Below are positions 1-64,000 of a DNA stretch of 64,000 nucleotides, piece by piece (the first letter of the stretch is position 1; each line of letters begins with the position of its first letter). A program made the translations under genes and the position numbers. The notes under the pieces are model-generated. The model saw only the letters and a program-made list of their open reading frames with translations, searched no databases and was not told the DNA's origin. Source of the DNA: an uncultured Acidobacteriia bacterium (GTDB lineage Bacteria; Acidobacteriota; Terriglobia; Bryobacterales; Bryobacteraceae); NCBI GenBank assembly GCA_903875575.1, contig CAIQWJ010000070.1, positions 1 through 64,000 of the forward strand. Reading direction: 5' to 3'.

Positions 1-31
1 CAGAGTGCCGCCGTCTTCGGCGGCAACTCTG
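1..31. repeat. Inverted repeat / terminator-like hairpin
   Basis: The arms CAGAGTGCCGCCG and CGGCGGCAACTCTG pair over about 13 bp with one bulged base and a four-base loop. No run of T follows on the plus strand. It may be the terminator of a gene ending just before the window, or part of the inverted-repeat cluster that follows. Confidence 0.45.
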
Positions 32-53
32 CGGAGCGGAGCGGAAATCAAGT

Positions 54-86
54 GCAACGGCCGGCGCGTCCCGCGTCGGCCGTTGC
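54..86. repeat. Perfect inverted repeat hairpin
   Basis: A perfect 10-bp stem (GCAACGGCCG at 54-63 with its complement at 77-86) encloses a second 4-bp stem CGCG/CGCG around a three-base loop. The 3' side continues TTCT. It could act as a bidirectional terminator. Confidence 0.5.
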
Positions 87-134
87 TTCTGGCCTTGACT
101 GAATGGATTCAGGCGGGGTGGGCCTTTGAGCCGA

Positions 135-228
135 TGACATGAAGGCCGGTTTATCGGATGCGAGCAGCCGAGCGCAACGCGCGAAGGTGTGCGACCCGAA
201 GGGCTGCTTCGGATAAACCGTTATGTCA
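135..228. repeat. Long nested inverted repeat, possible structured RNA
   Basis: Four nested arm pairs can be read in order: TGACAT (135-140) with ATGTCA (223-228), CGGTTTATC (147-155) with GATAAACCG (212-220), GCAGCC (164-169) with GGCTGC (202-207), and CGCA (173-176) with TGCG (190-193). The extended stem-loop is about 94 nt. No gene lies in it. It could be a palindromic repetitive element or an RNA; the window holds only this copy. Confidence 0.45.
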
Positions 229-621
229 GAGGCAATCCGCACGCCCCGCCCTTCCACCTGCCGGAGGCTATAAAGTTATTCGGTTGCGGGCGTTCGCGCA
301 GGGAGCGTCAGCGACCGGAGCGGGCGGGCACCCTCCTCGGGTTTAAGCTTCGTAGCGGCACTACGCTCCCAGCCGGCACGCGGCGTGCGCCGAGTGAGCG
401 CAGCGATGCGATGGCAGCAGGCACGTCGCGTGTCCGGTGCCCTGCCCTGGTCACAGCAGTCCGCGGAGCTTCGATACCCCCTTACAGTCTCAACTCTGTC
501 CATCCGGATGCACCCGTAGGAGCACCGGACCGAAGATGAGAGACCGGAGGAGCCGGGAGTGTGCCCTCCGGCTTTCTGGCATCACTTCACTTTGCCAAAT
601 ACGGCAAACGGAAAGGGCTGC

Positions 622-650
622 CCGACAGAAATCGGCCTGGATCTTATACT
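622..650 (+). promoter_or_regulatory. Putative sigma-70 promoter of efp
   Basis: A -35-like CCGACA (622-627) and a -10-like TATACT (645-650) are separated by 17 bases, about 25 bases before the efp start. Called from consensus only. Confidence 0.45.
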
Positions 651-674
651 GGGAAGGACCTATTTGAGGAGTTC

Positions 675-1250
675 ATGGCTTCACTTATCGATGCAATCAG
701 CGTAAAGAAAAGAACCCTGTTTGAGCATGACAACACGCCGTTCGTGTGTCTGGAGGCGGAGGTCAACACGCCCACGGCGCGCGGCGGACAGACGCTGGTG
801 CGACTGAAGGTTCGCAATCTGCTGACCAATGCCGTGTTTGAGAAAACGTTCAAGGCGAACGACAAGTTCAAGGAGCCGGATCTGGTAATGGTGCCGGCGT
901 CGTTTCTGTATTCGGACAGCGAGGGTTCGCACTTTCTGGATCAGGACAGCTTTGAGACGCTGACGCTGGCGGGGGAGACGATCGGGAACGCGCTGGATTA
1001 TCTGATCAGCGGCACGATTGTGGAAGTGCAGAAGTTTAACGGCAATCCGATCAATCTGGAACTGCCGATGTTCGTGGAACTGGACGTAGCTTTCACGGAG
1101 CCTGGAGTCAAAGGGGATTCGTCGAGCGGGACGGTAACGAAGCCTGCGCGACTGGAGACGGGGCTGGAGATTCGCGTGCCGCTGTTTATTAAAGAAGGCG
1201 AGAAGGTGAAGGTTTCGACGGAAAAAGGTGAGTTTGCGGGGCGGGCTTAA
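675..1250 (+). CDS. efp: Translation elongation factor P (EfpL-like tip)
   Basis: This protein of 191 residues is an elongation factor P: it binds the ribosome between the P and E sites and relieves stalling at polyproline and related motifs. The KOW-like N-terminal domain, the OB domains and the closing segment (ETGLEIRVPLFIKEGEKVKV) are complete and the length is normal. The start at 675 follows GAGGAG at 665-670; an in-frame extension to 561 has no ribosome site. The tip loop of domain I reads TPTARGGQ (about residues 32-39). The PTARG signature matches the E. coli EfpL (YeiP) loop rather than the lysine loop PGKG of canonical EF-P, so the tip would present arginine 36. It stands alone, convergent with the esterase gene. 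Confidence 0.93.
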   Translation: MASLIDAISVKKRTLFEHDNTPFVCLEAEVNTPTARGGQTLVRLKVRNLLTNAVFEKTFKANDKFKEPDLVMVPASFLYSDSEGSHFLDQDSFETLTLAGETIGNALDYLISGTIVEVQKFNGNPINLELPMFVELDVAFTEPGVKGDSSSGTVTKPARLETGLEIRVPLFIKEGEKVKVSTEKGEFAGRA

Positions 1251-1261
1251 CGCCGCCCCGC
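1236..1261. terminator. Bidirectional terminator overlapping the efp stop codon
   Basis: A perfect 9-bp GC stem (GCGGGGCGG at 1236-1244 with CCGCCCCGC at 1253-1261) has the loop GCTTAACG, which contains the efp stop codon. AGTCTTTCTCT follows on the plus strand. It sits between convergent efp and esterase genes and could serve both. Confidence 0.6.
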
Positions 1262-1277
1262 AGTCTTTCTCTAACTC

Positions 1278-2447
1278 TTACTTGCCCGCGATCGGGTAGC
1301 CCTGCCAGACGTATTCCAACGCCTCCGGCAGGGTTTGGCGTTTTACGGCACCGTCGGTGTGGCCGGCGTTGCGGGCGAAGACGAACTGGTAGTGATAGCC
1401 CTTCGCGGCCAGCACTTTCGCCATATTTTCATTGGCCAGAACCCAGTCGTGCATGTCGTCGCGCATGATGTTCGGATTGTAGTTGTCGCGGTCGCCCACT
1501 TCCATCCAGAGGCGGATGGGCTTGACCGGGGAGTTGGGGATCAGGGTGCGGTGGAAATCCCACGCGCCGCCGGGGGTTTCGGGATTCCAGGGATACTGCT
1601 GGTTCACGTAGGTACCGGAATAAGTCAGCACGCGGTGGTAAAGCTCCGGGTGGTACCAGGCCATGATGAGGGCGCAGGAACCGCCGGAACTGCCGCCCAT
1701 GGTGGCGCGGGCGTTGGGATCTTTGGTCAGTTTCACGCTGGCTTGTTTTTCGACGAGCGGGAGGACTTCCTGCTCCACCCATTCCGCGTACTTGCCGGAC
1801 ATGGTGTCGTACTCGAGGCCGCGTTCGCTACCCTGCGCGTCGCCGCTGCCGTTGCCGATCGAGATGGCGACCATGACAGGGAGGCGTTTCTGCGCGATGA
1901 GGTTATCGAGCGCGGTGAAGAGACCTTTGTCGATGCCGTCGGCTCCGACGATGAAGGGCGCAGCGGTGCCGGCGACATATTGCTTGGGAACGTAAACGGC
2001 GACGTGTCGCGTGTAAGGCGCGGGGTGGCTGGTGGTGACGATGATTCTGGCTGGATTGTCGGGGTCGACGGTGCCGAGCGGTTGAGGTGGATCGCGCACG
2101 ATGCCGGGGTAGAACTTGCTGTCCGTGGACAGCATGTCGAAGTTGAAGATTTGGCCCTGGGGGACGCCGTCCTGAGGGGACATGGCGGGGTCGGCGGGGT
2201 GGGTGGGGCCGAGGATGAAGTTGCCGTCCGCGTTGTTGGGGGCGTTGGTGGCGTCGGGGAGATCTTTGGCGGTTACGTAACCGGGAGTGTTGGGGTCACG
2301 TGTGGGCGGGCCGCCGGGGCGACCGGAACCTCCGCGTCCGCCGCGACCGCCGGAGGCACCGAAGCCTGCGGGGGGCGGGACGGGAGTTTGCGCGAGGAGC
2401 GCGGTGACGGCTGCGAGTAGTATGGCTGGACGGTAACGAGGGGACAT
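1278..2447 (-). CDS. Secreted alpha/beta-hydrolase esterase (enterochelin esterase-like)
   Basis: This 389-residue protein is a probable exported carboxylic-ester hydrolase of the putative-esterase family (PF00756; Fes/feruloyl esterase type). An N-terminal signal peptide (hydrophobic run AILLAAVTALLA) precedes a low-complexity linker rich in Gly, Pro and Arg (about residues 28-50). The nucleophile elbow is GGSSGGS, and a C-terminal NAGHTDG supplies the likely catalytic histidine. WMEVGDRDNYNP probably holds the acidic residue. It lies 205 bp downstream of the NRPS gene on the same strand, so it may follow it in transcription, but the gap is too long to be sure. The substrate cannot be told from sequence. 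Confidence 0.8.
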   Translation of the reverse strand: MSPRYRPAILLAAVTALLAQTPVPPPAGFGASGGRGGRGGSGRPGGPPTRDPNTPGYVTAKDLPDATNAPNNADGNFILGPTHPADPAMSPQDGVPQGQIFNFDMLSTDSKFYPGIVRDPPQPLGTVDPDNPARIIVTTSHPAPYTRHVAVYVPKQYVAGTAAPFIVGADGIDKGLFTALDNLIAQKRLPVMVAISIGNGSGDAQGSERGLEYDTMSGKYAEWVEQEVLPLVEKQASVKLTKDPNARATMGGSSGGSCALIMAWYHPELYHRVLTYSGTYVNQQYPWNPETPGGAWDFHRTLIPNSPVKPIRLWMEVGDRDNYNPNIMRDDMHDWVLANENMAKVLAAKGYHYQFVFARNAGHTDGAVKRQTLPEALEYVWQGYPIAGK

Positions 2448-2652
2448 TTGAGAACGGACTCCTGTTGGTAATGCCTGGCTGGACCCTGGCTGAAAAATGA
2501 TATCATCGAGGGTGGGCGTGGACGGGAGTTATGGTGCCGGAGATGGGGATTCACGGTCGCGGTTCGGAAAGCGACGGGTGGGGTTCAGCCGGCGTGTGGT
2601 GCGGCCTTCGCGGGATTCGCGTGCCGCTCCTTACAGTCACGGTTCGATACGG

Positions 2653-5600
2653 TTACCGGGCTAACGCACACGGGGCTCCGGCGTAATTGTGGCCGGGGAG
2701 CAGGTGCTCGTCCTTCATGATGACGCTGTGCGGGGCGACGTGGGCGTTGGCGCCGATATCGGCACCGTAGAGCGGGACGGTGTTTTCGCCGAGCGTTGCT
2801 CCGGGGCCGATGTGGATGCGATCGAGCTTGAGGACGCGGTCTTCGAAGGTGTGGGCCTGGAGGATGCAGGTAACGGTGGCGTCGTCATCGACCTGGAACA
2901 TGTCGGGATCGACGACCTGGGCGAAGCCGGGGCCGAAGATGACTCGTTTGCCGATCTTCGAGCCTGTGGCGCGGAGATAGAAGTTCAGCAGGAGTGTGCC
3001 TTCGAGCGAGACGAGGAAGCCTCGCGTGAAGAAGGCCCAGGCGGTGTAGAGGTAATCCCAGCGGCTGCACCAGCAGGACCAGAGAGCGTGCTGACCGGGG
3101 CGGGCTCGGCCGAGGAGGATCCACTTGAGTGCGAGCACCAGCAGGCAGAGTGACGATGCGGCCGCGAGGGTGGCGGCGGGAACCACTGCGAAGAGGAAGG
3201 TTGTTCGCGTGGTGATCTGTTCTACGTCTGCGAGGAAAGCGTACCAGGCGAGGGCTGTGAGCAGAGGGGGGATGTCCATGGTGAAACGCAGGAGTTCCCA
3301 GAAGATGCGGTTCCAATAGCGAATGAGGGATGGCTTGTGGGTGAGGCTGGGGTCGGCGGTCACGACCTGGCGTTTGGGGAGTTCGAAGGGTGGCTGGCCG
3401 AACCATGAGGTGCCGGGTTGGCGCATGAGGGTGTCGTCAGCAACGGTGCAGACGCCGAGGAGGATGCCCTCCGGGAGATGCTGGCCGGCGGGGATGATGA
3501 CGTGATTGCCAAGGAAGGTGCCGCGGCCGAGGGTGGTGGGTGCGAGTGTGACGGTGCCGCGGTGGAGGCGGGGACTGCCGAGGTAGATGCCATCGGCAAG
3601 GAAGCTATCGGGGCCGAGGGTGATGAGTTCGGGGACGACGTCAATGATGGTGCTGCATTCGCAGCCGGGGGCGAGATTCATGCCGGCGGCGCGGAGCCAG
3701 ACGGCCCAGAGGAGCGTGCCGCTGAGCCAGTCGCCGGCATCGCGCAGAATTTCGGTTTTGAGCCAGACGCGGAGCCAGGCAAGGGACCAGCGGCTGATGA
3801 CGGATTGCTGCGTGTGGTTGTCGAAGCGGGCAATGAAGCGGAGAGTGAGGGCTGCGAGGGCGAGAGAGAGCGGGACGGTGAGCGAGGCCAGGAAGATGGC
3901 GGCATAAGAGTTGGTGAAGTTCCAGGCGAGGCGCGCGGTGAGGCCGGGGATCAGGAGAGGGAGGAGGGCGACTGCGCAATTGGCGAGTAACGTCAGGAAG
4001 CTGTGGGCGGTGGGCGAGAGGGTGCGTTCGTTTGTGGGGAGAGGCGGGGGTTGCGGCGCGAGGCCAGCGGGGCGCGCGGGGATGCCATCCCATTTTTCAT
4101 TGGCGGGAATGGTTTGGCCTTCCGGCAGGTGGGAGAGCGCGGTGAGGTAGGCGCCGGGTTCCAGAGTGGTATGGGGCGAGAGGCCGGCGCGGACGTCGAG
4201 AGTGGCTCCGTCGCCCATGTGGATAGGGCCGATGACGAGATGGCCGGAATCGAATTCGCTGAGGCTGAGGCCGGCGTCCTGGGAGAGAGTGACGTCGTGG
4301 CCGAGATCGAGGAGGTCCCACCCGCCGCGTTCGAGGTTGACGCCGCGATGGATGTGGACGCGATCACCGATGCGTGCACCGAGGGCGCGGAGGATCTGGT
4401 GGTGGAAAACGGTGGCCTGAAGGAGTTGCCAGGGGATGAGGCGGGCGACCTGGAGGACGATCCAGTGGCGAACGTAGAAGTTGCTCCAGACGGGCGTGCG
4501 GAGGGAGCGGTAGCGGCCGATCAGGATGCGTTTGGCCGCGACTGTGGCGGCGACGGCTGCGAGCGTATAGATGACGAAGCCGGCCAGGGCGGCGGGGAGA
4601 GCGAGGAGGATCGCTGCGGTGGTGGAGATACGGGCGAGGAGGTTGGGGAGGGCTTCGCAGAAGACGAGCCAGACGGCGGTGGCTTCGAGGGAGAAGGTTG
4701 TGAGGAGCCAGAGGGATTGGACTGTGGTGGCTGCGAGGTGTCGGCCCTGGCTTGGGGCCGGGGCTGGTGCGGGCGTGTGGGTCGTGGCTGCGAGCCTGGG
4801 ACTGAGGTTGGCGATGGTGCGGGCTTCGTAGATGTCACGGACGGCGATGTGAGTGCCGGGGAAGGTCTTGCGGAGACGAGAGACGAGCTGGGCGGCGCGA
4901 AGGGAATCGCCACCGAGTTCAGCGAAGAAATCGTCATGGATGGAGATGGGCTGGTGGATTTCGAGGATCGCGGCGATGGCTTCGGCGAGGTGGGTTTCGG
5001 TGGCATCGCGCGGCGGAGTGAGGGTGGATGGCGTGTGGGCGGGGGCTTCGAGAAAAGGCAGTGCGGCGTGGTTGAGTTTGCCGCCGGTGGTGGTGGGGAG
5101 TTCGGCGAGCAGGCCGAAGCGCGCCGGGATCATGTAGGCGGGGAAGGCTTCGCTGAGGGACTGGCGGATGGCGTCGAACGACGGGGGAGTTGCGGGGTTG
5201 GCTGGGACGAGGAAGGCGACGAGAGTTTCGCCGTTGCCTTCGCGCTGGAGGTGACACGCTGCACCGCGGACGCCGGGGCAGGCGGCGAGGCGGGCTTCGA
5301 TCTCGCCGAGTTCGACGCGATAGCCGCGGATCTTGATTTGGGAATCGGCGCGGCCGTGATAGTGGAAGTTGCCGGAGGGATCACGATGGACCAGGTCGCC
5401 GGTGCGGTAGAGGCGGCCGAGCGTCGGATGGACCGGGAACTTTTCGGCGGTCAGTTCCGGGCGGTTCCAGTAGCCGAGCGCGAGGCCGACGCCTGAGAGG
5501 CAGAGTTCGCCTTGCTGGTCTGCGGCGACGGGGCAGAGTTCGGAATCGAGAACGTGGGCGATGAGGTTGGCGACGGGTTGGCCGATATGCACGGGAACGC

Positions 5601-6543
5601 CGGGGTGCATGGAGCCACGCAGAGACGTGACGGCGCATTCGGTGGGGCCGTAGCCGTTGACGAGTTGGAGGGGTGGGGCGGACCAGCGATCGGAGAGGTC
5701 CTGCGGGAGGGCTTCGCCGCCGACGTAGAGAAGTTTGAGATCGGGCAGTTCGGCGGCCGGGTTGTCGCAACCGGTGGCGCGGAGCAATGTCGGCGGCGGG
5801 CAGAAGACGTTGATGCGCTCGGCGCGGAGCCAGGGGATGAGGTCGGGGCCGAGACGGTTGGTGTCGTCATCCATCACGACGACGGTGGCACCTGCGGAGA
5901 GGGCGAGCCAAGTCTCTTCGACGGAGGAATCGTAGGCGGAGGAGGAGCCCTGGGCGACGCGGGTTTCGGGAGTGAGGCGGAACGTGTCGAGATCGGATGC
6001 GATCAGGTTGACGATGGCGCGGTGGGGGATCATGACCGCTTTGGGAGTGCCTGTGGTGCCGGAGGTGTAGATGGTGTAAGCGAGGCTGGCGGGGGTGAGC
6101 CAGTTGGGTGGTTCGCGTGTGATGGTCGTCGACGGGAGTTGCGCTACGTTGCAGATTGGCGTGGAGGAGGTGATGCGGCTCGCGCCTTCGTCATCTGTTA
6201 AGAGGATGAGAGCGGCGGAGTCGGCGAGGATTTCGTGGAGGCGGGCGTCGGGGAAGGCCGGGTCGAGACAGGTGTAGGCTGAGCCGGATTGCAGAACTGC
6301 CAGTTGCGCGGCGAGGAGCAAGGGTTGGTGGCGCGGGAGGAGGATGGCGATTACGCTGTCGGGGCGAACGGAAGTGGGGAGCGCGGTTGCGATGCGGTTC
6401 GCCCGCTGGGCGAGTTCCGCGTAAGTGAGTTGAATTCGTTCCGGGCGGTTGACGCCGGGCGGAATGTCGAGGGCGGCGCGGTTGGGATATCGGGCCGCGG
6501 AGTGAAAGAAGAAATCGTGTAAGAGTGCCGGGCCGTCACTCAT
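2653..6543 (-). CDS. Pls/PosA-family non-ribosomal peptide synthetase (A-PCP-membrane-hexapeptide)
   Basis: The 1296-residue protein has the architecture of the poly-amino-acid synthetase family (Pls of Streptomyces; TIGR02353 terminal domain). An adenylation domain fills about residues 10-500, with core motifs YTSGTTGTPK, NGYGPTE, YRTGDL and IKIRGYRVELGEIE. A peptidyl carrier domain follows, with GGDSLRAAQ and the phosphopantetheine serine near residue 547. The rest alternates membrane helices with three left-handed beta-helix segments resembling hexapeptide acyltransferases. By my alignment to GrsA the ten pocket residues read DSECLVGVTK; the Asp and the Glu at position 239 would suit a cationic amino acid, but this is uncertain. 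There is no thioesterase or ordinary condensation domain, as expected for this family. Its start overlaps the stop of the SET gene (ATGA), so the two are translationally coupled. The product is unknown. Confidence 0.85.
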   Translation of the reverse strand: MSDGPALLHDFFFHSAARYPNRAALDIPPGVNRPERIQLTYAELAQRANRIATALPTSVRPDSVIAILLPRHQPLLLAAQLAVLQSGSAYTCLDPAFPDARLHEILADSAALILLTDDEGASRITSSTPICNVAQLPSTTITREPPNWLTPASLAYTIYTSGTTGTPKAVMIPHRAIVNLIASDLDTFRLTPETRVAQGSSSAYDSSVEETWLALSAGATVVVMDDDTNRLGPDLIPWLRAERINVFCPPPTLLRATGCDNPAAELPDLKLLYVGGEALPQDLSDRWSAPPLQLVNGYGPTECAVTSLRGSMHPGVPVHIGQPVANLIAHVLDSELCPVAADQQGELCLSGVGLALGYWNRPELTAEKFPVHPTLGRLYRTGDLVHRDPSGNFHYHGRADSQIKIRGYRVELGEIEARLAACPGVRGAACHLQREGNGETLVAFLVPANPATPPSFDAIRQSLSEAFPAYMIPARFGLLAELPTTTGGKLNHAALPFLEAPAHTPSTLTPPRDATETHLAEAIAAILEIHQPISIHDDFFAELGGDSLRAAQLVSRLRKTFPGTHIAVRDIYEARTIANLSPRLAATTHTPAPAPAPSQGRHLAATTVQSLWLLTTFSLEATAVWLVFCEALPNLLARISTTAAILLALPAALAGFVIYTLAAVAATVAAKRILIGRYRSLRTPVWSNFYVRHWIVLQVARLIPWQLLQATVFHHQILRALGARIGDRVHIHRGVNLERGGWDLLDLGHDVTLSQDAGLSLSEFDSGHLVIGPIHMGDGATLDVRAGLSPHTTLEPGAYLTALSHLPEGQTIPANEKWDGIPARPAGLAPQPPPLPTNERTLSPTAHSFLTLLANCAVALLPLLIPGLTARLAWNFTNSYAAIFLASLTVPLSLALAALTLRFIARFDNHTQQSVISRWSLAWLRVWLKTEILRDAGDWLSGTLLWAVWLRAAGMNLAPGCECSTIIDVVPELITLGPDSFLADGIYLGSPRLHRGTVTLAPTTLGRGTFLGNHVIIPAGQHLPEGILLGVCTVADDTLMRQPGTSWFGQPPFELPKRQVVTADPSLTHKPSLIRYWNRIFWELLRFTMDIPPLLTALAWYAFLADVEQITTRTTFLFAVVPAATLAAASSLCLLVLALKWILLGRARPGQHALWSCWCSRWDYLYTAWAFFTRGFLVSLEGTLLLNFYLRATGSKIGKRVIFGPGFAQVVDPDMFQVDDDATVTCILQAHTFEDRVLKLDRIHIGPGATLGENTVPLYGADIGANAHVAPHSVIMKDEHLLPGHNYAGAPCALAR

Positions 6544-7076
6544 GCGGGGCGGAGCCGTCGCAGGAGATGAGGGGCGAGGAGAGGACGCAGACGTTCCTGC
6601 TCAATCGGATCGAGATAGCGGAAGCCACTGACGACGCCGACGCAAAAGGGGCTGGCGCAAGTGCAGGTGAAGGGCGATGCCATGTGGTACTCAGTCGTAT
6701 TGTAATTGAACGTGATGGGGTCGCCCGGGTGGATGGGGAGGATGGCGACGAAGTCGCGGCCGCGGACTGCGGAGTTGGGTTCGCAGGCGTGGTTGATGTA
6801 GCGCCAGGCGGGGTAGCCGCCGGGTTGGGATTCGGCGGAAGCGAGATGGAAGTTGTCGTCAAGTTGAAGGGTGTGGCGGTCGGGTGCGACGCGGCGTTCG
6901 CCTTCCATGTGGAGGATGACATCGCCGGGGGCGAAGGTCTGGCGGGCGATGACGCCGTGCTGGCCATGGTGGGCGACGATGGAAACGCTGTGCGCAGAGG
7001 TCTCTTCGAGTAAGGAGTTCAAGAGGTAGTTGTCGGCGCGGAGCGGATGGTTCCAATGCAGGGCAGGTTCTGACAT
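6540..7076 (-). CDS. SET-domain lysine methyltransferase-like protein
   Basis: This 178-residue protein is a small SET-domain protein, a family that transfers methyl groups from S-adenosylmethionine to lysine side chains. The diagnostic NHACEPN (residues 95-101) and ITFNYN (121-126) are present, and a post-SET cluster of three cysteines (138, 140, 145) could bind zinc with one more ligand. I chose the ATG at 7076; an extension to 7163 is possible but reads through low-quality sequence. The stop overlaps the start of the downstream NRPS gene by 4 bases, so the two proteins are probably made together. Methylation of a lysine-containing product or of the synthetase is inference. Confidence 0.8.
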   Translation of the reverse strand: MSEPALHWNHPLRADNYLLNSLLEETSAHSVSIVAHHGQHGVIARQTFAPGDVILHMEGERRVAPDRHTLQLDDNFHLASAESQPGGYPAWRYINHACEPNSAVRGRDFVAILPIHPGDPITFNYNTTEYHMASPFTCTCASPFCVGVVSGFRYLDPIEQERLRPLLAPHLLRRLRPA

Positions 7077-7169
7077 GATAGTGGCCTGACTATGGAACCC
7101 CGTTTCGTGCGCCGAGTTGCGCCGGGATGCGTCGACAGGCGCGCAACGGACTTGCAGACGCAACGCGGA

Positions 7170-8060
7170 TCAATTCGCGGTTGGTGGTTCCACACTATCG
7201 ACAACGATGGCCTCCTGGGGAGCCGAACCGGCAATGAGCTTCAGTCCGGTCTGCTGCTGGAGAGCAGAAAAGATCGATGGCCCCATGGAACCCTCCGGGC
7301 GAGGCGCGTCGGAAAGCACTCCGTTGAGCATCACCGGTCCCGACGGGGGTTCTTCTCGTGCAAACTCCAGATGGATGTCGTATTTTCCGGTGATGCCTGT
7401 TCGGTCGATCACGGGGCGGCTCACGTAATTCGTCAGCATGGCTCCGAAACCAGACATGTCGACGCTGAACAAGTCTAAGATCGGGGTTTTGCGCGTTCCC
7501 TTGAGATCGGCGCTTCCGCAGTAGTTCGGAACGGCGGTGCCTCGGGGAGGCGGAAAAACAGTCAGATCCCGTTCAACGCAGGAGGCACTATTCGCAGGTT
7601 TTAGCTTAGACTTGCCGCTTACCGCCAACAGATAAACCGACGTCTCCCGTGACTCCGTATGAGTTTTGAGATTGAAACGGTCCTTCAGCAGCCTCTGTAA
7701 CAGGACACCCATCATCTCGGTTGCCACGGCGTTCGTCGCTGTGGCCTCGATGTCGTACCGATCGGAGTCAAGCCATGACGGCCCCCCGACTACGGACAGA
7801 CTGTGGTGAAGCGTCATATTGGACAGGTCGTTAAAGGCAGACCTGATGATGGAACGGGCGGTCACGCAATGCAGAACGATTCTTCCGGGCGAGAGTCGCA
7901 GCGGTGGAGCGGTACCTGCGTCAACGCATCCCGGTTCCGACTTTTTGATGGACGCTACGTCGAATGACCGAAAGTCCACTGGGGTTTGCGCGGAGGCGCA
8001 GAGCGCGATAATACTGCAGCCGACCATTGTGCAGAACCGTTTACTGCGCATCGTATCCAC
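7170..8060 (-). CDS. TIGR03435 family secreted protein (Solibacter-type)
   Basis: The 296-residue protein belongs to the TIGR03435 family, very abundant in Solibacter and relatives and of unknown function. Signs are the signal peptide (MVGCSIIALCASAQ), the opening FDVASIKKSEP, the central GGPSWLDSDRYDIEA, the LLQRLLKDRFNLKTH block, the closing RPVIDRTGITGKYDIHLEF and the C-terminal TGLKLIAGSAPQEAIVVD. Methionine 4 at 8051 is an alternative start. It is divergent from another family member at 8163 and lies 93 bp upstream of the SET gene on the same strand. Confidence 0.85.
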   Translation of the reverse strand: MDTMRSKRFCTMVGCSIIALCASAQTPVDFRSFDVASIKKSEPGCVDAGTAPPLRLSPGRIVLHCVTARSIIRSAFNDLSNMTLHHSLSVVGGPSWLDSDRYDIEATATNAVATEMMGVLLQRLLKDRFNLKTHTESRETSVYLLAVSGKSKLKPANSASCVERDLTVFPPPRGTAVPNYCGSADLKGTRKTPILDLFSVDMSGFGAMLTNYVSRPVIDRTGITGKYDIHLEFAREEPPSGPVMLNGVLSDAPRPEGSMGPSIFSALQQQTGLKLIAGSAPQEAIVVDSVEPPTAN

Positions 8061-8162
8061 GTATCATACGTTACAACCGGCAGCCCGCAAGTTGCTCAGA
8101 GACGCTCTCGCGTCCCTGTGGGCGTGACCAGCCTGCGTCAAATTCGGCGTATACTGTCGGGT

Positions 8163-9755
8163 ATGCTTTTGAGACTTGTCCCGGCCGGTTTGGTTCTCAT
8201 TGCGTGCGGCGCGGCGTTCGGACAGGCTCCGGCCAGCGACGCCGCGGCTGCACGGTTCGAAATTGCCGATGTTCATGTTACGCCCAAAGCGCTGGCCAAC
8301 ACGTTTATGGAGGCCAATCCGCCCCGCAACGGTCGCTATGAGTTCCACAGCGCTTCGATGATCGATCTCATCCAACTGGGCTACGGGTTTGAAGACAACA
8401 AGATTCTGGGCGGGCCGAGTTGGCTCGAAATGGATCGGTTTGAGGTCATCGCGAAGATGCCGGCGGGGACGAGTTCGTCGGTGACTCCAGGGGCGACGTT
8501 GCCGGACGCGGTGCGGGCGATGATGCAGTCGCTGCTGGCGGAGCGTTTCAAACTGACGATCCGTCAGGAGACCAGGTCACTACCGGGTTTTGCGCTAACG
8601 GCAGACAAGAAGGTGTTGATGAAAGAAGGCGATGGTACGGGCGATACGGGTTGCCGTTACATCGCCCCGACCGAGCCTGGGGATGCGACGGTGCGGTTCA
8701 TCTGCCGGAACATGAGCATGGAGGCGCTGGCCGCTTTCTGGTCTCAGGTGAACGGCCCGGCGTCAGCGGCGGTGATCGACAAGACGGACCTGAAAGGGGT
8801 TTGGAATTTCGAGCTGAAGTGGACGAACGGCGCGGGCAGTGAGCACGGGCCGGCGGCCGCGATCGGCAAACAGCTTGGGCTGAAGCTGGAACCGCAGGCT
8901 GTCCCCACGCCGGTTTTGGTGGTGGACAGCGTTAACGAGACGCCGACCGACAATGTTCCTGGTACGGCGGAGGCCTTGCCGATTCCTCCACAGCCGATGG
9001 CATTTGACGTGGCTACGCTGAAGTTCACGGACCCGGATTTTCCTGGCTATTCGTCGTCACTCAATCCGCAACCCGGTGGCCTTTGGGCGGGTCGCGGGAT
9101 GCCGCTTTCCTCGCTTCTGGTGAGGGCTTTCAGTCCTTCGTACGCGCAAAGGAACGAGGATCTGGTGGTGGGAATGCCGGGCTGGGCGCGGACGACGAGG
9201 TACGACCTCACGGGAAGATCGCCAGCGGGTGCGTCGGCAAGCGCGAGAGCGGGCCCGATGGTGCGCTCACTGCTGGAAGAGCGGCTGAAGCTGAAGTGGC
9301 ACACGGAGGAGCGCGCGGTTGCGGTGTATGTTCTGGTGGCGGGGAAGCCGAAGATGAAGAAGGCCGATCCCGCGAGCAGGACGCATTGCCAGCAGGTTGC
9401 GCCACCGGCGGGGTCGCCTCCGGGTTCAGTGTCGCTGAATTGCCAGAACACTTCGATGGAATTGTTCGGGGAAACTATTCGCCGCGCGTTGCAGGGACCG
9501 GGCTCGCCGGTGATCGATTCCACCGGGCTGGAAGGCGGCTGGGATTTTACTCTCACGTTTGTGTTTGGCCGGCCGGTGGCTGTTGGCGCGGACGCTGGCG
9601 CGCCGGGGGTTGTGCCGGCAGCGGCGGATCCGAATGGCGGGTTGACGATTGAGGAAGCGATTGAGAAGCAGCTCGGGCTGAAGCTGGAAATTCAGAAACG
9701 CCCGGCGATGGTGACTGTGATTGATCACGTGGAACAGACGCCGGCGGATAACTGA
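8163..9755 (+). CDS. TIGR03435 family secreted protein with two tandem domains
   Basis: This 530-residue protein contains two copies of the TIGR03435 domain. The first spans about residues 25-260 (FEIADVHVTPK, GGPSWLEMDRFEVIAKM, LLAERFKLTIR, IDKTDLKGVWNFELKW, QLGLKLEPQAVPTPVLVVD). The second spans about 280-530 (FDVATLKFTDPD, GMPGWARTTRYDLTG, LLEERLKLKWH, IDSTGLEGGWDFTLTF, QLGLKLEIQKRPAMVTVID). A signal peptide (LLRLVPAGLVLIACGAAFGQ) begins at the ATG at 8163; the frame is open further upstream, but the signal peptide fixes this start. The function is unknown. The gene is divergent from a single-domain relative with about 100 bp between. Confidence 0.85.
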   Translation: MLLRLVPAGLVLIACGAAFGQAPASDAAAARFEIADVHVTPKALANTFMEANPPRNGRYEFHSASMIDLIQLGYGFEDNKILGGPSWLEMDRFEVIAKMPAGTSSSVTPGATLPDAVRAMMQSLLAERFKLTIRQETRSLPGFALTADKKVLMKEGDGTGDTGCRYIAPTEPGDATVRFICRNMSMEALAAFWSQVNGPASAAVIDKTDLKGVWNFELKWTNGAGSEHGPAAAIGKQLGLKLEPQAVPTPVLVVDSVNETPTDNVPGTAEALPIPPQPMAFDVATLKFTDPDFPGYSSSLNPQPGGLWAGRGMPLSSLLVRAFSPSYAQRNEDLVVGMPGWARTTRYDLTGRSPAGASASARAGPMVRSLLEERLKLKWHTEERAVAVYVLVAGKPKMKKADPASRTHCQQVAPPAGSPPGSVSLNCQNTSMELFGETIRRALQGPGSPVIDSTGLEGGWDFTLTFVFGRPVAVGADAGAPGVVPAAADPNGGLTIEEAIEKQLGLKLEIQKRPAMVTVIDHVEQTPADN

Positions 9756-9793
9756 GAGGGGTTTAGCACTTTAATGGAGTTCGTGCCGGTATG

Positions 9794-9830
9794 GCCCGGG
9801 CGGAAGCCCGGGCGCAGGGCCGAAGCCCTG
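9794..9830. repeat. Tandem GC hairpins with four-base loops (REP-like)
   Basis: Two adjacent hairpins lie between convergent genes: an 8-bp stem GCCCGGGC with loop GGAA (9794-9813), and a 6-bp stem CAGGGC/GCCCTG with loop CGAA (9815-9830). They look like a palindromic intergenic repeat and could also end transcription from both sides. No other copy was noticed in the window. Confidence 0.55.
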
Positions 9831-9838
9831 ACCCTACG

Positions 9839-10879
9839 TTATTTTTCTAAAAGGCGGGTGCGGATCGTTGTGATTTCGTCGTCGGAGAGTCCTACTGCTG
9901 TTTGCAGGTAGGTTTCTACGGAGCCGTAGTGCTTTTCCAGAAGGTCAAATGTGAGTTCCAGCTGGGCGCGTTCCACGGATGTGAAACGGCGGGCGGCGGC
10001 GAGGTTCGTAACACTGGACTTCGTTACCTTCGCGATTTTGACCAGTTCGGCATCGGGGAGATTGGTGGAGTCCAGATAGTCGTGCAGGATTGTTTCGCGG
10101 GAGACGCCCAGAAGGCTGAGCAGAATGCCGGCCATCATGCCAGTGCGGTCCTTGCCCGCCGTGCAATGGAAGAGGAGCGGGAGGTCGCCCCGGGCAATGC
10201 TGTGGAAGACCTGGGCGAATTGGGGGGCGGCGGCGGTCATGAAAGTGTACGGTTTGGCATTTGTCGGATTGGGGGTCGGCGGTCTGGAAGGCACGGGCCT
10301 TCCCCGCCCTGGCGGAGGTCGCTGGCTGGCACCTGGGCTGATGGGCAGAACGTCATAGCGAGTGCCGGGAAGACGCATCAGATCCGTGGGGGAGCGGGTG
10401 CGTTCGCTTTGCGCGCGGAAGTCGCAAAGAACTTTCAGGTTGAGCGATTTCAAATACTCGAAATCGTGATCGGTCAAGCCGTTCAGTTCGGCGGAACGAT
10501 AGATGGTGCCCCAGCGAACGTAGCTGCCGTCTTCGGTGCGATAGCCGCCCATATCGCGGGTGTTCCACGCACCTTCGAGATCCAGACGGCGGACGGCGAC
10601 TACGCGGCTGGGGCCATTGCGCGGCTGTAAATGGAAGTAGATGCGACCGGTGCTCTCGGTGGTGACTTCGACAGGACTGGCCGTAGCGATGGCGAGTGGT
10701 TTGGCTGTGTCGATTCGGTCCGACCGCGAACTGGCGAAGATGGAAACGCGCTCGTTGGGACCGGAAAGGTCGAAGGAAATCCGGTAGCTGCTCTGGCCCG
10801 TTTTCTCACAGATTGGGTTATCGACGGCAGCAAACGCCGCCGTCACTGCGAGGATGAACCCGGCGAGAACGCGGGTCAT
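9839..10879 (-). CDS. Secreted tyrosine-protein phosphatase (PF13350 type)
   Basis: The 346-residue protein is a protein-tyrosine/serine phosphatase of the Y_phosphatase3 (LipA/Oca-like) family. The P-loop HCTAGKDRT supplies the catalytic cysteine and arginine. NTRDMGGY near residue 114 is the usual N-terminal family motif. A signal peptide (VLAGFILAVTAAFA) directs it out of the cytoplasm, and about 80 residues precede the catalytic domain. Its start overlaps the stop of the lactonase gene by 4 bases, indicating co-translation. The substrate is not known. Confidence 0.85.
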   Translation of the reverse strand: MTRVLAGFILAVTAAFAAVDNPICEKTGQSSYRISFDLSGPNERVSIFASSRSDRIDTAKPLAIATASPVEVTTESTGRIYFHLQPRNGPSRVVAVRRLDLEGAWNTRDMGGYRTEDGSYVRWGTIYRSAELNGLTDHDFEYLKSLNLKVLCDFRAQSERTRSPTDLMRLPGTRYDVLPISPGASQRPPPGRGRPVPSRPPTPNPTNAKPYTFMTAAAPQFAQVFHSIARGDLPLLFHCTAGKDRTGMMAGILLSLLGVSRETILHDYLDSTNLPDAELVKIAKVTKSSVTNLAAARRFTSVERAQLELTFDLLEKHYGSVETYLQTAVGLSDDEITTIRTRLLEK

Positions 10880-12009
10880 TTCAGGAACAGGAGGTCGACG
10901 GGCGCTCCGGTGGCGGCGGTTTCACCAGTGGGCGTGAGCGCGCCGGTGGCCTGGTCGACTTTGAAGACCACGATGTTGTTGGAATCCTGATTGGCGGCGA
11001 GGAGGAATTTGCCCGAAGGATCGAGAGTAAAGTTGCGTGGCGTTTTGCCGCCGGATTTCACATTGGCGGTCAGCTTGAGCGCGCCGGTTTTGGCGTCCAC
11101 CGAGAAGACCGCGATGGAATCGTGGCCGCGGTTCGAGGTGTAGAGGGTGTGGCCTTTGCTATCGAGTGCGATTTCGGCGGCGGTGTTATCGCCTTTGAAA
11201 TCGGCAGGAAGGGCGGAGACGGTGGAAAGGAGCTTGCCTGGTCCTTTGACGGCATCGTACGTCATGACGGCGACGCTGGATTTCAGTTCGCTCAGGACGT
11301 AGATGAACTTCTTATCGGACGAGATGGCGGCGTGGCGGGGGCCGAAGCCGGGGTCGGTGGCGGCGAAGGCAGGGGCTGCCGCTGAGAGTTTGGCTGTGAC
11401 GGCGTCGAGATGGAAAAGCTGGAGGTGGTCGTTACCGAGATCGGCTCCGAGGACGAGCGAATCGGCGAGAAGAACCTGGTGGGCGTGGGGGCCTTCCTGA
11501 CGGTCTTTGTTCGGACCCTTGCCGGAATCCTGCATGACGCTGGCGGCTTCGCCGATTTTGCCATCGGCCAGGATGGGGAAGGAGGAGAAGTTGCCACCGT
11601 TGTAGTTGGCGACGAGGGCGGCCTTGCCGGAGGAGTCAATGACGATGTGGCAGGGGGCAGCGCCTTTGGAGGCGACCTGATTGAGGAAAGTCAGTTTGCC
11701 TGTGGCGCGGTCAATGGCGTAGGCGGAGACGGCACCGCCGGGTTTGCCCTGGAAAGTGTCGGTTTCGTTGACGGCGTAGAGGAACTTGCCGTTGGGGGCG
11801 AGAGCGAGGAAACTGGGGCTCTCGGTGGCCACCATCAGGCCGAGGGAAGTGAGTTTGCCTGTGGCGGGGTCAAACCGGAAAGCATTGATTCCTTTGGCGT
11901 TGGGCGCGGTGGCGAGGTTGGTGTAGGCACCAACGTAGACGATTTGAGCGGGGAGCGCAGGGGCGAGCGCGAGGGCGGTGCTGACGGCGAGAAACGCGAA
12001 AGCTTTCAT
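10876..12009 (-). CDS. Secreted lactonase, 7-bladed beta-propeller (6-phosphogluconolactonase-like)
   Basis: The 377-residue protein is a lactonase-family beta-propeller (PF10282; cycloisomerase 2/YbhE type). A signal peptide (FLAVSTALALAPALPAQ) precedes repeated blades, each with patterns such as RATGKLTFLNQ, HIVIDSSGKAALVANYNGG and NFTLDPSGKFLLAANQDSNN. The GPHAHQV and FGPRHAAIS motifs are typical of the family active face. Because it is exported it is unlikely to be the cytoplasmic pentose-phosphate enzyme. It overlaps the downstream phosphatase gene by 4 bases and is probably the first gene of a two-gene operon. Confidence 0.82.
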   Translation of the reverse strand: MKAFAFLAVSTALALAPALPAQIVYVGAYTNLATAPNAKGINAFRFDPATGKLTSLGLMVATESPSFLALAPNGKFLYAVNETDTFQGKPGGAVSAYAIDRATGKLTFLNQVASKGAAPCHIVIDSSGKAALVANYNGGNFSSFPILADGKIGEAASVMQDSGKGPNKDRQEGPHAHQVLLADSLVLGADLGNDHLQLFHLDAVTAKLSAAAPAFAATDPGFGPRHAAISSDKKFIYVLSELKSSVAVMTYDAVKGPGKLLSTVSALPADFKGDNTAAEIALDSKGHTLYTSNRGHDSIAVFSVDAKTGALKLTANVKSGGKTPRNFTLDPSGKFLLAANQDSNNIVVFKVDQATGALTPTGETAATGAPVDLLFLK

Positions 12010-12434
12010 AGGTCTCTAAGGTATCAAAAGCGGGAGGGTTTCGGGCGGGGTGGTATTACATACCTTTACCTAATGCTAATAACCAGAGGCGGGGTTGCCG
12101 CGTCTCTTACTATGAACCCGGCCGTGGGGAGTGCGATAAACCCCCTCCGTTGCCTCCCTGTCTGCTTCGCGCAGAAGCGGCCGATTCATATTTTCCGGTA
12201 CGTATACCGGCAGCGCGTGCCGGATGCGGTCCTCAGGGGCCAGCCGGGCTCACCCCTGGTTCGGCTGGCCCCGATTTCCTTCCTGTAGTGATATCTCCGG
12301 TGTGGTGTTGATTGCGGTGGCAAACCGCTCCCTTGCGGTCGCGGCTTCCCGGATTTTGCGTCGATTGCAGTTTGTGCTGCGAGTCGGGCATACAACGGCT
12401 GTTCTATTGAGTCGGGTACTACTTCGGGCGGGGG
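12010..12434. other. Intergenic region with inverted repeats
   Basis: No gene was found. A hairpin CCGGTA-CGTA-TACCGG lies at 12195-12210. A perfect 10-bp inverted repeat lies at 12236-12272. The sequence TACCTTTACCTAATGCTAATAACC near 12062-12085 is AT-rich and may carry the lactonase promoter on the minus strand. The remainder shows nothing I recognise. Confidence 0.5.
12236..12272. repeat. Perfect 10-bp inverted repeat
   Basis: GGGGCCAGCC (12236-12245) pairs with GGCTGGCCCC (12263-12272) across a 17-nt loop. It could be a terminator for the dioxygenase gene on the minus strand, although no T-run follows, or a repeat element. Confidence 0.5.
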
Positions 12435-13133
12435 CTAGATGGCCAGGACGCATTTTGCCAGCGGACTCAGACGGGACAGCGTTTCCGGCAGCATTCTTAC
12501 CCGCAAATCTTCTCCGGAGCCAGCGTCCCGGCGAATATACGCACCCTGCATGGAACGCCTGGGGTGACTGGTTCGGTTTGCCGTGTGGCCGTGCCAGACG
12601 GACCCGTTGAACACGATCATGGTGCCTGCCTGGCCGCAGGCTACCTCGCCAGGGTATGCTTCGGCGTTGGCGCACAGGTGAGAGCCGGGGATGAATCGCG
12701 TGGCACCGTTATTTTCCGTGAAATCGTCCACCATGAAGATGAAACCGACCATAGTCCAACCCTGCGGGTCGCGTTCGTAATCCACGTGGAGGTTTTGAGC
12801 AGGCATACCGGGTCGCAGAGTGCGGGCATGCATCGTGCTGAGCCGGAAGTTCTGGTTGAGGATCCGGTGGCAGGCCATGAGAACGGGCGGGTGAAGGTAG
12901 AGGGCGTCAAATTCGGGGCCGCGATTGACGAAGTCCCGGACGCGCGTTGTGGAACTCCCGACTTTGATGTCATCCGCAACGGCGTTGCTTAGCGCCTCGT
13001 CATAGGAGGCGGCCAAACGGGCGAGATTGTGGGAAGGTACGGGTCCGGGAATGAGGGTGAAGCCGGCTTCGTCGAGTTCGCGACAGGCCTTGGCGGGCAG
13101 AGACACGCCTGTATTGTCGCAGGGGACCGTCAT
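12435..13133 (-). CDS. Phytanoyl-CoA dioxygenase-family (PhyH) oxygenase
   Basis: The 232-residue protein is a probable Fe(II)/2-oxoglutarate-dependent dioxygenase of the PhyH family, which hydroxylates small organic substrates. The iron triad can be read as H116 and D118 (NLHVDYERD) with a distal histidine in GSVWHGHTANRT (H181 or H183); a following arginine would hold 2-oxoglutarate. The RFIPGSH motif is characteristic. The start is the ATG at 13133; the open frame extends upstream through the sigma-factor region without motifs. It is divergent from the ECF sigma gene with 63 bp between. The substrate is unknown. Confidence 0.82.
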   Translation of the reverse strand: MTVPCDNTGVSLPAKACRELDEAGFTLIPGPVPSHNLARLAASYDEALSNAVADDIKVGSSTTRVRDFVNRGPEFDALYLHPPVLMACHRILNQNFRLSTMHARTLRPGMPAQNLHVDYERDPQGWTMVGFIFMVDDFTENNGATRFIPGSHLCANAEAYPGEVACGQAGTMIVFNGSVWHGHTANRTSHPRRSMQGAYIRRDAGSGEDLRVRMLPETLSRLSPLAKCVLAI

Positions 13134-13196
13134 ATGTGGAATATTGCCGGGTGCGGCTAACGCCCAACGCCCTTTACAGTCTAAACTTGCAGCCGG

Positions 13197-13784
13197 ATGG
13201 AATATGGCGATGAGGTAGCTCTGGAGCGGGCGCGCGGCGGTGATCGCGACGCCTTTCGGGTGCTCGTAGAGCGCCACTCTATCGCTGTGTTCCGGCTCGC
13301 TTATCGTATGACACTGAACGAAACGGACGCGGAAGACATGGTGCAGGAGACTTTTCTGCGGGCCTGGCGGGAGATTCGCCGTTTTGACGGGCGGGCGTCG
13401 TTCGGGACATGGCTGCATCGTATCTGCGCGAACCGGACTGTGGATTTTCTGCGATCGAAGAAGCGCTGGCAGGCCGCGGGTGCGGGAAGTGCGGACGAAA
13501 CCGATGCGGGCTATGACCCCTTTCGCAACCTGCCGGCTCAAACACCATCGCCGGAACGCGAGGCTCTGAGTTCGGAAACGCGGGCGCGACTGGTGCCGGC
13601 GTTAGAGGGGTTGAGTGACATTGAACGGACGGCCTTCGTGATGCGGCATTACGAGGGGTTATCGATTGAAGAAGTCGCGAAGGCTCTTGGCGTGCAGGCC
13701 GGTGCGGCGCGGCACAGCGTGTTTCGCGCGGTCCGCAAATTACGGGCGGCGCTGGGAACGGATCGGGAGGGTGCTGAAGTATGA
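13197..13784 (+). CDS. ECF-type RNA polymerase sigma factor
   Basis: The 195-residue protein is an extracytoplasmic-function sigma factor. Region 2 is seen in RLAYRMTLNETDAEDMVQ (about residues 32-50) with the following FLRAW. Region 4 is the helix-turn-helix around IERTAFVMRHYEGLSIEEVA and ALGVQAGAARHSVFRAVRKL near the C-terminus. The next gene is a zinc-binding anti-sigma factor and the junction is ATGA, so the pair is co-translated. The sigma factor probably controls its own operon, including the two HEAT-repeat genes. The start codon at 13197 is the first ATG; no strong ribosome site is seen. Confidence 0.9.
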   Translation: MEYGDEVALERARGGDRDAFRVLVERHSIAVFRLAYRMTLNETDAEDMVQETFLRAWREIRRFDGRASFGTWLHRICANRTVDFLRSKKRWQAAGAGSADETDAGYDPFRNLPAQTPSPEREALSSETRARLVPALEGLSDIERTAFVMRHYEGLSIEEVAKALGVQAGAARHSVFRAVRKLRAALGTDREGAEV

Positions 13785-14518
13785 CACATCTGAGCGAAGA
13801 GGATCTGATCCTGCTGTATTACGCGGAACCGGATGCGCCGGAAGCGGGCAGGCAGCATCTGGCAGAGTGTGGGGCATGCCGGGCCGCTGCGGAATCACTG
13901 ACGCAAACACTGGCTTACTGCAACGAGCTGGCGGTACCGGAGCGCGATGTCGATTTCGGGCGGGATGCGTGGTTACGGCTGGTGCCGGAACTGGACCGGT
14001 CACCGGAGCCCGCGCGGAACTGGCGGGGAATCCGGGCGTGGGCCATGGCGGCGGGAGTGGCTGTGTTGCTGATGGCGGTTTTTCTGGCAGGACGGTTTTC
14101 GCGTAAAGCGGAAGCGCCGGTCATGGCCGGACTTTCCGATCAGGCCCGGCAGCGCATTTTGGCGATTGCGGTGGCGGACCACCTGGACCGGGTACACACG
14201 CTGATGACGGAGATTTCACATGCCAACGGCACGGATCCCGTGATTCTGGCGACCAACAAGGCGCGGGCGGAGGATCTGGTGCAGGAAGAGCGGTTGATGC
14301 GGCAGTCGCTGGCCGAACAGGGAGAGGCTGCGACCGGGGCTTTTCTGGAGGAAGTGGAACCATTTCTGGTGGAGGCCGCGCATGCATCCGAGAAGGCCGG
14401 CGCGCACGCGGTGAATGAGTTGCGGGACCGGATGGAATCGGACTCGCTCCTGTTTAAGGTTCGCATTGTGGAAACGAATTTGAGAGAGACGCTGAATAAG
14501 AAGGAAGAAAAGTTATGA
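13781..14518 (+). CDS. Zinc-binding anti-sigma factor, single-pass membrane protein
   Basis: The 245-residue protein carries the HxxxCxxC zinc anti-sigma motif (H26, C30, C33) at its N-terminus, followed by one membrane helix (about residues 86-104, AWAMAAGVAVLLMAVFLAG) and an extracytoplasmic helical C-terminal part. By family knowledge the N-terminal domain binds and silences the ECF sigma factor encoded just upstream, and the outer part senses a signal. It overlaps both neighbours by 4 bases. Confidence 0.88.
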   Translation: MTHLSEEDLILLYYAEPDAPEAGRQHLAECGACRAAAESLTQTLAYCNELAVPERDVDFGRDAWLRLVPELDRSPEPARNWRGIRAWAMAAGVAVLLMAVFLAGRFSRKAEAPVMAGLSDQARQRILAIAVADHLDRVHTLMTEISHANGTDPVILATNKARAEDLVQEERLMRQSLAEQGEAATGAFLEEVEPFLVEAAHASEKAGAHAVNELRDRMESDSLLFKVRIVETNLRETLNKKEEKL

Positions 14519-15918
14519 GAGCTTACTCGAATGCCATTTTGATTGCCGCTTTGGCCGTGCCTGCGTTTTGCCAGGAGAGGCCGCCCGCTCCGCCGACTGC
14601 CTTTGTGGACCAGGCTGAGCAACTGGACCTGCATTTCGAGGAGGTGGCGCGGGCGGCGCAGGAGCTATCAACCGGCCAGGTGGAGCAGTTGACGGCGCAG
14701 GCGGATATGCTGGCGTCTCAGATTGACGCAGCCGGCATTGTGGACAAGCTGGATCTTTCGCGGGTCAACGAAATGGCGGATCGGGCGTCCGCGATGGCGG
14801 AAAAGTTTTCGGTACAGTTCGACGACGCGAAAATCAAGGCGTTGACGGACCGGGCGAACGCTATGGCAGAGAAGTTCGACATGGCATTCCTGCAGGCTCC
14901 GAAACCTGTTCCTGCGGCGCCTGCGGCGCCACCCGCGCCGCCCGCCCCGAAGGCGATGACACTCTCCCGCACTTTTACTTCTATGAGGGATTCCGCCTAT
15001 AACGCGGGAACCAGGGCGATCGACCAGCATCATTACGACGAAGCCGTGCAGCGATTCGATTCGGCTATCTTGCAGGAACCGGAGCGGGCCGATGGCGCGC
15101 TCTACTGGAAAGCGTACGCCCTGAACCGGGAAGGCAAGGGAGACGAGGCGCTCAGCGCCCTGGCACAATTGCGTCGCGAACACGCCGCGAGCGCATGGCT
15201 GAAGGACGCGCAGGTGCTGGAAGCGGAGGTGCGGCAGAACCTGGGCAAGCCCGCCGCAGCCGGTGACGAGAACAACGACGACCTCAAGCTGATGGCGATC
15301 AATAGCCTGATGAATGCCGATGCCGAACGCGCAATTCCGCTGCTGGAAGGAATTTTGAAGGGAACGAGTACGCCGGCGGTGAAGGATCGGGCGCTGTTCG
15401 TGCTGTCGCAGAATAAGTCGGTACGGGCGCAGCAGGCGCTGGTCGATTATGCGAAGGCGGGAGGGAATCCGGATCTGCAATTGCGCGCCATTCAGTATGT
15501 GGGGATGTCCGGGACGAAGGACGCGCAGCAACAGTTGGCGGCGATTTACAGCGCGACCACCGATGCGAGGGCGAAGAGTTCCATCATCCAGGCGATGATG
15601 ATGGCGCACGCTATCGACGCGCTGCTCAACATCGCGAAGACGGAGAAGGACGCGTCGCTGCGAAACGCCGCAATTCGCTCGCTCGCCATGGATAAGCGCG
15701 TGGCGACGGAAAGCCTGGTGGAGATTTACAGCGGCGGCGATGTGGCGACGAAGAAGGAGATTATCAACGGCTTCACGGCAAAAGGCGACGGCAAGACGCT
15801 GGTGGACCTGGCCCACAAAGAGGGCGACCCGGTGATGAAGAAGACGATTGTGGAGCGGCTCAGTGGGATGCGCGACAACAAGGACGCGACGGATTACATG
15901 ATGGAGTTGCTGAAGTGA
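14515..15918 (+). CDS. Secreted HEAT-repeat protein
   Basis: The 467-residue protein has a signal peptide (SNAILIAALAVPAFCQ), a long helical region with repeats of the type VDKLDLSRVNEMADRASAMA and KIKALTDRANAMAEKF, a Pro/Ala linker near residue 140, a TPR-like segment (YDEAVQRFDSAILQEPERADG), and C-terminal HEAT repeats (VKDRALFVLSQNKSVRAQQA and following). Such proteins act as binding scaffolds; no catalytic motif is seen. As third gene of the ECF operon, coupled by ATGA to the anti-sigma gene, it is probably an envelope partner or target of this regulon. Confidence 0.75.
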   Translation: MRAYSNAILIAALAVPAFCQERPPAPPTAFVDQAEQLDLHFEEVARAAQELSTGQVEQLTAQADMLASQIDAAGIVDKLDLSRVNEMADRASAMAEKFSVQFDDAKIKALTDRANAMAEKFDMAFLQAPKPVPAAPAAPPAPPAPKAMTLSRTFTSMRDSAYNAGTRAIDQHHYDEAVQRFDSAILQEPERADGALYWKAYALNREGKGDEALSALAQLRREHAASAWLKDAQVLEAEVRQNLGKPAAAGDENNDDLKLMAINSLMNADAERAIPLLEGILKGTSTPAVKDRALFVLSQNKSVRAQQALVDYAKAGGNPDLQLRAIQYVGMSGTKDAQQQLAAIYSATTDARAKSSIIQAMMMAHAIDALLNIAKTEKDASLRNAAIRSLAMDKRVATESLVEIYSGGDVATKKEIINGFTAKGDGKTLVDLAHKEGDPVMKKTIVERLSGMRDNKDATDYMMELLK

Positions 15919-16901
15919 AACTTGCTGTTGCCCTGATGCTGTCGCTCGGTGTGGCGCTGTTGGCGCAGCGGCCGACGGTGGAAAACGCGAAGCTGGAAAC
16001 GCGCACTGTTTCGGGAACGCTCGCGGCCGAGTTGTCGCGAATCGGCGCAGGGCCGGTTTGGGTAGCGTGGGCTGAACCGATCATTGCGGGTCAGCACGGA
16101 GACATGTGTGCGTGGAACCGGAACGGCGATTATGGGCGGGAGCCGGGTGCGCCGGTGCGACTGGAAGGTGAGACGGCGCTGGTGGTGCTGGTGCGGCTGG
16201 AGAATTCGAAGCCGGGCGAACTGCGGATGACATCTCCCGATTGCCGACTGGACGCGGGTGGGATGCCGTTCTACTGGTTCAATGCCGTGAGTGCCGCTGA
16301 GAGCATTTCGTGGCTGAAGGCGCAGGCGAACGGTGTGCACGGGGATACCGCCATCATGGCAATTTCGCTGCATCGGGATGCTGGAGTGGAGGCGGCGCTG
16401 GAAGATCTCGCGGCCATGTCGCAGCCGGTAGAGACGCGCAAGCGGGCGGCTTTCTGGCTGGGGAATTCGCGCGGGGCTCGCGGGGTTGCGGTGCTCAAGC
16501 GGATGCTGGAGAACGATCCGAATGCGGATGTGCGGGATAAGGTGGTTTTGGCGCTTTCGCAGAGTAAGGATCCCGGTGGACTGCCGGCGGTGGTGGACGC
16601 GGCGCGCAATGACAAGGACGCGCATATTCGGGGACAGGCGCTTTTCTGGCTGGCGCAGCGGGCGGCTGCGAATGTTTCGAAGGATGTAATTCAGAACGCG
16701 CTGGCGAATGATCCGGAGAGCGCGGTGCGGGAGCGGGCTGTGTTTGCGCTGTCGCAGATGAAGGATGGCGAGGGCGTGCCGATTCTGATTGAGCTGGCGA
16801 AGACGCATCGGGATCCGGCGGTGCGGAAGAAGGCTATGTTATGGCTGGGGCAGTCGAAGGATTCGCGGGCGCTGGAATTTTTTGCGCAGGCGTTGAAGTA
16901 G
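15915..16901 (+). CDS. Secreted HEAT-repeat protein
   Basis: The 328-residue protein begins with GTG at 15915, overlapping the preceding stop codon (GTGA). A signal peptide (LAVALMLSLGVALLAQ) is followed by a domain of about 110 residues with a conserved-looking core (GPVWVAWAEPIIAGQHGDMC). The second half consists of HEAT repeats (TRKRAAFWLGNSRGARGVAV, VRDKVVLALSQSKDPGGLPA, IRGQALFWLAQRAA, VRERAVFALSQMKDGEGVPI, VRKKAMLWLGQSKDSRALEF). It is the last gene of the sigma/anti-sigma/HEAT/HEAT operon. The ligand and role are not known. Confidence 0.78.
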   Translation: MKLAVALMLSLGVALLAQRPTVENAKLETRTVSGTLAAELSRIGAGPVWVAWAEPIIAGQHGDMCAWNRNGDYGREPGAPVRLEGETALVVLVRLENSKPGELRMTSPDCRLDAGGMPFYWFNAVSAAESISWLKAQANGVHGDTAIMAISLHRDAGVEAALEDLAAMSQPVETRKRAAFWLGNSRGARGVAVLKRMLENDPNADVRDKVVLALSQSKDPGGLPAVVDAARNDKDAHIRGQALFWLAQRAAANVSKDVIQNALANDPESAVRERAVFALSQMKDGEGVPILIELAKTHRDPAVRKKAMLWLGQSKDSRALEFFAQALK

Positions 16902-16988
16902 TAAGTGGAAGCGTGAAGAGTTCGGTGCATGCCCATCGAATCCCGTGCCTTGGGCTTACACCGACAAACCGGTCAAAAGGATGCGCAT

Positions 16989-17195
16989 CTAATGGCTGGC
17001 GAGCAGGGACTCTTTTGCTTCTTCGACGGCGTGTAACGCCATGTCCCTGCCCACGGTGGGGAAACCTTCCAGAAAGCGTTCCAGGCTGTGGCCGGCCTCG
17101 ATGTAATCGAACAGCGTGCGGACCAACACGCGTGTGCCCCGAAAAGTCGGCTCACCAGACATAATTTCGGGATCGCGAACAATGACCGTATCCAT
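16989..17195 (-). CDS. DUF433 family protein (antitoxin-like)
   Basis: The 68-residue protein matches the DUF433 family, small winged-helix-like proteins often paired with a DUF5615 PIN-like toxin. The typical core is VIVRDPEIMSGEPTFRGTRV followed by a leucine-rich helix and FLEGFP. The start is taken at the ATG at 17195; a longer frame reaches 17273. No toxin-sized partner frame is seen on either side, so this copy appears solitary. Confidence 0.75.
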   Translation of the reverse strand: MDTVIVRDPEIMSGEPTFRGTRVLVRTLFDYIEAGHSLERFLEGFPTVGRDMALHAVEEAKESLLASH

Positions 17196-17455
17196 AGTTT
17201 CATTATGGCTCAGTTGTTTACCGGCCAGATCGTGCCACTCGCTCAAGCCGGGAGTGGCTCTATGACCTGCCACCCATAGGAATTACCCGCGCCATGGTTG
17301 TTGGCGCACACGTCTGGTTTGCCGACAAACCGTCAAAGTGGTCTGACGTCAGGATGGGGTGCCGGTGGGATGGCAGCGGCCAAATTCCGGTAACGGGACT
17401 TTACAGGTTGAGTAGTCGGATCGGCTATACTTCTCACCTGGAGGGGTGTGAAGCC

Positions 17456-17731
17456 ATGGGAGCAGGAGCAGCAGCAGCAGCAGCAGCAATCGCAGAGGCG
17501 ACGAAGGCATCAGGTGTCATTGTGAAGCTCGAGCCTGTGGAGTTCCTGAAGGTGCTGAGCCGAGTTGCGGAGCCCATGGTCGTCATCGCTCGCGGCGGTC
17601 TTTTTACAGAGAATTTTCAATATCTGGTGAGCTATAAGGGGCTGGCGTTCTTCACAAAATCGGAAGATGCGCTGGAACTCCCCGCTGACGCTGAAACGGT
17701 TGCGGCTGAGAAGATTTGGATCCCCGGGTAG
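17456..17731 (+). CDS. Conserved-looking small protein with poly-alanine start
   Basis: The 91-residue protein starts at ATG 17456, after GGAGGGG at 17440-17446, which makes translation credible. Residues 2-10 form a poly-alanine run encoded by a GCA repeat. The rest (VEFLKVLSRVAEPMVVIARG, FTENFQYLVSYKGLAFFTKS) looks like a compact alpha/beta domain with a hydrophobic strand. I do not recognise the family. Confidence 0.65.
   Translation: MGAGAAAAAAAIAEATKASGVIVKLEPVEFLKVLSRVAEPMVVIARGGLFTENFQYLVSYKGLAFFTKSEDALELPADAETVAAEKIWIPG
17468..17488 (+). repeat. GCA trinucleotide repeat (seven copies)
   Basis: Seven uninterrupted GCA codons lie inside the 91-residue gene, encoding alanine. Such a tract may change in length by slippage but stays in frame when whole units are gained or lost. 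Confidence 0.8.
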
Positions 17732-18114
17732 TCTGGGAGGCTGAGCCTTCGCTGCATTCGGATTTTCGGGCGGCGCCATCAATTTCGAGCGGCAACTCAA
17801 GGCTGCCACTTCGAAGCCATTTGGAATCACAAGACGCGTCTGAGAAGTCTTTCCTCACTGCTCAGAGAACGGCGTTACCAGAATGTGACCCGCGCGAACC
17901 ACTGGCCGTAAAACGCGCTATTCGCCGAAGCGGCGGCAGTTCCATCTGTATCGTCCGCTACCCGGAGGATGGCACGACGTCGGTCTGGTTCGCGTGATTC
18001 ATCGTTGCGGACGCGAAATCCACGTGCAAGAATCCTGGAAGTCTACTGGAACGTTGGTCCGCATGACGCAGAAGTTCGATCCACCCGCACTGCGTTCAGC
18101 GAACGGTATTGGAG
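17732..18114. other. Intergenic region, nothing recognised
   Basis: About 380 bp between the small gene and the convergent aminotransferase gene. A short open frame continues to 17997, but it has no ribosome site and no recognisable motif. A second frame towards the end shows no start codon. No hairpin with a T-run was found. Confidence 0.4.
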
Positions 18115-19254
18115 TTAAACCGAAAGCACCTTAGCGAACGCAAGTTTGAACTTTGCCATTTCGTCGCGAGTGCCGACTGTGACGCGGACGTGTGTGGGCC
18201 AGACCGGCCAGGGACGTCCGATATAGACGTTCTCCCGCTGCATCGCCGAGATCACATCCTGCGTGGGTCTGCCGGTATCGACCATGAAGCAGTTGCTCAC
18301 CGAAGGCACATAGCGCAGATTCTTCTGCCGGAGCCAGGCGAAAACGTCTTCCCTGTTATCGCCAATGATGGCGCGGCGTTCTGCTACCAGGCCCTGTGCC
18401 TGAAGGCTGGCCGCGGCGGCCGCCATTCCCGTGATCGGCAGCATACCGTTATTGCTGAACTTGTCCAATTTCGCAATCAGATCTGGTCTGGCGAGCACGG
18501 CACCGGCCCGCAATCCCGCCATGCCGTAAATCTTCGAAAATGTACGCAGAATGACGATGTCCTTGCCTGCGGCCACCAGCGCGGAATTGAATTGCGGGCT
18601 GGGCGAGATGTGCATGTAGGCTTCGTCCAGCATCAGGATAGACCCCGCCGGTTTGTTGGCGATGAGCCATTCGATATCGGCTTTCGGAGTGACGGTGCCG
18701 GTTGGGTTGTTTGGGTTGCAAATGTAGATGACACCGGAGTTGGGCACGGCGGCCATGGCTTTAACATCGTGCGCGTACGTTTTGGTCAGAGGGATGCGGA
18801 CCACTTTCGCATTGATGGCGTCGGCGGCGGTGGTGCCCGCTTCGTAGCCGGGATCGGCCATGACCAGCGGTTTTGTGGGAGAACAGAACGCGATGACCGT
18901 TTGATGCAGAGGCGCGCTGGAACCGGAGTAGATGCGAACGCGATCGGCCTGGAGACCTTCACTTTCGGACAGCAAATCCCGGACGCGTTCGCCTTCGCTA
19001 AAAAGGTAGCGGCCACCCTGGGTGGCGATGCCGCGAACCGCGTCGATGGCTTCTTTGCAGGGACCGAGAGGGTTCTCATTGGCATTGATCATGACCGCGC
19101 CGATGGGGGCGTTGACGCGCGAGGCCTGGGCCATGGCCATTTCCGATGAAATGGTTAGCGCGGAACCGGCGGTGAGCAGGCTGGCAATTTTTCCGAAGCA
19201 GCGGCGCGAGATGCCGCGCTCCTCGAGATCTGTTTCAACTGGCGATAAGGGCAT
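18115..19254 (-). CDS. Tat-exported PLP aminotransferase, HisC-like
   Basis: The 379-residue protein is a class I/II PLP-dependent aminotransferase related to histidinol-phosphate aminotransferase. NANENPLGPCKEA, YICNPNNPTGTVTP, LDEAYMH and TFSKIYGMAGLRAG are present, with the Schiff-base lysine at about K241. A twin-arginine signal (ISRRCFGKIASLLTAGSAL) precedes an Ala-x-Ala-like cleavage region (AMAQAS). The start at 19254 was chosen because GGAG lies 7 bases upstream; the frame is open to 19404. It is a diverged relative of the three tandem genes at 59-64 kb but lacks their leader. Being exported, it is unlikely to serve histidine synthesis. It is divergent from the transaldolase gene. Confidence 0.82.
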   Translation of the reverse strand: MPLSPVETDLEERGISRRCFGKIASLLTAGSALTISSEMAMAQASRVNAPIGAVMINANENPLGPCKEAIDAVRGIATQGGRYLFSEGERVRDLLSESEGLQADRVRIYSGSSAPLHQTVIAFCSPTKPLVMADPGYEAGTTAADAINAKVVRIPLTKTYAHDVKAMAAVPNSGVIYICNPNNPTGTVTPKADIEWLIANKPAGSILMLDEAYMHISPSPQFNSALVAAGKDIVILRTFSKIYGMAGLRAGAVLARPDLIAKLDKFSNNGMLPITGMAAAAASLQAQGLVAERRAIIGDNREDVFAWLRQKNLRYVPSVSNCFMVDTGRPTQDVISAMQRENVYIGRPWPVWPTHVRVTVGTRDEMAKFKLAFAKVLSV

Positions 19255-19379
19255 ACGGGGCTCCATTTGTCGGACATTCAGATTATCACTCAGGGTGAGC
19301 AATGATGGTTGGCCTGACCGGTGCCGCGGTTCTTTCGTGGCTCGAACAGCACGGCTTTTGTCGTTATACTGGTTTGAGA

Positions 19380-20027
19380 ATGAAGATATTTCTTGATACA
19401 GCAAACCTGGACGAACTCCGCGCAGCCGCTAAATGGGGCATTGTGGACGGCGTCACCACAAACCCGAGCCTGATTGCCAAGGAAGGCAAGCCGCTGAAGG
19501 AACAGGTCGCCGCGATCTGCGAGATCGTAGACGGGCCCGTCAGCGCCGAAGTGCTCTCTGTTGATGCAAAGGGGATGATCGCCGAGGGCAAGGAACTCGC
19601 GAAGATCCACAAGAACATCATCGTGAAGCTGCCGCTGATCCGGGACGGCATTGAAGCGTGTTCCGCGCTGAGCAAGGAAGGCATTCGCGTCAATGTGACG
19701 CTCTGCTTCTCTCCCGCGCAGGCGTTGCTCGCGGCGAAGGCCGGCGCGTATTTCGTCAGCCCGTTTGTAGGACGGCTGGATGACATCGGCGAGACCGGCA
19801 TGGACCTGATTCGCCAGATTGTGGCGATCTACGATAACTACGACTTCGACACGCAGATCCTGGCCGCGTCGCTGCGCGGACCGCTGCATGTGGTGGACGC
19901 GGCGCTGGCGGGCGCGCACATCGGCACGCTGCCGTTCAAGGTGCTCGATTCGCTGTTCAACCATCCGCTGACGGATAAAGGCCTGGAGCAGTTTCTGAAA
20001 GACTACAACAAAGTCTTTTCGAAATAG
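19380..20027 (+). CDS. tal: Transaldolase (small TalC-type)
   Basis: The 215-residue protein is a short-form transaldolase of the MipB/TalC family, which moves a dihydroxyacetone unit between sugar phosphates in the pentose-phosphate pathway. The opening [13 protein letters not shown] and [13 protein letters not shown] are characteristic, and the Schiff-base lysine is K83 (NIIVKLPL). Position 129 is phenylalanine (YFVSPFVGR), as in transaldolases, where fructose-6-phosphate aldolases carry tyrosine. Length is normal. The start at 19380 matches the family N-terminus exactly; the open frame further upstream is not part of it. Confidence 0.93.
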
Positions 20028-20080
20028 GGCGGCGGCAATGAAGGAGATTCGGCGGGCAGTCGGCTGGACGCAGAGCTGAC

Positions 20081-20509
20081 ATGCCCGACATCTGGAGTAT
20101 TTTCACAAGACAGAGCGACGCGGTCCGCTGGGGTGTAACAGGCCTTGGCGGACTGGCGGTGCTGGCCGGGGCCGGGTATGCGATTTGGCGTGTCTTCCGG
20201 CGAGAGGTTTCGCCCGAAGAGTTGGAGCGTTTGCGCCGAGAGAAGATTCATCACACGGGCAAGATCGGCGATGGCGAGATTGTGGATGTGGATGGCAGCG
20301 TGATCCTGTATTCGTATTCGGTGGCGGGCGTGGAATACATGGTGGGGCAGGACGTGTCGGCAATCGAAACGTTGCTGCCAGAGGACCGGATGCGGATGGT
20401 GGGGCCAGCCTCGGTGCGGTTTGACCCGAAGAACCCGCCGAATTCCATCGTGGTGTGCGAACAGTGGAGCGGATTGCGACTGCGCGCGGTTTCGGAGCAA
20501 ACTCAGTAA
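20081..20509 (+). CDS. Hypothetical protein with one membrane helix
   Basis: The 142-residue protein has a membrane helix at about residues 17-36 (WGVTGLGGLAVLAGAGYAIW) followed by a basic stretch and a soluble domain with the segment GEIVDVDGSVILYSYSVAGV, which looks like a beta-rich domain. I do not recognise the family. It lies between the transaldolase and a DinB-like gene on the same strand, with 53 bp and 13 bp gaps, and may be co-transcribed with the latter. Confidence 0.6.
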   Translation: MPDIWSIFTRQSDAVRWGVTGLGGLAVLAGAGYAIWRVFRREVSPEELERLRREKIHHTGKIGDGEIVDVDGSVILYSYSVAGVEYMVGQDVSAIETLLPEDRMRMVGPASVRFDPKNPPNSIVVCEQWSGLRLRAVSEQTQ

Positions 20510-20522
20510 ATCAGGAGGGGCG

Positions 20523-21071
20523 ATGGCGCATCAGTTTACGACTTCGTATCTGGAAGAATCGCTGGCGGTGTTCCGGCTTTACAAGAAGCTGGGCGAGGGA
20601 GCCATGGCGCAGGTGCCGGAGGAATGCCTTTTTGTGGCGCTCGATGGCGAGATGAATTCCATCTCGCAGATTGTGAAGCACATGGCGGGGAATATGCGGT
20701 CGCGCTGGACGGATTTCCTGACGACGGATGGCGAGAAGCCGGACCGCAACCGGGATAGTGAGTTTGTGGATGCGCCGGTCACGCGCGCTTCGATGCTGGA
20801 GTGCTGGGAAAGCGGCTGGAAAATTGTTTTCGACGCGCTGGAGCCGCTCACGGACGCGGATCTGGGTCGCACAGTAACGATTCGCGGCGAGGCGCATTCG
20901 GTGATGCAGGCGATCAGCCGGCAGGTGGCGCACTATTCGTATCACACGGGGCAGATCGTGTTTCTGGCGAAGCATCTGGCGGGTGCGGAGTGGAAGGCGA
21001 TTACGGTGCCGAGGGGGAAGTCGGAAGAGTTCAATAAGCGGGTGGCGGCTGGGGAAGCGAGCCAGCGGTAG
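20523..21071 (+). CDS. DinB-like DUF1572 family protein
   Basis: The 182-residue protein belongs to the DUF1572 branch of the DinB/YfiT four-helix-bundle superfamily, typically with three histidines that bind a divalent metal. Candidate ligands are in QIVKHMAGN and in AHYSYHTGQIVFLAKH. The start at 20523 follows AGGAGG at 20513-20518; an upstream extension overlaps the previous gene. Members are proposed to be metal-dependent thiol transferases or hydrolases, but the reaction is not known here. The stop codon directly abuts the stop of the convergent lipoprotein gene. Confidence 0.82.
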   Translation: MAHQFTTSYLEESLAVFRLYKKLGEGAMAQVPEECLFVALDGEMNSISQIVKHMAGNMRSRWTDFLTTDGEKPDRNRDSEFVDAPVTRASMLECWESGWKIVFDALEPLTDADLGRTVTIRGEAHSVMQAISRQVAHYSYHTGQIVFLAKHLAGAEWKAITVPRGKSEEFNKRVAAGEASQR

Positions 21072-22280
21072 CTATTCGAGCGTGACTTCCACTGGCTCGG
21101 ACTTCCTGCTTTCATTGCCAGCAAGATCCACGGCGCTGACCTGGTAGCTGTATTTCGAGCCCAGCGTGACTTCTTTATCGGAGTAGGCCGCGTTGGTTAC
21201 GGCATCGGCGATCTTCACGCCGTTGCGGTAAATACGATACGCGGCGAGATCGGTATCGGCCACGCGATCCCAGACCAGTTCGATCGTCTTCGTGCCGGAG
21301 ACAACAGCCAATCCAGCGGGTACAGCTGGGGGAAAGCGGTCGGTGGGCGTGAAGGTAATTGGCTCGGAGATGTCGCTTTCGAGCCAGCCATCGCCCACTT
21401 TTCGCACAGCCTGGACGTAGTATTGCCAGGGCTTGCCCCACTCCGGCGCGGCGTCGTCAAACGACGGCTGCGTGCTCTCGCCGATGTTGACCCAATCGGT
21501 ATCGGCAGGCTGACGGCGGAAGATGCGGAACGCGGGCGCAGCCGCGGTCCACTGGAGGTGCACGGCGTTGGGTGCGTCGGTGGCCTTGAGATTGACGGGC
21601 ATGGGAAGCGGCGGCAGGACTTCCAGTTGCACGATGGAGATGCCGTCATCGCGGCCTTTGAAGCCGCGGACGCGCACGCCGACGACGAGGAGTTTGCCGG
21701 AGAACTTCGCGGCGTCGATGGAAGCGGTAATTACCGGCGCGACAATGCGGGCTTCGATTTTGGCCTGGCGTGCGGTGGATTTCGCCCGCTTCGAACCGGA
21801 GGGGGCTGTTGCGGCCTTCGTGCGCGGGCGTTGCGTGCTGCCGGAAGCGCCTGTGGCACCGGCCGGTGCCTGGAGCGGCGCGATCGGCGTGGGTGCGGCG
21901 GCGGGCTTCGGTAGGGGCGTTGTTCGCCTCACAGCCCGGACCGGACGGACCGGCGCGGGGATCTCGGGAACCACCACAGAAACTCGTTCCGAGTTCGCTT
22001 CCCATTCGGTTTCATTCCAGGGATTCGGCGCGGTGCCAACGCGGAGTTCCACGTCAGGATGCGCATCCACAGGCAGGGCGTCGGTGGTTTCCAGCGGCAT
22101 GCTGAAACTGATGACGACCTTCGCGCCACGCTCCACCGCGGAGAGTCCCGTCACTTTGAGAGGCCGGCCCAGTGCGGGCGGCTTTGGTTCGCCGGCGTAA
22201 CCGCAGCCGATCAGGAACAGGGTGGTAAAAAGAGCCAGCGCGAACAGGCACGGCTTCACAATGCTGGTTCCGGAAAACAT
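21072..22280 (-). CDS. Lipoprotein with fibronectin type III domains
   Basis: The 402-residue protein begins with a lipoprotein signal (LFALALFTTLFLIGC; lipobox LIGC), so it is probably anchored to a membrane. A Pro/Ala/Thr-rich, basic linker (about residues 115-175) separates an N-terminal domain from two FN3-like modules in the C-terminal half (PMPVNLKATDAPNAVHLQWT; PAVPAGLAVVSGTKTIELVW). These are binding modules. Its start shares one base with the hslU stop codon (TGATG), so it is the third gene of the hslV-hslU operon, although nothing in its sequence suggests a role in proteolysis. Confidence 0.8.
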   Translation of the reverse strand: MFSGTSIVKPCLFALALFTTLFLIGCGYAGEPKPPALGRPLKVTGLSAVERGAKVVISFSMPLETTDALPVDAHPDVELRVGTAPNPWNETEWEANSERVSVVVPEIPAPVRPVRAVRRTTPLPKPAAAPTPIAPLQAPAGATGASGSTQRPRTKAATAPSGSKRAKSTARQAKIEARIVAPVITASIDAAKFSGKLLVVGVRVRGFKGRDDGISIVQLEVLPPLPMPVNLKATDAPNAVHLQWTAAAPAFRIFRRQPADTDWVNIGESTQPSFDDAAPEWGKPWQYYVQAVRKVGDGWLESDISEPITFTPTDRFPPAVPAGLAVVSGTKTIELVWDRVADTDLAAYRIYRNGVKIADAVTNAAYSDKEVTLGSKYSYQVSAVDLAGNESRKSEPVEVTLE

Positions 22281-23638
22281 CAGAGAATGTAGCGGCTCAG
22301 ATCCTGATCTTTCACGATGCCTGCCAGTTGCTTGCGCACGTAAGCGGCATCCACCTTCACCGTTTTCTTGCGGAGATCCGGGCCTTCAAAGGAAATCTCT
22401 TCCAGCAGTTTTTCCATGATGGTGTGAAGACGCCGGGCACCAATGTTCTCAGCACTCTCATTGACCTGGGCAGCGAAACGCGCGACTTCTTCGAGCGCAT
22501 CGTCCGTGATGATGAGTTTGATCCCTTCGGTCTCCATCAGGGCCGTGTACTGCTTTGACAGCGCGTTTTTGGGCTCTTTCAGGATGCGCACGAAATCGGC
22601 CACGGTGAGCGATTTCAGTTCCACGCGGATGGGGAAGCGGCCCTGGAGTTCCGGGATCATGTCGCTGGGTTTCGAGACGTGGAACGCACCCGCCGCGATG
22701 AACAGGATGTGATCCGTCTTCACAAAGCCGTGGCGCGTGTTGACGGTGGTGCCTTCCACGATGGGCAGGATGTCGCGCTGCACGCCTTCGCGGCTGACGT
22801 CGGGACCGTGGCCGCCTTCGCGACCGGCAATCTTGTCGATTTCATCGAGAAAAATGATGCCGCTCGATTCGACGCGCTCCAGAGCCACGCGGGTCACCTG
22901 TTCCATGTCGATGAGCTTCTGCTCTTCTTCCTGAATCAGGTAATCAAGAGCCTCATCTACGCGCATGGGTCGTTTCTTCGACCGGTTACCAAACATGGCG
23001 GGAATCATCTCGCGGATGTTGAAGCCCATCTCTTCGAGATTGACGTTGCTGGCCACTTCGAACGTGGGGCCGCGATCTTTCGCTTCCACTTCGACAATTC
23101 GTTCGTCGAGCTTGCCGTCGCGCAGACGCTCGCGCAGTTTCTCGCGGGTCTTATCATTGTCCGCGGTATTTTCGCCCGCGGGCGGAATCAGGAGATCGAT
23201 GAGTCGGTTTTCCGCGTTGGCCTCGGCGCGCTCGCCCACTTCTTCCAGCTTTTGCTGACGAACCATGTCGATGGCGATATCGACCAGATCGCGGATCATG
23301 GATTCGACGTCGCGGCCGACATAACCAACTTCGGTGAATTTGCTCGCTTCCACCTTCATGAACGGGGAGTTCGCGAGCTTCGCCAGGCGACGCGCGAGTT
23401 CGGTTTTGCCGACGCCGGTGGGGCCGATCATGAGGATGTTCTTCGGCATCACCTCTTCCGCCATATCGGGCGGGAGCTTCTGCCTGCGGAGGCGATTGCG
23501 AAGTGCGATGGCCACGGCGCGCTTGGCGTCCGGCTGACCGATGACGTGTTTATCGAGTTCGCGGACGATTTCGCGAGGGGTCAGCTCATCGAGAACAGGC
23601 CCGGCATCGGCGGATTGCGCTGGAAGATAGATCACCAT
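22280..23638 (-). CDS. hslU: ATP-dependent protease ATPase subunit HslU
   Basis: The 452-residue protein is the AAA+ unfoldase of the HslUV (ClpYQ) protease. The N-terminal [20 protein letters not shown], the Walker A motif GPTGVGKT (residues 72-79), [19 protein letters not shown] with the pore motif GYVG, Walker B ([12 protein letters not shown]) and the C-terminal [12 protein letters not shown] are all present; the C-terminal tail docks into HslV. Length is normal. The ATG follows the hslV stop after one base, so HslV and HslU are translationally linked. Confidence 0.97.
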
Positions 23639-23639
23639 G

Positions 23640-24179
23640 TCAGGAAAGTTCCTCGTAGGTGACCTGGTCGTTAGTGTAAATGCAGGTCTTGCCGGCGATT
23701 TTCATGGACTCTTCCACAATCTGGCGGGCATTGAGTTTGGTATGGCGCAGGAGCGCGGTGGCGGCGGCGTGGGCAAAGGGGCCACCGGAACCGATGGCCG
23801 CGATGTTCTCATCGGGCTCAATCACGTCGCCATTTCCGCTGACCATGAAGGTGTTGCCGACGTCGGCAACCAGAAGCAGGGCTTCCAGATGGCGCAGAAC
23901 TTTATCGGTACGCCAGTCCTTCGCCAGTTCAACGACGGAGCGGGGCAGGTTGCCGTTGAATTGTTCGAGCTTGGCTTCAAAGCGGGAAAACAACGAGAAG
24001 GCGTCGGCTGTGGAACCGGCAAAGCCAGCGACGATCTTGTCGTTATAGAGGCGCCTGAGCTTCTTCGCGGTGGATTTAAGGACTTCGTGCCCCAGGGTCA
24101 CCTGGCCATCGGCCGCCATGACTACCTTGCCGTCACGGCGCACACAAAGCACCGTTGTAGAGCGAATTCGCTGTTGCAT
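23640..24179 (-). CDS. hslV: ATP-dependent protease proteolytic subunit HslV
   Basis: The 179-residue protein is the threonine protease of HslUV. The mature N-terminus would be threonine 8 ([20 protein letters not shown]), so a seven-residue propeptide (MQQRIRS) must be removed, unlike E. coli HslV, where only the methionine is lost. The core [30 protein letters not shown] and [12 protein letters not shown] are conserved. It is the first gene of the hslV-hslU-lipoprotein operon. Confidence 0.97.
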
Positions 24180-24318
24180 GTTTTATCGGGATTGCGGCTG
24201 AAGCTTCAGTGTAGCGCAGGTTTCAGACGGGGCGTTCCGCGCCCGAACTGCCGGGAAGATGCGCGAACGAAAGAGACCGTGTAAACTGCAAATTGAATAG
24301 CCGTTTCAAAGAGGACGT

Positions 24319-24600
24319 ATGGCGTACATGGACGACGATTTACGAGTGAGCGCGTGGGAAATGAGCCCCCCGAAGCGCAATCCCGATGACATGAGTTTCG
24401 ATGACCTCAACGAGGAAGAGCTCGACGAGGAAGAAGAAGACGAAGATGACGACCTTGACGAGGACGAAGACGACCTCGAAGAGGAAGATGACGATCTGGA
24501 CGACGAAGATGAAGACGATCCGGACGAAGACGATGAGGACCTGGACGACGAGGACTTCGAAGACGAAGACCTGGACGACGAGGACGACGACGAAGAGTAA
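24319..24600 (+). CDS. Extremely acidic small protein (Asp/Glu tract)
   Basis: The 93-residue protein has an ordinary first third (MAYMDDDLRVSAWEMSPPKR) and then an almost continuous Asp/Glu tail. By my count 62 of 93 residues are acidic, and about 56 of the last 66. GAGG at 24311-24314 is well placed before the ATG, supporting translation. The protein should be disordered and could bind cations or basic proteins; no domain is recognised. It lies between divergent hslV and convergent nadB as a single gene. Confidence 0.75.
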   Translation: MAYMDDDLRVSAWEMSPPKRNPDDMSFDDLNEEELDEEEEDEDDDLDEDEDDLEEEDDDLDDEDEDDPDEDDEDLDDEDFEDEDLDDEDDDEE

Positions 24601-24631
24601 GTTTGGCTCCCGCGCGATCCCTGGCTCGCCG

Positions 24632-26206
24632 TTAGCCGGCAGTCAGGGATTTCGTGCGTAGTGAATCGTGCGCGAAGGCCTCGTTCTTTTCGGGGAAGTC
24701 CGTGCGATAGTGAGCGCCGCGGCTTTCTTCGCGCCACAGGGCGCACGCGGCGATAAGTTTTCCTGCCTGAAGAATATTTCTTAGTTCGATAGCCGCAAGA
24801 GTTGGGCGCTCCGCCGGGAGCATTGGCGTTCGGTCCATTGCGTCCAGCGCGGCCTGCAGTCCTTCGCGGTTGCGCACGATACCGCAGTTCTTCCACATCA
24901 GTTCGCGTAGTTGAGCTATCGGCATGTCCGGCACCAGCCATGTGGGCTCGGGTTTGTCGGGATTGCGGGATGCGGTGGCTGCGACGCAGTTTCGCATTTC
25001 GCGACCCGCACGGGCACCAAAGACCAGACCTTCGAGCAAAGAGTTGCTGGCCAGGCGGTTGGCACCATGCACGCCGGTGCAGGCGACTTCTCCGGCCGCA
25101 TAGAGACCAGGGAGAGACGTGCGACCGTTGAGATCGGTATGGACGCCTCCCATCGCGTAGTGGGCGGCAGGGTGAACCGGCGCGGATTCTTTGCCAAGAT
25201 CGAGACCGTAAGCGAGGCAGGTTTCGAAGATGCGCGGGAAGCGTTCGTGAATGAAGGCGCTGCCACGCGCGGTGAGATCCAGCCAGACGTGCGGCGAATC
25301 GGTGCGCGCCATTTCGGCAACGATGGCGCGGGAGACGACGTCACGCGGGGCGAGATCCCGCATTTCGTGATAGCGCTCCATAAACGCTTCCCCGATGCGG
25401 TTTCGTAACACGGCGCCCTCACCGCGCAGAGCTTCGGAAAGCAAAAAGCGCGGGGCACCTTCAAGATGCAGCGCCGTGGGATGGAACTGCACGAACTCCA
25501 TATCAGCGACCTGAGCGCCGGCACGCCAGGCCATCGCCACGCCATCACCTGTTGCTACCGCGGGATTCGTAGTCTCGGTGTAGACGCAGCCGAGGCCGCC
25601 TGTGGCCAGCAGCACGGCACGCGCGTGGATATCGTGCAATTCCCCTGTTGATTCCTCCAGCGCCACGGCACCGATGACGGCACCCGCGTCATTGGTGAGC
25701 AGATCCACGACCGCAGAGTACGTTTCGAAGTGAATCGCCGGAATTGTGGACGCTTTGTGATAGAGCGCACGTGCGATTTCCTGTCCCGTGGAATCGCCAT
25801 GTGCGTGGAGAACGCGATTGCGGCTGTGCGCGCCTTCGCGGGCGAAGACGAGTTTGGAACCAATGCGATCAAACTCTGCACCGTACTCAATCAGTTCGTG
25901 TATTGCGGCGGGAGCTTCCTGCACCAGCGTGTGCACGGCGGCAACGTTGCACAAGCCATCTCCGGCGTAGAGGGTGTCCTGCTCGTGCAGTTCGATGCGG
26001 TCGTCATCGTTGAGTGCCGCCGCGATGCCGCCCTGTGCGTACTCCGAAGAAGATTCGCGCAGGGAATCTTTCGCGATCACAAGCACACTGCCCGCCTGTG
26101 CCAGTTCGATGGCGGCACGCATGCCGGCGACGCCGGCTCCAATCACGAGAAAGTCGCAGTCAATCGCCAAGATCGATTTTAGCAGCGAGTCGCGGTGTAT
26201 CGGCAT
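24632..26206 (-). CDS. nadB: L-aspartate oxidase
   Basis: This flavoprotein oxidises L-aspartate to iminoaspartate, the first step of bacterial NAD synthesis. The N-terminal FAD-binding motif (CDFLVIGAGVAGMRAA), SSEYAQGGIAAALNDDD, the fumarate-reductase-like active-site region (HSRNRVLHAHGDSTGQEI), MEFVQFHPTAL and GLYAAGEVACTGVHGANRLA are characteristic. The frame is open to 26248; I use the ATG at 26206 because it begins just before the nucleotide-binding fold, giving 524 residues, but 26248 (538 residues) is possible and neither start has a strong ribosome site. NadA and NadC are not in the window. Confidence 0.93.
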   Translation of the reverse strand: MPIHRDSLLKSILAIDCDFLVIGAGVAGMRAAIELAQAGSVLVIAKDSLRESSSEYAQGGIAAALNDDDRIELHEQDTLYAGDGLCNVAAVHTLVQEAPAAIHELIEYGAEFDRIGSKLVFAREGAHSRNRVLHAHGDSTGQEIARALYHKASTIPAIHFETYSAVVDLLTNDAGAVIGAVALEESTGELHDIHARAVLLATGGLGCVYTETTNPAVATGDGVAMAWRAGAQVADMEFVQFHPTALHLEGAPRFLLSEALRGEGAVLRNRIGEAFMERYHEMRDLAPRDVVSRAIVAEMARTDSPHVWLDLTARGSAFIHERFPRIFETCLAYGLDLGKESAPVHPAAHYAMGGVHTDLNGRTSLPGLYAAGEVACTGVHGANRLASNSLLEGLVFGARAGREMRNCVAATASRNPDKPEPTWLVPDMPIAQLRELMWKNCGIVRNREGLQAALDAMDRTPMLPAERPTLAAIELRNILQAGKLIAACALWREESRGAHYRTDFPEKNEAFAHDSLRTKSLTAG

Positions 26207-26487
26207 AAAACTATGCCTGCGTGATGAACGAAGGGCACTTTCGTCCATTGATTTCCCGAATATGGTGGATCAGTTCTTTCGTTATACGAATTGCCATAGA
26301 TTGGACGATAATGAAATTGAGCACAGAGAACGGACGATAGTCTCAACCGCGAGACACTGATCGATTCCGTTCCTCCGATTCGCTCCTCGTGCCAAGCCCG
26401 GCGTTTCCCCTGTAATCCGCACTGCCTGATGACTATCGAGGCCGGAGGTGTCCTCCTGCGGCCAAACAACTAAAAGGAGCTTCCATT

Positions 26488-27828
26488 ATGAGCGCCCTCA
26501 AGGTGCTGACGGTCGGAGTGTATTTCGTGATCGGCCTGCGGGCTGCTGGTTTGCCTGCACCGGATTCGCAGGCGAATGGCGGGCATTCCGCCACATGCGC
26601 GAATCAGCAGAGCGCGGATGCAGCCTTCCGGCAGCGCGCATACACGACAGCCATACAGCTCTATGGGGAGTGCGTCACGACGTCCGGTGATCCGGAGGCG
26701 CGGGTGAACGCCCTCGCGGCCTACGGCATCGCACTGCACCAGGCGGGTCGCGACTCCGAGGCGCGGCCCGCACTGGAGCGCGCGCTGGCGGATTGGCCGC
26801 ACGTGGATCGGTTTGTCGCAGTAACCAGCCGAAGTGCCGTGTCGGGCGTACTAGCGGCGACTTATCGCGGCCTCGGCGATTATCAGAGCGCGGAGCGCGT
26901 TCTGCGCAACGAGATGAAAGACGAATCCGCCAGCGCGGGGAATCGTTCCAGCGTGATGGTGAACCTGGCCGATCTGCTGCGGGAAGAAGCGCGCGAGACC
27001 GAGGCGAGCGGCATTCTCACACAGGCAAGCCGGTTGCCTGGCCTGGCACGGCCGCAACGGCTCGGTATCCTGGTGGAGGCCGCAGAACTGGCTCGTGAAA
27101 TGCGCTTGTGGAACGAAAGCGTAACCCTGTGGAACGAGGTGATGGAAATCGCCCAAAACGAGCATTCGCTGCGGCTGGAAGAAGTGGCCACCGGCGGTCT
27201 GGGGGAGACGTGGTTCGCGGCAGGAGACCTGGCACGGGCCGAACCTCTGATCCGTCGCTCGCTGGGTCTGATTCGGGGCGATGCCGAGACCCGGCCCTCG
27301 CAGCTTGGCACGGCGCTGGCGCTGATGGCTCGCTTGTACCTGGCGGAAAACAAGCTGGCCATGGCGGAAGAGGCGCTGGACGAGGCGATCGCGAAGGATG
27401 GGGCGAGTCTGGGGCCTTCGCATCCGCAGATCGCGGTCCTGCTGGAACTGAGTGCCCTGACGAAGTCCCGGCGGGATGAGGCGCAGGCCGCCCGCGACGA
27501 CCTGGAGCGCGCGCGGACGATCATGAGCAGCCATTTCGGCGCGCGTTCCACGGCAGTGGCCGGAGTGCTCGCCACGCTCGGCGACGTGGAGATGCAGGCA
27601 AATCGTCCGGAAGCCGCCGTGGTGGAGTACGGGATGGCGGTTACGATGCTTCGGGAGACCGGGGCCGACACTCTGCAGTTCTGTTCCGGCGTGGTCGCAA
27701 GGTATGCCAGGGCGCTGAAGGCCACGCATCGCGGCGACGAAGCGAAGGACGTTCTCAGGAGTCTCGCCGCCGCCCGTAAGCCTGGTCTTGCGGTGGTGCC
27801 CGGGGCCGCAAGCTTCCACGAAAAGTGA
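26488..27828 (+). CDS. Secreted TPR-repeat protein
   Basis: The 446-residue protein starts at ATG 26488 after AAGGAG at 26473-26478, and has a signal-like N-terminus (LTVGVYFVIGLRAAGLPAP). The remainder is built of tetratricopeptide repeats, for example FRQRAYTTAIQLYGECV, RVNALAAYGIALHQAGRDSE, LGTALALMARLYLAENKLAM and VAGVLATLGDVEMQANRPEA. Repeats of this kind form protein-binding scaffolds. No catalytic domain is seen. It is followed 18 bp later by aroB on the same strand, although a functional link is not evident. Confidence 0.75.
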   Translation: MSALKVLTVGVYFVIGLRAAGLPAPDSQANGGHSATCANQQSADAAFRQRAYTTAIQLYGECVTTSGDPEARVNALAAYGIALHQAGRDSEARPALERALADWPHVDRFVAVTSRSAVSGVLAATYRGLGDYQSAERVLRNEMKDESASAGNRSSVMVNLADLLREEARETEASGILTQASRLPGLARPQRLGILVEAAELAREMRLWNESVTLWNEVMEIAQNEHSLRLEEVATGGLGETWFAAGDLARAEPLIRRSLGLIRGDAETRPSQLGTALALMARLYLAENKLAMAEEALDEAIAKDGASLGPSHPQIAVLLELSALTKSRRDEAQAARDDLERARTIMSSHFGARSTAVAGVLATLGDVEMQANRPEAAVVEYGMAVTMLRETGADTLQFCSGVVARYARALKATHRGDEAKDVLRSLAAARKPGLAVVPGAASFHEK

Positions 27829-27846
27829 GATGACACAATTGAGGAA

Positions 27847-28929
27847 ATGCCCCGGTTTCCTGTTGCAACACCCCAGCGGAATTACATCGCGGTGGTGGAG
27901 CGCGGCGCGATTGCGCGCCTTCCCGAGTTTTTACCTGAAAAATGTGGACGAGTGTTCGTCGTCACCGAACGCCGCGTGTGGGATCTGCACGGCGAGCGGG
28001 TGCGGGCGGCACTTGGCTCCGTAAACTTCCACACGCTGTTTTTCGCGGGCGGCGAAGAGAATAAGCGCCTCTCGCATGTGGAGCAGTTTGCCGAACAGAT
28101 GGCGGAATCGGGCGCGGACCGGTCAAGTCTGGTCATCGCGGTGGGCGGCGGCATCGTCACGGATCTCGCTGGTTTTCTGGCCGCGATTTATATGCGCGGC
28201 ATTCCGGTGATTCAGATTCCCACCACGCTGCTGGCACAGGTGGATGCGGCGGTGGGAGGCAAGACCGGCGGCAATCTGGTGGCGGGAAAGAACCTCATTG
28301 GTGCGTTTCACCAGCCGCTCGCAGTGCTGCTCGATTCCGACGTCCTCTCCACGCTGCCGGAGCGCGAATACCGCGCGGGGCTTTATGAAGTGATTAAGCA
28401 TGGCATCATCGCGTCGGAGCCGCTGTTCCGGCTGATGGAGACGCGACGCGACGCGGTGTTTGCGCAGGATCCTGCGATTGTGGAGCATCTGGTGGCGGAA
28501 TCAGTGCGGATCAAGGCTGAAGTGGTGACTGCCGACGAGCGGGAATCCGGGTTGCGTCGCATTCTGAATTTTGGCCATACCTTTGGGCATGCGCTGGAGG
28601 CGGAAACGAAATACTCGCACGTGCTGCACGGCGAAGGGGTTTCCTGGGGTATGCGCGCTGCTACGCATCTGGCGGGCGCGCTGGGTATGCTGCCGGCTGC
28701 GGATGTTGCGGCCATTCTGGATATATTGACGGCGTATGGGCCGATTCCGTCGCTGGCGGGGATTGGCGCGGAGCCGCTCCAGGTGCGTTTGCTGAAGGAT
28801 AAGAAGACGGTGCAGAGCAGGATTCATTTCGTGTTGCCCGTGAAAATCGGCGAAGTGGTGGTGAGGGCCGATGTGCCGGAAGACGCGGTGCGTGGCGCGA
28901 TTGAAGTCGCGCTGAGTGAGTGCCTGTGA
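27847..28929 (+). CDS. aroB: 3-Dehydroquinate synthase
   Basis: The 360-residue enzyme converts 3-deoxy-arabino-heptulosonate 7-phosphate to 3-dehydroquinate, the second step of the shikimate pathway, using NAD and a metal ion. GGGIVTDLAGFLAAIYMRGI, PTTLLAQVDAAVGGKTG, the metal-ligand region EVIKHGIIASEPLF, and the histidine motifs LNFGHTFGHALE and HGEGVSWGM are present. Its last codons overlap or abut the start of the menaquinone methyltransferase gene, suggesting an operon linking chorismate supply and quinone synthesis. Confidence 0.96.
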   Translation: MPRFPVATPQRNYIAVVERGAIARLPEFLPEKCGRVFVVTERRVWDLHGERVRAALGSVNFHTLFFAGGEENKRLSHVEQFAEQMAESGADRSSLVIAVGGGIVTDLAGFLAAIYMRGIPVIQIPTTLLAQVDAAVGGKTGGNLVAGKNLIGAFHQPLAVLLDSDVLSTLPEREYRAGLYEVIKHGIIASEPLFRLMETRRDAVFAQDPAIVEHLVAESVRIKAEVVTADERESGLRRILNFGHTFGHALEAETKYSHVLHGEGVSWGMRAATHLAGALGMLPAADVAAILDILTAYGPIPSLAGIGAEPLQVRLLKDKKTVQSRIHFVLPVKIGEVVVRADVPEDAVRGAIEVALSECL

Positions 28930-28931
28930 GC

Positions 28932-29675
28932 ATGAAACAGGGTGCGGGTACCACGCCTGAGGGCGCGCAATCAGAGCAGGAAGCGTCGCGATGGGTGCGG
29001 AGCATGTTTGGGCGCGTGGCGCATCGCTATGACCTGGCGAATCATCTGCTCTCGGCCAATATCGACAAGACCTGGCGCACTCGTACCGTGGAGCGGGTTC
29101 GCGATATCCTGATGCGGCCGAATGCGCGGGTGATGGATCTGGCGTGCGGAACCGGCGATCTTTTGGTCGCGTTGGAGCGCGAGGCTGGCCGCGGTTTGGT
29201 GGGCAGCGATTTCTGCCATCCCATGCTGGCTGGCGCGAAGAGTAAGCTGGCACGGCTGGGGCTGAAGTCGACGCTGCTGGAGGCGGATGCGTTGTCGCTG
29301 CCGCTGCCCGATGCGAGTCTGGATCTGATTACGATTGCGTTCGGGTTTCGGAATTTTTCGAATTATCGCAGTGGCCTGGTGGAGTTGCGACGGGTGCTGC
29401 GGCCCGGCGGGGCACTGGCGATTCTGGAATTCACGCAGCCGCCGAACAAGGCGTTCGCGGCGCTTTATAACTGGTATTCAAGGCGAGTGCTGCCGATTCT
29501 GGGCGGTATGATTTCGGGCGCTCCGGAAGCGTACAAGTATCTGCCGGAGTCTGTGCGGAAGTTCCCGGAGGCAGAGGAACTGGCGGTGCTGATGCGCGAG
29601 ACGGGGTATGGGCCGGTGGAGTGGGAGTATCTGACGTTCGGGATTGTGGCGCTGCACGTGGGGCGAGTGGGATAA
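28932..29675 (+). CDS. ubiE: Demethylmenaquinone methyltransferase (UbiE/MenG)
   Basis: The 247-residue protein is a SAM-dependent C-methyltransferase of the UbiE/MenG family, which performs the last methylation in menaquinone (or a ubiquinone) synthesis. RVAHRYDLANHLLSANID, the SAM-binding VMDLACGTGDLL and ITIAFGFRNFSNYRSGLVEL are diagnostic. The ATG at 28932 is two bases after the aroB stop; a GTG at 28920 would overlap aroB. In an acidobacterium the product is most likely menaquinone. Confidence 0.93.
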   Translation: MKQGAGTTPEGAQSEQEASRWVRSMFGRVAHRYDLANHLLSANIDKTWRTRTVERVRDILMRPNARVMDLACGTGDLLVALEREAGRGLVGSDFCHPMLAGAKSKLARLGLKSTLLEADALSLPLPDASLDLITIAFGFRNFSNYRSGLVELRRVLRPGGALAILEFTQPPNKAFAALYNWYSRRVLPILGGMISGAPEAYKYLPESVRKFPEAEELAVLMRETGYGPVEWEYLTFGIVALHVGRVG

Positions 29676-29703
29676 GGAAAGCCGGAGGGTTTCCGAACAA
29701 CTC

Positions 29704-29889
29704 GTGACGTCTCTTGCCGCAACGGCCTTTCCGACATTTGCCGGGTTAATCGGCACTCTGATCAACAACCAGCGATTGAACGACACAAATCGGCATATCG
29801 ACGACGTGAAGGATATTCTGCGTTCCGAGATGTATCGCATCGAGCAGGTACTGGATGCGCGGCTGAAGCATCTTGAAGAGCACCTGTAA
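29704..29889 (+). CDS. Small membrane-anchored coiled-coil protein
   Basis: The frame encodes one hydrophobic helix (VTSLAATAFPTFAGLIGTLI) followed by a charged amphipathic helix (DDVKDILRSEMYRIEQVL). I chose the GTG at 29704 (61 residues); the frame is open back to 29644, overlapping the preceding gene, and GGAGGG at 29683-29688 lies rather far from the GTG. Small proteins of this shape are common in acidobacteria, but the function is unknown. Confidence 0.5.
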   Translation: MTSLAATAFPTFAGLIGTLINNQRLNDTNRHIDDVKDILRSEMYRIEQVLDARLKHLEEHL

Positions 29890-29915
29890 AACCTTCAAGG
29901 ATGGGGCGTCCCTCC

Positions 29916-32216
29916 CTACGCGCGGAAGGCGTAACCCAACTCAGTGAGTCCGGCGACGATATGGTCGTATAGCGCGGTCGTTTCGGGCGATGACAGTGTG
30001 CGGTCCGGTGCGCCAGCAACGATACGGAACGTGACGCTCTTGCGGCCCTCCGGCAAAGGTGCGCCCTGGAACTCGCGGACATATTCCACCGCTTCCATGA
30101 GTTCACCCGCATACTGGCGGATGTGGATTTCGAGGTTGGCTGCAAGTTCACGCGCGTCGGCAATCACCGAGAGATCGAAGGCACTCACCGGGAAACGGCG
30201 GACTGGTTTGTACTTGCCGCGCTCCGGTTTCAGTTCCTGGAGTAGAGCAAGATCCAGATCCAGCACGGCGGCGCGTCCAGCATCCACCAGCGTGGGGTGC
30301 AGTTCGCTCAGACGGCCGACTGCCCTGCCCTGCCACCAGAGTTCCGCGCAACGCGCCGGATGCTCCCAGGAGTGCGGCTGCGCCGGGCGCACGTGCAGAC
30401 CCGGAGCCAGTGATTCAGCCAAGCGTTTGAGTTCGAGAAGAGCGTCCTGCGAGTTCGCGGCGGCCTTCGCGTAGAGCGCCGCCATGATGTGCGGGCGCTC
30501 TTCCGGTTTGGCCGCAGTCTTGTGGATCTCATGGCCGATTTCGAAGAGACGGAATTCGTCGAAGTGCTTCGCGTTTTCCACGATGTTGCCGTGGATGCCC
30601 GGCAGCAGCGACGTTCGCATCAGTTCCTGACCGGCGGCGATGGGATTGAGCACGCGCACATGATCTTCAACGGAGAGACCGAAGCGGCGGGCGGATTCTT
30701 CGCTGATGAAGGAATAATTCGAGACTTCGTTGTAGCCTCGCGCGGTTACCAGACGGCGGACTGAGCGCAGGAATTCGCGCTCCGGAGGATCGAACGAGGG
30801 CGCGCACGGCACGAGCGGCGGCGTGGGCACGATGGAGTCGTAGCCGATCATACGACCGACCTCTTCCACCAGATCATCCGGCATGGCGACGTCTTTCGTG
30901 GCGCGCCAGGACGGAATCGAAACGGAGAAACTGCGGGGGCCTGACTCGGTCACGCCGAATTGCAGGCTTTCGAGGATGCGGCGAACTTCGGCGGCATCGA
31001 GTACGCGCCCGAGTTTGCGGGCCAGCCAGTCGAGATTGAGATCGAGCGGCGCGGGCGAAGTGAGTTCCGCACTGCGGTCGGCCAGGCCACCTACCAGACG
31101 GATGCCTGGGGAAATCAGGGGCAACAGTTCCAGCGCGCGGGCCAGGGCGCGGACGGTGTTGAGCGGATCCTGCGATTTCTCGAAACGCATGGAAGCGTCC
31201 GTGCGGAGCTTGAGCGCCACGGACGACTTGCGCACGTTCCCGGCATTGAAGTTCGCGCTTTCGAGAACGATGGAAGTTGTGGTGTCGGAAATCGCGCTGT
31301 CGCGTCCGCCGATGATACCGGCAATGGCAATGGGACCGGCACCATCCGCAATCACGACATTTGACGGAGCCAGCGTGTAGGTTTCGTCGTTCAACGCCAC
31401 GATGGTCTCGCCATCGCGGGCCGGGCGGGCATAGATGGTATCGCCCGTCAGTTTGGAGCGATCGAACGCATGCATTGGCTGCGCAAGTTCGGCCATGATG
31501 TAGTTCGTGAGATCGACAATGTTACTGATCGGATTGAGGCCCACCGAAGTCAACCGATGCTGCATCCAGAGCGGCGACGGCTGCACCGTGACGTTTTCGA
31601 AAACCAACGCACTGTAGCGCGGGCACAGCGCCAAATCTTCAATCTCAACCTTGATCGGGCTGCCCTGTGCGGGCAACACGCTTAAATTGACGGGATCGCG
31701 CAGTGCCTTGCCGGTAATCGCAGCCACTTCCCGCGCCATCCCGTGGTGACCCCAGAGATCCGGCCTGTGCGTGATGCTCTTGTTGTCGATCTCAATGACG
31801 TGATCCGTGGGAGGGAGTTCGTCGGAACCCGTCAGTTCGATGATGCCTTCGTGATCGCGGCTGATGCCGAGTTCCGAGGCGCTGGCCAGCATGCCTTCGC
31901 TCAGCACGCCAGCGATGGATTTGTTACCGAGCGGCACGTAAACTGTCGTGATGCCAGCCCGGCAGTTGGGAGCGCCGCAGACGACCGTCTTGCGACCGTA
32001 CTTGCCCGCATCGACAATCGCTTTGACTACATGCTTGCCACCCGGAATCGCTTCAACGGACTCCACCTTCGCGGGCACGGCACCAGCGAGCAACTCGCCC
32101 GCAAGCTCAATGCCTTCGCACTCGGCGGTCTTCATGGTGATCAGGCGTTCCAGCGATTCCGCGGGAGCGTCCAGCCCATCCACCAGAGAACGGATCCAAT
32201 TGTAGGAGAACTTCAT
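29916..32216 (-). CDS. pheT: Phenylalanyl-tRNA synthetase beta subunit
   Basis: The 766-residue beta chain of the alpha2-beta2 synthetase. It starts with the family N-terminus (MKFSYNWIRSLVDGL), carries the tRNA-binding EMAP-like domain (KVESVEAIPGGKHVVKAIVD), the B3/B4 editing domain (HRPDLWGHHGMAREVAAI), the B5 domain and the C-terminal ferredoxin-fold anticodon-binding domain (YKPVRRFPVSAFDLSVIAD). It directly abuts pheS with no gap. Length is slightly below the E. coli chain. Confidence 0.96.
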   Translation of the reverse strand: MKFSYNWIRSLVDGLDAPAESLERLITMKTAECEGIELAGELLAGAVPAKVESVEAIPGGKHVVKAIVDAGKYGRKTVVCGAPNCRAGITTVYVPLGNKSIAGVLSEGMLASASELGISRDHEGIIELTGSDELPPTDHVIEIDNKSITHRPDLWGHHGMAREVAAITGKALRDPVNLSVLPAQGSPIKVEIEDLALCPRYSALVFENVTVQPSPLWMQHRLTSVGLNPISNIVDLTNYIMAELAQPMHAFDRSKLTGDTIYARPARDGETIVALNDETYTLAPSNVVIADGAGPIAIAGIIGGRDSAISDTTTSIVLESANFNAGNVRKSSVALKLRTDASMRFEKSQDPLNTVRALARALELLPLISPGIRLVGGLADRSAELTSPAPLDLNLDWLARKLGRVLDAAEVRRILESLQFGVTESGPRSFSVSIPSWRATKDVAMPDDLVEEVGRMIGYDSIVPTPPLVPCAPSFDPPEREFLRSVRRLVTARGYNEVSNYSFISEESARRFGLSVEDHVRVLNPIAAGQELMRTSLLPGIHGNIVENAKHFDEFRLFEIGHEIHKTAAKPEERPHIMAALYAKAAANSQDALLELKRLAESLAPGLHVRPAQPHSWEHPARCAELWWQGRAVGRLSELHPTLVDAGRAAVLDLDLALLQELKPERGKYKPVRRFPVSAFDLSVIADARELAANLEIHIRQYAGELMEAVEYVREFQGAPLPEGRKSVTFRIVAGAPDRTLSSPETTALYDHIVAGLTELGYAFRA

Positions 32217-33224
32217 TTAAAACTGCCTCAGGAAACGGAGATCGCCGCTCTGCAGCCACCGGATATCGTCAATGGCGTAACGCATCATCACCAGGCGCGT
32301 GAGGCCCAGCCCGAACGCAAAACCGTTCCACTCATTCGGATCAATGCCGCTGCGACGCAGCACGTGAGGATTCACCAGCCCACAGGGCAGCAGTTCCACC
32401 CAGCCGCTCTGTTTGCAGACCGGGCAGCCATCGCCGCCGCAGATCAGGCAGCGGATATCGAGTTCGAAACCAGGTTCCACGAACGGGAAATAACCCGGTC
32501 GCAAACGCACTGTCACTTCTTTTTTGAAGATGGCAGTGAGCAGCGTCTTCATGAAGTAGGTGAGGTTGCCGACCGAGACGTCCTTATCGATCATCATGCC
32601 TTCCAGCTGATAGAAGGTATGTTCGTGCGAGGCGTCCACCGATTCGTTGCGGAACACGCGACCCGGCGCAATCATGCGCAGAGGAGGGCCAAGCTTTTCC
32701 ATGCCACGCACCTGTACGGGCGACGTGTGGGTGCGAAGCAGGTGACCACCGTCCAGCCAGAACGTATCCTGCATATCGCGCGCCGGATGGTCGCCCGGGA
32801 TATTGAGTGCGTCGAAATTATGGAATTCGGTTTCCACTTCCGGTCCGTCGAGCACCGTAAAACCCATGGACCGAAACAGATCTTCGATTTCCCACTGGAT
32901 CTGCGTGATGGGATGGAGGCTGCCGGGGGCCACACCGCTGGCGGGCACCGTGAGATCCAGCCATTCGGAATCCAGCCGCGCCGCAAGGGCAACGCGGTCG
33001 AAGCCGGACTTCTTGTCGTCGTAGGCCGATTCGAGGGCCAGCTTCGAAGCGTTGATGAACTTGCCGCGGGCGACGCGTTCATCGGCCGTGAGCTTGCCCA
33101 TGTCCTTGCTGAGCTGCGCGAGCACGCCTTTGCGCCCGAGCACTTCCACGCGAACCGCTTCCAGCTCTTCACCCGTCTGCGCCGTGCCAATGCGGGCGAG
33201 CGCGCTATCGACAAGATCCTGCAT
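32217..33224 (-). CDS. pheS: Phenylalanyl-tRNA synthetase alpha subunit
   Basis: The 335-residue catalytic subunit activates phenylalanine and charges tRNA-Phe. Class II motifs are seen (motif 2 in MIAPGRVFRNESVDASHEHTF, motif 3 in GFAFGLGLTRLVMMRY), preceded by the N-terminal coiled coil. A four-cysteine insertion (CLICGGDGCPVCKQSGW) resembles a zinc knuckle and is found in many bacterial PheS. The gene lies 6 bases after a conserved-looking unknown gene and directly before pheT. Confidence 0.96.
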   Translation of the reverse strand: MQDLVDSALARIGTAQTGEELEAVRVEVLGRKGVLAQLSKDMGKLTADERVARGKFINASKLALESAYDDKKSGFDRVALAARLDSEWLDLTVPASGVAPGSLHPITQIQWEIEDLFRSMGFTVLDGPEVETEFHNFDALNIPGDHPARDMQDTFWLDGGHLLRTHTSPVQVRGMEKLGPPLRMIAPGRVFRNESVDASHEHTFYQLEGMMIDKDVSVGNLTYFMKTLLTAIFKKEVTVRLRPGYFPFVEPGFELDIRCLICGGDGCPVCKQSGWVELLPCGLVNPHVLRRSGIDPNEWNGFAFGLGLTRLVMMRYAIDDIRWLQSGDLRFLRQF

Positions 33225-33230
33225 AGCGCG

Positions 33231-33692
33231 TTAAGCCGCGGGCAGGAAAGCCTGCGGCTCCGAACCCAGCTCGCAGCCGAGGTGGTTGATGTAGAACAGC
33301 AGCAGGGTTTCGGGGTACTCCGCTTTGAACTTCTCAAAAGTACGGGCCTGCCAGCCTTCGGTCAGATACTTCGGCGCGTCGATTTCTTTCTCGAAGAAGC
33401 CGCCCTGATTGGGAATCTCCAGAAAATCGAGTACGGCGATGATCATCTCCATATGAGCGATGAGGATCGCCTGGGAAAGATCGGTCGCGAACTCGGCATC
33501 CTGCGCTTCCAGCCGCTTCATGAAGCGCGGCACGGCGAGGCGCAGGTTTTCGGTGTTGAGTTTGGCCAGATGCGTACGAATCTTAAAGCGTTCGTAGAGC
33601 TGGTACGTCCTTAGTTTTCCAATGGAAATACCGCGGACGAGTTGCCGCAGGCGCTCTTCGCCGAGCTGCAGGAACACGTCTGAAATTGTCAT
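33231..33692 (-). CDS. Protein of unknown function upstream of pheST
   Basis: The 153-residue protein is mostly alpha-helical by appearance, without signal peptide or membrane helix. Segments such as LGEERLRQLVRGISIGKLRT and LLLFYINHLGCELGSEPQAF look well structured. I do not recognise a family. It is the first gene of a tight operon with pheS (6-base gap) and pheT, which suggests constant co-expression with the synthetase. Confidence 0.7.
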   Translation of the reverse strand: MTISDVFLQLGEERLRQLVRGISIGKLRTYQLYERFKIRTHLAKLNTENLRLAVPRFMKRLEAQDAEFATDLSQAILIAHMEMIIAVLDFLEIPNQGGFFEKEIDAPKYLTEGWQARTFEKFKAEYPETLLLFYINHLGCELGSEPQAFLPAA

Positions 33693-33832
33693 AAAAGAAG
33701 GGCTGAAACCATGTCCCGGAAGAGGCTATCCGCCAGCCGGAACGCGGCGCGTTCAAAAGGTCAGCGTAGCACAGCGGGCGGGACGCCGCGTGACAAACCG
33801 GCGACAAACCGAAGGCATGGAACGTCGCGCGA

Positions 33833-33838
33833 TATAAT
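33833..33838 (+). promoter_or_regulatory. Putative -10 element of purA
   Basis: A perfect TATAAT lies 40 bases before the purA start codon in the gap between divergent genes. No good -35 element is seen at normal spacing, so this is a tentative call. Confidence 0.4.
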
Positions 33839-33877
33839 GACAAGTTGGCCGGTTCAGGCCTCAACTCCTACACATAC

Positions 33878-35182
33878 ATGAGCAATCTCATCATTCTCGG
33901 CGCGCAGTGGGGCGACGAAGGCAAGGGCAAACTGGTCGACATCCTTGCCGATCGCTTCGATTACATCGTCCGCTATCAGGGCGGCAATAACGCAGGACAC
34001 ACGATCTGGATCGGCGAGCGCAAATTCGTGCTGCGTCTGGTGCCCAGCGGCATCCTCCATCCCGGCAAAACGGCCGTGATCGGCAACGGTCTCGTGGTGG
34101 ATCCGATCGGACTGTTTGAAGAAGTCGAGTCGCTGAACGCGGCAGGCATCGACGCCGAGAAGCAACTGCGCATCAGCAATCGCGCGCAGGTACTGTTTCC
34201 CTCGCACCGGCTGGTGGAGAAGATCAGCGAGATGGCCCCCGGGCGCACGCCGATTGGCACCACGCTCAAGGGTATTGGGCCGTGTTATGAAGATAAGATC
34301 GGGCGGCGCGGCATTCGCATGGCGGATCTGCTGGACCGCAGCTATTTCCGCGAGACGGTGAAGGCGCTGATTGCCGATCACCAGACACGCGCGCGTGCCT
34401 TCGGGATTGACGACGCGATCGACGCCGACGACATTGCCGACCGCTACGCGGAAGCGGCGGAGCGGATGCGCCCGATGATTTGCGACACGTCCGCGCTGCT
34501 GAATCAGGCGATGCGCGACGGCAAAAACCTGCTGTTTGAAGGTGCGCAGGGCACGATGCTGGATATCGACCACGGGACGTATCCGTTCGTGACGTCATCC
34601 AGTTCCTCTGCCGGTGGCGCGTGTACAGGTACCGGCGTGCCGCCGACGAAGATCACCGCGGTGATCGGGATTTCGAAGACGTATACGACGCGCGTGGGCG
34701 GCGGTCCGTTCCCCACCGAGGCGCTGGATGCGGCGGGCGACGAGATCCGCAATCGCGGGCATGAGTTTGGCAGCGTGACGGGGCGGCCGCGCCGTTGCGG
34801 CTGGTTCGATACGCCGGTACTGCGGTACTCGGCGGCGATCAACGGTTTCGAAACGATGGTGGTGACGAAGCTCGACGTGCTGGACGATCTGGATGAGATT
34901 CCGGTCTGCGTGGCCTACAGCATTGACGGTAAGGTGACGCTGGATATGCCGGCGACGGTGCGGGAACTGGCGAAGGCGGAGCCGATTTACGAGACGCTGC
35001 CGGGCTGGAAGAGTTCCACGGTGGGGATTTCGGACTGGGATCAGCTGCCGGCGGCCGCGAAGCGGTATGTGGAGTTTCTGGAAGCGAAGACCGGTGTGGA
35101 AGCGGGCTGCGTTTCGACGGGGCCGGAGCGCACGCAGACGATTGTGCGAGCAGGGTCGAAGTTCGCGAAGATCACGGGGTAG
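33878..35182 (+). CDS. purA: Adenylosuccinate synthetase
   Basis: The 434-residue enzyme joins IMP and aspartate with GTP to give adenylosuccinate, the first committed step to AMP. The N-terminal GTP-binding motif GAQWGDEGKGK (residues 8-18), NNAGHTI, TPIGTTLKGIGPCYEDKIGR, FEGAQGTMLDIDHGTYPFVT and TVGISDW-type C-terminal motifs are intact. The start is the ATG at 33878; the upstream codons in the frame are not part of the family N-terminus. It is divergent from the pheST operon. Confidence 0.97.
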   Translation: MSNLIILGAQWGDEGKGKLVDILADRFDYIVRYQGGNNAGHTIWIGERKFVLRLVPSGILHPGKTAVIGNGLVVDPIGLFEEVESLNAAGIDAEKQLRISNRAQVLFPSHRLVEKISEMAPGRTPIGTTLKGIGPCYEDKIGRRGIRMADLLDRSYFRETVKALIADHQTRARAFGIDDAIDADDIADRYAEAAERMRPMICDTSALLNQAMRDGKNLLFEGAQGTMLDIDHGTYPFVTSSSSSAGGACTGTGVPPTKITAVIGISKTYTTRVGGGPFPTEALDAAGDEIRNRGHEFGSVTGRPRRCGWFDTPVLRYSAAINGFETMVVTKLDVLDDLDEIPVCVAYSIDGKVTLDMPATVRELAKAEPIYETLPGWKSSTVGISDWDQLPAAAKRYVEFLEAKTGVEAGCVSTGPERTQTIVRAGSKFAKITG

Positions 35183-35187
35183 ACGAT

Positions 35188-35700
35188 ATGGCCAAGACGA
35201 AGCGGGCGGCGGCATCGACCAGGAAGGCCAGCGCCGTGGTGAGCGAGAAAAGACCGAAGCTCTTCGTTTCCTTCTGGCATATTTCGCTGCTGAACTTCCC
35301 CACGGGGAACTTCAGGAAGCGCCGGATCACAACGCTCGCGGCTAAACGGTTAATCCAGCAGGCGCGAAAGACCGATGGCTTCATGGGCGTGAGCGACGAC
35401 GATCTCTTCGCGCCTCACCGCAAGCGGGAGCAGGAGAAGCACCAGGAGTTGTGCGACGTGCTGACGAAGGATCTCGGCATCCCGATGGCCCAGAGCGACT
35501 TCGCCAGTGCGTGGGATGACGATCCGCTCTACTGCATCAATCCGCTGGTGTTCGCGAATGTGGAAGGTACTGGCCGGTTGCTGGTGGTGACCTGTTGCTA
35601 CGTGCTCGCGGAGACCCGGAAGAAGAAGGATTTCCCCGCTTTCAGGATTGACCCGGCCACGGTGGAGTTCCACCTGTTTGAAGCTGCGGCCAAGCGGTAA
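35188..35700 (+). CDS. Hypothetical protein
   Basis: The 170-residue protein has a basic N-terminus (MAKTKRAAASTRKA) and a soluble body with no recognised domain. It begins 5 bases after the purA stop. It opens a short run of genes (35.2-37.1 kb) that look accessory. The start could also be a later methionine. No function is proposed. Confidence 0.6.
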   Translation: MAKTKRAAASTRKASAVVSEKRPKLFVSFWHISLLNFPTGNFRKRRITTLAAKRLIQQARKTDGFMGVSDDDLFAPHRKREQEKHQELCDVLTKDLGIPMAQSDFASAWDDDPLYCINPLVFANVEGTGRLLVVTCCYVLAETRKKKDFPAFRIDPATVEFHLFEAAAKR

Positions 35701-35737
35701 GAGAGAACCGGCCGCGAAAACGCGCTAAAATCCTCGT

Positions 35738-36067
35738 ATGACCCGCGCTGTTAAAGAGCTTTCGCCGGACCAGAAGAAGGTCATTGAAGATTTGCTCTGT
35801 CGGCCGCTGCCGGAAGATGAAACGATTAGTGTGCGCTCTTTCGCCCCGCCACTTGTTCCCGAGCACGAGCTTCGTGAGGGACCATTCGACCGAACACCCG
35901 GAGTCGGTCGCGGGTCGGTAGCTATCTTCGATGAAGACTGGTACAAGCCAATCTCGGACGACACCTACATGGAGGCGGTGGCGCTCGGTGAATCTGCGCT
36001 GAAACGGGGCGAGTATCTGGCTCACGAAGACGTTGGCCGAAGGCTCGAACGTTTTCTCAAGAGCTAA
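35738..36067 (+). CDS. Hypothetical protein, HNH-gene partner
   Basis: The 109-residue protein has a polar sequence with no membrane helix or recognised domain; the C-terminal part (YMEAVALGESALKRGEYLAH) resembles the regulatory helix of small antitoxins of prevent-host-death or ribbon-helix-helix type, but the match is weak. It overlaps the next gene by 35 bases, so the two are probably translated together. Confidence 0.6.
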   Translation: MTRAVKELSPDQKKVIEDLLCRPLPEDETISVRSFAPPLVPEHELREGPFDRTPGVGRGSVAIFDEDWYKPISDDTYMEAVALGESALKRGEYLAHEDVGRRLERFLKS

Positions 36068-37103
36068 CATTGTTCCTCAGTGCATTTATTGTCTCCGGTT
36101 TCTTGATCCCCAGGAGTTCGACAGAGAACACGTTCTATCTGGGGCATTCGGTGCGTTTCGACGTGCTCCGGTATTGCATCGGTGTGTCTGCCGAGCGTGC
36201 AACCAGTACTTTGCCGGCCAGTTGGAATTGCATTTTGCCCGGGGTGCGTTTGAAGGAATGCTCCGCTACAAAACGGGCGTAAAAGTGCCGCCCAAAGGCG
36301 ACATCAATCTGGAGTTTGTCGGGTTCTCTATTCCAGACGGACAAGGCGATTGGTCTGGAGTTCGACTGAAGCTATCGAACGACGGACATGGAGTTCAGGT
36401 CAATCTTGTTCCACAAGCCGCGTTCTTCGACGAACATACCGGTCAGTGGACGCATGCAACAGCGACTGAAATCGCGGATGTGCTCAACACGCGGCCTGAA
36501 TTCAAGCGGAGCCAGATGCGGATATTTGGTGCGGCGCTGCATGACCAGGAAGCAATCGTAGCAAAGCTCGAAGAATGTGGCGTTAGCTGGCGGAAAGATG
36601 GTGATCTGAGCCCGCCGCCCGGGCTGTCAGGGGCACCCGAAATGAATGTGGAGGTCACGCTCCGCGTGAATACATTGATTTGTCGCTGCATCGCAAAGTA
36701 TTCGCTTAACCATCTGGCCTTTGCGTGTGGAAGTGCATTTGTCTTAGGATCAGACTTCGACACCATACGCAGCTTTGTTCGCGATGGCACGACACCGTCC
36801 TATCCCTTGGTTATTGCGAGCCACAACCCGATACTACGTGATGATTCTGTCCATGTGCGCCAAACTGGGGGCCATATCCTTACGGTTAGCTGGAGCGATT
36901 CGCGTCTGAATTTGATTGGCCAGGTCAGTCTCTTCAATAGCATCACCTACAATGTGTCCCTGTGTAGACAGTTCACAGGAAAACTTTGGATGCCCATCCG
37001 AAACGGTCTGCATTACGACGTCGACAGAATGATTGTGAAGCCCATGATAGGGTTTCCAGAAAACCTGTTACCATCACAATCAACCCGACGTACCGCGTAT
37101 TGA
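36033..37103 (+). CDS. HNH endonuclease-like protein
   Basis: The 356-residue protein has an N-terminal zinc-binding HNH_5-like domain: CIYC (residues 18-21), DREHVLSGAFG, then CVCRACNQYFAGQLE. The remaining 270 residues form an unrecognised domain. The start at 36033 lies inside the preceding gene. Base composition drops to about 50 percent GC in sampled lines, against about 70 percent in nearby purA, which suggests recent transfer. It may be a defence or mobile-element nuclease, or an inactive relative; no partner such as a helicase or methylase is present. Confidence 0.7.
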   Translation: MAEGSNVFSRANIVPQCIYCLRFLDPQEFDREHVLSGAFGAFRRAPVLHRCVCRACNQYFAGQLELHFARGAFEGMLRYKTGVKVPPKGDINLEFVGFSIPDGQGDWSGVRLKLSNDGHGVQVNLVPQAAFFDEHTGQWTHATATEIADVLNTRPEFKRSQMRIFGAALHDQEAIVAKLEECGVSWRKDGDLSPPPGLSGAPEMNVEVTLRVNTLICRCIAKYSLNHLAFACGSAFVLGSDFDTIRSFVRDGTTPSYPLVIASHNPILRDDSVHVRQTGGHILTVSWSDSRLNLIGQVSLFNSITYNVSLCRQFTGKLWMPIRNGLHYDVDRMIVKPMIGFPENLLPSQSTRRTAY

Positions 37104-37176
37104 TCTACAGTTCCAGATTCCGTTAGCCAAGTGCCACAAAGGCGAATAGTTATATTGGCCCAGAAACAGAGCCTCC

Positions 37177-38055
37177 CTACGTATTAAACAGTCCGCCCAG
37201 ATTGATCCCGCTGGCCTGCTGCCCCTCATTCGCCACCATCGGCGGATGATACGTCATGCTCTGAATCCCGACTCTGCCCGGCCCGAAGAACCGGTTCAGC
37301 GTGAACGACGTCCCGCCAAACAGGCCCGTGCTCAGATTCGTGACATTCGTGTCCATCTGCACGCTGGCATCCTTCCACAAAAACGCGCCAGGCTCCACGT
37401 CAATCGCCTCGCCCGCCGCCAGCGTCTTCGTGAACACATTGCCATAGCCGTGCAGCAGCAGTAAACCCGCGCCGCTCTCATTCACGAAGTGATCAATGAA
37501 AAAGCCCGTCCCGCCGAACAGCATGTTCGCAATCCCGCGCACGCGGAAAAAGTCGTAAGCCACGCCGTCTGTCGCCAGCAGAAACTGGTGCTCGCGGACG
37601 TGAATCGCCTCGCCCGGCTTCAACTGCATCACTACGATCTGTCCGGGCGCGTCGCGCGAAAACGAAATGTTACCCGGCCCGGCGGCCTGCGTCACGAAGA
37701 TCTGCAACCCCGCGAAAATCCGCTTCACGGCGCCGCGCAGCGACTTGATGCTGATGTTGACGCGGGGCTCTTTCCACAGCAGAACGTGATGTTCGAAGTA
37801 GATATTTTCCCGCCCGCCGAGTTCTACGTCCACCACCGGCACCAGTTCGCCTTCCACGCGAACCGTGACGTCGCCTGAGCGAAACACGCCGGTGGGGTCG
37901 CCCGCCTGTGGCACCGGCTCATTGGCCGCGCCGACACCGTAGCTCGCCTGCGGTAGAGGAGGAGGCGGCGGTGCCTGCTGCTGAGGCGCGCCGCAACTGG
38001 CACAGAAATTGGAACCCGGAGTATTCTGGGCACTGCATCGTGGGCAAGTCATCAT
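37177..38055 (-). CDS. AIM24-family protein with N-terminal zinc ribbon
   Basis: The 292-residue protein begins with a zinc ribbon (Cys at 4, 7, 18 and 21), followed by a Pro/Gln linker and an AIM24 (TIGR00266/DUF124) domain. Segments typical of the beta-rich fold are VRVEGELVPVVDVELGGREN, MQLKPGEAIHVREHQFL, FFIDHFVNESGAGLLLLHGY and LAAGEAIDVEPGAFLWK. The biochemical role of this family in bacteria is unknown. It lies upstream-adjacent to a convergently unrelated region and 38 bp downstream of the dipeptidase gene on the same strand. Confidence 0.85.
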   Translation of the reverse strand: MMTCPRCSAQNTPGSNFCASCGAPQQQAPPPPPLPQASYGVGAANEPVPQAGDPTGVFRSGDVTVRVEGELVPVVDVELGGRENIYFEHHVLLWKEPRVNISIKSLRGAVKRIFAGLQIFVTQAAGPGNISFSRDAPGQIVVMQLKPGEAIHVREHQFLLATDGVAYDFFRVRGIANMLFGGTGFFIDHFVNESGAGLLLLHGYGNVFTKTLAAGEAIDVEPGAFLWKDASVQMDTNVTNLSTGLFGGTSFTLNRFFGPGRVGIQSMTYHPPMVANEGQQASGINLGGLFNT

Positions 38056-38093
38056 GTTCTCCAGTAACTACGCAGGGTTTTCGGCGAGGTTCA

Positions 38094-39464
38094 CTATTTC
38101 CCGTACTCTTCGAAAAAATGCGCCAGCGTTCGAATCCCGTCGTAATAATTCCGGATGCAGTATTTCTCATTCGGCGAATGCAGGCCATCGTCCGGCAGCC
38201 CAAAGCCCATCAGGATCGTCGGAATCCCCATGTGCGTGGCAAAATCGCCGACAATCGGAATCGACCCGCCAGACCGCGTAAACACCGTCTTCGGCCCGTA
38301 GATATCGCTGAACGCCTTGGCCGCCACCTGAATCGCGTGATGGTCGGTATTCACCATCAGCCCCGGCCCGGCGCTCAGCACCCGAACTTCAAACTGCACC
38401 CCGCGCGGCGCATTCGCCGTCACGAACGCCTTGACTGACGCAACAATCTTCTCCGGATCCTGCTTCGGTACAAGGCGAATACTCACCTTCGCCACGGCCT
38501 TCGCCGGGATCACAGTCTTCGCGCCAACGCCCGTGAAGCCGCCGCCAATCCCGTGTACTTCGAGCGTGGGCCGCGCCCAGGTGCGTTCAAATACGGAGTA
38601 ACCCGCCTCACCCGTCAGTTCCGTTGACCCGACCTCATTCGCCAGATACTCTTTCTCGTCAAACGGCAGCGCTTCCCAGCTGGCTTTCTCGTCAGCCGAA
38701 GGCGGCACCACGTCGTCATAGATTCCAGGAATCTGTATGTGCCCGCCCGCGTCCTTCATCTTCGCCAGTAGTTCCACCAGTCCGAAGACAGCATTCGGTG
38801 CCGCGCCGCCGTAAAGCCCGGAGTGGAGATCGCGCCCCGGCCCGCGGGCCTCAATCTCCATATAGACCAGGCCGCGAAGACCCACGTTGAGCGTCGGCAG
38901 CCCCGGCGCGTACATTTCCGTATCGGAAACCAGCGCGACATCGGCCTTCAGCTTCGCCGCATTCTTCGCCACGTACTCGGCGACGGAAATGCCGCCCACT
39001 TCTTCTTCGCCTTCGAGGAGAAACTTCAGATTCACCGGCAGGGTGCCGTTGACCGCGCGCAGCGTTTCCACGGCCTTGATGTGCGAATACATCTGGCCTT
39101 TGTCGTCCGCCGAGCCACGCGCATAAAGATTGCCATTGCGCTCGGCAGGCTCAAACGGAGGCGTTTCCCAGAGTTCGAGCGGGTCCGGCGGCTGCACGTC
39201 GAAGTGTCCGTAGCAGAGCACGGTCGGCTTGCCTGGGGCGTGGAGCCAATCGGCATAGACCAGCGGGTGACGCTCGGTCTCGATGAGTTCCACATTTTCC
39301 ATACCCGCAGCCTTGAGCTTCGCGACCGCAAACTCCGCCGCGGCGCGAACGTCCTTAGCGTGCTCCGGCGAAGTGGAAATGCTCGGAATGCGCAGGAACT
39401 CTTTCAATTCTTCCAGAAAGCGCGGTTCATTCTGCAGGACGTATTGATCTGTCGCTTGTGACAT
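38094..39464 (-). CDS. M20-family dipeptidase
   Basis: The 456-residue protein is a zinc metallopeptidase of family M20 (carnosinase/CPG2-like dipeptidase). The metal and catalytic residues can be read in YGHFDVQPPDPLELW (H87, D89), the ARGSADDKGQ motif (bridging Asp 120) and EGEEEVGG (catalytic Glu and metal Glu). A dimerisation lid domain fills the middle. No signal peptide is seen, so it acts in the cytoplasm on peptides. It lies 10 bases after the preceding small membrane-protein gene. Confidence 0.9.
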   Translation of the reverse strand: MSQATDQYVLQNEPRFLEELKEFLRIPSISTSPEHAKDVRAAAEFAVAKLKAAGMENVELIETERHPLVYADWLHAPGKPTVLCYGHFDVQPPDPLELWETPPFEPAERNGNLYARGSADDKGQMYSHIKAVETLRAVNGTLPVNLKFLLEGEEEVGGISVAEYVAKNAAKLKADVALVSDTEMYAPGLPTLNVGLRGLVYMEIEARGPGRDLHSGLYGGAAPNAVFGLVELLAKMKDAGGHIQIPGIYDDVVPPSADEKASWEALPFDEKEYLANEVGSTELTGEAGYSVFERTWARPTLEVHGIGGGFTGVGAKTVIPAKAVAKVSIRLVPKQDPEKIVASVKAFVTANAPRGVQFEVRVLSAGPGLMVNTDHHAIQVAAKAFSDIYGPKTVFTRSGGSIPIVGDFATHMGIPTILMGFGLPDDGLHSPNEKYCIRNYYDGIRTLAHFFEEYGK

Positions 39465-39474
39465 AGATGGTTGT

Positions 39475-39963
39475 TTACTTTCCTTCGATTTCCACTTCCG
39501 GCCCGGTGATGTCCGCCAGGCGCAGCGTCATGGCGCGGCGTGAATCCACTACTCGTTTCGGCACGTCGAATTCCACCGCCACCATGCGGTTCACGGTCTT
39601 GTGGCCGTCGATGGTGCCGCGCAGCAGCAGCGACGGGTTCACCTGATCGCCCAGCTTGGGGTAAAACGCGAAGGTCTTCGCAATATCGCCGCCGGAAAAA
39701 AGCGTGCCGTGAATATTGTTGCCGCCCGTCGTTGTGATCCAGGGGTCGATCGTGCCCACCACCATCTGCTGATCGGAATCGTTGAGCACGCCGAAATCGA
39801 TCACCATGAGAGTGAGATCGTCCGAAAGCGCCTGCGTCCGAACGTCGGAAATCCAGCCGGTGGGGGCCAGATGATTGCCCTTCGTCTGGATCAGGCCCAG
39901 CCAGATCGCCAAAAGAATCGCGAAGACTGCACCGATGAGGCCAATAATAAACGCTTTGGACAT
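39475..39963 (-). CDS. Hypothetical membrane-anchored protein
   Basis: The 162-residue protein has an N-terminal membrane helix (AFIIGLIGAVFAILLAIWLG) and a beta-rich exposed domain (LMVIDFGVLNDSDQQMVVGT). I do not recognise a family. It sits between a Tat-exported isomerase-like gene (3-base gap) and the M20 dipeptidase gene (10-base gap) on one strand, consistent with an operon. Confidence 0.65.
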   Translation of the reverse strand: MSKAFIIGLIGAVFAILLAIWLGLIQTKGNHLAPTGWISDVRTQALSDDLTLMVIDFGVLNDSDQQMVVGTIDPWITTTGGNNIHGTLFSGGDIAKTFAFYPKLGDQVNPSLLLRGTIDGHKTVNRMVAVEFDVPKRVVDSRRAMTLRLADITGPEVEIEGK

Positions 39964-39966
39964 GAA

Positions 39967-40896
39967 CTAATTCAACCGGCCCACAATATGAGTCATCTCA
40001 TCCATAGACGCATGGGCGTTCTCCATGCGTTTCGCCGCATCGCCATGAGTTTCGAGGCCGATCCGGTACTGATAATTATCCTTCTCCAGAGCTTCCAACA
40101 CAACTTTCCAGTCCATCTTGAATTTGCCCTCCAGGATGTTAGACGCCTTGAACTGGATATTGAGGATGCGATTTTTCGGGACCAGCGCGTAACCATCGGG
40201 GAACGGCGTCTCCTTCAGTTCCTGCGCGTTGCCGGGATCCCAGTTGAGGCCAATGGTGGGCGAAGGCAGCAGGCCCAGGATATCTTTCGATTCCGCAGAG
40301 TTGCCGATGTTCTGCGAATACTCGTTTTCGATCAGGAGATGGACTTTGGCCTTCTCTGCCATCGGGATGAACTCTTCCATCGTCTGCACGATCAGCTTGT
40401 AGGTGGTTTCCGGATTCGCCACGCGGGTGCCTGTGAAGACGCGCACCTTATCCGTGCCCAGGATGTTAGCCGCCAGCAGAGCGTTTGCCAGGTCGTCCTT
40501 GCGGCGGTCCCAGCGCTTCTGATCGGCATCTCTGACCGTCGCGCCCGGGACCAGACCCGGCCAGTTGAACTTCATCATGCTCGTATTGAGAAAGGAAACC
40601 TTCAGCTTCTCCGCCGCCAGTTGCGTCGCAGCCAGTTTCAGTTCCGGCTCCGTCATCTTCGCGAACTCTTTGCCGGATTCCGGCAGGTTACGCAGTTCAA
40701 TCCACGAAAGCCCGTACTGGTGGGCGAATTCGATCGCCTCAGCCTGGGTCTTGCCGATCTCGTCGGTGATGGCGCTGATACTGGCCTTGGTGATGCGCGA
40801 TTTGAACGCGCTGAGCGGTGCCGCCACCGCAAGTGCCGCCGCTCCGGCCAGAAGGCTGCGGCGTGAGATTTGGCTTTGGAGCAAGTGTTCGTTCAC
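39967..40896 (-). CDS. Tat-exported sugar phosphate isomerase/epimerase-like protein
   Basis: The 309-residue protein is a xylose-isomerase-like TIM-barrel (AP endonuclease 2 superfamily). A twin-arginine signal (ISRRSLLAGAAALAVAA) begins shortly after the GTG at 40896. The frame is open to 41073, but only the GTG places the signal at the N-terminus. Barrel motifs include LIENEYSQNIGN, LNWDPGNAQEL and LETHGDAAKRMEN, with acidic and histidine residues that usually bind a metal. The substrate is unknown. It is divergent from the ACT-domain gene. Confidence 0.78.
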   Translation of the reverse strand: MNEHLLQSQISRRSLLAGAAALAVAAPLSAFKSRITKASISAITDEIGKTQAEAIEFAHQYGLSWIELRNLPESGKEFAKMTEPELKLAATQLAAEKLKVSFLNTSMMKFNWPGLVPGATVRDADQKRWDRRKDDLANALLAANILGTDKVRVFTGTRVANPETTYKLIVQTMEEFIPMAEKAKVHLLIENEYSQNIGNSAESKDILGLLPSPTIGLNWDPGNAQELKETPFPDGYALVPKNRILNIQFKASNILEGKFKMDWKVVLEALEKDNYQYRIGLETHGDAAKRMENAHASMDEMTHIVGRLN

Positions 40897-40916
40897 AATT
40901 GAGATGATAACCCCGG

Positions 40917-41591
40917 ATGGACAATAGAACAACGATGGACACGAACAAATATGGACTCCTGATCGACGCCGAAGCCGGTCCGGGGATTCTCCACCAGGTG
41001 ACGGGCGTGATTGCGGAATACAAAGGCGACATTGGTTCGGTCTCGATCGTGGAGAATTCGGCGGCGGGTTCACGCGTTTATTTCGAAGTGATTACAGGCC
41101 GCTTCGAGGAGATGATTGCCGAACTGCGGGCTTTACCGGTAGTCCGCCGGGTGGACGTGGTCAAGAGCATGGAGAAGATCTATGGCAAGCGGATCATCAT
41201 CATGGGTGGCGGGGCGCAGGTCAGCCAGGTGGCCATTGGGGCCATTGTAGAGGCGGACCGGCACAATATCCGCGGCGAGCACATCTCCGTGGATACGATT
41301 CCACTGGTGGGCGAGCAGCAACTGGCGGACGCGGTTCGCGCCGTCCCCCGGTTGTCGCGCGCCCGCGCGTTGGTACTGGCTGGATCGCTGATGGGTGGCG
41401 ATATTGAAGCCGCGGTACGCGAGGTTCGCGCGGCCGGTCTTCTGGTGATCAGCCTCAATATGGCGGGCAGCGTGCCGGATGCGGCTGATATCGTGGTGAC
41501 AGACCCCGTCCAGGCGGGCGTCATGGCGGTGATGGCGGTGGCGGACACAGCGAAGTTCACCGTGGGACGTTTGAATAAACGGGTGTTTTGA
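40917..41591 (+). CDS. ACT-domain protein (DUF5612 type)
   Basis: The 224-residue protein has an N-terminal ACT domain (GLLIDAEAGPGILHQVTGVI) and a C-terminal domain with RIIIMGGGAQVSQVAIGAIV and EHISVDTIPLVGE, the pattern of DUF5612 proteins. ACT domains commonly bind amino acids. The role of the C-terminal domain is not established. The ATG at 40917 is used; a second at 40935 is possible. It is convergent with the oxidase-operon end, three bases apart. Confidence 0.75.
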   Translation: MDNRTTMDTNKYGLLIDAEAGPGILHQVTGVIAEYKGDIGSVSIVENSAAGSRVYFEVITGRFEEMIAELRALPVVRRVDVVKSMEKIYGKRIIIMGGGAQVSQVAIGAIVEADRHNIRGEHISVDTIPLVGEQQLADAVRAVPRLSRARALVLAGSLMGGDIEAAVREVRAAGLLVISLNMAGSVPDAADIVVTDPVQAGVMAVMAVADTAKFTVGRLNKRVF

Positions 41592-41594
41592 CGG

Positions 41595-42095
41595 TCAACC
41601 CGCTTTCCGCGCCGTCCGCCATTTCAGTCGCTGGTGAAGGGCGAAAACCGCCAGGCAGAGAAAGGGCAGCACGAGATAGATGCGATAAGCATCCAGTCCT
41701 GCTTCGCCTGGCGAAACCGTGATATCGCCTTCCACTGTGACCGGAGTGCCGCCACTGGCTGGAGTGACGCGGAAATTATAATGCCAGACCGCGGCCGCGC
41801 CAATCTGCACCGAAGCGGCATACAGCATTCTGTTCTGCGCCTGCTGCCGCGTGACGCGCGTCCGGAGCCGCGAATCTCCGTGCGTTAATTCCAGGTCGAC
41901 ACGGGCATCCAGAACAGGTTCCAAAGTCCCTGATGTCTGCAGCAATATGCTCAGGTCCACCATGCCGACCCGCGCCGGGACGGGCGACTCGAACACTGTT
42001 ACCGCGAACGGGCCCGTCTCCGTGTGCTGCAGCACCATCCCGCCATCTGCGAACAATAACGCGGCAGAAACTAGCCACAGGACGCAAAACCGCAT
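41595..42095 (-). CDS. Small exported membrane protein of the oxidase operon (YtkA-like)
   Basis: The 166-residue protein has a signal peptide (MRFCVLWLVSAALLFA), a beta-sandwich-like exposed domain (AVTVFESPVPARVGMVDLSI; LELTHGDSRLRTRVTRQQAQ) and a C-terminal membrane helix (IYLVLPFLCLAVFALHQ). It resembles the YtkA/FixH type of protein found beside copper oxidases, though no copper motif is clear. The start shares a base with the stop of the CtaG fusion gene (TGATG), so it is the last gene of the caa3 operon. Confidence 0.7.
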   Translation of the reverse strand: MRFCVLWLVSAALLFADGGMVLQHTETGPFAVTVFESPVPARVGMVDLSILLQTSGTLEPVLDARVDLELTHGDSRLRTRVTRQQAQNRMLYAASVQIGAAAVWHYNFRVTPASGGTPVTVEGDITVSPGEAGLDAYRIYLVLPFLCLAVFALHQRLKWRTARKAG

Positions 42096-44362
42096 CACAT
42101 CACCATCCCGCGCATCTGCATCGGCTGGAAGAGAATCCAGATGGCCACTGCCCAGATCCCGATCGCCAGCGACGCCCATGGAATCAGCGCACGAACCGCC
42201 AGTCCCGTCGAGATCGTCTGCGACTGAGCCGCCTTCCATACGAGATAAACGCCGAGAACAAGGCCAACGTCCAGAATCAGAATCTGCGCTGTCTGCAGCC
42301 AGGATGGAATCCCGAGGGACACCGTGAACCCGGCCCAACCGAAAATGCGGCCTGCGACCGGAAGAATGGCGGTCCACCCCGTTAACAGATGAAAAGCGAA
42401 ATGCGCCACCCACATCGCTGTCCCCAGTGGAACCATGGCGAACGCGAAACTGCGGGCCGCGGTTTGCCAGCCACCTTCCGTGCGTCCAAGCCACGACGAC
42501 AGACAACCGCAAAGCCACGCCAACACCAGCGGGGCCAGCACCATTCCGCCCAGATAAAGGCTTGTCGTAACCGGCAGCATCGAGTGCAGCCCGAAGTGCG
42601 CATACACGAGGTGCATCCAGCCCATTACAGGATCCACCATAGACGCTGCGCTCACCAGCGAGCCGAAAACGACCGCCCACACGAGCGCGGCCGCGTCCCA
42701 ACGCTCCCACAGCCGCCCAATGCCGGACCCGCGCCGGTCCCCGCGAATGCTGCTTCCCGGCGCGACCGCAATCATGCCGACGTTGTCGTGCGGGCATGCC
42801 TGCACGCCATCGAGACAAAACGTGCAATCGAAGTTCCCGGCCTTCATCGGCTGGAAAAGGTACAGTTGGCAGCCACGGTGCTGTTCATTCCCCGCTATGC
42901 AGTCTTCCGTTTTGCAACTGCCGCAGACTGCCTGAGACCGCGCTTTGATTTCGAAGGGCGAAACCAGCGTATTCACAAAATGGAACTGCCCGATCGGGCA
43001 GACGTACTTGCAGAAACTTGCGCCTTGATAAAAGCCGTTGATAGCCATCGCCGCCGCGAAATAGCCAACGACGATCCAGGCCGTGGCGTAAGCGCTGTTC
43101 CAGAGACTGAACACTTCATTGGCCCACAAATACAGAAAGAGAAGCGCGATGGCGAGCCATTTCGAACGGAGCGCCTTCGGCCAGTGCCAATCCGGCTGGC
43201 GCAGAATGCGGCGGGCGATATCGCCTGCAAATGAAAACGGGCAGGCCATGCAGAACAGATTGCCCACCAGCAGAATTGCCATCACGGCGCAGCCGCGCCA
43301 GTAGGTCCACGGGAGAATCCCCGCCAGGTTCATCGGGGCCATTTGCGGGCCACGAAGGCCATCCAGCACGACCGCGACAGCCAGCACAGCCAGAGCGATC
43401 TGCAACGCGCGACGGAAGTAGCGGAGGCGCAGAATCCGGCCCAAAACGGGGAGTTGGAACAGGTCGAGCGGCCTGCTCCTCGCGGGCCTTTGCCCCACCG
43501 ATCGGATCTGCACGAGCGGCGCGGAACGCCGCTTCTTCACGCCATTGACGGCCTGCATGGTCAGCAGAAACGCGGGAATCAGATAGACGATGGACCCAGG
43601 CACCCACATAATTGCGCCGGCGGTGGATTGATCGTCGAGCGCGGACATGCCCGCCACACGCGGGGCCATCTCGTAGGTCTTGTAGACCACATGGGTGGAG
43701 AAGACCAGCCACGACGAGAGCGCGGTATTCACAATATCCGCCAGCACCAGATAGGGGATCATCATCCAGCGTGGCCATGCGGCTCCACCAGGCTCACCGT
43801 AAGCCCGGATAGGCCAGACGCCGATCACCGGCGACCAGAAGAGCATCGCCGAATAGAAGAAGCACGCATGTTCCAGACCATGCCAACCAGGAGAACTGAG
43901 CGCGAGGTCATACCAGCGGGGAGAATGCCAAAAGAGCAGCGCCGCAGTCAGAGCAAGCCAGCAAATGATCGGGTGGGTCAGGCGGCGGGCCATGCGTTGC
44001 AGCCAGTGCCAACCCAGAAACGGCCCCAGCCCCTCTTTGAAAACGCCCGGGGGCAGGCCCCGCAGCAGTGGCAGCACAGGTTGGCCCAGCAGGATCAGCG
44101 CCGGTGCCACGGCAATCAGCAGCAGGTGCTGCACCATGTGCGCCATCAGCAGCAGATTACCGAAGGCGTCCAGCGGCGAAGCCAGTGCGAGGAAGAGAAC
44201 TGCCAGCCCGCCCAGATACGAAAGCAACCGCTCCACCGTATACCGATGCGGTGCCTCGCTGTGCAGCCTGCGCCAGCCACGCACGTAGAGCAGCGCAGCC
44301 AGTGCCAGCAGGATGACAAGCCTGAGATCAATCCGCCACGATGTGAGAATCGCTTCAGCCAT
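42095..44362 (-). CDS. CtaG-type oxidase assembly protein fused to 4Fe-4S membrane ferredoxin domain
   Basis: The 755-residue multi-span membrane protein joins two parts. Residues about 1-290 form a Caa3_CtaG domain (SYLGGLAVLFLALASPLDAF; LLMAHMVQHLLLIAVAPALI; FSAT-type helices), a family needed for insertion of copper into caa3 oxidases. The rest resembles a NapH/CcoG-like polyferredoxin: CPFSFAG, CKYVCPIGQFH, CGSCKTEDC and CTFCLDGVQACPHD, with several further helices. The fusion suggests electron delivery to the assembly step, or two proteins merged for stoichiometry; this is inference. It lies in the oxidase operon, 70 bp after the subunit IV-like gene. Confidence 0.8.
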   Translation of the reverse strand: MAEAILTSWRIDLRLVILLALAALLYVRGWRRLHSEAPHRYTVERLLSYLGGLAVLFLALASPLDAFGNLLLMAHMVQHLLLIAVAPALILLGQPVLPLLRGLPPGVFKEGLGPFLGWHWLQRMARRLTHPIICWLALTAALLFWHSPRWYDLALSSPGWHGLEHACFFYSAMLFWSPVIGVWPIRAYGEPGGAAWPRWMMIPYLVLADIVNTALSSWLVFSTHVVYKTYEMAPRVAGMSALDDQSTAGAIMWVPGSIVYLIPAFLLTMQAVNGVKKRRSAPLVQIRSVGQRPARSRPLDLFQLPVLGRILRLRYFRRALQIALAVLAVAVVLDGLRGPQMAPMNLAGILPWTYWRGCAVMAILLVGNLFCMACPFSFAGDIARRILRQPDWHWPKALRSKWLAIALLFLYLWANEVFSLWNSAYATAWIVVGYFAAAMAINGFYQGASFCKYVCPIGQFHFVNTLVSPFEIKARSQAVCGSCKTEDCIAGNEQHRGCQLYLFQPMKAGNFDCTFCLDGVQACPHDNVGMIAVAPGSSIRGDRRGSGIGRLWERWDAAALVWAVVFGSLVSAASMVDPVMGWMHLVYAHFGLHSMLPVTTSLYLGGMVLAPLVLAWLCGCLSSWLGRTEGGWQTAARSFAFAMVPLGTAMWVAHFAFHLLTGWTAILPVAGRIFGWAGFTVSLGIPSWLQTAQILILDVGLVLGVYLVWKAAQSQTISTGLAVRALIPWASLAIGIWAVAIWILFQPMQMRGMVM

Positions 44363-44432
44363 TTGGATATCGCATCGCTGGCTTCAGCATAACCACTTTC
44401 CCACGCCGTACCCGTGGGTTCGGGGCTGCCAG

Positions 44433-45287
44433 CTAAGCGCCGGGGGTGCCGTCGCCTTCGCCCGGCCGTTCCACGCCGGGTGCTTCCAGTCCGGCGCGCA
44501 CGGCCAGCGGCCAGTTCTGGCGCGATTCAATCTTCTGGGTTCGTGCAATCACGTAGCCGCCGGTCAGACCGAAGGCCAGTTGCGAGGCCACAAACCAGCG
44601 CCAGTCGACGCGCGCGCTCAATGCCGGATTGATCAGCGTCATAGTGGAGGCAATCAGCCCGGACCATAAGATCGGTGCCGAGACTCCCGCCCACCAGAAT
44701 GCCTTTCGGGGGAACATTGGCAACATCACGGCGTACAGAACACCCACCAGCAGCGACGTGCAGACGTGGATGATGGTACCGAGGATCAGCCCGGTGGCAT
44801 TGAACTCTTTCAGCTGTTCGATGCTGGCCGTGGCCAGGCTGGGAATTGCGGCCGCCGCCAGCAGGTTAATCGGATACCAGATGCTGCCACGGATCACAAG
44901 ACCGAAAAACAGCGCCACACCCGCCATGGCTACGGCACCCACAGCGGCACCGCGAACACCGGCGGCCCAGGGCCTGTCCATTGGCGCGGTGCGAATCTGC
45001 GAACTTTGCTTGCCCACGCGCAGATGAACCACGGGAATGGCTGCTGGCAGCGCGAGTGGGCCTGTATTCCCGTCCATGGCGACCGTTTCGTGGTGTTCAT
45101 GGGGTAACACCTGCCGCCACCAACCGACCGCAGCGAGCAGAAATATCACCACCCCGGCGAGAGTCACAATCACGTTGGTCATCAGGCCAACGAAAACCAG
45201 CGTGACGCCAAGCGCCAGCACCATGGGCCAGACCGTCGGCGCGGGAAGGTCCACTGTGAGTTCAGCATTTTGTTTTTCGGTTGCCAT
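44433..45287 (-). CDS. Oxidase subunit IV-like multi-span membrane protein
   Basis: The 284-residue protein has two N-terminal membrane helices (PMVLALGVTLVFVGLM; VIVTLAGVVIFLLAAVGWW) like cytochrome c oxidase subunit IV of bacteria, followed by the polar HEHHE segment and several more helices. The C-terminal part has no recognised name. It lies 12 bases after the subunit III gene, so it belongs to the oxidase operon. Confidence 0.65.
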   Translation of the reverse strand: MATEKQNAELTVDLPAPTVWPMVLALGVTLVFVGLMTNVIVTLAGVVIFLLAAVGWWRQVLPHEHHETVAMDGNTGPLALPAAIPVVHLRVGKQSSQIRTAPMDRPWAAGVRGAAVGAVAMAGVALFFGLVIRGSIWYPINLLAAAAIPSLATASIEQLKEFNATGLILGTIIHVCTSLLVGVLYAVMLPMFPRKAFWWAGVSAPILWSGLIASTMTLINPALSARVDWRWFVASQLAFGLTGGYVIARTQKIESRQNWPLAVRAGLEAPGVERPGEGDGTPGA

Positions 45288-45299
45288 ATGCGTCCCCTT

Positions 45300-45899
45300 C
45301 TAACGACCCACCACGTAAACCACCGTGAAAACCACAATCCAGATCACGTCCACGAAATGCCAGTACCAGCTGAGTAGGTGCAGGCGGTGTTCGTGCTTCC
45401 CGACATTGGCACCGCTGAGTGCGGCGAGGAAGGCCACCAGCAGCAGAATGAGCCCGACCACCACGTGCGTGGCGTGCAGACCTACCAGCGAATAGTAAGT
45501 GGTGCCGAAGACGTTGGTCGCAATGGTCAGATGATCGGTATTGATGAGCTTGTTCCATTCCACTGCGGTCTGACGCATGAACTCGGCACCCAGCAGGATG
45601 GTGGCACCGAGGAACGCCAGAAACCGGCTTCTGGCGTCCTGCCGCACGGCCCGCACCGCCAGTTCCGCCGTCAGACTGCTCGAAAGCAGGCAGATGGTGG
45701 CCCACACCGGGACGGTGAGCACGTCGACCGGTTGCGGCCCGCTGGCGCTCTTGCCAATGTAGAAAATGTACGCGGTGACGAAGATGCTGAAGAGCGAGAC
45801 TTCGGTGAGGATCAGGCTGATGAGCCCGACCTTGCCCTTATCGAAATTCCGGGCATCGTCAATTGGAGGATTCATGGGCAGACTAGCGGCTGTAGACAT
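45300..45899 (-). CDS. ctaE: Cytochrome c oxidase subunit III
   Basis: The 199-residue protein has the five helices of bacterial subunit III (short form). Typical segments are LTEVSLFSIFVTAYIFYIGK, FLGATILLGAEFMRQTAVEW, TTYYSLVGLHATHVVVGLIL and LLSWYWHFVDVIWIVVFTVV. It is the third gene of the caa3 operon. Confidence 0.93.
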   Translation of the reverse strand: MSTAASLPMNPPIDDARNFDKGKVGLISLILTEVSLFSIFVTAYIFYIGKSASGPQPVDVLTVPVWATICLLSSSLTAELAVRAVRQDARSRFLAFLGATILLGAEFMRQTAVEWNKLINTDHLTIATNVFGTTYYSLVGLHATHVVVGLILLLVAFLAALSGANVGKHEHRLHLLSWYWHFVDVIWIVVFTVVYVVGR

Positions 45900-45954
45900 A
45901 TCGGGGCCTCAAATAATCTGGCGCGAAGCGCCAAAGGTTCTGGTTCGCTTTCGG

Positions 45955-47655
45955 TCAGGACTGCTCATATTTCCAGTCGGGATCTTCCGGATGCTTCAGA
46001 TCCCACAGCGGACGGCTGCTGTGAACTTCCGGCAGCACCGCGAAGTTGTATTCCGGCGGCGGCGAGGTGGTGGCCCATTCGAGCGTCCAGGCATCCCACG
46101 GATCGTTGCCTGCTTTCTTGCCCTGGATCAGGGCATCCAGCACGTTCCACACGAAAATGAGGATTGCCACAGCCTGAATCGCCACGCCCCAGGTGGAGAA
46201 GTAGTTGAAGCCTTCCCAGCCGCGACCGGCCGGATAGGTGTAAATGCGGCGGGGCATGCCGAGCAGGCCTGCGATGTGAAGGCCGTCAAACGTGACGTGG
46301 AAACCGATGATCATCAGCCAGAAATGCCACTTGCCCAGCTTTTCGCTCAGCATCCGGCCAGTCGCCTTGGGGAACCAGTAAGCGACGCCCGCAAATAGTG
46401 TGCAGAGCAGGCCGCCAATCAGCGTGTAATGGAAGTGTGCCACCACAAAGTAGGAATTACCCAACTGCCAGTCGAACGGTGCCACGGCCAGCATGATTCC
46501 CGTAAGGCCCGCCAGCAGAAAGTGGAACAGGAAGGCGATACACCAGAGCATGGGGGTGCGGAAGCGAATGCGGCCGCCCCACATGGTGGCAATCCAGTTG
46601 AAGATTTTGATGCCAGTTGGAACGCCCACCAGCATAGTCGCCACGGAGAAGAAGATATTGGCTCGCGATGGCAGGCCGACCGTATACATGTGATGCGCCC
46701 AGACACCCAGACTGATCAGGCCGATGGAAACGCTGGCCCCGATCATGGCCGCCCGTCCGAAGATTGGCTTGCGGGCGAAGACCGGGATGATCTCCGTCAC
46801 ACAGGCGAAGCCCGGAATGATGAGAATGTAGACTTCCGGGTGCCCGAACAGCCAGAAGAAGTGACGCCACAAAACGGCGTCACCCACGGCATTGGTATCG
46901 AAGAAATGCGCACCCATGAAGCGATCGAGCAGCAGCATGATCTGCGCGGCAGTCAACGGCGGCAGGGCGACCAGGATCTGGAAAGAAACCACGCAGAACA
47001 TCCACACCAGCAGCGGCATGCGGGAGAGCGTCATGCCTTTGGTGCGCATGCAGAGCGCGGTCGCCAGAATGTTGATCGCCGTCACCGTGCTGCCAATGCT
47101 GCTCAGCATAACGCTGAGGATCCAGAAATCCGTACTCGAACCCGGCGAGAAGGCTTTCTCGGTAAGAGGCGCGTAAGCGAACCAGCCTACGTCCGGCGCG
47201 CCGCCCGTGCCGGCAGCGGAGCCGGTCCACGCGAAGTAGCTGCTGTAAAGCAGGATGCCGCCAAGTGTCGTAATCCAGAAACCCAGCGCATTCAATCGCG
47301 GGAACGCCATATCGCGCGCGCCGATCATCAGCGGAATCAGATAATTCGCCAGCCCCGCAATGAACGGCATACCCACGAAGAACACCATGGTGGTGCCGTG
47401 CATGGTGAACATCTCATTGAAGACCTGGGGCGAAAGGAAAGTGTTGTTCGGATACATCAGCTGCATCCTGATCAGGCCGCCCTGGATGCCGGCCGCCACG
47501 AAAAACAGGAGGGCGACGATGATGTACATCAGGCCCAGATGCTTGTGGTCGACCGTAATAATCCACTGGTCCACGAAGGTGGACCAGAAGCTGGCCTTCT
47601 GACGAGCGGCGGAATGTCCGTGGCCTTCGTCGAGGGGATGGGATATGGATGCCAT
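45955..47655 (-). CDS. ctaD: Cytochrome c oxidase subunit I
   Basis: The 566-residue catalytic subunit reduces oxygen and pumps protons. Haem and copper ligands are visible: FTMHGTTMVFF (low-spin haem), WLFGHPEVYI with the His-Tyr pair (CuB), GVWAHHMYT (two CuB histidines) and FVVAHFHYTL (haem ligands). The HPEVYILIIPGF motif is that of an A-type oxidase. It lies 33 bases after ctaC. Confidence 0.97.
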   Translation of the reverse strand: MASISHPLDEGHGHSAARQKASFWSTFVDQWIITVDHKHLGLMYIIVALLFFVAAGIQGGLIRMQLMYPNNTFLSPQVFNEMFTMHGTTMVFFVGMPFIAGLANYLIPLMIGARDMAFPRLNALGFWITTLGGILLYSSYFAWTGSAAGTGGAPDVGWFAYAPLTEKAFSPGSSTDFWILSVMLSSIGSTVTAINILATALCMRTKGMTLSRMPLLVWMFCVVSFQILVALPPLTAAQIMLLLDRFMGAHFFDTNAVGDAVLWRHFFWLFGHPEVYILIIPGFACVTEIIPVFARKPIFGRAAMIGASVSIGLISLGVWAHHMYTVGLPSRANIFFSVATMLVGVPTGIKIFNWIATMWGGRIRFRTPMLWCIAFLFHFLLAGLTGIMLAVAPFDWQLGNSYFVVAHFHYTLIGGLLCTLFAGVAYWFPKATGRMLSEKLGKWHFWLMIIGFHVTFDGLHIAGLLGMPRRIYTYPAGRGWEGFNYFSTWGVAIQAVAILIFVWNVLDALIQGKKAGNDPWDAWTLEWATTSPPPEYNFAVLPEVHSSRPLWDLKHPEDPDWKYEQS

Positions 47656-47688
47656 GTAATCTCCTGGTTTCCTTGGTTCTGTGGCCGG

Positions 47689-48735
47689 CTATTTCAGCGT
47701 CGTGAGGTACGCCACCATCTGATTAAGTTCCGCGTCGGTAAGCGGCACGGTAGGCATCTTATTGCCCGGCTTCATCTTTTGCGGGTCTTTCAGCCACTCC
47801 CGCAGATTGGCCGCGGTGTTCGGCACCTCGGCGGCCACCAGCGTCTGGCGGCTCATCAGGTGCGTGAGGTCGGGCCCCACCACGCCCATGGCAGAAGTTC
47901 CGTTCACGGTATGGCAGACGATGCACGCCGAACTCAGGAACGCCGCCTGATTCGCATCAGTCTGACCGGCAGCCAGCGTGGAATTCGCGGCCGCAGCCTG
48001 CTGCTGCTTCACCCAGATATCGAATTGCTCGGGCGTATCGACGATGACGCGGACTTCCATCTTCGCGTGCTGCGTCCCGCAATATTCGGAGCAGTTGCCC
48101 AGATAAGTACCTGTCTCCTGCGGGTCTATCCACATCGAATTGGTGCGGTTGGGGATCACGTCGGTCTTGCCGGCCAGTTGCGGCACCCAGAAACCATGCG
48201 AAACATCGGCCGATTTCAGAGTCAGAGAAGTGAGTTTCGGTTGCGCCATAGTGCTCAGCGGAACGTGGAATTCGTTCGCGGTGCTGATCTTGAAATCGGG
48301 ATACTGGAATTCCCACCACCACTGGTGGCCGATCACGGTGACGTACAGGGCGTCTTTCGGGATCTTATGATTCTGCACTTCCGAAGTGACCCGTGCCGTT
48401 GCCATGGAGAGCACAAAGACAATCAGAATCGGGATCACCGTCCAGGCGATCTCCACCTGATTGCTGCCGTAAACCTGCGGTGGCTCGCTCTTGCTGTCGC
48501 CCTCGCGCCAGCCGAACCGGATCACCGCGAACGCCAGCAGTCCGGCCACCACAAAGAAGACGGCGAGGCAGATCACCACAGTCAGTTCTGAGAGATCGGA
48601 GACCAGCCGGGCGGGAGTGGCCAGCGGCCGGAACATGTTGCCGGAAGGGTGCATGCCTTCGGCCTGCATTTGCTGCGCACAGAGCAGCGACGCGAACAGC
48701 AGGAAACCACCGGGCCAACGGTATCTCGTATTCAT
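47689..48735 (-). CDS. ctaC: Cytochrome c oxidase subunit II with fused cytochrome c domain (caa3 type)
   Basis: The 348-residue protein has a signal peptide, two membrane helices, a cupredoxin domain with the CuA site (CSEYCGTQHAKME) and the GHQWWWEFQYP electron-entry segment, and a C-terminal cytochrome c domain with the haem motif CIVCH and an axial Met in KMPTVPLTDAE. The extra haem domain marks a caa3-type oxidase, which takes electrons without a separate soluble cytochrome c. ATG 48735 is used; a TTG at 48741 lies nearer the GGAGGGG ribosome site and may be the real start. It is the first gene of the operon. Confidence 0.95.
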   Translation of the reverse strand: MNTRYRWPGGFLLFASLLCAQQMQAEGMHPSGNMFRPLATPARLVSDLSELTVVICLAVFFVVAGLLAFAVIRFGWREGDSKSEPPQVYGSNQVEIAWTVIPILIVFVLSMATARVTSEVQNHKIPKDALYVTVIGHQWWWEFQYPDFKISTANEFHVPLSTMAQPKLTSLTLKSADVSHGFWVPQLAGKTDVIPNRTNSMWIDPQETGTYLGNCSEYCGTQHAKMEVRVIVDTPEQFDIWVKQQQAAAANSTLAAGQTDANQAAFLSSACIVCHTVNGTSAMGVVGPDLTHLMSRQTLVAAEVPNTAANLREWLKDPQKMKPGNKMPTVPLTDAELNQMVAYLTTLK

Positions 48736-49012
48736 AGGCAAATTTTCCCCTCCAGGCGACGTGGTGGCACCCCCCGGATTGTTGGTGCGATGCCCGGTCT
48801 GTGCAATTCCGAGCCCAAAGGGATATATATCTTTTAGTTATTGATATGAAAGCACTAGTGCCCCATGCCATCCCACGCAGAGGTGCGTCAGAATAGCGCA
48901 ATAGCGTCAAATGGCGCAGCGGATTGCGTCCCGCCCGGACGAGTCCCCGAAACGGACTGTTCCAAACCGGTACCGGCAGAAATATTGCCCGGCTTGTAGA
49001 ATTAAGGAGAAA

Positions 49013-49630
49013 TTGGCCGATAATCAAATCAGCGTGTCACAAACCACCCGGACCCTCTTACCGCCACTGATCCTCCATCCTTTTGGGGGTGATGCGGGCA
49101 CCGCTCAGCTGTTGGAAGGCTCTCGGGCCGCCATCGCCCTGCAGCGCGCCACTCTTGCGAACCCGCAGTATGCGGATTTGCAGAAGCGCGTGGTGCTGGG
49201 GCGTTACCAGGAGATCCGCATGCTGGTTTTCCTGGGCAAGGACATTTTCCGCTGGATCGACCAGTGCATGGACCAACTGGGGCGTTCCGGCGATATCGGT
49301 TTACGGATCAATGCACAGTGTTTTTCGGCGCTGGTGGTGGATTCTCCGCCCGCGGAAGTTCAAACCAAGCTGGAGGCATGGGGTGTGACGGACCGCCGCG
49401 CTGTCTTCTCGCGCGCCATTGGCATCCGCTGTCTGTTTGAAGAGCCGCCGGAAATTGAGACTTTGTCGCCCATGTTCCTCGAACACTACCACCGATTCGC
49501 GGACTACGCCTATATCTGCTTCCAGCAGATGAAGCCTTTTCACCCGCTCGATGGAACGCTTTTCGATTTCCAGATGTACGCTTCGAAAGAGTACTCGCGC
49601 AAGCTGTCCGAGCAGTGGCAGGCGCAGTAA
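49013..49630 (+). CDS. Protein of unknown function
   Basis: The frame is open from 48911; I use TTG 49013 because AAGGAG lies just before it (49004-49009), although the spacing is short. The product of 205 residues is helical and soluble by appearance (LQKRVVLGRYQEIRMLVFLG; LGRSGDIGLRINAQCFSALV) and has no recognised family. It is divergent from the oxidase operon, with about 275 bp of AT-containing spacer between, so a shared regulatory region is possible. Confidence 0.55.
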   Translation: MADNQISVSQTTRTLLPPLILHPFGGDAGTAQLLEGSRAAIALQRATLANPQYADLQKRVVLGRYQEIRMLVFLGKDIFRWIDQCMDQLGRSGDIGLRINAQCFSALVVDSPPAEVQTKLEAWGVTDRRAVFSRAIGIRCLFEEPPEIETLSPMFLEHYHRFADYAYICFQQMKPFHPLDGTLFDFQMYASKEYSRKLSEQWQAQ

Positions 49631-49712
49631 GTGGCGGCCTGATCGCGCGGCCGCGGGATTCAACAAAACCCGGCACTCTGGCGATAAGAGTATGGTCAGG
49701 GAGAACAACCAC

Positions 49713-49880
49713 ATGACCATCACACCGCAATCGAGTATCAGTTCCATCCTGCCGCAACCCGCCCAGAGCGGCGCACCGGCACCCAGGACTCAGACAACAC
49801 CCGCCGACAGCGTACAGTTGAGCGCGGCGGCCACCGCGCACCTGAAGAGCAGCGGCGATCCGGACGGCGACGGCCACTAA
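49713..49880 (+). CDS. Very small polar protein
   Basis: The 55-residue product starts at ATG 49713 after GGGAG at 49699-49703. It is rich in Ser, Pro, Thr and Ala and ends in DSVQLSAAATAHLKSSGDPD followed by GDGH. Short proteins ending in this kind of VQLS-acid pattern occur widely in soil bacteria without known function. Confidence 0.5.
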   Translation: MTITPQSSISSILPQPAQSGAPAPRTQTTPADSVQLSAAATAHLKSSGDPDGDGH

Positions 49881-49938
49881 CGCCGTCCGCGCCCGGCCCT
49901 CAAAGTAGCCAGGGTGCAGACCAGGCTAAAGTATAGGG

Positions 49939-51111
49939 TTGTCATCGATACTCTACCCTGCGAACCCCGAAGAACTCCGCAGCACGCTCCACTGGGCGGC
50001 CAGCCCCGGCCGCTCCGTAGAGCTTTTCGGCGCGCAATCGAAACGCCTGATGGCCGGCCCCATCACCCCCGCCACTGTGCGCATCAGCACTGTGGAGATG
50101 AACCGCATCCTCCAGTACGAACCCCGTGACCTCACCATCAGCGTGGAAGCGGGAATCAGATACGCCGACCTGAGCCGGGAACTCGCCCGCAACGGCCAGA
50201 TGATTCCGCTCGCCGGACCTTATTCCGCCGACGCCACCATGGGCGGAATTGTCGCATCCAACACCAGCGAATCGCGCCGTCGCGGCTACGGCACCGCCCG
50301 CGACGTGGTGATTGGCATGGAGTTCGCCACCCTCGAGGGCAAACTCGTCCGCTCCGGTGGCATGGTGGTCAAGAACGTAGCAGGCCTCGACATGGCGAAG
50401 CTCATGATCGGGTCGTTCGGCACCCTTGCCGCTATCGCCACACTCAATTTCAAGTTACTTCCCATCCCCACGGTCGCCCGCACCCTCCTTTGCCAGTTCG
50501 AAGAACTGAAACCGGCGGTGGCCGCCTGCCAGGCCGTCATGAAGGCTGGCCTGACTCCTCTGGCCGCGGACATTCTCAATCCGGTTCTCAGCATCCAGTT
50601 CGGCGCGAAGGGCTTCCTGCTGGCCCTCCAGTTCGGCGGCAATCAGGCGGTGATCGAGCGCTCCACGCGCGAAGTGGCGACCCTTTGCTCCGATTTGGGC
50701 CAGGTGCGGTCGCTGGCACCTGACGACGAAGGGCGTTTCTGGACCACAGTGGCCCAGTTCACCCCGAAACACCTGGAAAAGTTTCGCGATGGCGTGGTGG
50801 TGCGTATATCAACTCCGCTCTCGGAGTGCGGCGAAGCGCTCGAAACCGTGGAAGGCGGAGGGCATGCCCTGGCTGCCAGCGGCATCGTGCGTGCCTGGTT
50901 TACCCGGGCGGACGCGGCCACGCGGTGGCTGAATGCGTCGGTACAGCGAGGCTGGAAGGGCGTGGTGGAATTCGCCGGAGAAGACGTTGACCGGAACCGC
51001 ATGACCCTCTGGCCGGCTCCCGGCGGCGACTTTGAGATCATGAAGGGGGTCAAAAAGATGTTCGACCCGGATAACCTTCTCAACAACAAGCGGCTTTACG
51101 GACTTCTTTAG
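49939..51111 (+). CDS. glcE: Glycolate oxidase FAD-binding subunit GlcE
   Basis: The 390-residue protein has the PCMH-type FAD-binding fold of GlcE: SVELFGAQSKRLMAG, YEPRDLTISVEAGIRYADLS, MGGIVASNTSESRRRGYGTA and GGMVVKNVAGLDMAKLMIGS. GlcE works with GlcD and GlcF to oxidise glycolate to glyoxylate with electrons passed to the membrane. The only start in the family position is TTG at 49939; no ribosome site is evident. glcF follows after 6 bases; glcD is not in the window. Confidence 0.9.
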   Translation: MSSILYPANPEELRSTLHWAASPGRSVELFGAQSKRLMAGPITPATVRISTVEMNRILQYEPRDLTISVEAGIRYADLSRELARNGQMIPLAGPYSADATMGGIVASNTSESRRRGYGTARDVVIGMEFATLEGKLVRSGGMVVKNVAGLDMAKLMIGSFGTLAAIATLNFKLLPIPTVARTLLCQFEELKPAVAACQAVMKAGLTPLAADILNPVLSIQFGAKGFLLALQFGGNQAVIERSTREVATLCSDLGQVRSLAPDDEGRFWTTVAQFTPKHLEKFRDGVVVRISTPLSECGEALETVEGGGHALAASGIVRAWFTRADAATRWLNASVQRGWKGVVEFAGEDVDRNRMTLWPAPGGDFEIMKGVKKMFDPDNLLNNKRLYGLL

Positions 51112-51117
51112 ATAAGC

Positions 51118-52455
51118 ATGGTCTCCTCTGAAAACACGCTGGTGAACATCCTCGACAAGCCGCACCAGGTCGATCTGGATAAGTGCGTGCATTGCGGTCT
51201 CTGCCTGAACGCCTGCCCCACTTATCGGGATCTCGGGATGGAGATGGATTCCCCGCGTGGCCGCATTTACCAGATGGCGCGCGTCGCCAGCGGCGCGCCC
51301 ATCAACGACGCCTATCGCGAACATATCGACCTCTGCCTCGCCTGCCGGGCCTGCGAAAGCGCCTGCCCAAGCGGCGTGCCGTACGGCCGGTTGATTGAAG
51401 ATGCCCGCGCCGAGATTGAAAACCGGACCGAGCGCCCCTGGCTCACCCGCCAGGTGCGGGCATTTCTTTTCGGCAAGCTTCTGCCTTCACCGGCTTTGCT
51501 GACGGCCGCGGGAGCCATACTGTATCTGTATCAGGCCAGCGGCCTGCAGAGAATCCTGCGCGCCATCGGACTGCCGCGCCTGATCGGAACCCTGGGCGAC
51601 AAGGAATCGCTGCTGCCGGACGCCGAGATTCCATTCTTTTTCCGGGAGATTGGCAAGACGTTTCCTGCCCTTGGGACCAAGCGCTACCGCGTGGCATTCA
51701 TGGCGGGTTGCGTGGCCAATATTTCCTTCGCACGGCTCAATGAGGCGACTGTCCGGGTACTCCAGGCCAACGGCTGCGAAGTGGTGATTCCGCCCGCCCA
51801 GACCTGCTGCGGCGCGCTTCAGGTTCATGCCGGAGTTCGCGACGTTGCGCGGGGTCTGGCGCGCCGGAACATTGAAGCCATGGAAACCGGCGGCTTCGAC
51901 GCCATCATCACGAATGCCGCCGGCTGCGGTTCCACCCTCAAGGAATACGGCGATTTGCTGGCGCATGACGCCGACTACGCCACGCGCGCATTGCAGTTTT
52001 CCGCAAAGATGAAGGACGCTACCGAGTTTCTGGCTGCCATCGGCCTCAATCGGGCCATGAAGCCGGTGAATGCGACCGTTACTTATCAGGATTCCTGTCA
52101 TCTGGCCCACGGCCAAAAGATCCGAAGCGCGCCGCGCGAGTTGCTGCGCGCGGTACCCGGCGTGGAATTCCGGGAGATGCCGATGGCGGACGCCTGCTGC
52201 GGCAGCGCCGGCATTTACAACGCGCTGCACACCGATATGTCGCTGCGAATTCTCGAAAAGAAGATGAGCAACGTCAATACCGTGGGCGCGCAGGTCATCG
52301 CGACCGCCAATCCGGGCTGCATGCTCCAGCTTCGCGCCGGCGTCCGCCAGTGGGGACAGAAGGATGTCCGGGTCGCCCACGTGATTGAGATTCTGGACGA
52401 AGCCTACCGGCAAGCCGGAAAACCAGCCAGACAGCAGCAAAATCCGGCAGTGTAG
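51118..52455 (+). CDS. glcF: Glycolate oxidase iron-sulfur subunit GlcF
   Basis: The 445-residue protein carries two 4Fe-4S ferredoxin motifs (Cys 23, 26, 29, 33 and Cys 73, 76, 79, 83) and two CCG (cysteine-rich) domains (TCCGALQVHAG and ACCGSAGIYN), as in GlcF and heterodisulfide reductase-type subunits. It passes electrons from GlcDE to the respiratory chain. Length is normal. It forms an operon with glcE. Confidence 0.93.
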   Translation: MVSSENTLVNILDKPHQVDLDKCVHCGLCLNACPTYRDLGMEMDSPRGRIYQMARVASGAPINDAYREHIDLCLACRACESACPSGVPYGRLIEDARAEIENRTERPWLTRQVRAFLFGKLLPSPALLTAAGAILYLYQASGLQRILRAIGLPRLIGTLGDKESLLPDAEIPFFFREIGKTFPALGTKRYRVAFMAGCVANISFARLNEATVRVLQANGCEVVIPPAQTCCGALQVHAGVRDVARGLARRNIEAMETGGFDAIITNAAGCGSTLKEYGDLLAHDADYATRALQFSAKMKDATEFLAAIGLNRAMKPVNATVTYQDSCHLAHGQKIRSAPRELLRAVPGVEFREMPMADACCGSAGIYNALHTDMSLRILEKKMSNVNTVGAQVIATANPGCMLQLRAGVRQWGQKDVRVAHVIEILDEAYRQAGKPARQQQNPAV

Positions 52456-52465
52456 AATCTGACCT

Positions 52466-54265
52466 GTGATCACCAGGTCCGTAATTCTATTTGCGTGCTG
52501 CTCCGCATTGGCCGCAAACGCCGCCGATATTCCCCGCCCTGAGTTTCCCGAACCGCAGTTTGAGCGCGGCAACTGGGTCTCGCTCAATGGCGAATGGGAG
52601 TTCGCTTTCGACGATGCCGATGCCGGCCTGGACGCGCATTGGTACGCAGCGCCGAAGTTCGAAAAGCGCATTACCGTGCCGTACTGCTTCGAAAGCAAAC
52701 TGGGCGGCGTTAACGATACCAGCTTTCATCCCTGGGTCTGGTACGACCGCCAGGTGACGTTGCCGTCGGATTGGCAGGGTCGCCGCGTTCTGCTGCATTT
52801 TGGCGCGGTGGACTATCAATCCATGGTCTGGGTAAATGGCCAACTGGCGGGTTCGCACGAAGGCGGCAACACGCCGTTCAAATTCGATATTACGCCGCTC
52901 CTGAAGGCCGGTGCCAACACCATCACGGTGCGGGCGTGGGATCCGCCAACCGACAAACTGATTCCCCGCGGCAAGCAGTATTGGGAGCCGAAATCGAAGA
53001 GCATCTTTTACACCCGCACGTCCGGCATCTGGCAACCCGTCTGGCTGGAGGCCACCGGTGCCGCATGGCTCGATAACGTCAGAACCCATACGGATACGCT
53101 CGGCAACGTGAAGTTCGATGGCATCGTGGCGAAAGCGAAAGAGGGCGACCAGTTGCGGGTGACGGTTTCGTCCAACGGCACCGAAGTGGGAAAGGCAACG
53201 GAAACAGTCGCGCTCGATAAAGCCTCGCCGTCTCTGAGAATCGCCAAACCTGAGCTGTGGTCAGTAGAAAGCCCGAAGCTTTACGACGCCACGCTGGAAG
53301 TGCTGCGAAAAGGCGAAGTGCTCGACACCGTCAAGTCTTATTTCGGCTTCCGTACCGTGGAAACCCGCGACGGGAAAGTCTACCTGAATGGCAAATCAGT
53401 CTATCTCAAGTTCGTGCTGGATCAGGGCTACTGGCCAGACTCTGTGCTGACACCACCCACCGATGCGGCCATACAGTACGACATCCAGCTGACCAAAGAT
53501 ATGGGCTTCAACGGCGCGCGCAAGCACCAAAAGGTGGAAGACCCGCGCTTCCTGTACTGGGCGGACAAAATGGGTTTTCTCGTCTCCGGTGAAATGGCCA
53601 ACGCACAGGGCTTCGACGAGCGCTACGTGGAGCGCTTCAACCGTGAATGGATGGAGGCTGTGAATCGCGACATCAATCATCCCTCCATCATCATCTGGGC
53701 TCCGCTCAATGAAAGCTGGGGCGTGGGCGATCTGCGCGATCAGAAGCAGCAGAACCACCTGAAGGAACTTTACTCTCTGACACGATCCCTGGACGACTCA
53801 AGACTCGTCATCGACAACGAAGGCTGGCTCCACACCGACATGACGGACCTGATGGCGATCCACGACTATGCAAGGACTGGCACACTGCTGCTGGAGCGTT
53901 ATCGGGATCTGGGCCGCAGGCCGGTTGTGATTCCCGATGGCGGGAAACCCGCACTCATAGCCGGTTACGCCTACAACGGCTCGCCCATCTACCTTTCGGA
54001 GTTCGGCGGCATCGCTTTCATCCCGCCCGGCCACGACGTGCCGGCGGAAGCGTGGGGCTACTCTGGCGTGGAGAAAACCGCGACCGAGGCGCTGGATCGC
54101 CTCGACAGCTTATACAAAGGGCTGGCGCAGATCCCACAGATCATCGGCCTCTGCTACACCCAACTCACCGACGTGGAACAGGAAATCAACGGGCTGCTGA
54201 CGTTCGACCGCAAGCCAAAGTTCGACGTTGTCAAAGTGAAAGCGATGAACGATCTGCTGCAGTAG
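52466..54265 (+). CDS. Secreted glycoside hydrolase family 2 enzyme
   Basis: The 599-residue protein is a GH2 enzyme (beta-glucuronidase/beta-galactosidase group). It has a signal peptide (SVILFACCSALAANAAD), the sugar-binding and immunoglobulin-like domains (GNWVSLNGEWEFAFDDADAG; VDYQSMVWVNGQLAGSHEGG) and a TIM barrel with the acid/base Glu in WAPLNESWG (E416) and the nucleophile in YLSEFGG (E512). The start is GTG at 52466, eight bases after the glcF stop codon. The exact substrate cannot be told. It acts outside the cytoplasm on plant-type or microbial glycosides. Confidence 0.9.
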   Translation: MITRSVILFACCSALAANAADIPRPEFPEPQFERGNWVSLNGEWEFAFDDADAGLDAHWYAAPKFEKRITVPYCFESKLGGVNDTSFHPWVWYDRQVTLPSDWQGRRVLLHFGAVDYQSMVWVNGQLAGSHEGGNTPFKFDITPLLKAGANTITVRAWDPPTDKLIPRGKQYWEPKSKSIFYTRTSGIWQPVWLEATGAAWLDNVRTHTDTLGNVKFDGIVAKAKEGDQLRVTVSSNGTEVGKATETVALDKASPSLRIAKPELWSVESPKLYDATLEVLRKGEVLDTVKSYFGFRTVETRDGKVYLNGKSVYLKFVLDQGYWPDSVLTPPTDAAIQYDIQLTKDMGFNGARKHQKVEDPRFLYWADKMGFLVSGEMANAQGFDERYVERFNREWMEAVNRDINHPSIIIWAPLNESWGVGDLRDQKQQNHLKELYSLTRSLDDSRLVIDNEGWLHTDMTDLMAIHDYARTGTLLLERYRDLGRRPVVIPDGGKPALIAGYAYNGSPIYLSEFGGIAFIPPGHDVPAEAWGYSGVEKTATEALDRLDSLYKGLAQIPQIIGLCYTQLTDVEQEINGLLTFDRKPKFDVVKVKAMNDLLQ

Positions 54266-54280
54266 ACGAAAGGAAGACTT

Positions 54281-54613
54281 ATGGTTCCACACGAAATGAC
54301 GTCGACGGTTTTTGAGCTTTCGGGCTACGAAGTGACCGCCAACCTGGGCATTGTTCGCGGGATTGTGGTGCGGTCGCGATCAGTGTTTGGCACAATCGGC
54401 GCCAGCCTGCAGACCATGGTAGGCGGCGATATCTCGCTCTTCACCGAATTGTGCGAAAAGACGAGGGAAGACTCGTTTGACCGGATGCTGGCACACGCCG
54501 CGGAGAAGGGCGCGGATGCCGTGGTCGGCGTGCGGTATGATGCGACGGAACTGATGCAGGGCGTGACGGAAGTGCTCTGCTACGGCACCGCGGTCAAGGT
54601 CAAGCGAGTTTAG
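54281..54613 (+). CDS. YbjQ/DUF74 heavy-metal-binding-like protein
   Basis: The 110-residue protein belongs to the YbjQ (PF01906) family, small proteins forming pentamers. LSGYEVTANLGIVRGIVVRS, ARE-type LAHAAEKGADAVVGVRYD and YGTAVKV are characteristic. AAGGAAG at 54269-54275 precedes the ATG. The role is not established in any well-studied bacterium. It lies 15 bases after the GH2 gene and its end overlaps the convergent gene by 4 bases. Confidence 0.88.
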   Translation: MVPHEMTSTVFELSGYEVTANLGIVRGIVVRSRSVFGTIGASLQTMVGGDISLFTELCEKTREDSFDRMLAHAAEKGADAVVGVRYDATELMQGVTEVLCYGTAVKVKRV

Positions 54614-55632
54614 TCCGCCGTCTCTTCCACAAACTTCTCCACCGCCACCCGGTAAAGCGCGGGCTTCCCGTGCCGGTCGCTGACAAATACAATGCTCTGG
54701 CTGTCCGGCGAAAAGACCACCGACACGAGCACCGGATCCGAAGCCCGATGTTCGCAAAGCGTCAGTTCGCGCTTCGTCACCCGCAGCAGGATCACAATGT
54801 ACGCCGACGCCTTGCTACGGCTCGCGCCGGCAAATACCGACGCATCGCCATTCGGCGCGAAAGCTCCGAACTGACTCGTACGCGCCACGAGAGTATCCGT
54901 AGCATCGTCAGGTGAATTCTCGCGCAGCGTTATCAACTGCTTCGGATCGTCGGGAAGGTGCAGATACAGCAGCGTGCGCCCGTTGGGAGACCACGCGACC
55001 TGACCTGTAGGGCCTGCGGCCAGCGACATCTGCTTCCTGCCCGTGCCATCGGTATTCACCAACCACAGAGCCCCCGCCTGCCGGTAAAGCAATTGCGCAT
55101 GCCGCGGGCGGGCCATCAGGAGATCCACCTTACCATCCACTTCCAGTACCGAACCGGTCTTTTGCAGCGCCACGCGCATGATACGAGTCTTGCCGCTGGC
55201 CTCGGAAACCTGAGTAAACAACACCGAGCCGTCCGCAGCAACCGCCAGCACACCCGGAGTGACACCCTCGGGAGCCTTGTACATGTCCCTCGGCTTGACC
55301 GAAACCGTCGTCAGGCTCTGCAGCACCGGGCCATCGAAATAGTAGAGATACTTATCGTCCGCCGACACGGCAAAGCAACTCACGTCCAGCGCCGCCGCCT
55401 GCGTCAGTTGCGTCGACATTCCGGACTTCAGTTCCAGGCGGTAAAGCTGTCTTGTGCCGTCGCGCTCACTCCAGTAAATCAGCTCTCCCCGCCGCGTGAA
55501 CTGATGCAGGTGCGGCGCGGTCAGACCGCTCGCGAACGTCGGATTCGTCAGGCGGACCACGTCCAGGTCCGTGGCCGGATCCGCATACCGCTGAAACTCG
55601 GAAGCCGCGACCGCGCCGATCCCCAGCGACAT
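54610..55632 (-). CDS. TolB-like beta-propeller protein, probably exported
   Basis: The 340-residue product consists of WD40-like PD40 beta-propeller repeats (GELIYWSERDGTRQLYRLEL; CFAVSADDKYLYYFDGPVLQ; TGQVAWSPNGRTLLYLHLPD; VVFSPDSQSIVFVSDRHGKP). The N-terminus MSLGIGAVAASE is the inner half of a Tat signal, and the in-frame codons just upstream (55633-55659) read SALSRRDF, which completes it. No ATG, GTG or TTG exists in that upstream stretch before an in-frame stop, so initiation may be at a CTG, or the annotated ATG makes a shortened signal. The function is unknown; related proteins include oligogalacturonate lyase-like propellers. Confidence 0.75.
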   Translation of the reverse strand: MSLGIGAVAASEFQRYADPATDLDVVRLTNPTFASGLTAPHLHQFTRRGELIYWSERDGTRQLYRLELKSGMSTQLTQAAALDVSCFAVSADDKYLYYFDGPVLQSLTTVSVKPRDMYKAPEGVTPGVLAVAADGSVLFTQVSEASGKTRIMRVALQKTGSVLEVDGKVDLLMARPRHAQLLYRQAGALWLVNTDGTGRKQMSLAAGPTGQVAWSPNGRTLLYLHLPDDPKQLITLRENSPDDATDTLVARTSQFGAFAPNGDASVFAGASRSKASAYIVILLRVTKRELTLCEHRASDPVLVSVVFSPDSQSIVFVSDRHGKPALYRVAVEKFVEETAD

Positions 55633-55740
55633 AAAATCGCGGCGGGACAGCGCACTCAGATTGCGACGGGATTCAAATGGAGTTTGGGTGCCGATCCCTG
55701 AATTTTATCGTCACACTGGCGACGGCATTAAACTGGATGG

Positions 55741-56718
55741 TTGAGCCAGATCCTGCAGCGCATACTTTATACCGGAGCCTCCATGCCAGCCATCGGGCTG
55801 GGCACCTTCGGGTCAGACCACGTTTCCGCCGACCAGGTCGCCGAAGCGGTCAAGGGTGCCATCGCCGCCGGCTACCGGCATCTCGATTGCGCGGCGGTGT
55901 ATCGCAACGAAGACAGGATCGGTCCTGCAGTCAAGGAAACCGGCATTCCGCGGGACGATCTGTGGATCACCTCCAAAGTCTGGAACGACCAGCACTCGGA
56001 CGTGCTCGGGGCCTGCCGCCAGTCCCTGCACGATTTGCAACTCGATCACCTCGACATGTACCTGGTGCACTGGCCGTTTCCGAACTTCCATCCACCCGGC
56101 TGCAGCGTAGATTCCCGCAGTCCGGATGCCCGGCCTTACATCCACGAAGAGTTTATGCGGACCTGGCACCAGATGGAGCAACTGGTCGATCTGGGGCTCA
56201 CCCGTCACATCGGCACGTCCAACATGACGATACCCAAGCTGAAACTGCTGCTGCGCGATGCGCGGATCAAGCCAGCCGTGAATGAGATGGAACTGCACCC
56301 TCACTTTCAGCAGCCAGAACTGTTCGACTTCGTGCGCGCGAACGGAATCGAGCCCATTGGCTATTCGCCGCTTGGCTCGCCGGGCCGCCCGGAACGCGAT
56401 CGCACCCCGGACGATACCGTCGACGTGGAAGATCCGGTCGTCGTGGCAATCGCCAACAGGCTGGGCATTCATCCGGCCGCGGTCTGCATCAAGTGGGCCG
56501 TACAGCGCGGCCAGACGCCGATTCCCTTCTCCGTAAAGCCGCGCAACTACGTGGCAAATCTGGAATGTCTGAAATCGGCACCGCTGACGGACGAAGACAT
56601 GCGAGCGATCGCGACGATCGACAAGGGCTGCCGGCTCATCAAGGGCCAGGTTTTTCTCTGGAAAGACAACCAGAGCTGGGAAGATTTATGGGATATGAAC
56701 GGGGAGATCAAAGGATGA
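55741..56718 (+). CDS. Aldo/keto reductase
   Basis: The 325-residue protein is an NAD(P)H-dependent reductase of the AKR superfamily. The catalytic tetrad is D49, Y54, K79 and H110 (RHLDCAAVYRNED, ITSKVWN, YLVHWPFP). The cofactor-binding C-terminus (IPFSVKPRNYVANLE) is intact. It starts with TTG at 55741, the only codon placing the family N-terminus (MPAIGLGTFG) at normal distance. It overlaps the alcohol dehydrogenase gene by 4 bases (ATGA), so both are made together, probably acting on the same sugar or polyol. Confidence 0.9.
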   Translation: MSQILQRILYTGASMPAIGLGTFGSDHVSADQVAEAVKGAIAAGYRHLDCAAVYRNEDRIGPAVKETGIPRDDLWITSKVWNDQHSDVLGACRQSLHDLQLDHLDMYLVHWPFPNFHPPGCSVDSRSPDARPYIHEEFMRTWHQMEQLVDLGLTRHIGTSNMTIPKLKLLLRDARIKPAVNEMELHPHFQQPELFDFVRANGIEPIGYSPLGSPGRPERDRTPDDTVDVEDPVVVAIANRLGIHPAAVCIKWAVQRGQTPIPFSVKPRNYVANLECLKSAPLTDEDMRAIATIDKGCRLIKGQVFLWKDNQSWEDLWDMNGEIKG

Positions 56719-57776
56719 AGGCAGCATACTTACCGGGCAACAGCACCACGGATTTGCGCGAGGCACCCGTACCGGAACCGGGCCACGGCGAAGTTCTGCT
56801 GCGCATGAAAGCCTCCACCATTTGCGGCTCGGATATCCGCTGCATCTATCGCGAGCATCTGGGCAAAGGGCCGGAGGGTTATCAGGGTGTAATCGCAGGC
56901 CATGAGCCGAGCGGCCAGATCGTGAAGACCGGGCCTGGCTGCCGACACTTCGGCGTGGGCGCGCGCGTGATCGTGTATCACATTTCCGGCTGCGGTATCT
57001 GCAACGATTGCCGCCGTGGCTACATGATCTCCTGCACCAGCGAAAAGTATCGCCGCGCCTACGGCTGGCAGCGCGATGGCGGCATGGCGGAGTATCTTCT
57101 GGCGGAAGAAAAGGATCTCATCCACCTGCCGGACGAACTCTCCTACACCGATGGCGCTCAGGTGGCCTGCGGTTTCGGCACCGTGTATGAGGGCCTCGAA
57201 AAAATCGGCATCAGCGGGAACGACGCCGTGCTGATTACTGGCCTGGGCCCGGTTGGCCTTGCTACCGGCGCTCTCTGCCGCAAGATGGGTGCGCAGAAGG
57301 TCATCGGCATTGACGTGGTGGAAGCCCGCATGAAGCTCGCTCTCGATCTCGGCCTCTGCGACGAAGTCCTGAAGAGCGGCCCGGAAAACGTGGCAGATGT
57401 GAAACGTATGACCGGCGGCCAGGGCGTGGAGCGCGCCGTGGATTGCTCGGCAAACGACGGTGCCCGCGCGACCGCCATTCGTGCCACGCGCAAATGGGGA
57501 AAAATCGTCATGCTGGGCGAAGGCGGACGCGTCGAGTTCAACCCTTCGCCCGATATCATCCACGATCAGAAAACCATCTACGGCTCATGGGTAACCTCCA
57601 CGTGGCTGATGGACGAACTGGTGGAACGCCTGGTGCGCTGGAACCTGCATCCTGAAGACCTGGTGACGCACCGCTTTGAACTCGACCGCGTAGGCGACGC
57701 CTATACGCTGATGGCTTCAGGCGAATGCGGCAAAGTGGCCGTTTGCTTCGACGAAGAGTTGCGGAAAGGCCGCTGA
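56715..57776 (+). CDS. Zinc-dependent alcohol/polyol dehydrogenase
   Basis: The 353-residue protein is a medium-chain dehydrogenase. The catalytic zinc ligand region is CGSDIRCIYREHLG and GHEPSGQIV; the structural zinc loop is CGICNDCRRGYMISC; the NAD-binding motif is ITGLGPVGLATGALCRKMGA. The closest type is a threonine or sorbitol-like dehydrogenase. It overlaps the aldo/keto reductase gene by 4 bases and shares one base with the start of the next small gene (TGATG). Confidence 0.9.
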   Translation: MKAAYLPGNSTTDLREAPVPEPGHGEVLLRMKASTICGSDIRCIYREHLGKGPEGYQGVIAGHEPSGQIVKTGPGCRHFGVGARVIVYHISGCGICNDCRRGYMISCTSEKYRRAYGWQRDGGMAEYLLAEEKDLIHLPDELSYTDGAQVACGFGTVYEGLEKIGISGNDAVLITGLGPVGLATGALCRKMGAQKVIGIDVVEARMKLALDLGLCDEVLKSGPENVADVKRMTGGQGVERAVDCSANDGARATAIRATRKWGKIVMLGEGGRVEFNPSPDIIHDQKTIYGSWVTSTWLMDELVERLVRWNLHPEDLVTHRFELDRVGDAYTLMASGECGKVAVCFDEELRKGR

Positions 57777-57979
57777 TGACAGGCCTGTGCGACACCTGCG
57801 TGCATCTGAAACCGATGCGCAATGATCGCGACAGCGTCTTCCTGTTTTGTCTGCTTTCGAAGTCAGACCCACGCTATCCGAAATACCCGCGGCTACCCGT
57901 ACTCCGATGCGGTGGCTACAGTCCGTCGGCACAAGCCGAAACCATCCCTACGCCGTATCGCCACGATCCGTCAGACTGA
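57776..57979 (+). CDS. Small four-cysteine protein (conserved-looking)
   Basis: The 67-residue protein starts at ATG 57776, within TGATG shared with the dehydrogenase stop. MTGLCDTCVHLKPMRNDRDS, FLFCLLSKSDPRYPKYPRLP and RCGGY give CxxC plus two further cysteines, a likely zinc site. Similar mini-proteins following metabolic genes occur in acidobacteria. The function is unknown. Its 3' end overlaps the convergent MFS gene by 32 bases. Confidence 0.72.
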   Translation: MTGLCDTCVHLKPMRNDRDSVFLFCLLSKSDPRYPKYPRLPVLRCGGYSPSAQAETIPTPYRHDPSD

Positions 57980-59156
57980 GCGCCAGACCCGCGAACGCGA
58001 AGCCTCCGGTCAAGAGCGCCCACGTCGACAGATACTTTCCGTCAATCAGCATCCCGGCGATCAGCGGCGCAATCACCGAGCAAATCGAAGTGATGGACTG
58101 CGTCAGCCCGAGCACCACTCCCTGTTCACGCTTGCCCGCTTTGTGAGAGATCAACGCCGTCAGCGAAGGTCGCAACACGCCCATGCCATACGAATTGATC
58201 GTGCTCGCGCCAAACAGCTGAGGAATCGTGCGCGTCCACGCCAGCAGACCATAGCCAATGCCACCCGCGAGGTAACCCGTGCGAACCAGCGCGCGCTCGC
58301 CAAATCTCTTCACCAGCCGGCCGATCAGCCCACCCTGCAAAATCACGCCCAGCATCCCCACGTACAACAGCACCCACGAAATTTCATGAATACCGACCGC
58401 GTGACCATTCCACTGGTAGCGCTGATTCGCGTAAAGCGCAAACCCGCCAAAGAAGAGCGAAAACGGAAACGCAAAAAAGAAGAACTGCCAGAGTAGAGTT
58501 CCCAGTCCCGGGCGCGCGAAGTACTCGGCGTAGCGGCTCCAGTCGAAAACGCCAAGGCGTTTCCCGGCCGGGCCGGAGGCCTCGTCACCCGCAATCGCGT
58601 GATGCTCCGGCTCCACGAGCAACGTCGCCGTGCAGATCACGCTCAGCGCCGATAGCGCAGCGGCCGCGAAGATCGGATACGTCGCATCGTATTGCGAAAG
58701 GAAACCGGAAATCGCAGGGCCAATCACAAAACCAATCCCGAACGCGATGCCGATCAGCCCGAACGACTTCGCTCGGTTCTCCGGTTCCGTTACGTCGGCG
58801 ATATGCGCCTGCGCCAGCGACAGATTCCCCGCCGTGAGGCCATCAATGATCCGGGCAAGGAAGACCACCCACAGATTTGTGGCGAACGCCAGAATCAGAA
58901 AGCCCACAAACGTCCCAAGTTGGCTGACAATCAGCAGCGGCTTCCGCTTGCCCATGCTGTCCGACCACTTACCAAGAAATGGCCCGGCGATCAGTTGACA
59001 GAACGCGTATGTAGACATCAGCAGGCCGACAACAGTTGCCGACGCGCCGAAATGCACCGCGTAGAACGGCAGCAGGGGAATCATGATCGTCATGCCCAGC
59101 ACATCGACAAGCACGATCAGAAATATAGGTAGAAGGGGGGACCGTTTGGACGCCAA
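57948..59156 (-). CDS. MFS transporter, tetracycline-resistance-like (TCR) group
   Basis: The 402-residue protein has 12 predicted membrane helices and the major-facilitator motif A-like loop FLGKWSDSMGKRKPLL. The first helix is PIFLIVLVDVLGMTIMIPLL. The start is TTG at 59156, with AGGA a few bases upstream; the first ATG lies within helix one. Proteins of this group export drugs or small molecules by proton exchange, with the substrate unknown here. It is divergent from the aminotransferase cluster. Confidence 0.88.
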   Translation of the reverse strand: MASKRSPLLPIFLIVLVDVLGMTIMIPLLPFYAVHFGASATVVGLLMSTYAFCQLIAGPFLGKWSDSMGKRKPLLIVSQLGTFVGFLILAFATNLWVVFLARIIDGLTAGNLSLAQAHIADVTEPENRAKSFGLIGIAFGIGFVIGPAISGFLSQYDATYPIFAAAALSALSVICTATLLVEPEHHAIAGDEASGPAGKRLGVFDWSRYAEYFARPGLGTLLWQFFFFAFPFSLFFGGFALYANQRYQWNGHAVGIHEISWVLLYVGMLGVILQGGLIGRLVKRFGERALVRTGYLAGGIGYGLLAWTRTIPQLFGASTINSYGMGVLRPSLTALISHKAGKREQGVVLGLTQSITSICSVIAPLIAGMLIDGKYLSTWALLTGGFAFAGLALSLTDRGDTA

Positions 59157-59229
59157 ATCATATCCTACCGCGAGGTGCCCTTTCCGCCGTGGAAATCATG
59201 ACCTTTCTGACTTTTTTTGTGTTACACCC

Positions 59230-59258
59230 TTGACATCGGACCGTTCCGGCGTTACCAT
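59230..59258 (+). promoter_or_regulatory. Sigma-70 promoter of aminotransferase gene 1
   Basis: TTGACA (59230-59235), a 17-base spacer and TACCAT (59253-59258). It lies about 200 bases before the start codon, leaving a long leader. Confidence 0.8.
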
Positions 59259-59461
59259 CCCCTCAAGCGATATTATTAGCTGTAGTAATAAAGCTTCAAA
59301 ACGAGACGCCACGATGCGCGTCCGTTCTCTTCAGGGCTCCTGGTCACGCAGCCCGTATTCGTTTGGCGTCGCAAGTCCCCGGCGCTCCCCCTTTCACCCT
59401 TAATAATCCTCAACCGGAGTGGTACCACTCTCGCGTTGATTCCCAGGAGAATACACAATCA
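59259..59461 (+). promoter_or_regulatory. Structured 5' leader, copy 1 (candidate cis-regulatory RNA)
   Basis: The leader between promoter and start codon carries these elements in order. TATTAGCTG (59274-59282). Hairpin P0: GACGC-8 nt-GCGTC (59305-59322). The conserved CGTTCTCTTCAGGGCTC. Hairpin P1: GGGCT/AGCCC (59334-59338/59350-59354). Hairpin P2: GGCGTCG-CAAGTCCC-CGGCGCT (59365-59386). P3: GAGTGGTACCACTC (59417-59430). The ribosome site AGGAGA is at 59445-59450. The same layout recurs upstream of the next two genes with compensatory changes. Confidence 0.72.
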
Positions 59462-60679
59462 ATGTCACTCACCCGGAAAGTACAAGAAGAGTTGCTCGAA
59501 AGAGGATATTCACGCCGTAACGTCGCGCGAATCGCACTGGGAGCGGCTGCTGCCCTTCCTTTCTTCCATGAATTTGCCTTTGCGCCGCATGCGCTGGCGC
59601 AGGATAACCCCGATGCACCCGCGCGCGGCAGAGGCATGCGCCCGGCCTATGATCCCGACGCTGTCGTGATCGGTTCCAACGAAAATCCGATGGGACCCAC
59701 AACTCAGGGTCTCGAAGCAATTTCGAAAGTTTCGCCGCTGGCGTGGCGCTACGGGCCCCAGGGCGATAACAATCTCCTCCAGGGCCTGGTGGAAAGCACC
59801 GAAGGCGTCAAGCCCGGCTATGGCGTGGTGTTCCCCGGTTCCGGTCCCGCTCTCTCCAACCTCATGCCCGCCTTCACCTCTCCCACGCGGAGCTGGGTCA
59901 TGGGCGCGCCCGGCTACGGTCAGGGTGGCGGTCGCGGCATCGGTGCCAAGGTCATCAAAGTGCCGCTGCGCAAGGACTACTCGCACGACGTGGAGGCCAT
60001 GATCAAGGCCGACCCCAACGCCGGCGTCTACTACATCTGCAACCCCAACAATCCGACCGGCACGCTCACGCCGCGCAAGGATATGGAATACATCCTGGCC
60101 AACAAGCCGAAGGATGCGGTCCTCGTGATCGACGAAGCTTACATCCACTTCTCCGGTCGCGACAACATGTCCACGGATCTGGTGGCGAAGGATAAGGACG
60201 TCATCGTCCTCCGCACCTTCTCCAAGATCTACGGCATGGCTGGTCTCCGCGCGGGCATTGTTTACGCCAAGCCGGAATACCAGGCGCAGCTCGCCAAGTT
60301 CGACCGCGGCGGCAATCTCTCCGTCGCCACCATGGCCTGCGCCGCCGCCAGCCTGAAGGCCAGCGCCACGGTCATCCCGGAAAGAGTTGCGGTTTACCAA
60401 AAGAATCGCGCACTCGCCTATGACCAGATGGCCAAACTGGGCGTCAGCTATATTCCGACTGTGGGCAACTTCTTCATGATGTCCGTGAAGGGCATGACTG
60501 CGGCACAGGTAGGCAACGCCATGGCGGCCAAGAAGGTTCACCTTGCCGGAGCCAACCGGTGGCCGGAATGGCCGAACCACATCCGCGTCACCGTGGGCAG
60601 CTTCGACGAAATGACGAAGTTCAACGCGGCACTGGCTCAGGTAGTGAAAGAGGGGCCACCCTCTGTCGCCAAGGGCTAG
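59462..60679 (+). CDS. Tat-exported PLP aminotransferase, HisC-like, gene 1
   Basis: The 405-residue protein begins with a twin-arginine signal (RGYSRRNVARIALGAAAALP; cleavage region ALAQDN), followed by an arginine-rich linker (RGRGM) and an aminotransferase class I/II domain. SNENPMGPTTQG, YICNPNNPTGTLTPR, VIDEAYIHFSG and TFSKIYGMAGLRAG are conserved; the Schiff-base lysine is K255. The PLP domain resembles histidinol-phosphate aminotransferase, but export makes a role in histidine synthesis unlikely. Tat export fits a cofactor-loaded enzyme. It is first of three tandem paralogues and has its own promoter, leader and terminator. Confidence 0.85.
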   Translation: MSLTRKVQEELLERGYSRRNVARIALGAAAALPFFHEFAFAPHALAQDNPDAPARGRGMRPAYDPDAVVIGSNENPMGPTTQGLEAISKVSPLAWRYGPQGDNNLLQGLVESTEGVKPGYGVVFPGSGPALSNLMPAFTSPTRSWVMGAPGYGQGGGRGIGAKVIKVPLRKDYSHDVEAMIKADPNAGVYYICNPNNPTGTLTPRKDMEYILANKPKDAVLVIDEAYIHFSGRDNMSTDLVAKDKDVIVLRTFSKIYGMAGLRAGIVYAKPEYQAQLAKFDRGGNLSVATMACAAASLKASATVIPERVAVYQKNRALAYDQMAKLGVSYIPTVGNFFMMSVKGMTAAQVGNAMAAKKVHLAGANRWPEWPNHIRVTVGSFDEMTKFNAALAQVVKEGPPSVAKG

Positions 60680-60709
60680 TTACTAAATTTTTCTTGTAGT
60701 TTACTCCAG

Positions 60710-60749
60710 CCGGGAAACGCATTATTCATGCGTTTCCTGGCATTTTTTT
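60710..60749 (+). terminator. Intrinsic terminator after aminotransferase gene 1
   Basis: A 13-bp stem with one G-T pair (60710-60722 with 60728-60740), core GGAAACGCAT/ATGCGTTTCC, has a five-base loop and is followed by CA and seven T. It is a classical intrinsic terminator. Confidence 0.9.
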
Positions 60750-60812
60750 GCGCCAGAAACTCAATTATGACCGAACCAGTGCCTGCGCAAAAAACGTTTC
60801 ATTGATATTTGC

Positions 60813-60841
60813 TTGACACCAGTAACCTGGAGGGCTATCAT
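60813..60841 (+). promoter_or_regulatory. Sigma-70 promoter of aminotransferase gene 2
   Basis: TTGACA (60813-60818), a 17-base spacer and TATCAT (60836-60841), preceded by AT-rich DNA. It is the best promoter in the window by eye. Confidence 0.85.
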
Positions 60842-61050
60842 TCGGTCTAGTAGTATTAGCTGGTATTATAAAGTCACTGGCATTCTTACAGTAGAATCAA
60901 CGCGTCGCCACGCCGCGCGACACGTTCTCCCTGAGCTCCTGGTTGGCAGCTCTTGTCCTTTTGGCGTCACATGTTCCTGACGCCCACACCTCAGCCCAAA
61001 CACCAAACGGACTTAGTCGGGAGTGTTTTATCACTCCGGGAGATACATAT
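60842..61050 (+). promoter_or_regulatory. Structured 5' leader, copy 2 (candidate cis-regulatory RNA)
   Basis: It has the same order as copy 1. TATTAGCTG (60854-60862). P0: GTCGC-CACGCCGC-GCGAC (60904-60921). CGTTCTCCCTGAGCTC. P1: GAGCT/AGCTC (60933-60937/60948-60952). P2: GGCGTCA-CATGTTCC-TGACGCC (60963-60984). P3: GGAGTG-TTTTAT-CACTCC (61020-61037). GGGAG, the ribosome site, is at 61038-61042 immediately after P3. Compared with copy 1 the stems differ in sequence but remain paired. Confidence 0.72.
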
Positions 61051-62256
61051 ATGGCGCTCAAGCCCAAACTCACAGAATCGTTACTTGAACGAGGTTACTC
61101 TCGTCGCCAGATCGCGAAGATCGCCATGGGGGCCGGTGCCGCCATTCCCTTCTTCAATGAATTCGCGCTCGCGCAGCAGGCAGTGGACGCTCAGGCCGGC
61201 GGACGTGGGGGCCGAGGCGGTGGTGGCCGCGGTGTTTACGATCCCGAAATGGTCGTCATCACCTCGAACGAAAACCCGATGGGCCCCTGTAAGGAAGGTG
61301 TGGAAGCCCTCATTAAGGTCGCTCCGCTCGGCTGGCGCTACTCCCCTCAGGGCGATAACCTCGAATTCAATTCCCTTCTGGCCAGCACGGAAAACGTTCC
61401 TCAGGATCATGTGACGGCGTATCCTGGTTCGAGCATTCCACTCGCCAATGCAGTGCCCGCTTTCACCTCTCCCACACGAAGCTGGGTGATGGGTGCTCCC
61501 GGTTACGGCAACCACGCCAACAAGTGGCTCGGAAACAAGGCTCATACCGTGCCTCTCCGCAAGGACTATTCGCACGACGTGGAAGCCATGATCAAGGCCG
61601 ACCCCAACGCCGGGGCTTACTACATCTGCAATCCGAACAACCCGACCGGCACACTTACGCCGCGCAAGGATTTCGAATACATCCTCGCCAATAAGGCCAA
61701 GGACGCAGTTCTCATCATTGACGAAGCCTATGTCCACTTCTCCGGTCAGGAGAATATGTCCACCGATCTCGTGAAAGCCGGCAAGGACGTCGTCGTCCTC
61801 CGCACTTTCTCCAAGATCTACGGCATGGCCGGTCTCCGCGCCGGTGCGGCTTACGGACGTCCCGACCTGCTGGCAAAAATCAGCCAGTACGGCGGAACAG
61901 GCTTCATGCCCGTCACCGCGACGGCCTGCGCTGCCGCCAGCATGAAGGTCGGACCGAGCCTGATGAAGGAACGCCTCGAAATCAACAAAAAGAACCGCGA
62001 TCTGGCCTTTGAATTCCTCCAGAAGAAAGGCGTCCGCTACATTAACTCCGGCACCAACTTCTTCATGATGGAAGTCAAAGGCATGACTGGTGCGCAGGTT
62101 GGCACCGCCATGCGGGCGAAGAAGGTCCAGATCGGCCGCGTGTGGCAGGAATGGCCGGAAATGGTTCGCGTGACCGTCGGGACGTGGGACGAAATGACCA
62201 AGTTCAACGCGGCTCTCGACGCGGTGATCAAGGAAGGCCCGCCTAAGGTGGGCTAG
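61051..62256 (+). CDS. Tat-exported PLP aminotransferase, HisC-like, gene 2
   Basis: The 401-residue protein has the twin-arginine signal RGYSRRQIAKIAMGAGAAIP with cleavage region ALAQQA, then a Gly/Arg linker (GGRGGRGGGGRG) and the aminotransferase domain with the same motifs as gene 1 (SNENPMGPCKEG, YICNPNNPTGTLTPR, IDEAYVHFSG, TFSKIYGMAGLRAG; lysine K255). Long stretches agree with genes 1 and 3 at both DNA and protein level, pointing to tandem duplication. It starts at ATG 61051 after GGGAG. The extracytoplasmic substrate is not known. Confidence 0.85.
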   Translation: MALKPKLTESLLERGYSRRQIAKIAMGAGAAIPFFNEFALAQQAVDAQAGGRGGRGGGGRGVYDPEMVVITSNENPMGPCKEGVEALIKVAPLGWRYSPQGDNLEFNSLLASTENVPQDHVTAYPGSSIPLANAVPAFTSPTRSWVMGAPGYGNHANKWLGNKAHTVPLRKDYSHDVEAMIKADPNAGAYYICNPNNPTGTLTPRKDFEYILANKAKDAVLIIDEAYVHFSGQENMSTDLVKAGKDVVVLRTFSKIYGMAGLRAGAAYGRPDLLAKISQYGGTGFMPVTATACAAASMKVGPSLMKERLEINKKNRDLAFEFLQKKGVRYINSGTNFFMMEVKGMTGAQVGTAMRAKKVQIGRVWQEWPEMVRVTVGTWDEMTKFNAALDAVIKEGPPKVG

Positions 62257-62278
62257 TCCGCACAAGTTACTTTCAAAC

Positions 62279-62313
62279 GCCCAGGGTTCGCGGCCTTCGC
62301 GCGAGCTCTGGGC
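62279..62313 (+). terminator. Terminator-like hairpin after aminotransferase gene 2
   Basis: A 14-bp stem including two G-T pairs (62279-62292 with 62300-62313) has a seven-base loop. Only ATTT follows, so termination may be weak. Gene 3 could be partly served by read-through from gene 2. Confidence 0.6.
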
Positions 62314-62502
62314 ATTTGGACGTTTGCTGTACCGTTTGAAACGGCCCGCCCTGCCAGCGTTCCGTTCTCTCCAGGGCTCTTCGTCCGAAGCCCTTTAGTT
62401 TGGCGCCGCAAGTCCACGGCGCTTCACCGTCAACCATCCTAACCGGATTCTGACCGGAGTGGTACCACTCACCGTCAGTCAAATCAGGAGATATCGAATC
62501 AA
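62314..62502 (+). promoter_or_regulatory. Structured 5' leader, copy 3 (candidate cis-regulatory RNA)
   Basis: It carries CGTTCTCTCCAGGGCTC, P1: AGGGCT/AGCCCT (62373-62378/62389-62394), P2: GGCGCCG-CAAGTCCA-CGGCGCT (62402-62423), and P3: GAGTGGTACCACTC (62457-62470), then AGGAG at 62486-62490 before the ATG. P0 is not evident; a palindrome CCGTTTGAAACGG (62332-62344) lies in its place. No clear TTGACA-type promoter is seen upstream, unlike copies 1, 2 and 4. Confidence 0.68.
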
Positions 62503-63771
62503 ATGGCGCTTACACCTAAGCTCATAAACGAACTTACAGACAGAGGTTACTCCCGCCGGCAAATCGCCCGCGTGGCGATGGGAGCGGCGGCGGCCGTTCC
62601 GTTCTTCAGCGAATTCGCCCAGGCGCAGCAGTCGGAAGATGAAGCCAACGGCGTCGTGCGCGGCGGCGGTCGCGGCGGCGGACGTGGCGGCAGCGGCGGT
62701 GGTCGCGGCGGCGGCGGTTTCGGCGGTGGCGGCGGACGTGGAGCCTATGATCCGGAACGCGTGGTGATTTCCTCCAACGAAAATCCCATGGGCCCCAGCA
62801 AAGAAGGTCTCGAAGCCCTCATGAAGGTTGCGCCGCTCGGCTGGCGCTACAACCCGCAGGGCGAAAATCTGGACTTCCAGGCGCAGTTACTCGCCTCCGA
62901 AAACGTCAAGCAGGGTTATGCCATCGCCTACCCAGGCTCCAGCATTCCGCTCGCCAACGCTTTCCCCGCTTTCACTTCGCCCACTCGCCCATGGGTGATG
63001 GGTAACCCCGGTTACGGCGGCGGTGGCGGTCGCTGGGTAGGCAATAAGGTGCTCCAGGTTCCGCTGCGTAAAGACTACTCGCACGACGTGGAAGCGATGA
63101 TCAAGGCCGACCCCAACGCCGGCGCTTTCTACATCTGCAACCCCAACAATCCGACCGCCACGCTGACGCCGCGGAAGGACCTCGAATACATCCTGGCCAA
63201 CAAGCCAAAGGATGCGGTTCTCATTGTTGACGAAGCCTATGTCCACTTCGCCGGCGAAGAGAACTACTCCACGGAACTCGTGAGACAGGATAAGGACGTC
63301 GTCGTCCTCCGCACCTTCTCGAAGATCTACGGCATGGCCGGAATCCGCTGCGGCGCAACTTTCGGCCGCCCGGACCTGCTCCAGAAGATTTCTCAGTATG
63401 GCGGCACCGGCATGTTGCCCGTCACGGCAACCGCCTGCGCTTCCGCCAGCATGAAGGCCAATCCGGGCCTGCTCAAGGAACGCCTCGCCATCAACAAAAA
63501 GAATCGCGAGTACGCCATGGAAAAGATGGATAAGCTCGGCGTGACTTACATTCCCTCTGTCGGCAACTTCTTCATGATGTCGGTGAAGGGAATGACCGGC
63601 GCACAGGTCGGCACAGCTATGGCTGCGAAGAAGATCCAGCTCGCCGGTGCCACCCGCTGGCCGTCGATGCCGCAACACATTCGCGTCACCGTGGGAACCT
63701 GGGATGAAATGACCAAGTTCAATGCGACGCTCGAACAGGTCGTTAAGGAAGGCCCGCCGAAAGCAGGCTAA
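62503..63771 (+). CDS. Tat-exported PLP aminotransferase, HisC-like, gene 3
   Basis: The 422-residue protein has the twin-arginine signal RGYSRRQIARVAMGAAAAVP, cleavage region AQAQQS, and a long Gly/Arg repeat linker (about residues 50-80) of RGG type, longer than in genes 1 and 2. The aminotransferase domain is complete (SNENPMGPSKEG, YICNPNNPTATLTPR, VDEAYVHFAG, TFSKIYGMAGIRCG; lysine K274). AGGAG at 62486-62490 precedes the ATG. It is the third tandem paralogue; a fourth transcription unit of the same design begins after it. Confidence 0.85.
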   Translation: MALTPKLINELTDRGYSRRQIARVAMGAAAAVPFFSEFAQAQQSEDEANGVVRGGGRGGGRGGSGGGRGGGGFGGGGGRGAYDPERVVISSNENPMGPSKEGLEALMKVAPLGWRYNPQGENLDFQAQLLASENVKQGYAIAYPGSSIPLANAFPAFTSPTRPWVMGNPGYGGGGGRWVGNKVLQVPLRKDYSHDVEAMIKADPNAGAFYICNPNNPTATLTPRKDLEYILANKPKDAVLIVDEAYVHFAGEENYSTELVRQDKDVVVLRTFSKIYGMAGIRCGATFGRPDLLQKISQYGGTGMLPVTATACASASMKANPGLLKERLAINKKNREYAMEKMDKLGVTYIPSVGNFFMMSVKGMTGAQVGTAMAAKKIQLAGATRWPSMPQHIRVTVGTWDEMTKFNATLEQVVKEGPPKAG

Positions 63772-63803
63772 AACCTGCGTTCTCACCATTCCCTGCTGTA
63801 ACC

Positions 63804-63855
63804 GAATGCCCTGTATATGCGCCTTTTGCATATACAGGGCATTCATTATTTTGTC
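63804..63855 (+). terminator. Intrinsic terminator after aminotransferase gene 3
   Basis: A perfect 17-bp stem (GAATGCCCTGTATATGC at 63804-63820 with its complement at 63828-63844) has a seven-base loop, followed by ATTATTTTG. The T-run is interrupted but the stem is very strong. Confidence 0.8.
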
Positions 63856-63901
63856 TCCACATTCCGCCCTGCATTTTATCCGCCAATGCGTCCAAAGTCC
63901 G

Positions 63902-63931
63902 TTGACAAATATATAGATTGTTAGGTAACAT
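63902..63931 (+). promoter_or_regulatory. Sigma-70 promoter of a fourth unit
   Basis: TTGACA (63902-63907), an 18-base AT-rich spacer and TAACAT (63926-63931). The unit it drives lies mostly beyond the window. Confidence 0.75.
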
Positions 63932-64000
63932 TTATATATTCAGTTTGGAGACACGCCTCGCCGCGATCGTCTTCTTTCCTTAAGCTCTACGCCCCGAGCT
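63932..64000 (+). promoter_or_regulatory. Structured 5' leader, copy 4, cut by the window end
   Basis: The end of the window has ACGCCTCGCCGCGATCGTC and then P1: AGCTC-TACGCCCC-GAGCT (63983-63987/63996-64000) after CTTCTTTCCTTA, in the place of the other leaders' CGTTCTC block. P2 and the gene would lie outside. A fourth paralogous aminotransferase is therefore expected, but this is not visible. Confidence 0.6.

Follow-up and report, generated by a model that had tools for sequence, protein, structure and literature searches.

A probably undescribed, structured leader RNA upstream of Tat-exported aminotransferase genes in an acidobacterial genome

Are the similar leaders of three neighbouring aminotransferase genes a control RNA in their own right, or do they only reflect the shared ancestry of duplicated genes? 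The question is raised by a 64,000-nucleotide stretch of acidobacterial DNA (the window, analysed here as a whole), and it bears on a group that is abundant in soil and for which, to our knowledge, few specific control RNAs have been recognised. The three genes lie on the forward strand and encode Tat-exported aminotransferases: gene 1, of class I/II (59462..60679, 405 aa), gene 2 (61051..62256, 401 aa) and gene 3 (62503..63771, 422 aa), which shares 66% identity with gene 1 and 74% with gene 2. In NCBIfam, PtaA (NF051461) ranks second among the matches of each protein, with 269.2, 312.5 and 271.0 bits, scores that stay below the family cut-off of 500 bits and indicate a family resemblance only. 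Like PtaA, the periplasmic transaminase A, which is a Tat-exported PLP transaminase according to PMC6206403, the three proteins are exported transaminases; a difference is that the consulted part of that article mentions no leader RNA. Our comparison makes it very likely that the leader is a folded RNA element, and we regard it as likely, if a degree less so, that the leader is cis-regulatory.

Leaders 1, 2 and 3 (59300-59461, 60899-61050 and 62340-62502, forward strand) stand before aminotransferases 1, 2 and 3, and have in common the hairpins P0, P1 and P2 and a palindrome, P3, that adjoins the ribosome site. In leader 1, P0 (59300..59326), P1 (59334..59354, loop CCUGGUC) and P2 (59365..59386) are placed by covariance model, alignment and sequence, and P3 (59416..59431) and the Shine-Dalgarno GGAG (59446..59449) by sequence. 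Leader 2 carries P0 at 60899..60926, P1 at 60933..60952 and P2 at 60963..60984, as placed by covariance model, alignment and folding against shuffles, followed by P3 (61020..61037, by sequence) directly 5' of the Shine-Dalgarno GGGAG (61038-61042). In leader 3, P1 (62373..62394) and P2 (62402..62423) rest on the same three sources, an imperfect P0 (62340..62366) on the covariance model and folding against shuffles, and P3 (62457..62470) on the sequence. A promoter match of the form TTGACA-17-TAYCAT, by consensus only, lies upstream of leader 1 (TTGACA-17-TACCAT, 59230..59258) and of leader 2 (TTGACA-17-TATCAT, 60813..60841), and the same scan found none upstream of leader 3; terminator-like hairpins, likewise consensus matches only, lie 3' of aminotransferases 1 (60709..60741) and 3 (63804..63844).

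A first-pass annotation made from the letters of the sequence had reported four copies of this leader before aminotransferases. Its P0, P1 and P2 arms and the P3 palindrome are indeed present in copies 1 to 3, with the correction that P0 is longer than the quoted GACGC/GCGTC, which is flanked by further AACG..CGTT pairs, and is imperfect in copy 3. The fourth copy does not hold, having another gene behind it and no match to the model. The stretch taken for it (63902..64000, forward strand) holds a promoter match and then the first part of another leader, that of a TonB-receptor-like gene. This gene, whose ATG lies beyond the window, at G000:C70:64191, encodes an outer-membrane barrel that carries a CarboxypepD_reg domain. 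The stretch has nothing in common with the element beyond the promoter box and one hairpin, CTC/GAG (63983-64000, forward strand, by sequence), and with no covariance-model match at E<=1 at its locus (L014) we rejected it as a member. Rejected too was the idea that the leaders are coding extensions, suggested by in-frame TTG ORFs in copies 1 and 2, because the distances from P2 to the ATG (75, 66 and 79 bases) differ by non-multiples of three and because a ribosome site precedes the ATG.

Folded singly and compared with 200 shuffles each, copies 2 and 3 were equalled by 3 and 7 shuffles, and copy 1, with 57 as good, folds no better than its shuffles. The case for structure comes from comparison. 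In an alignment of 14 leaders (A6), which was fitted to the structure of the model, 90.2% of 266 cells are paired, and both sides have changed in nine pairs (22 cells). Covariation over these leaders amounts to 0.335, against 0.173 in shuffled alignments, none of 500 shuffles reaching the observed value, and against at most 0.152 when the structure is slid along the alignment. A wider alignment of 17 rows (A5) includes two weak but rightly placed rows (L084 and L090) and one chance row; the counts given here are from A6. A MAFFT alignment of ten leaders was weaker. The signal is weaker but present when a tree-based null is applied, two of the 19 pairs reaching E<0.05: pair 6-23 of P0 and pair 77-88 of P2, which are also the top two among all column pairs, while pair 39-59 of P1 stands at 0.067. 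As is expected of a cis-regulatory leader, the element thus has a conserved secondary structure with compensatory changes, and comparison shows P0, P1 and P2 to be conserved as predicted base-paired hairpins in a well-supported fold.

The element is also not a peculiarity of this locus. A covariance model built on ten leaders finds 15 elements in 10 of the 237 genomes of the host's family, in 3 of its 76 genera. Four of the matches, at 61-84 bits, are aminotransferase leaders outside the training set, and a fifth additional match, at 55 bits, stands before another gene; in all, this aminotransferase follows the element in 14 of 15 cases and an unrelated exported protein of 521 aa in the remaining one, showing that a different gene can follow it. 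Weak matches (R1) in the own genome (three, E 0.055-0.63) and in relatives (five, E 0.001-0.01) were taken as chance, and one in the window (26887-26947, reverse strand, E 0.0064) lies antisense inside an ORF. Of the loci with weak R1 matches, L038 and L043 each precede an ORF and show no recognisable promoter.

Against Rfam 15 (4227 families, T-box included), neither the window nor ten loci gave a match at gathering score, and region 59150-64000 searched at E<=5 gave two matches only, both far below their gathering scores. The annotation's view that no known riboswitch, T-box or attenuator is present therefore agrees with this search, and its proposal of a candidate new cis-regulatory RNA stands on the covariation, the missing Rfam match and the spread over three genera, a spread that speaks against restriction to duplicates of this locus. 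Its suggestion of an amino acid, PLP or a metabolite of these enzymes as ligand is speculative. The leader is thus probably an undescribed RNA control element, a new family of a known kind. A candidate structured RNA from the same bacterial group is the Solibacter-1 motif from Solibacter usitatus (Weinberg 2010, PMC2864571), which we compared with the leader by its table row; that row gives '?' for RNA, carries no Rfam number and, unlike our reading of the leader, has 'n' for cis-regulatory.

Remoter homologues of the aminotransferases keep a small hairpin, CUC-C..GU..-GAG, in 28 of 88 leaders outside the closer set (group A), as compared with none of 123 control genes. In its strict form (N-CTC-C..GT..-GAG-N), a pattern fixed only after the second batch of leaders had been read, although the hairpin hypothesis preceded that batch, it occurs in 15 of 51 and 13 of 37 of these leaders. 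Three of the 18 leaders at the head of TonB operons also have this strict hairpin (P 0.0018); these 18 were fetched after the pattern had been fixed, and several of them are close relatives (L208, L217 and L218 are from one genus). The strict hairpin is absent from 60 of the 88 leaders, in part because some of their genes sit inside operons, and from 15 of the 18 TonB heads. A looser GT pattern, set after some heads had been seen, occurs in 10 of the 18 heads and in 5 of 123 controls. The controls exclude every locus fetched by pattern; in an earlier control the strict form occurred in 2 of 130, both in loci fetched by that pattern, and the loose form in 10 of 130, as against 36 of 102 homologues. 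The 102 leaders were counted after merging those identical in their last 100 bases, the homologue set excludes proteins whose signal did not fit the regular expression, and the 18 heads come from 11 of 14 regions (L214, L219 and L220 had no usable leader) and from 7 of 11 loci with the partner gene downstream, three duplicates and one truncated locus being left out.

Of 33 occurrences of the small hairpin, 29 have the outer pair intact, by pairs of four types; permutation gives a mean of 13.6, and none of 5000 permutations as many. A MAFFT alignment of 26 of the 29 distant leaders (A4) misaligned the short loops and was excluded from the counts for that reason. Among the 102 leaders the hairpin appears 28 times in sense and twice in antisense, and 20 of 42 leaders have a promoter match, by consensus, upstream of P1 (13 of 14 in group A and 7 of 28 others), whereas none has one downstream. 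A fixed place between promoter match and start codon, in sense, is again what a cis-regulatory leader would show.

Comparison places the element between a promoter match, by consensus, and the start codon, within transcription units that encode a PtaA-like periplasmic transaminase; other species have a smaller hairpin of this type ahead of a TonB-receptor gene that neighbours the transaminase. We propose that the leaders are structured 5' untranslated RNAs, each governing its own mRNA, mainly at translation. P1 contains CUCC, the complement of the Shine-Dalgarno sequence GGAG, and P3 adjoins the ribosome site, so that the leader could hide or expose this site, with P0 and P2 deciding between the alternative folds according to a signal that may be a metabolite, a protein or a condition. 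The complete statement, that this is a cis-acting, translation-acting leader of a TonB-receptor/periplasmic-transaminase unit, seems to us moderately probable, and action by hiding the Shine-Dalgarno site is a tentative proposal that we hold slightly below even. Predicted openness of the site is consistent with it: the median unpaired fraction is 0.11 in 14 group-A leaders (P 0.005) and 0.14 in 29 distant ones (P 0.001), against 0.29 in 123 controls whose ORFs were called mechanically, and homologues without the hairpin are also somewhat closed (n=56, median 0.25, P 0.026).

P1 pairs with the ribosome site of its own leader little better than with the sites of other leaders, in a comparison uncorrected for kinship that used 29 of 31 distant hairpin leaders (L117 and L016:3001 left out): P is 0.045 by energy and 0.25 by longest run for these 29, 0.48 and 0.77 for the 14 of group A, and 0.027 and 0.38 for the 43 together. 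Co-variation of P1 with the ribosome site is thus only weakly suggested. Ensemble pairing between P1 and the site, in which pseudoknots cannot be scored, is at most 0.02 for 13 of the 14 leaders of group A and at least 0.2 for 11 of 28 distant ones. An alternative pairing of P1 with P3, judged by eye, fails in copy a of L019 and was dropped.

SAM-II and preQ1-II are riboswitches that control translation by hiding the Shine-Dalgarno site. The leaders described here resemble them in being structured 5' leaders with a conserved loop, a ribosome site in or beside the fold and a narrow gene set, and differ from them in matching no Rfam family and in that sequestration by P1 is only a candidate. A bolder version, in which P0-P1-P2 would form the aptamer of a new riboswitch class, P3 and the ribosome site its platform and the small CUC-C-N-GU-GAG hairpin its ancient core, sensing a compound of the TonB-receptor/periplasmic-transaminase pair (e.g., a siderophore-like or peptide compound, or PLP), is in our view doubtful. 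If our main reading is right, it provides a testable RNA that ties outer-membrane uptake to an exported transaminase and that could be used to find the substrate of the transaminase.

The hairpins might instead stabilise the mRNA or form a ribosome stand-by site, being structural and constitutive and sensing nothing. They could indeed be merely stable, and P3 beside the ribosome site would suit a stand-by role, but the CC-N-GU loop of P1 and its pairing are kept in otherwise diverged leaders, beyond what stability needs, and we consider this rather unlikely. The short CTC..GAG dyad near the promoter that P1 amounts to in the distant set would also suit a DNA operator, with P1 and the other dyads bound by a transcription factor. 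Loop lengths from 6 to 10, the sense bias (28 to 2) and the fact that every promoter match found lies upstream of the motif (20 of 42, none reversed) argue against operators, as do P0 and P2, long hairpins with compensatory changes, and we hold this explanation to be improbable.

Since the downstream genes are aminotransferases, a transcription attenuator, a peptide attenuator or a T-box, in which a signal decides on early termination, has some appeal; P0 of leader 1 is listed as terminator-like with the weak tail CGTTCTCTTC, and most leaders of group A have a TTCTC-like tail after P0. Yet this P0 is the only terminator-like site inside leaders 1-3, the stretch from P2 to the start codon is free of them, the region has three such sites against a shuffled mean of 5.5, which is no excess, leaders 1 and 2 share no ORF of at least 20 aa, and neither the T-box nor any other Rfam family matches, all of which leaves attenuation very improbable. 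We give equally little credence to there being no regulatory RNA at all, only shared ancestry of duplicated genes and chance covariation in GC-rich sequence. The likeness of genes 1 and 2 to gene 3 and the significance of only 2 of 19 pairs in the tree-based test would agree with it, but the leaders are conserved over three genera, the two best covarying column pairs both fall within the structure and an unrelated gene has the full element ahead of it.

No sign of a genome-wide regulon was found. In 31 genomes CTCCNNGTN{2,4}GAG occurs at 4247 places, against 4244 control places; because this pattern leaves the outer pair free, it would miss a regulon of a few genes. In the own genome, 22 receptor-like matches, for 15 of which starts were chosen (some doubtful), gave no strict hairpin and one loose CTT/AAG match, at L198. 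The pattern CTCCCAGTCGAG is in mild excess over its reversed control in 61 genomes (85 and 54 places); the 30 of the 85 places that were inspected had no upstream promoter match by a simple regular expression, and two places outside those 30 (G030:C426 and G059:C109) are, by their coordinates, the known leaders L026 and L025.

Three class I/II aminotransferase genes, assigned by Pfam and NCBIfam, lie on the plus strand (59462-60679, 61051-62256 and 62503-63771) of contig CAIQWJ010000070.1 (C70; 95,867 bases, the window covering positions 1-64,000; genome of 5.98 Mb in 110 contigs), and each is preceded by the hairpins P0, P1 and P2 and the palindrome P3. Both of the proteins scanned matched PF00155; NF006580 was the top NCBIfam match of all three, followed by PtaA, with every score under the cut-off, and a twin-arginine signal (SRRxxx) can be read at each start. 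A promoter match (TTGACA-17-TAYCAT) lies 5' of copies 1 and 2; none was found upstream of copy 3, which may be transcribed from upstream or by a weaker promoter. Aminotransferase 3 carries a glycine/arginine-rich stretch between signal and enzyme (62640-62760, GGGRGGGRGGSGGGRGGGG), shorter in gene 2. The same family includes a fourth Tat aminotransferase at 18115-19254 (minus strand), which exceeds the NF006580 cut-off and whose leader gave no covariance-model match.

The best-supported of our claims is that a folded leader belongs to these transcription units. In an alignment of the 14 leaders with the full element (group A), which is biased towards structure because the model itself made it, 90.2% of 266 cells are paired (P2 97.6%, P1 94.3%, P0 82.1%), against 81.8% in shuffled alignments and no more than 43.6% in slid ones, both sides have changed in nine pairs, and covariation reaches 0.335 against 0.173 for shuffles (0 of 500 as high) and at most 0.152 for slides. 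The first MAFFT alignment, of 10 leaders, was weaker (79.1% paired; covariation 0.209 versus 0.146, 2 of 500 shuffles as high). Our own R-scape-like test, a G statistic with average-product correction and a null in which substitutions are moved along the tree, gave E<0.05 for 2 of 19 pairs; these two, a P0 pair and a P2 pair, are the top scores among all column pairs, and the outer pair of P1 had E 0.067. The covariation on which the first-pass annotation based its case for selection on structure is supported against shuffles and slides and, more weakly, by two pairs in the tree-based test. By reading, P3 is present in 13 of the 14 group-A leaders (all except that of locus L020), with forms that are altered yet still paired (e.g., GAAGTG/CACTTC, GGGGCG/CGCCCC), and it was the script's best inverted repeat in 10.

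The related-locus search returned 19 loci, mostly from Bryobacterales or Acidobacteriia, and the aminotransferase protein was found in 137 of the 237 family genomes searched (E<=1e-60). R1, a covariance model built from 10 leaders, picked up four unseen aminotransferase leaders (L016:1388, L019:1155, L082 and L083; 61-84 bits) and, across the 237 genomes, 15 matches (E<=1e-5) in 10 genomes and 3 of 76 genera; R2, built from 15 sequences, returned the identical 15 (E<=0.001). A 299-genome sample of the class yielded 8 of these, in 5 genomes, and no match outside the family. In all of these searches only so many candidates were scored in each genome, and weak members may have gone undetected. 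Fourteen of the 15 elements sit directly 5' of an aminotransferase match (protein search, E<=1e-60). The fifteenth, a full P0-P1-P2 on the minus strand of another genome (G180:C382:16956-17039, 55 bits; loci L289 and L293), has a TATAAT box immediately 5' and precedes a gene for a 521-residue protein, probably exported judging from its signal-like start, for which Pfam and NCBIfam scans gave no match. The absence of a known family, as first proposed, was upheld by Rfam at gathering score, and no account of the element was found in those parts of the literature on Bryobacterales/Solibacter riboswitches and anti-Shine-Dalgarno leaders that were available to us; we therefore take it, as far as these searches go, as a new family. 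The Solibacter-1 motif, listed by Weinberg and colleagues as uncertain as RNA and not cis-regulatory (PMC2864571), was considered at the level of that table listing.

The complete P0-P1-P2 set was not found in the leaders of remoter homologues, a portion of which carry a small hairpin, N-CTC-C..GT..-GAG-N. This strict form was found outside group A in 15 of 51 leaders of one batch and 13 of 37 of another, whereas 123 control genes had it in none of their leaders (Fisher P 2e-9 and 8e-10, kinship ignored), and a looser scan found 36 among 102 leaders, where 20 shuffles averaged about 8. Orientation in the 102 was sense in 28 cases and antisense in 2. When not demanded, the outer pair was formed in 29 of 33 occurrences (13.6 when permuted), as G-C 13, T-A 9, A-T 6 and C-G 1. 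The group-A counterpart, GGCT-CCYGGTCNGC-AGCC, has its register shifted by one base, and hence the strict pattern occurs in 0 of 14; an intermediate, L084 (GGCTC-CTGGACAA-GAGCC), matches R1 no better than E 0.03-0.04. From loop, place and this intermediate, we infer that group-A P1 and the distant hairpin are the same. One homologue (L123:575-616) has two small hairpins in succession, GCTC-CTTGTTCT-GAGC and GCTC-CTGGTACT-GAGC.

As to how the leader would act, CUCC in P1 could pair with the Shine-Dalgarno GGAG; P1 and the ribosome site share a seven-base match in copies 1 and 2, and the leaders' ribosome sites are predicted to be less open than those of control genes. But pairing with the own site gains only slightly over pairing with other sites (energy P 0.045 for distant leaders, 0.48 for group A), and a P1-site pairing probability of at least 0.2 under ordinary folding is reached by 1 of the 14 group-A leaders and by 11 of the 28 distant ones. 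Translation control through hiding of the ribosome site is thus the mechanism we favour, at a little under an even chance. Attenuation is unlikely: the lack of terminator-like sites between P2 and the start codon speaks against it, and the listing of P0 of leader 1 as terminator-like speaks weakly for it. The results point to no ligand.

The first-pass annotation had also counted a fourth, truncated aminotransferase leader. The stretch concerned, 63902-64000, is the beginning of a further leader, but its gene, starting at C70:64191, codes for an outer-membrane barrel protein of 1147 residues that has a CarboxypepD_reg domain and which from its make-up we take to be TonB-receptor-like; a second such gene begins at C70:68290, and the covariance model matched neither leader, so the proposal is withdrawn. 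The AGCTC-TACGCCCC-GAGCT hairpin is truly present at 63983-64000, but any-loop CTC..GAG hairpins are found in 21 of 123 control leaders. The two receptor-like genes (G000:C70:64191-71697, locus L014), 66% identical, come after the three aminotransferase genes, and their leaders have common stretches (e.g., GATGTGCATTGTGCGCACCCGGA / GACGTGCATTGTCCGCACCCGGA) not noticed in the aminotransferase leaders.

Several relatives, by reading, have a TonB-receptor-like gene and then directly an aminotransferase. One receptor subfamily (L207-L218, L221-L236), distinct by score (complete matches of 966-1703 bits and 46-66% identity, the next at about 650 bits and 38%), includes both receptors adjoining the window, and in several of the family's genera its members neighbour Tat aminotransferase genes. 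An aminotransferase motif was found in the downstream flank at 11 of the 24 receptor loci with a start found (30 fetched); in genomes G059 and G049 the aminotransferase is upstream. This gene arrangement suggests that receptor and Tat aminotransferase may form a joint uptake-and-modification unit. None of 15 leaders read from receptor-like genes of the own genome had the strict hairpin; among operon-heading receptor leaders it occurs in 3 of 18 (0 of 123 controls), and a looser GT form, defined after part of the leaders had been seen, in 10 of 18 (5 of 123 controls).
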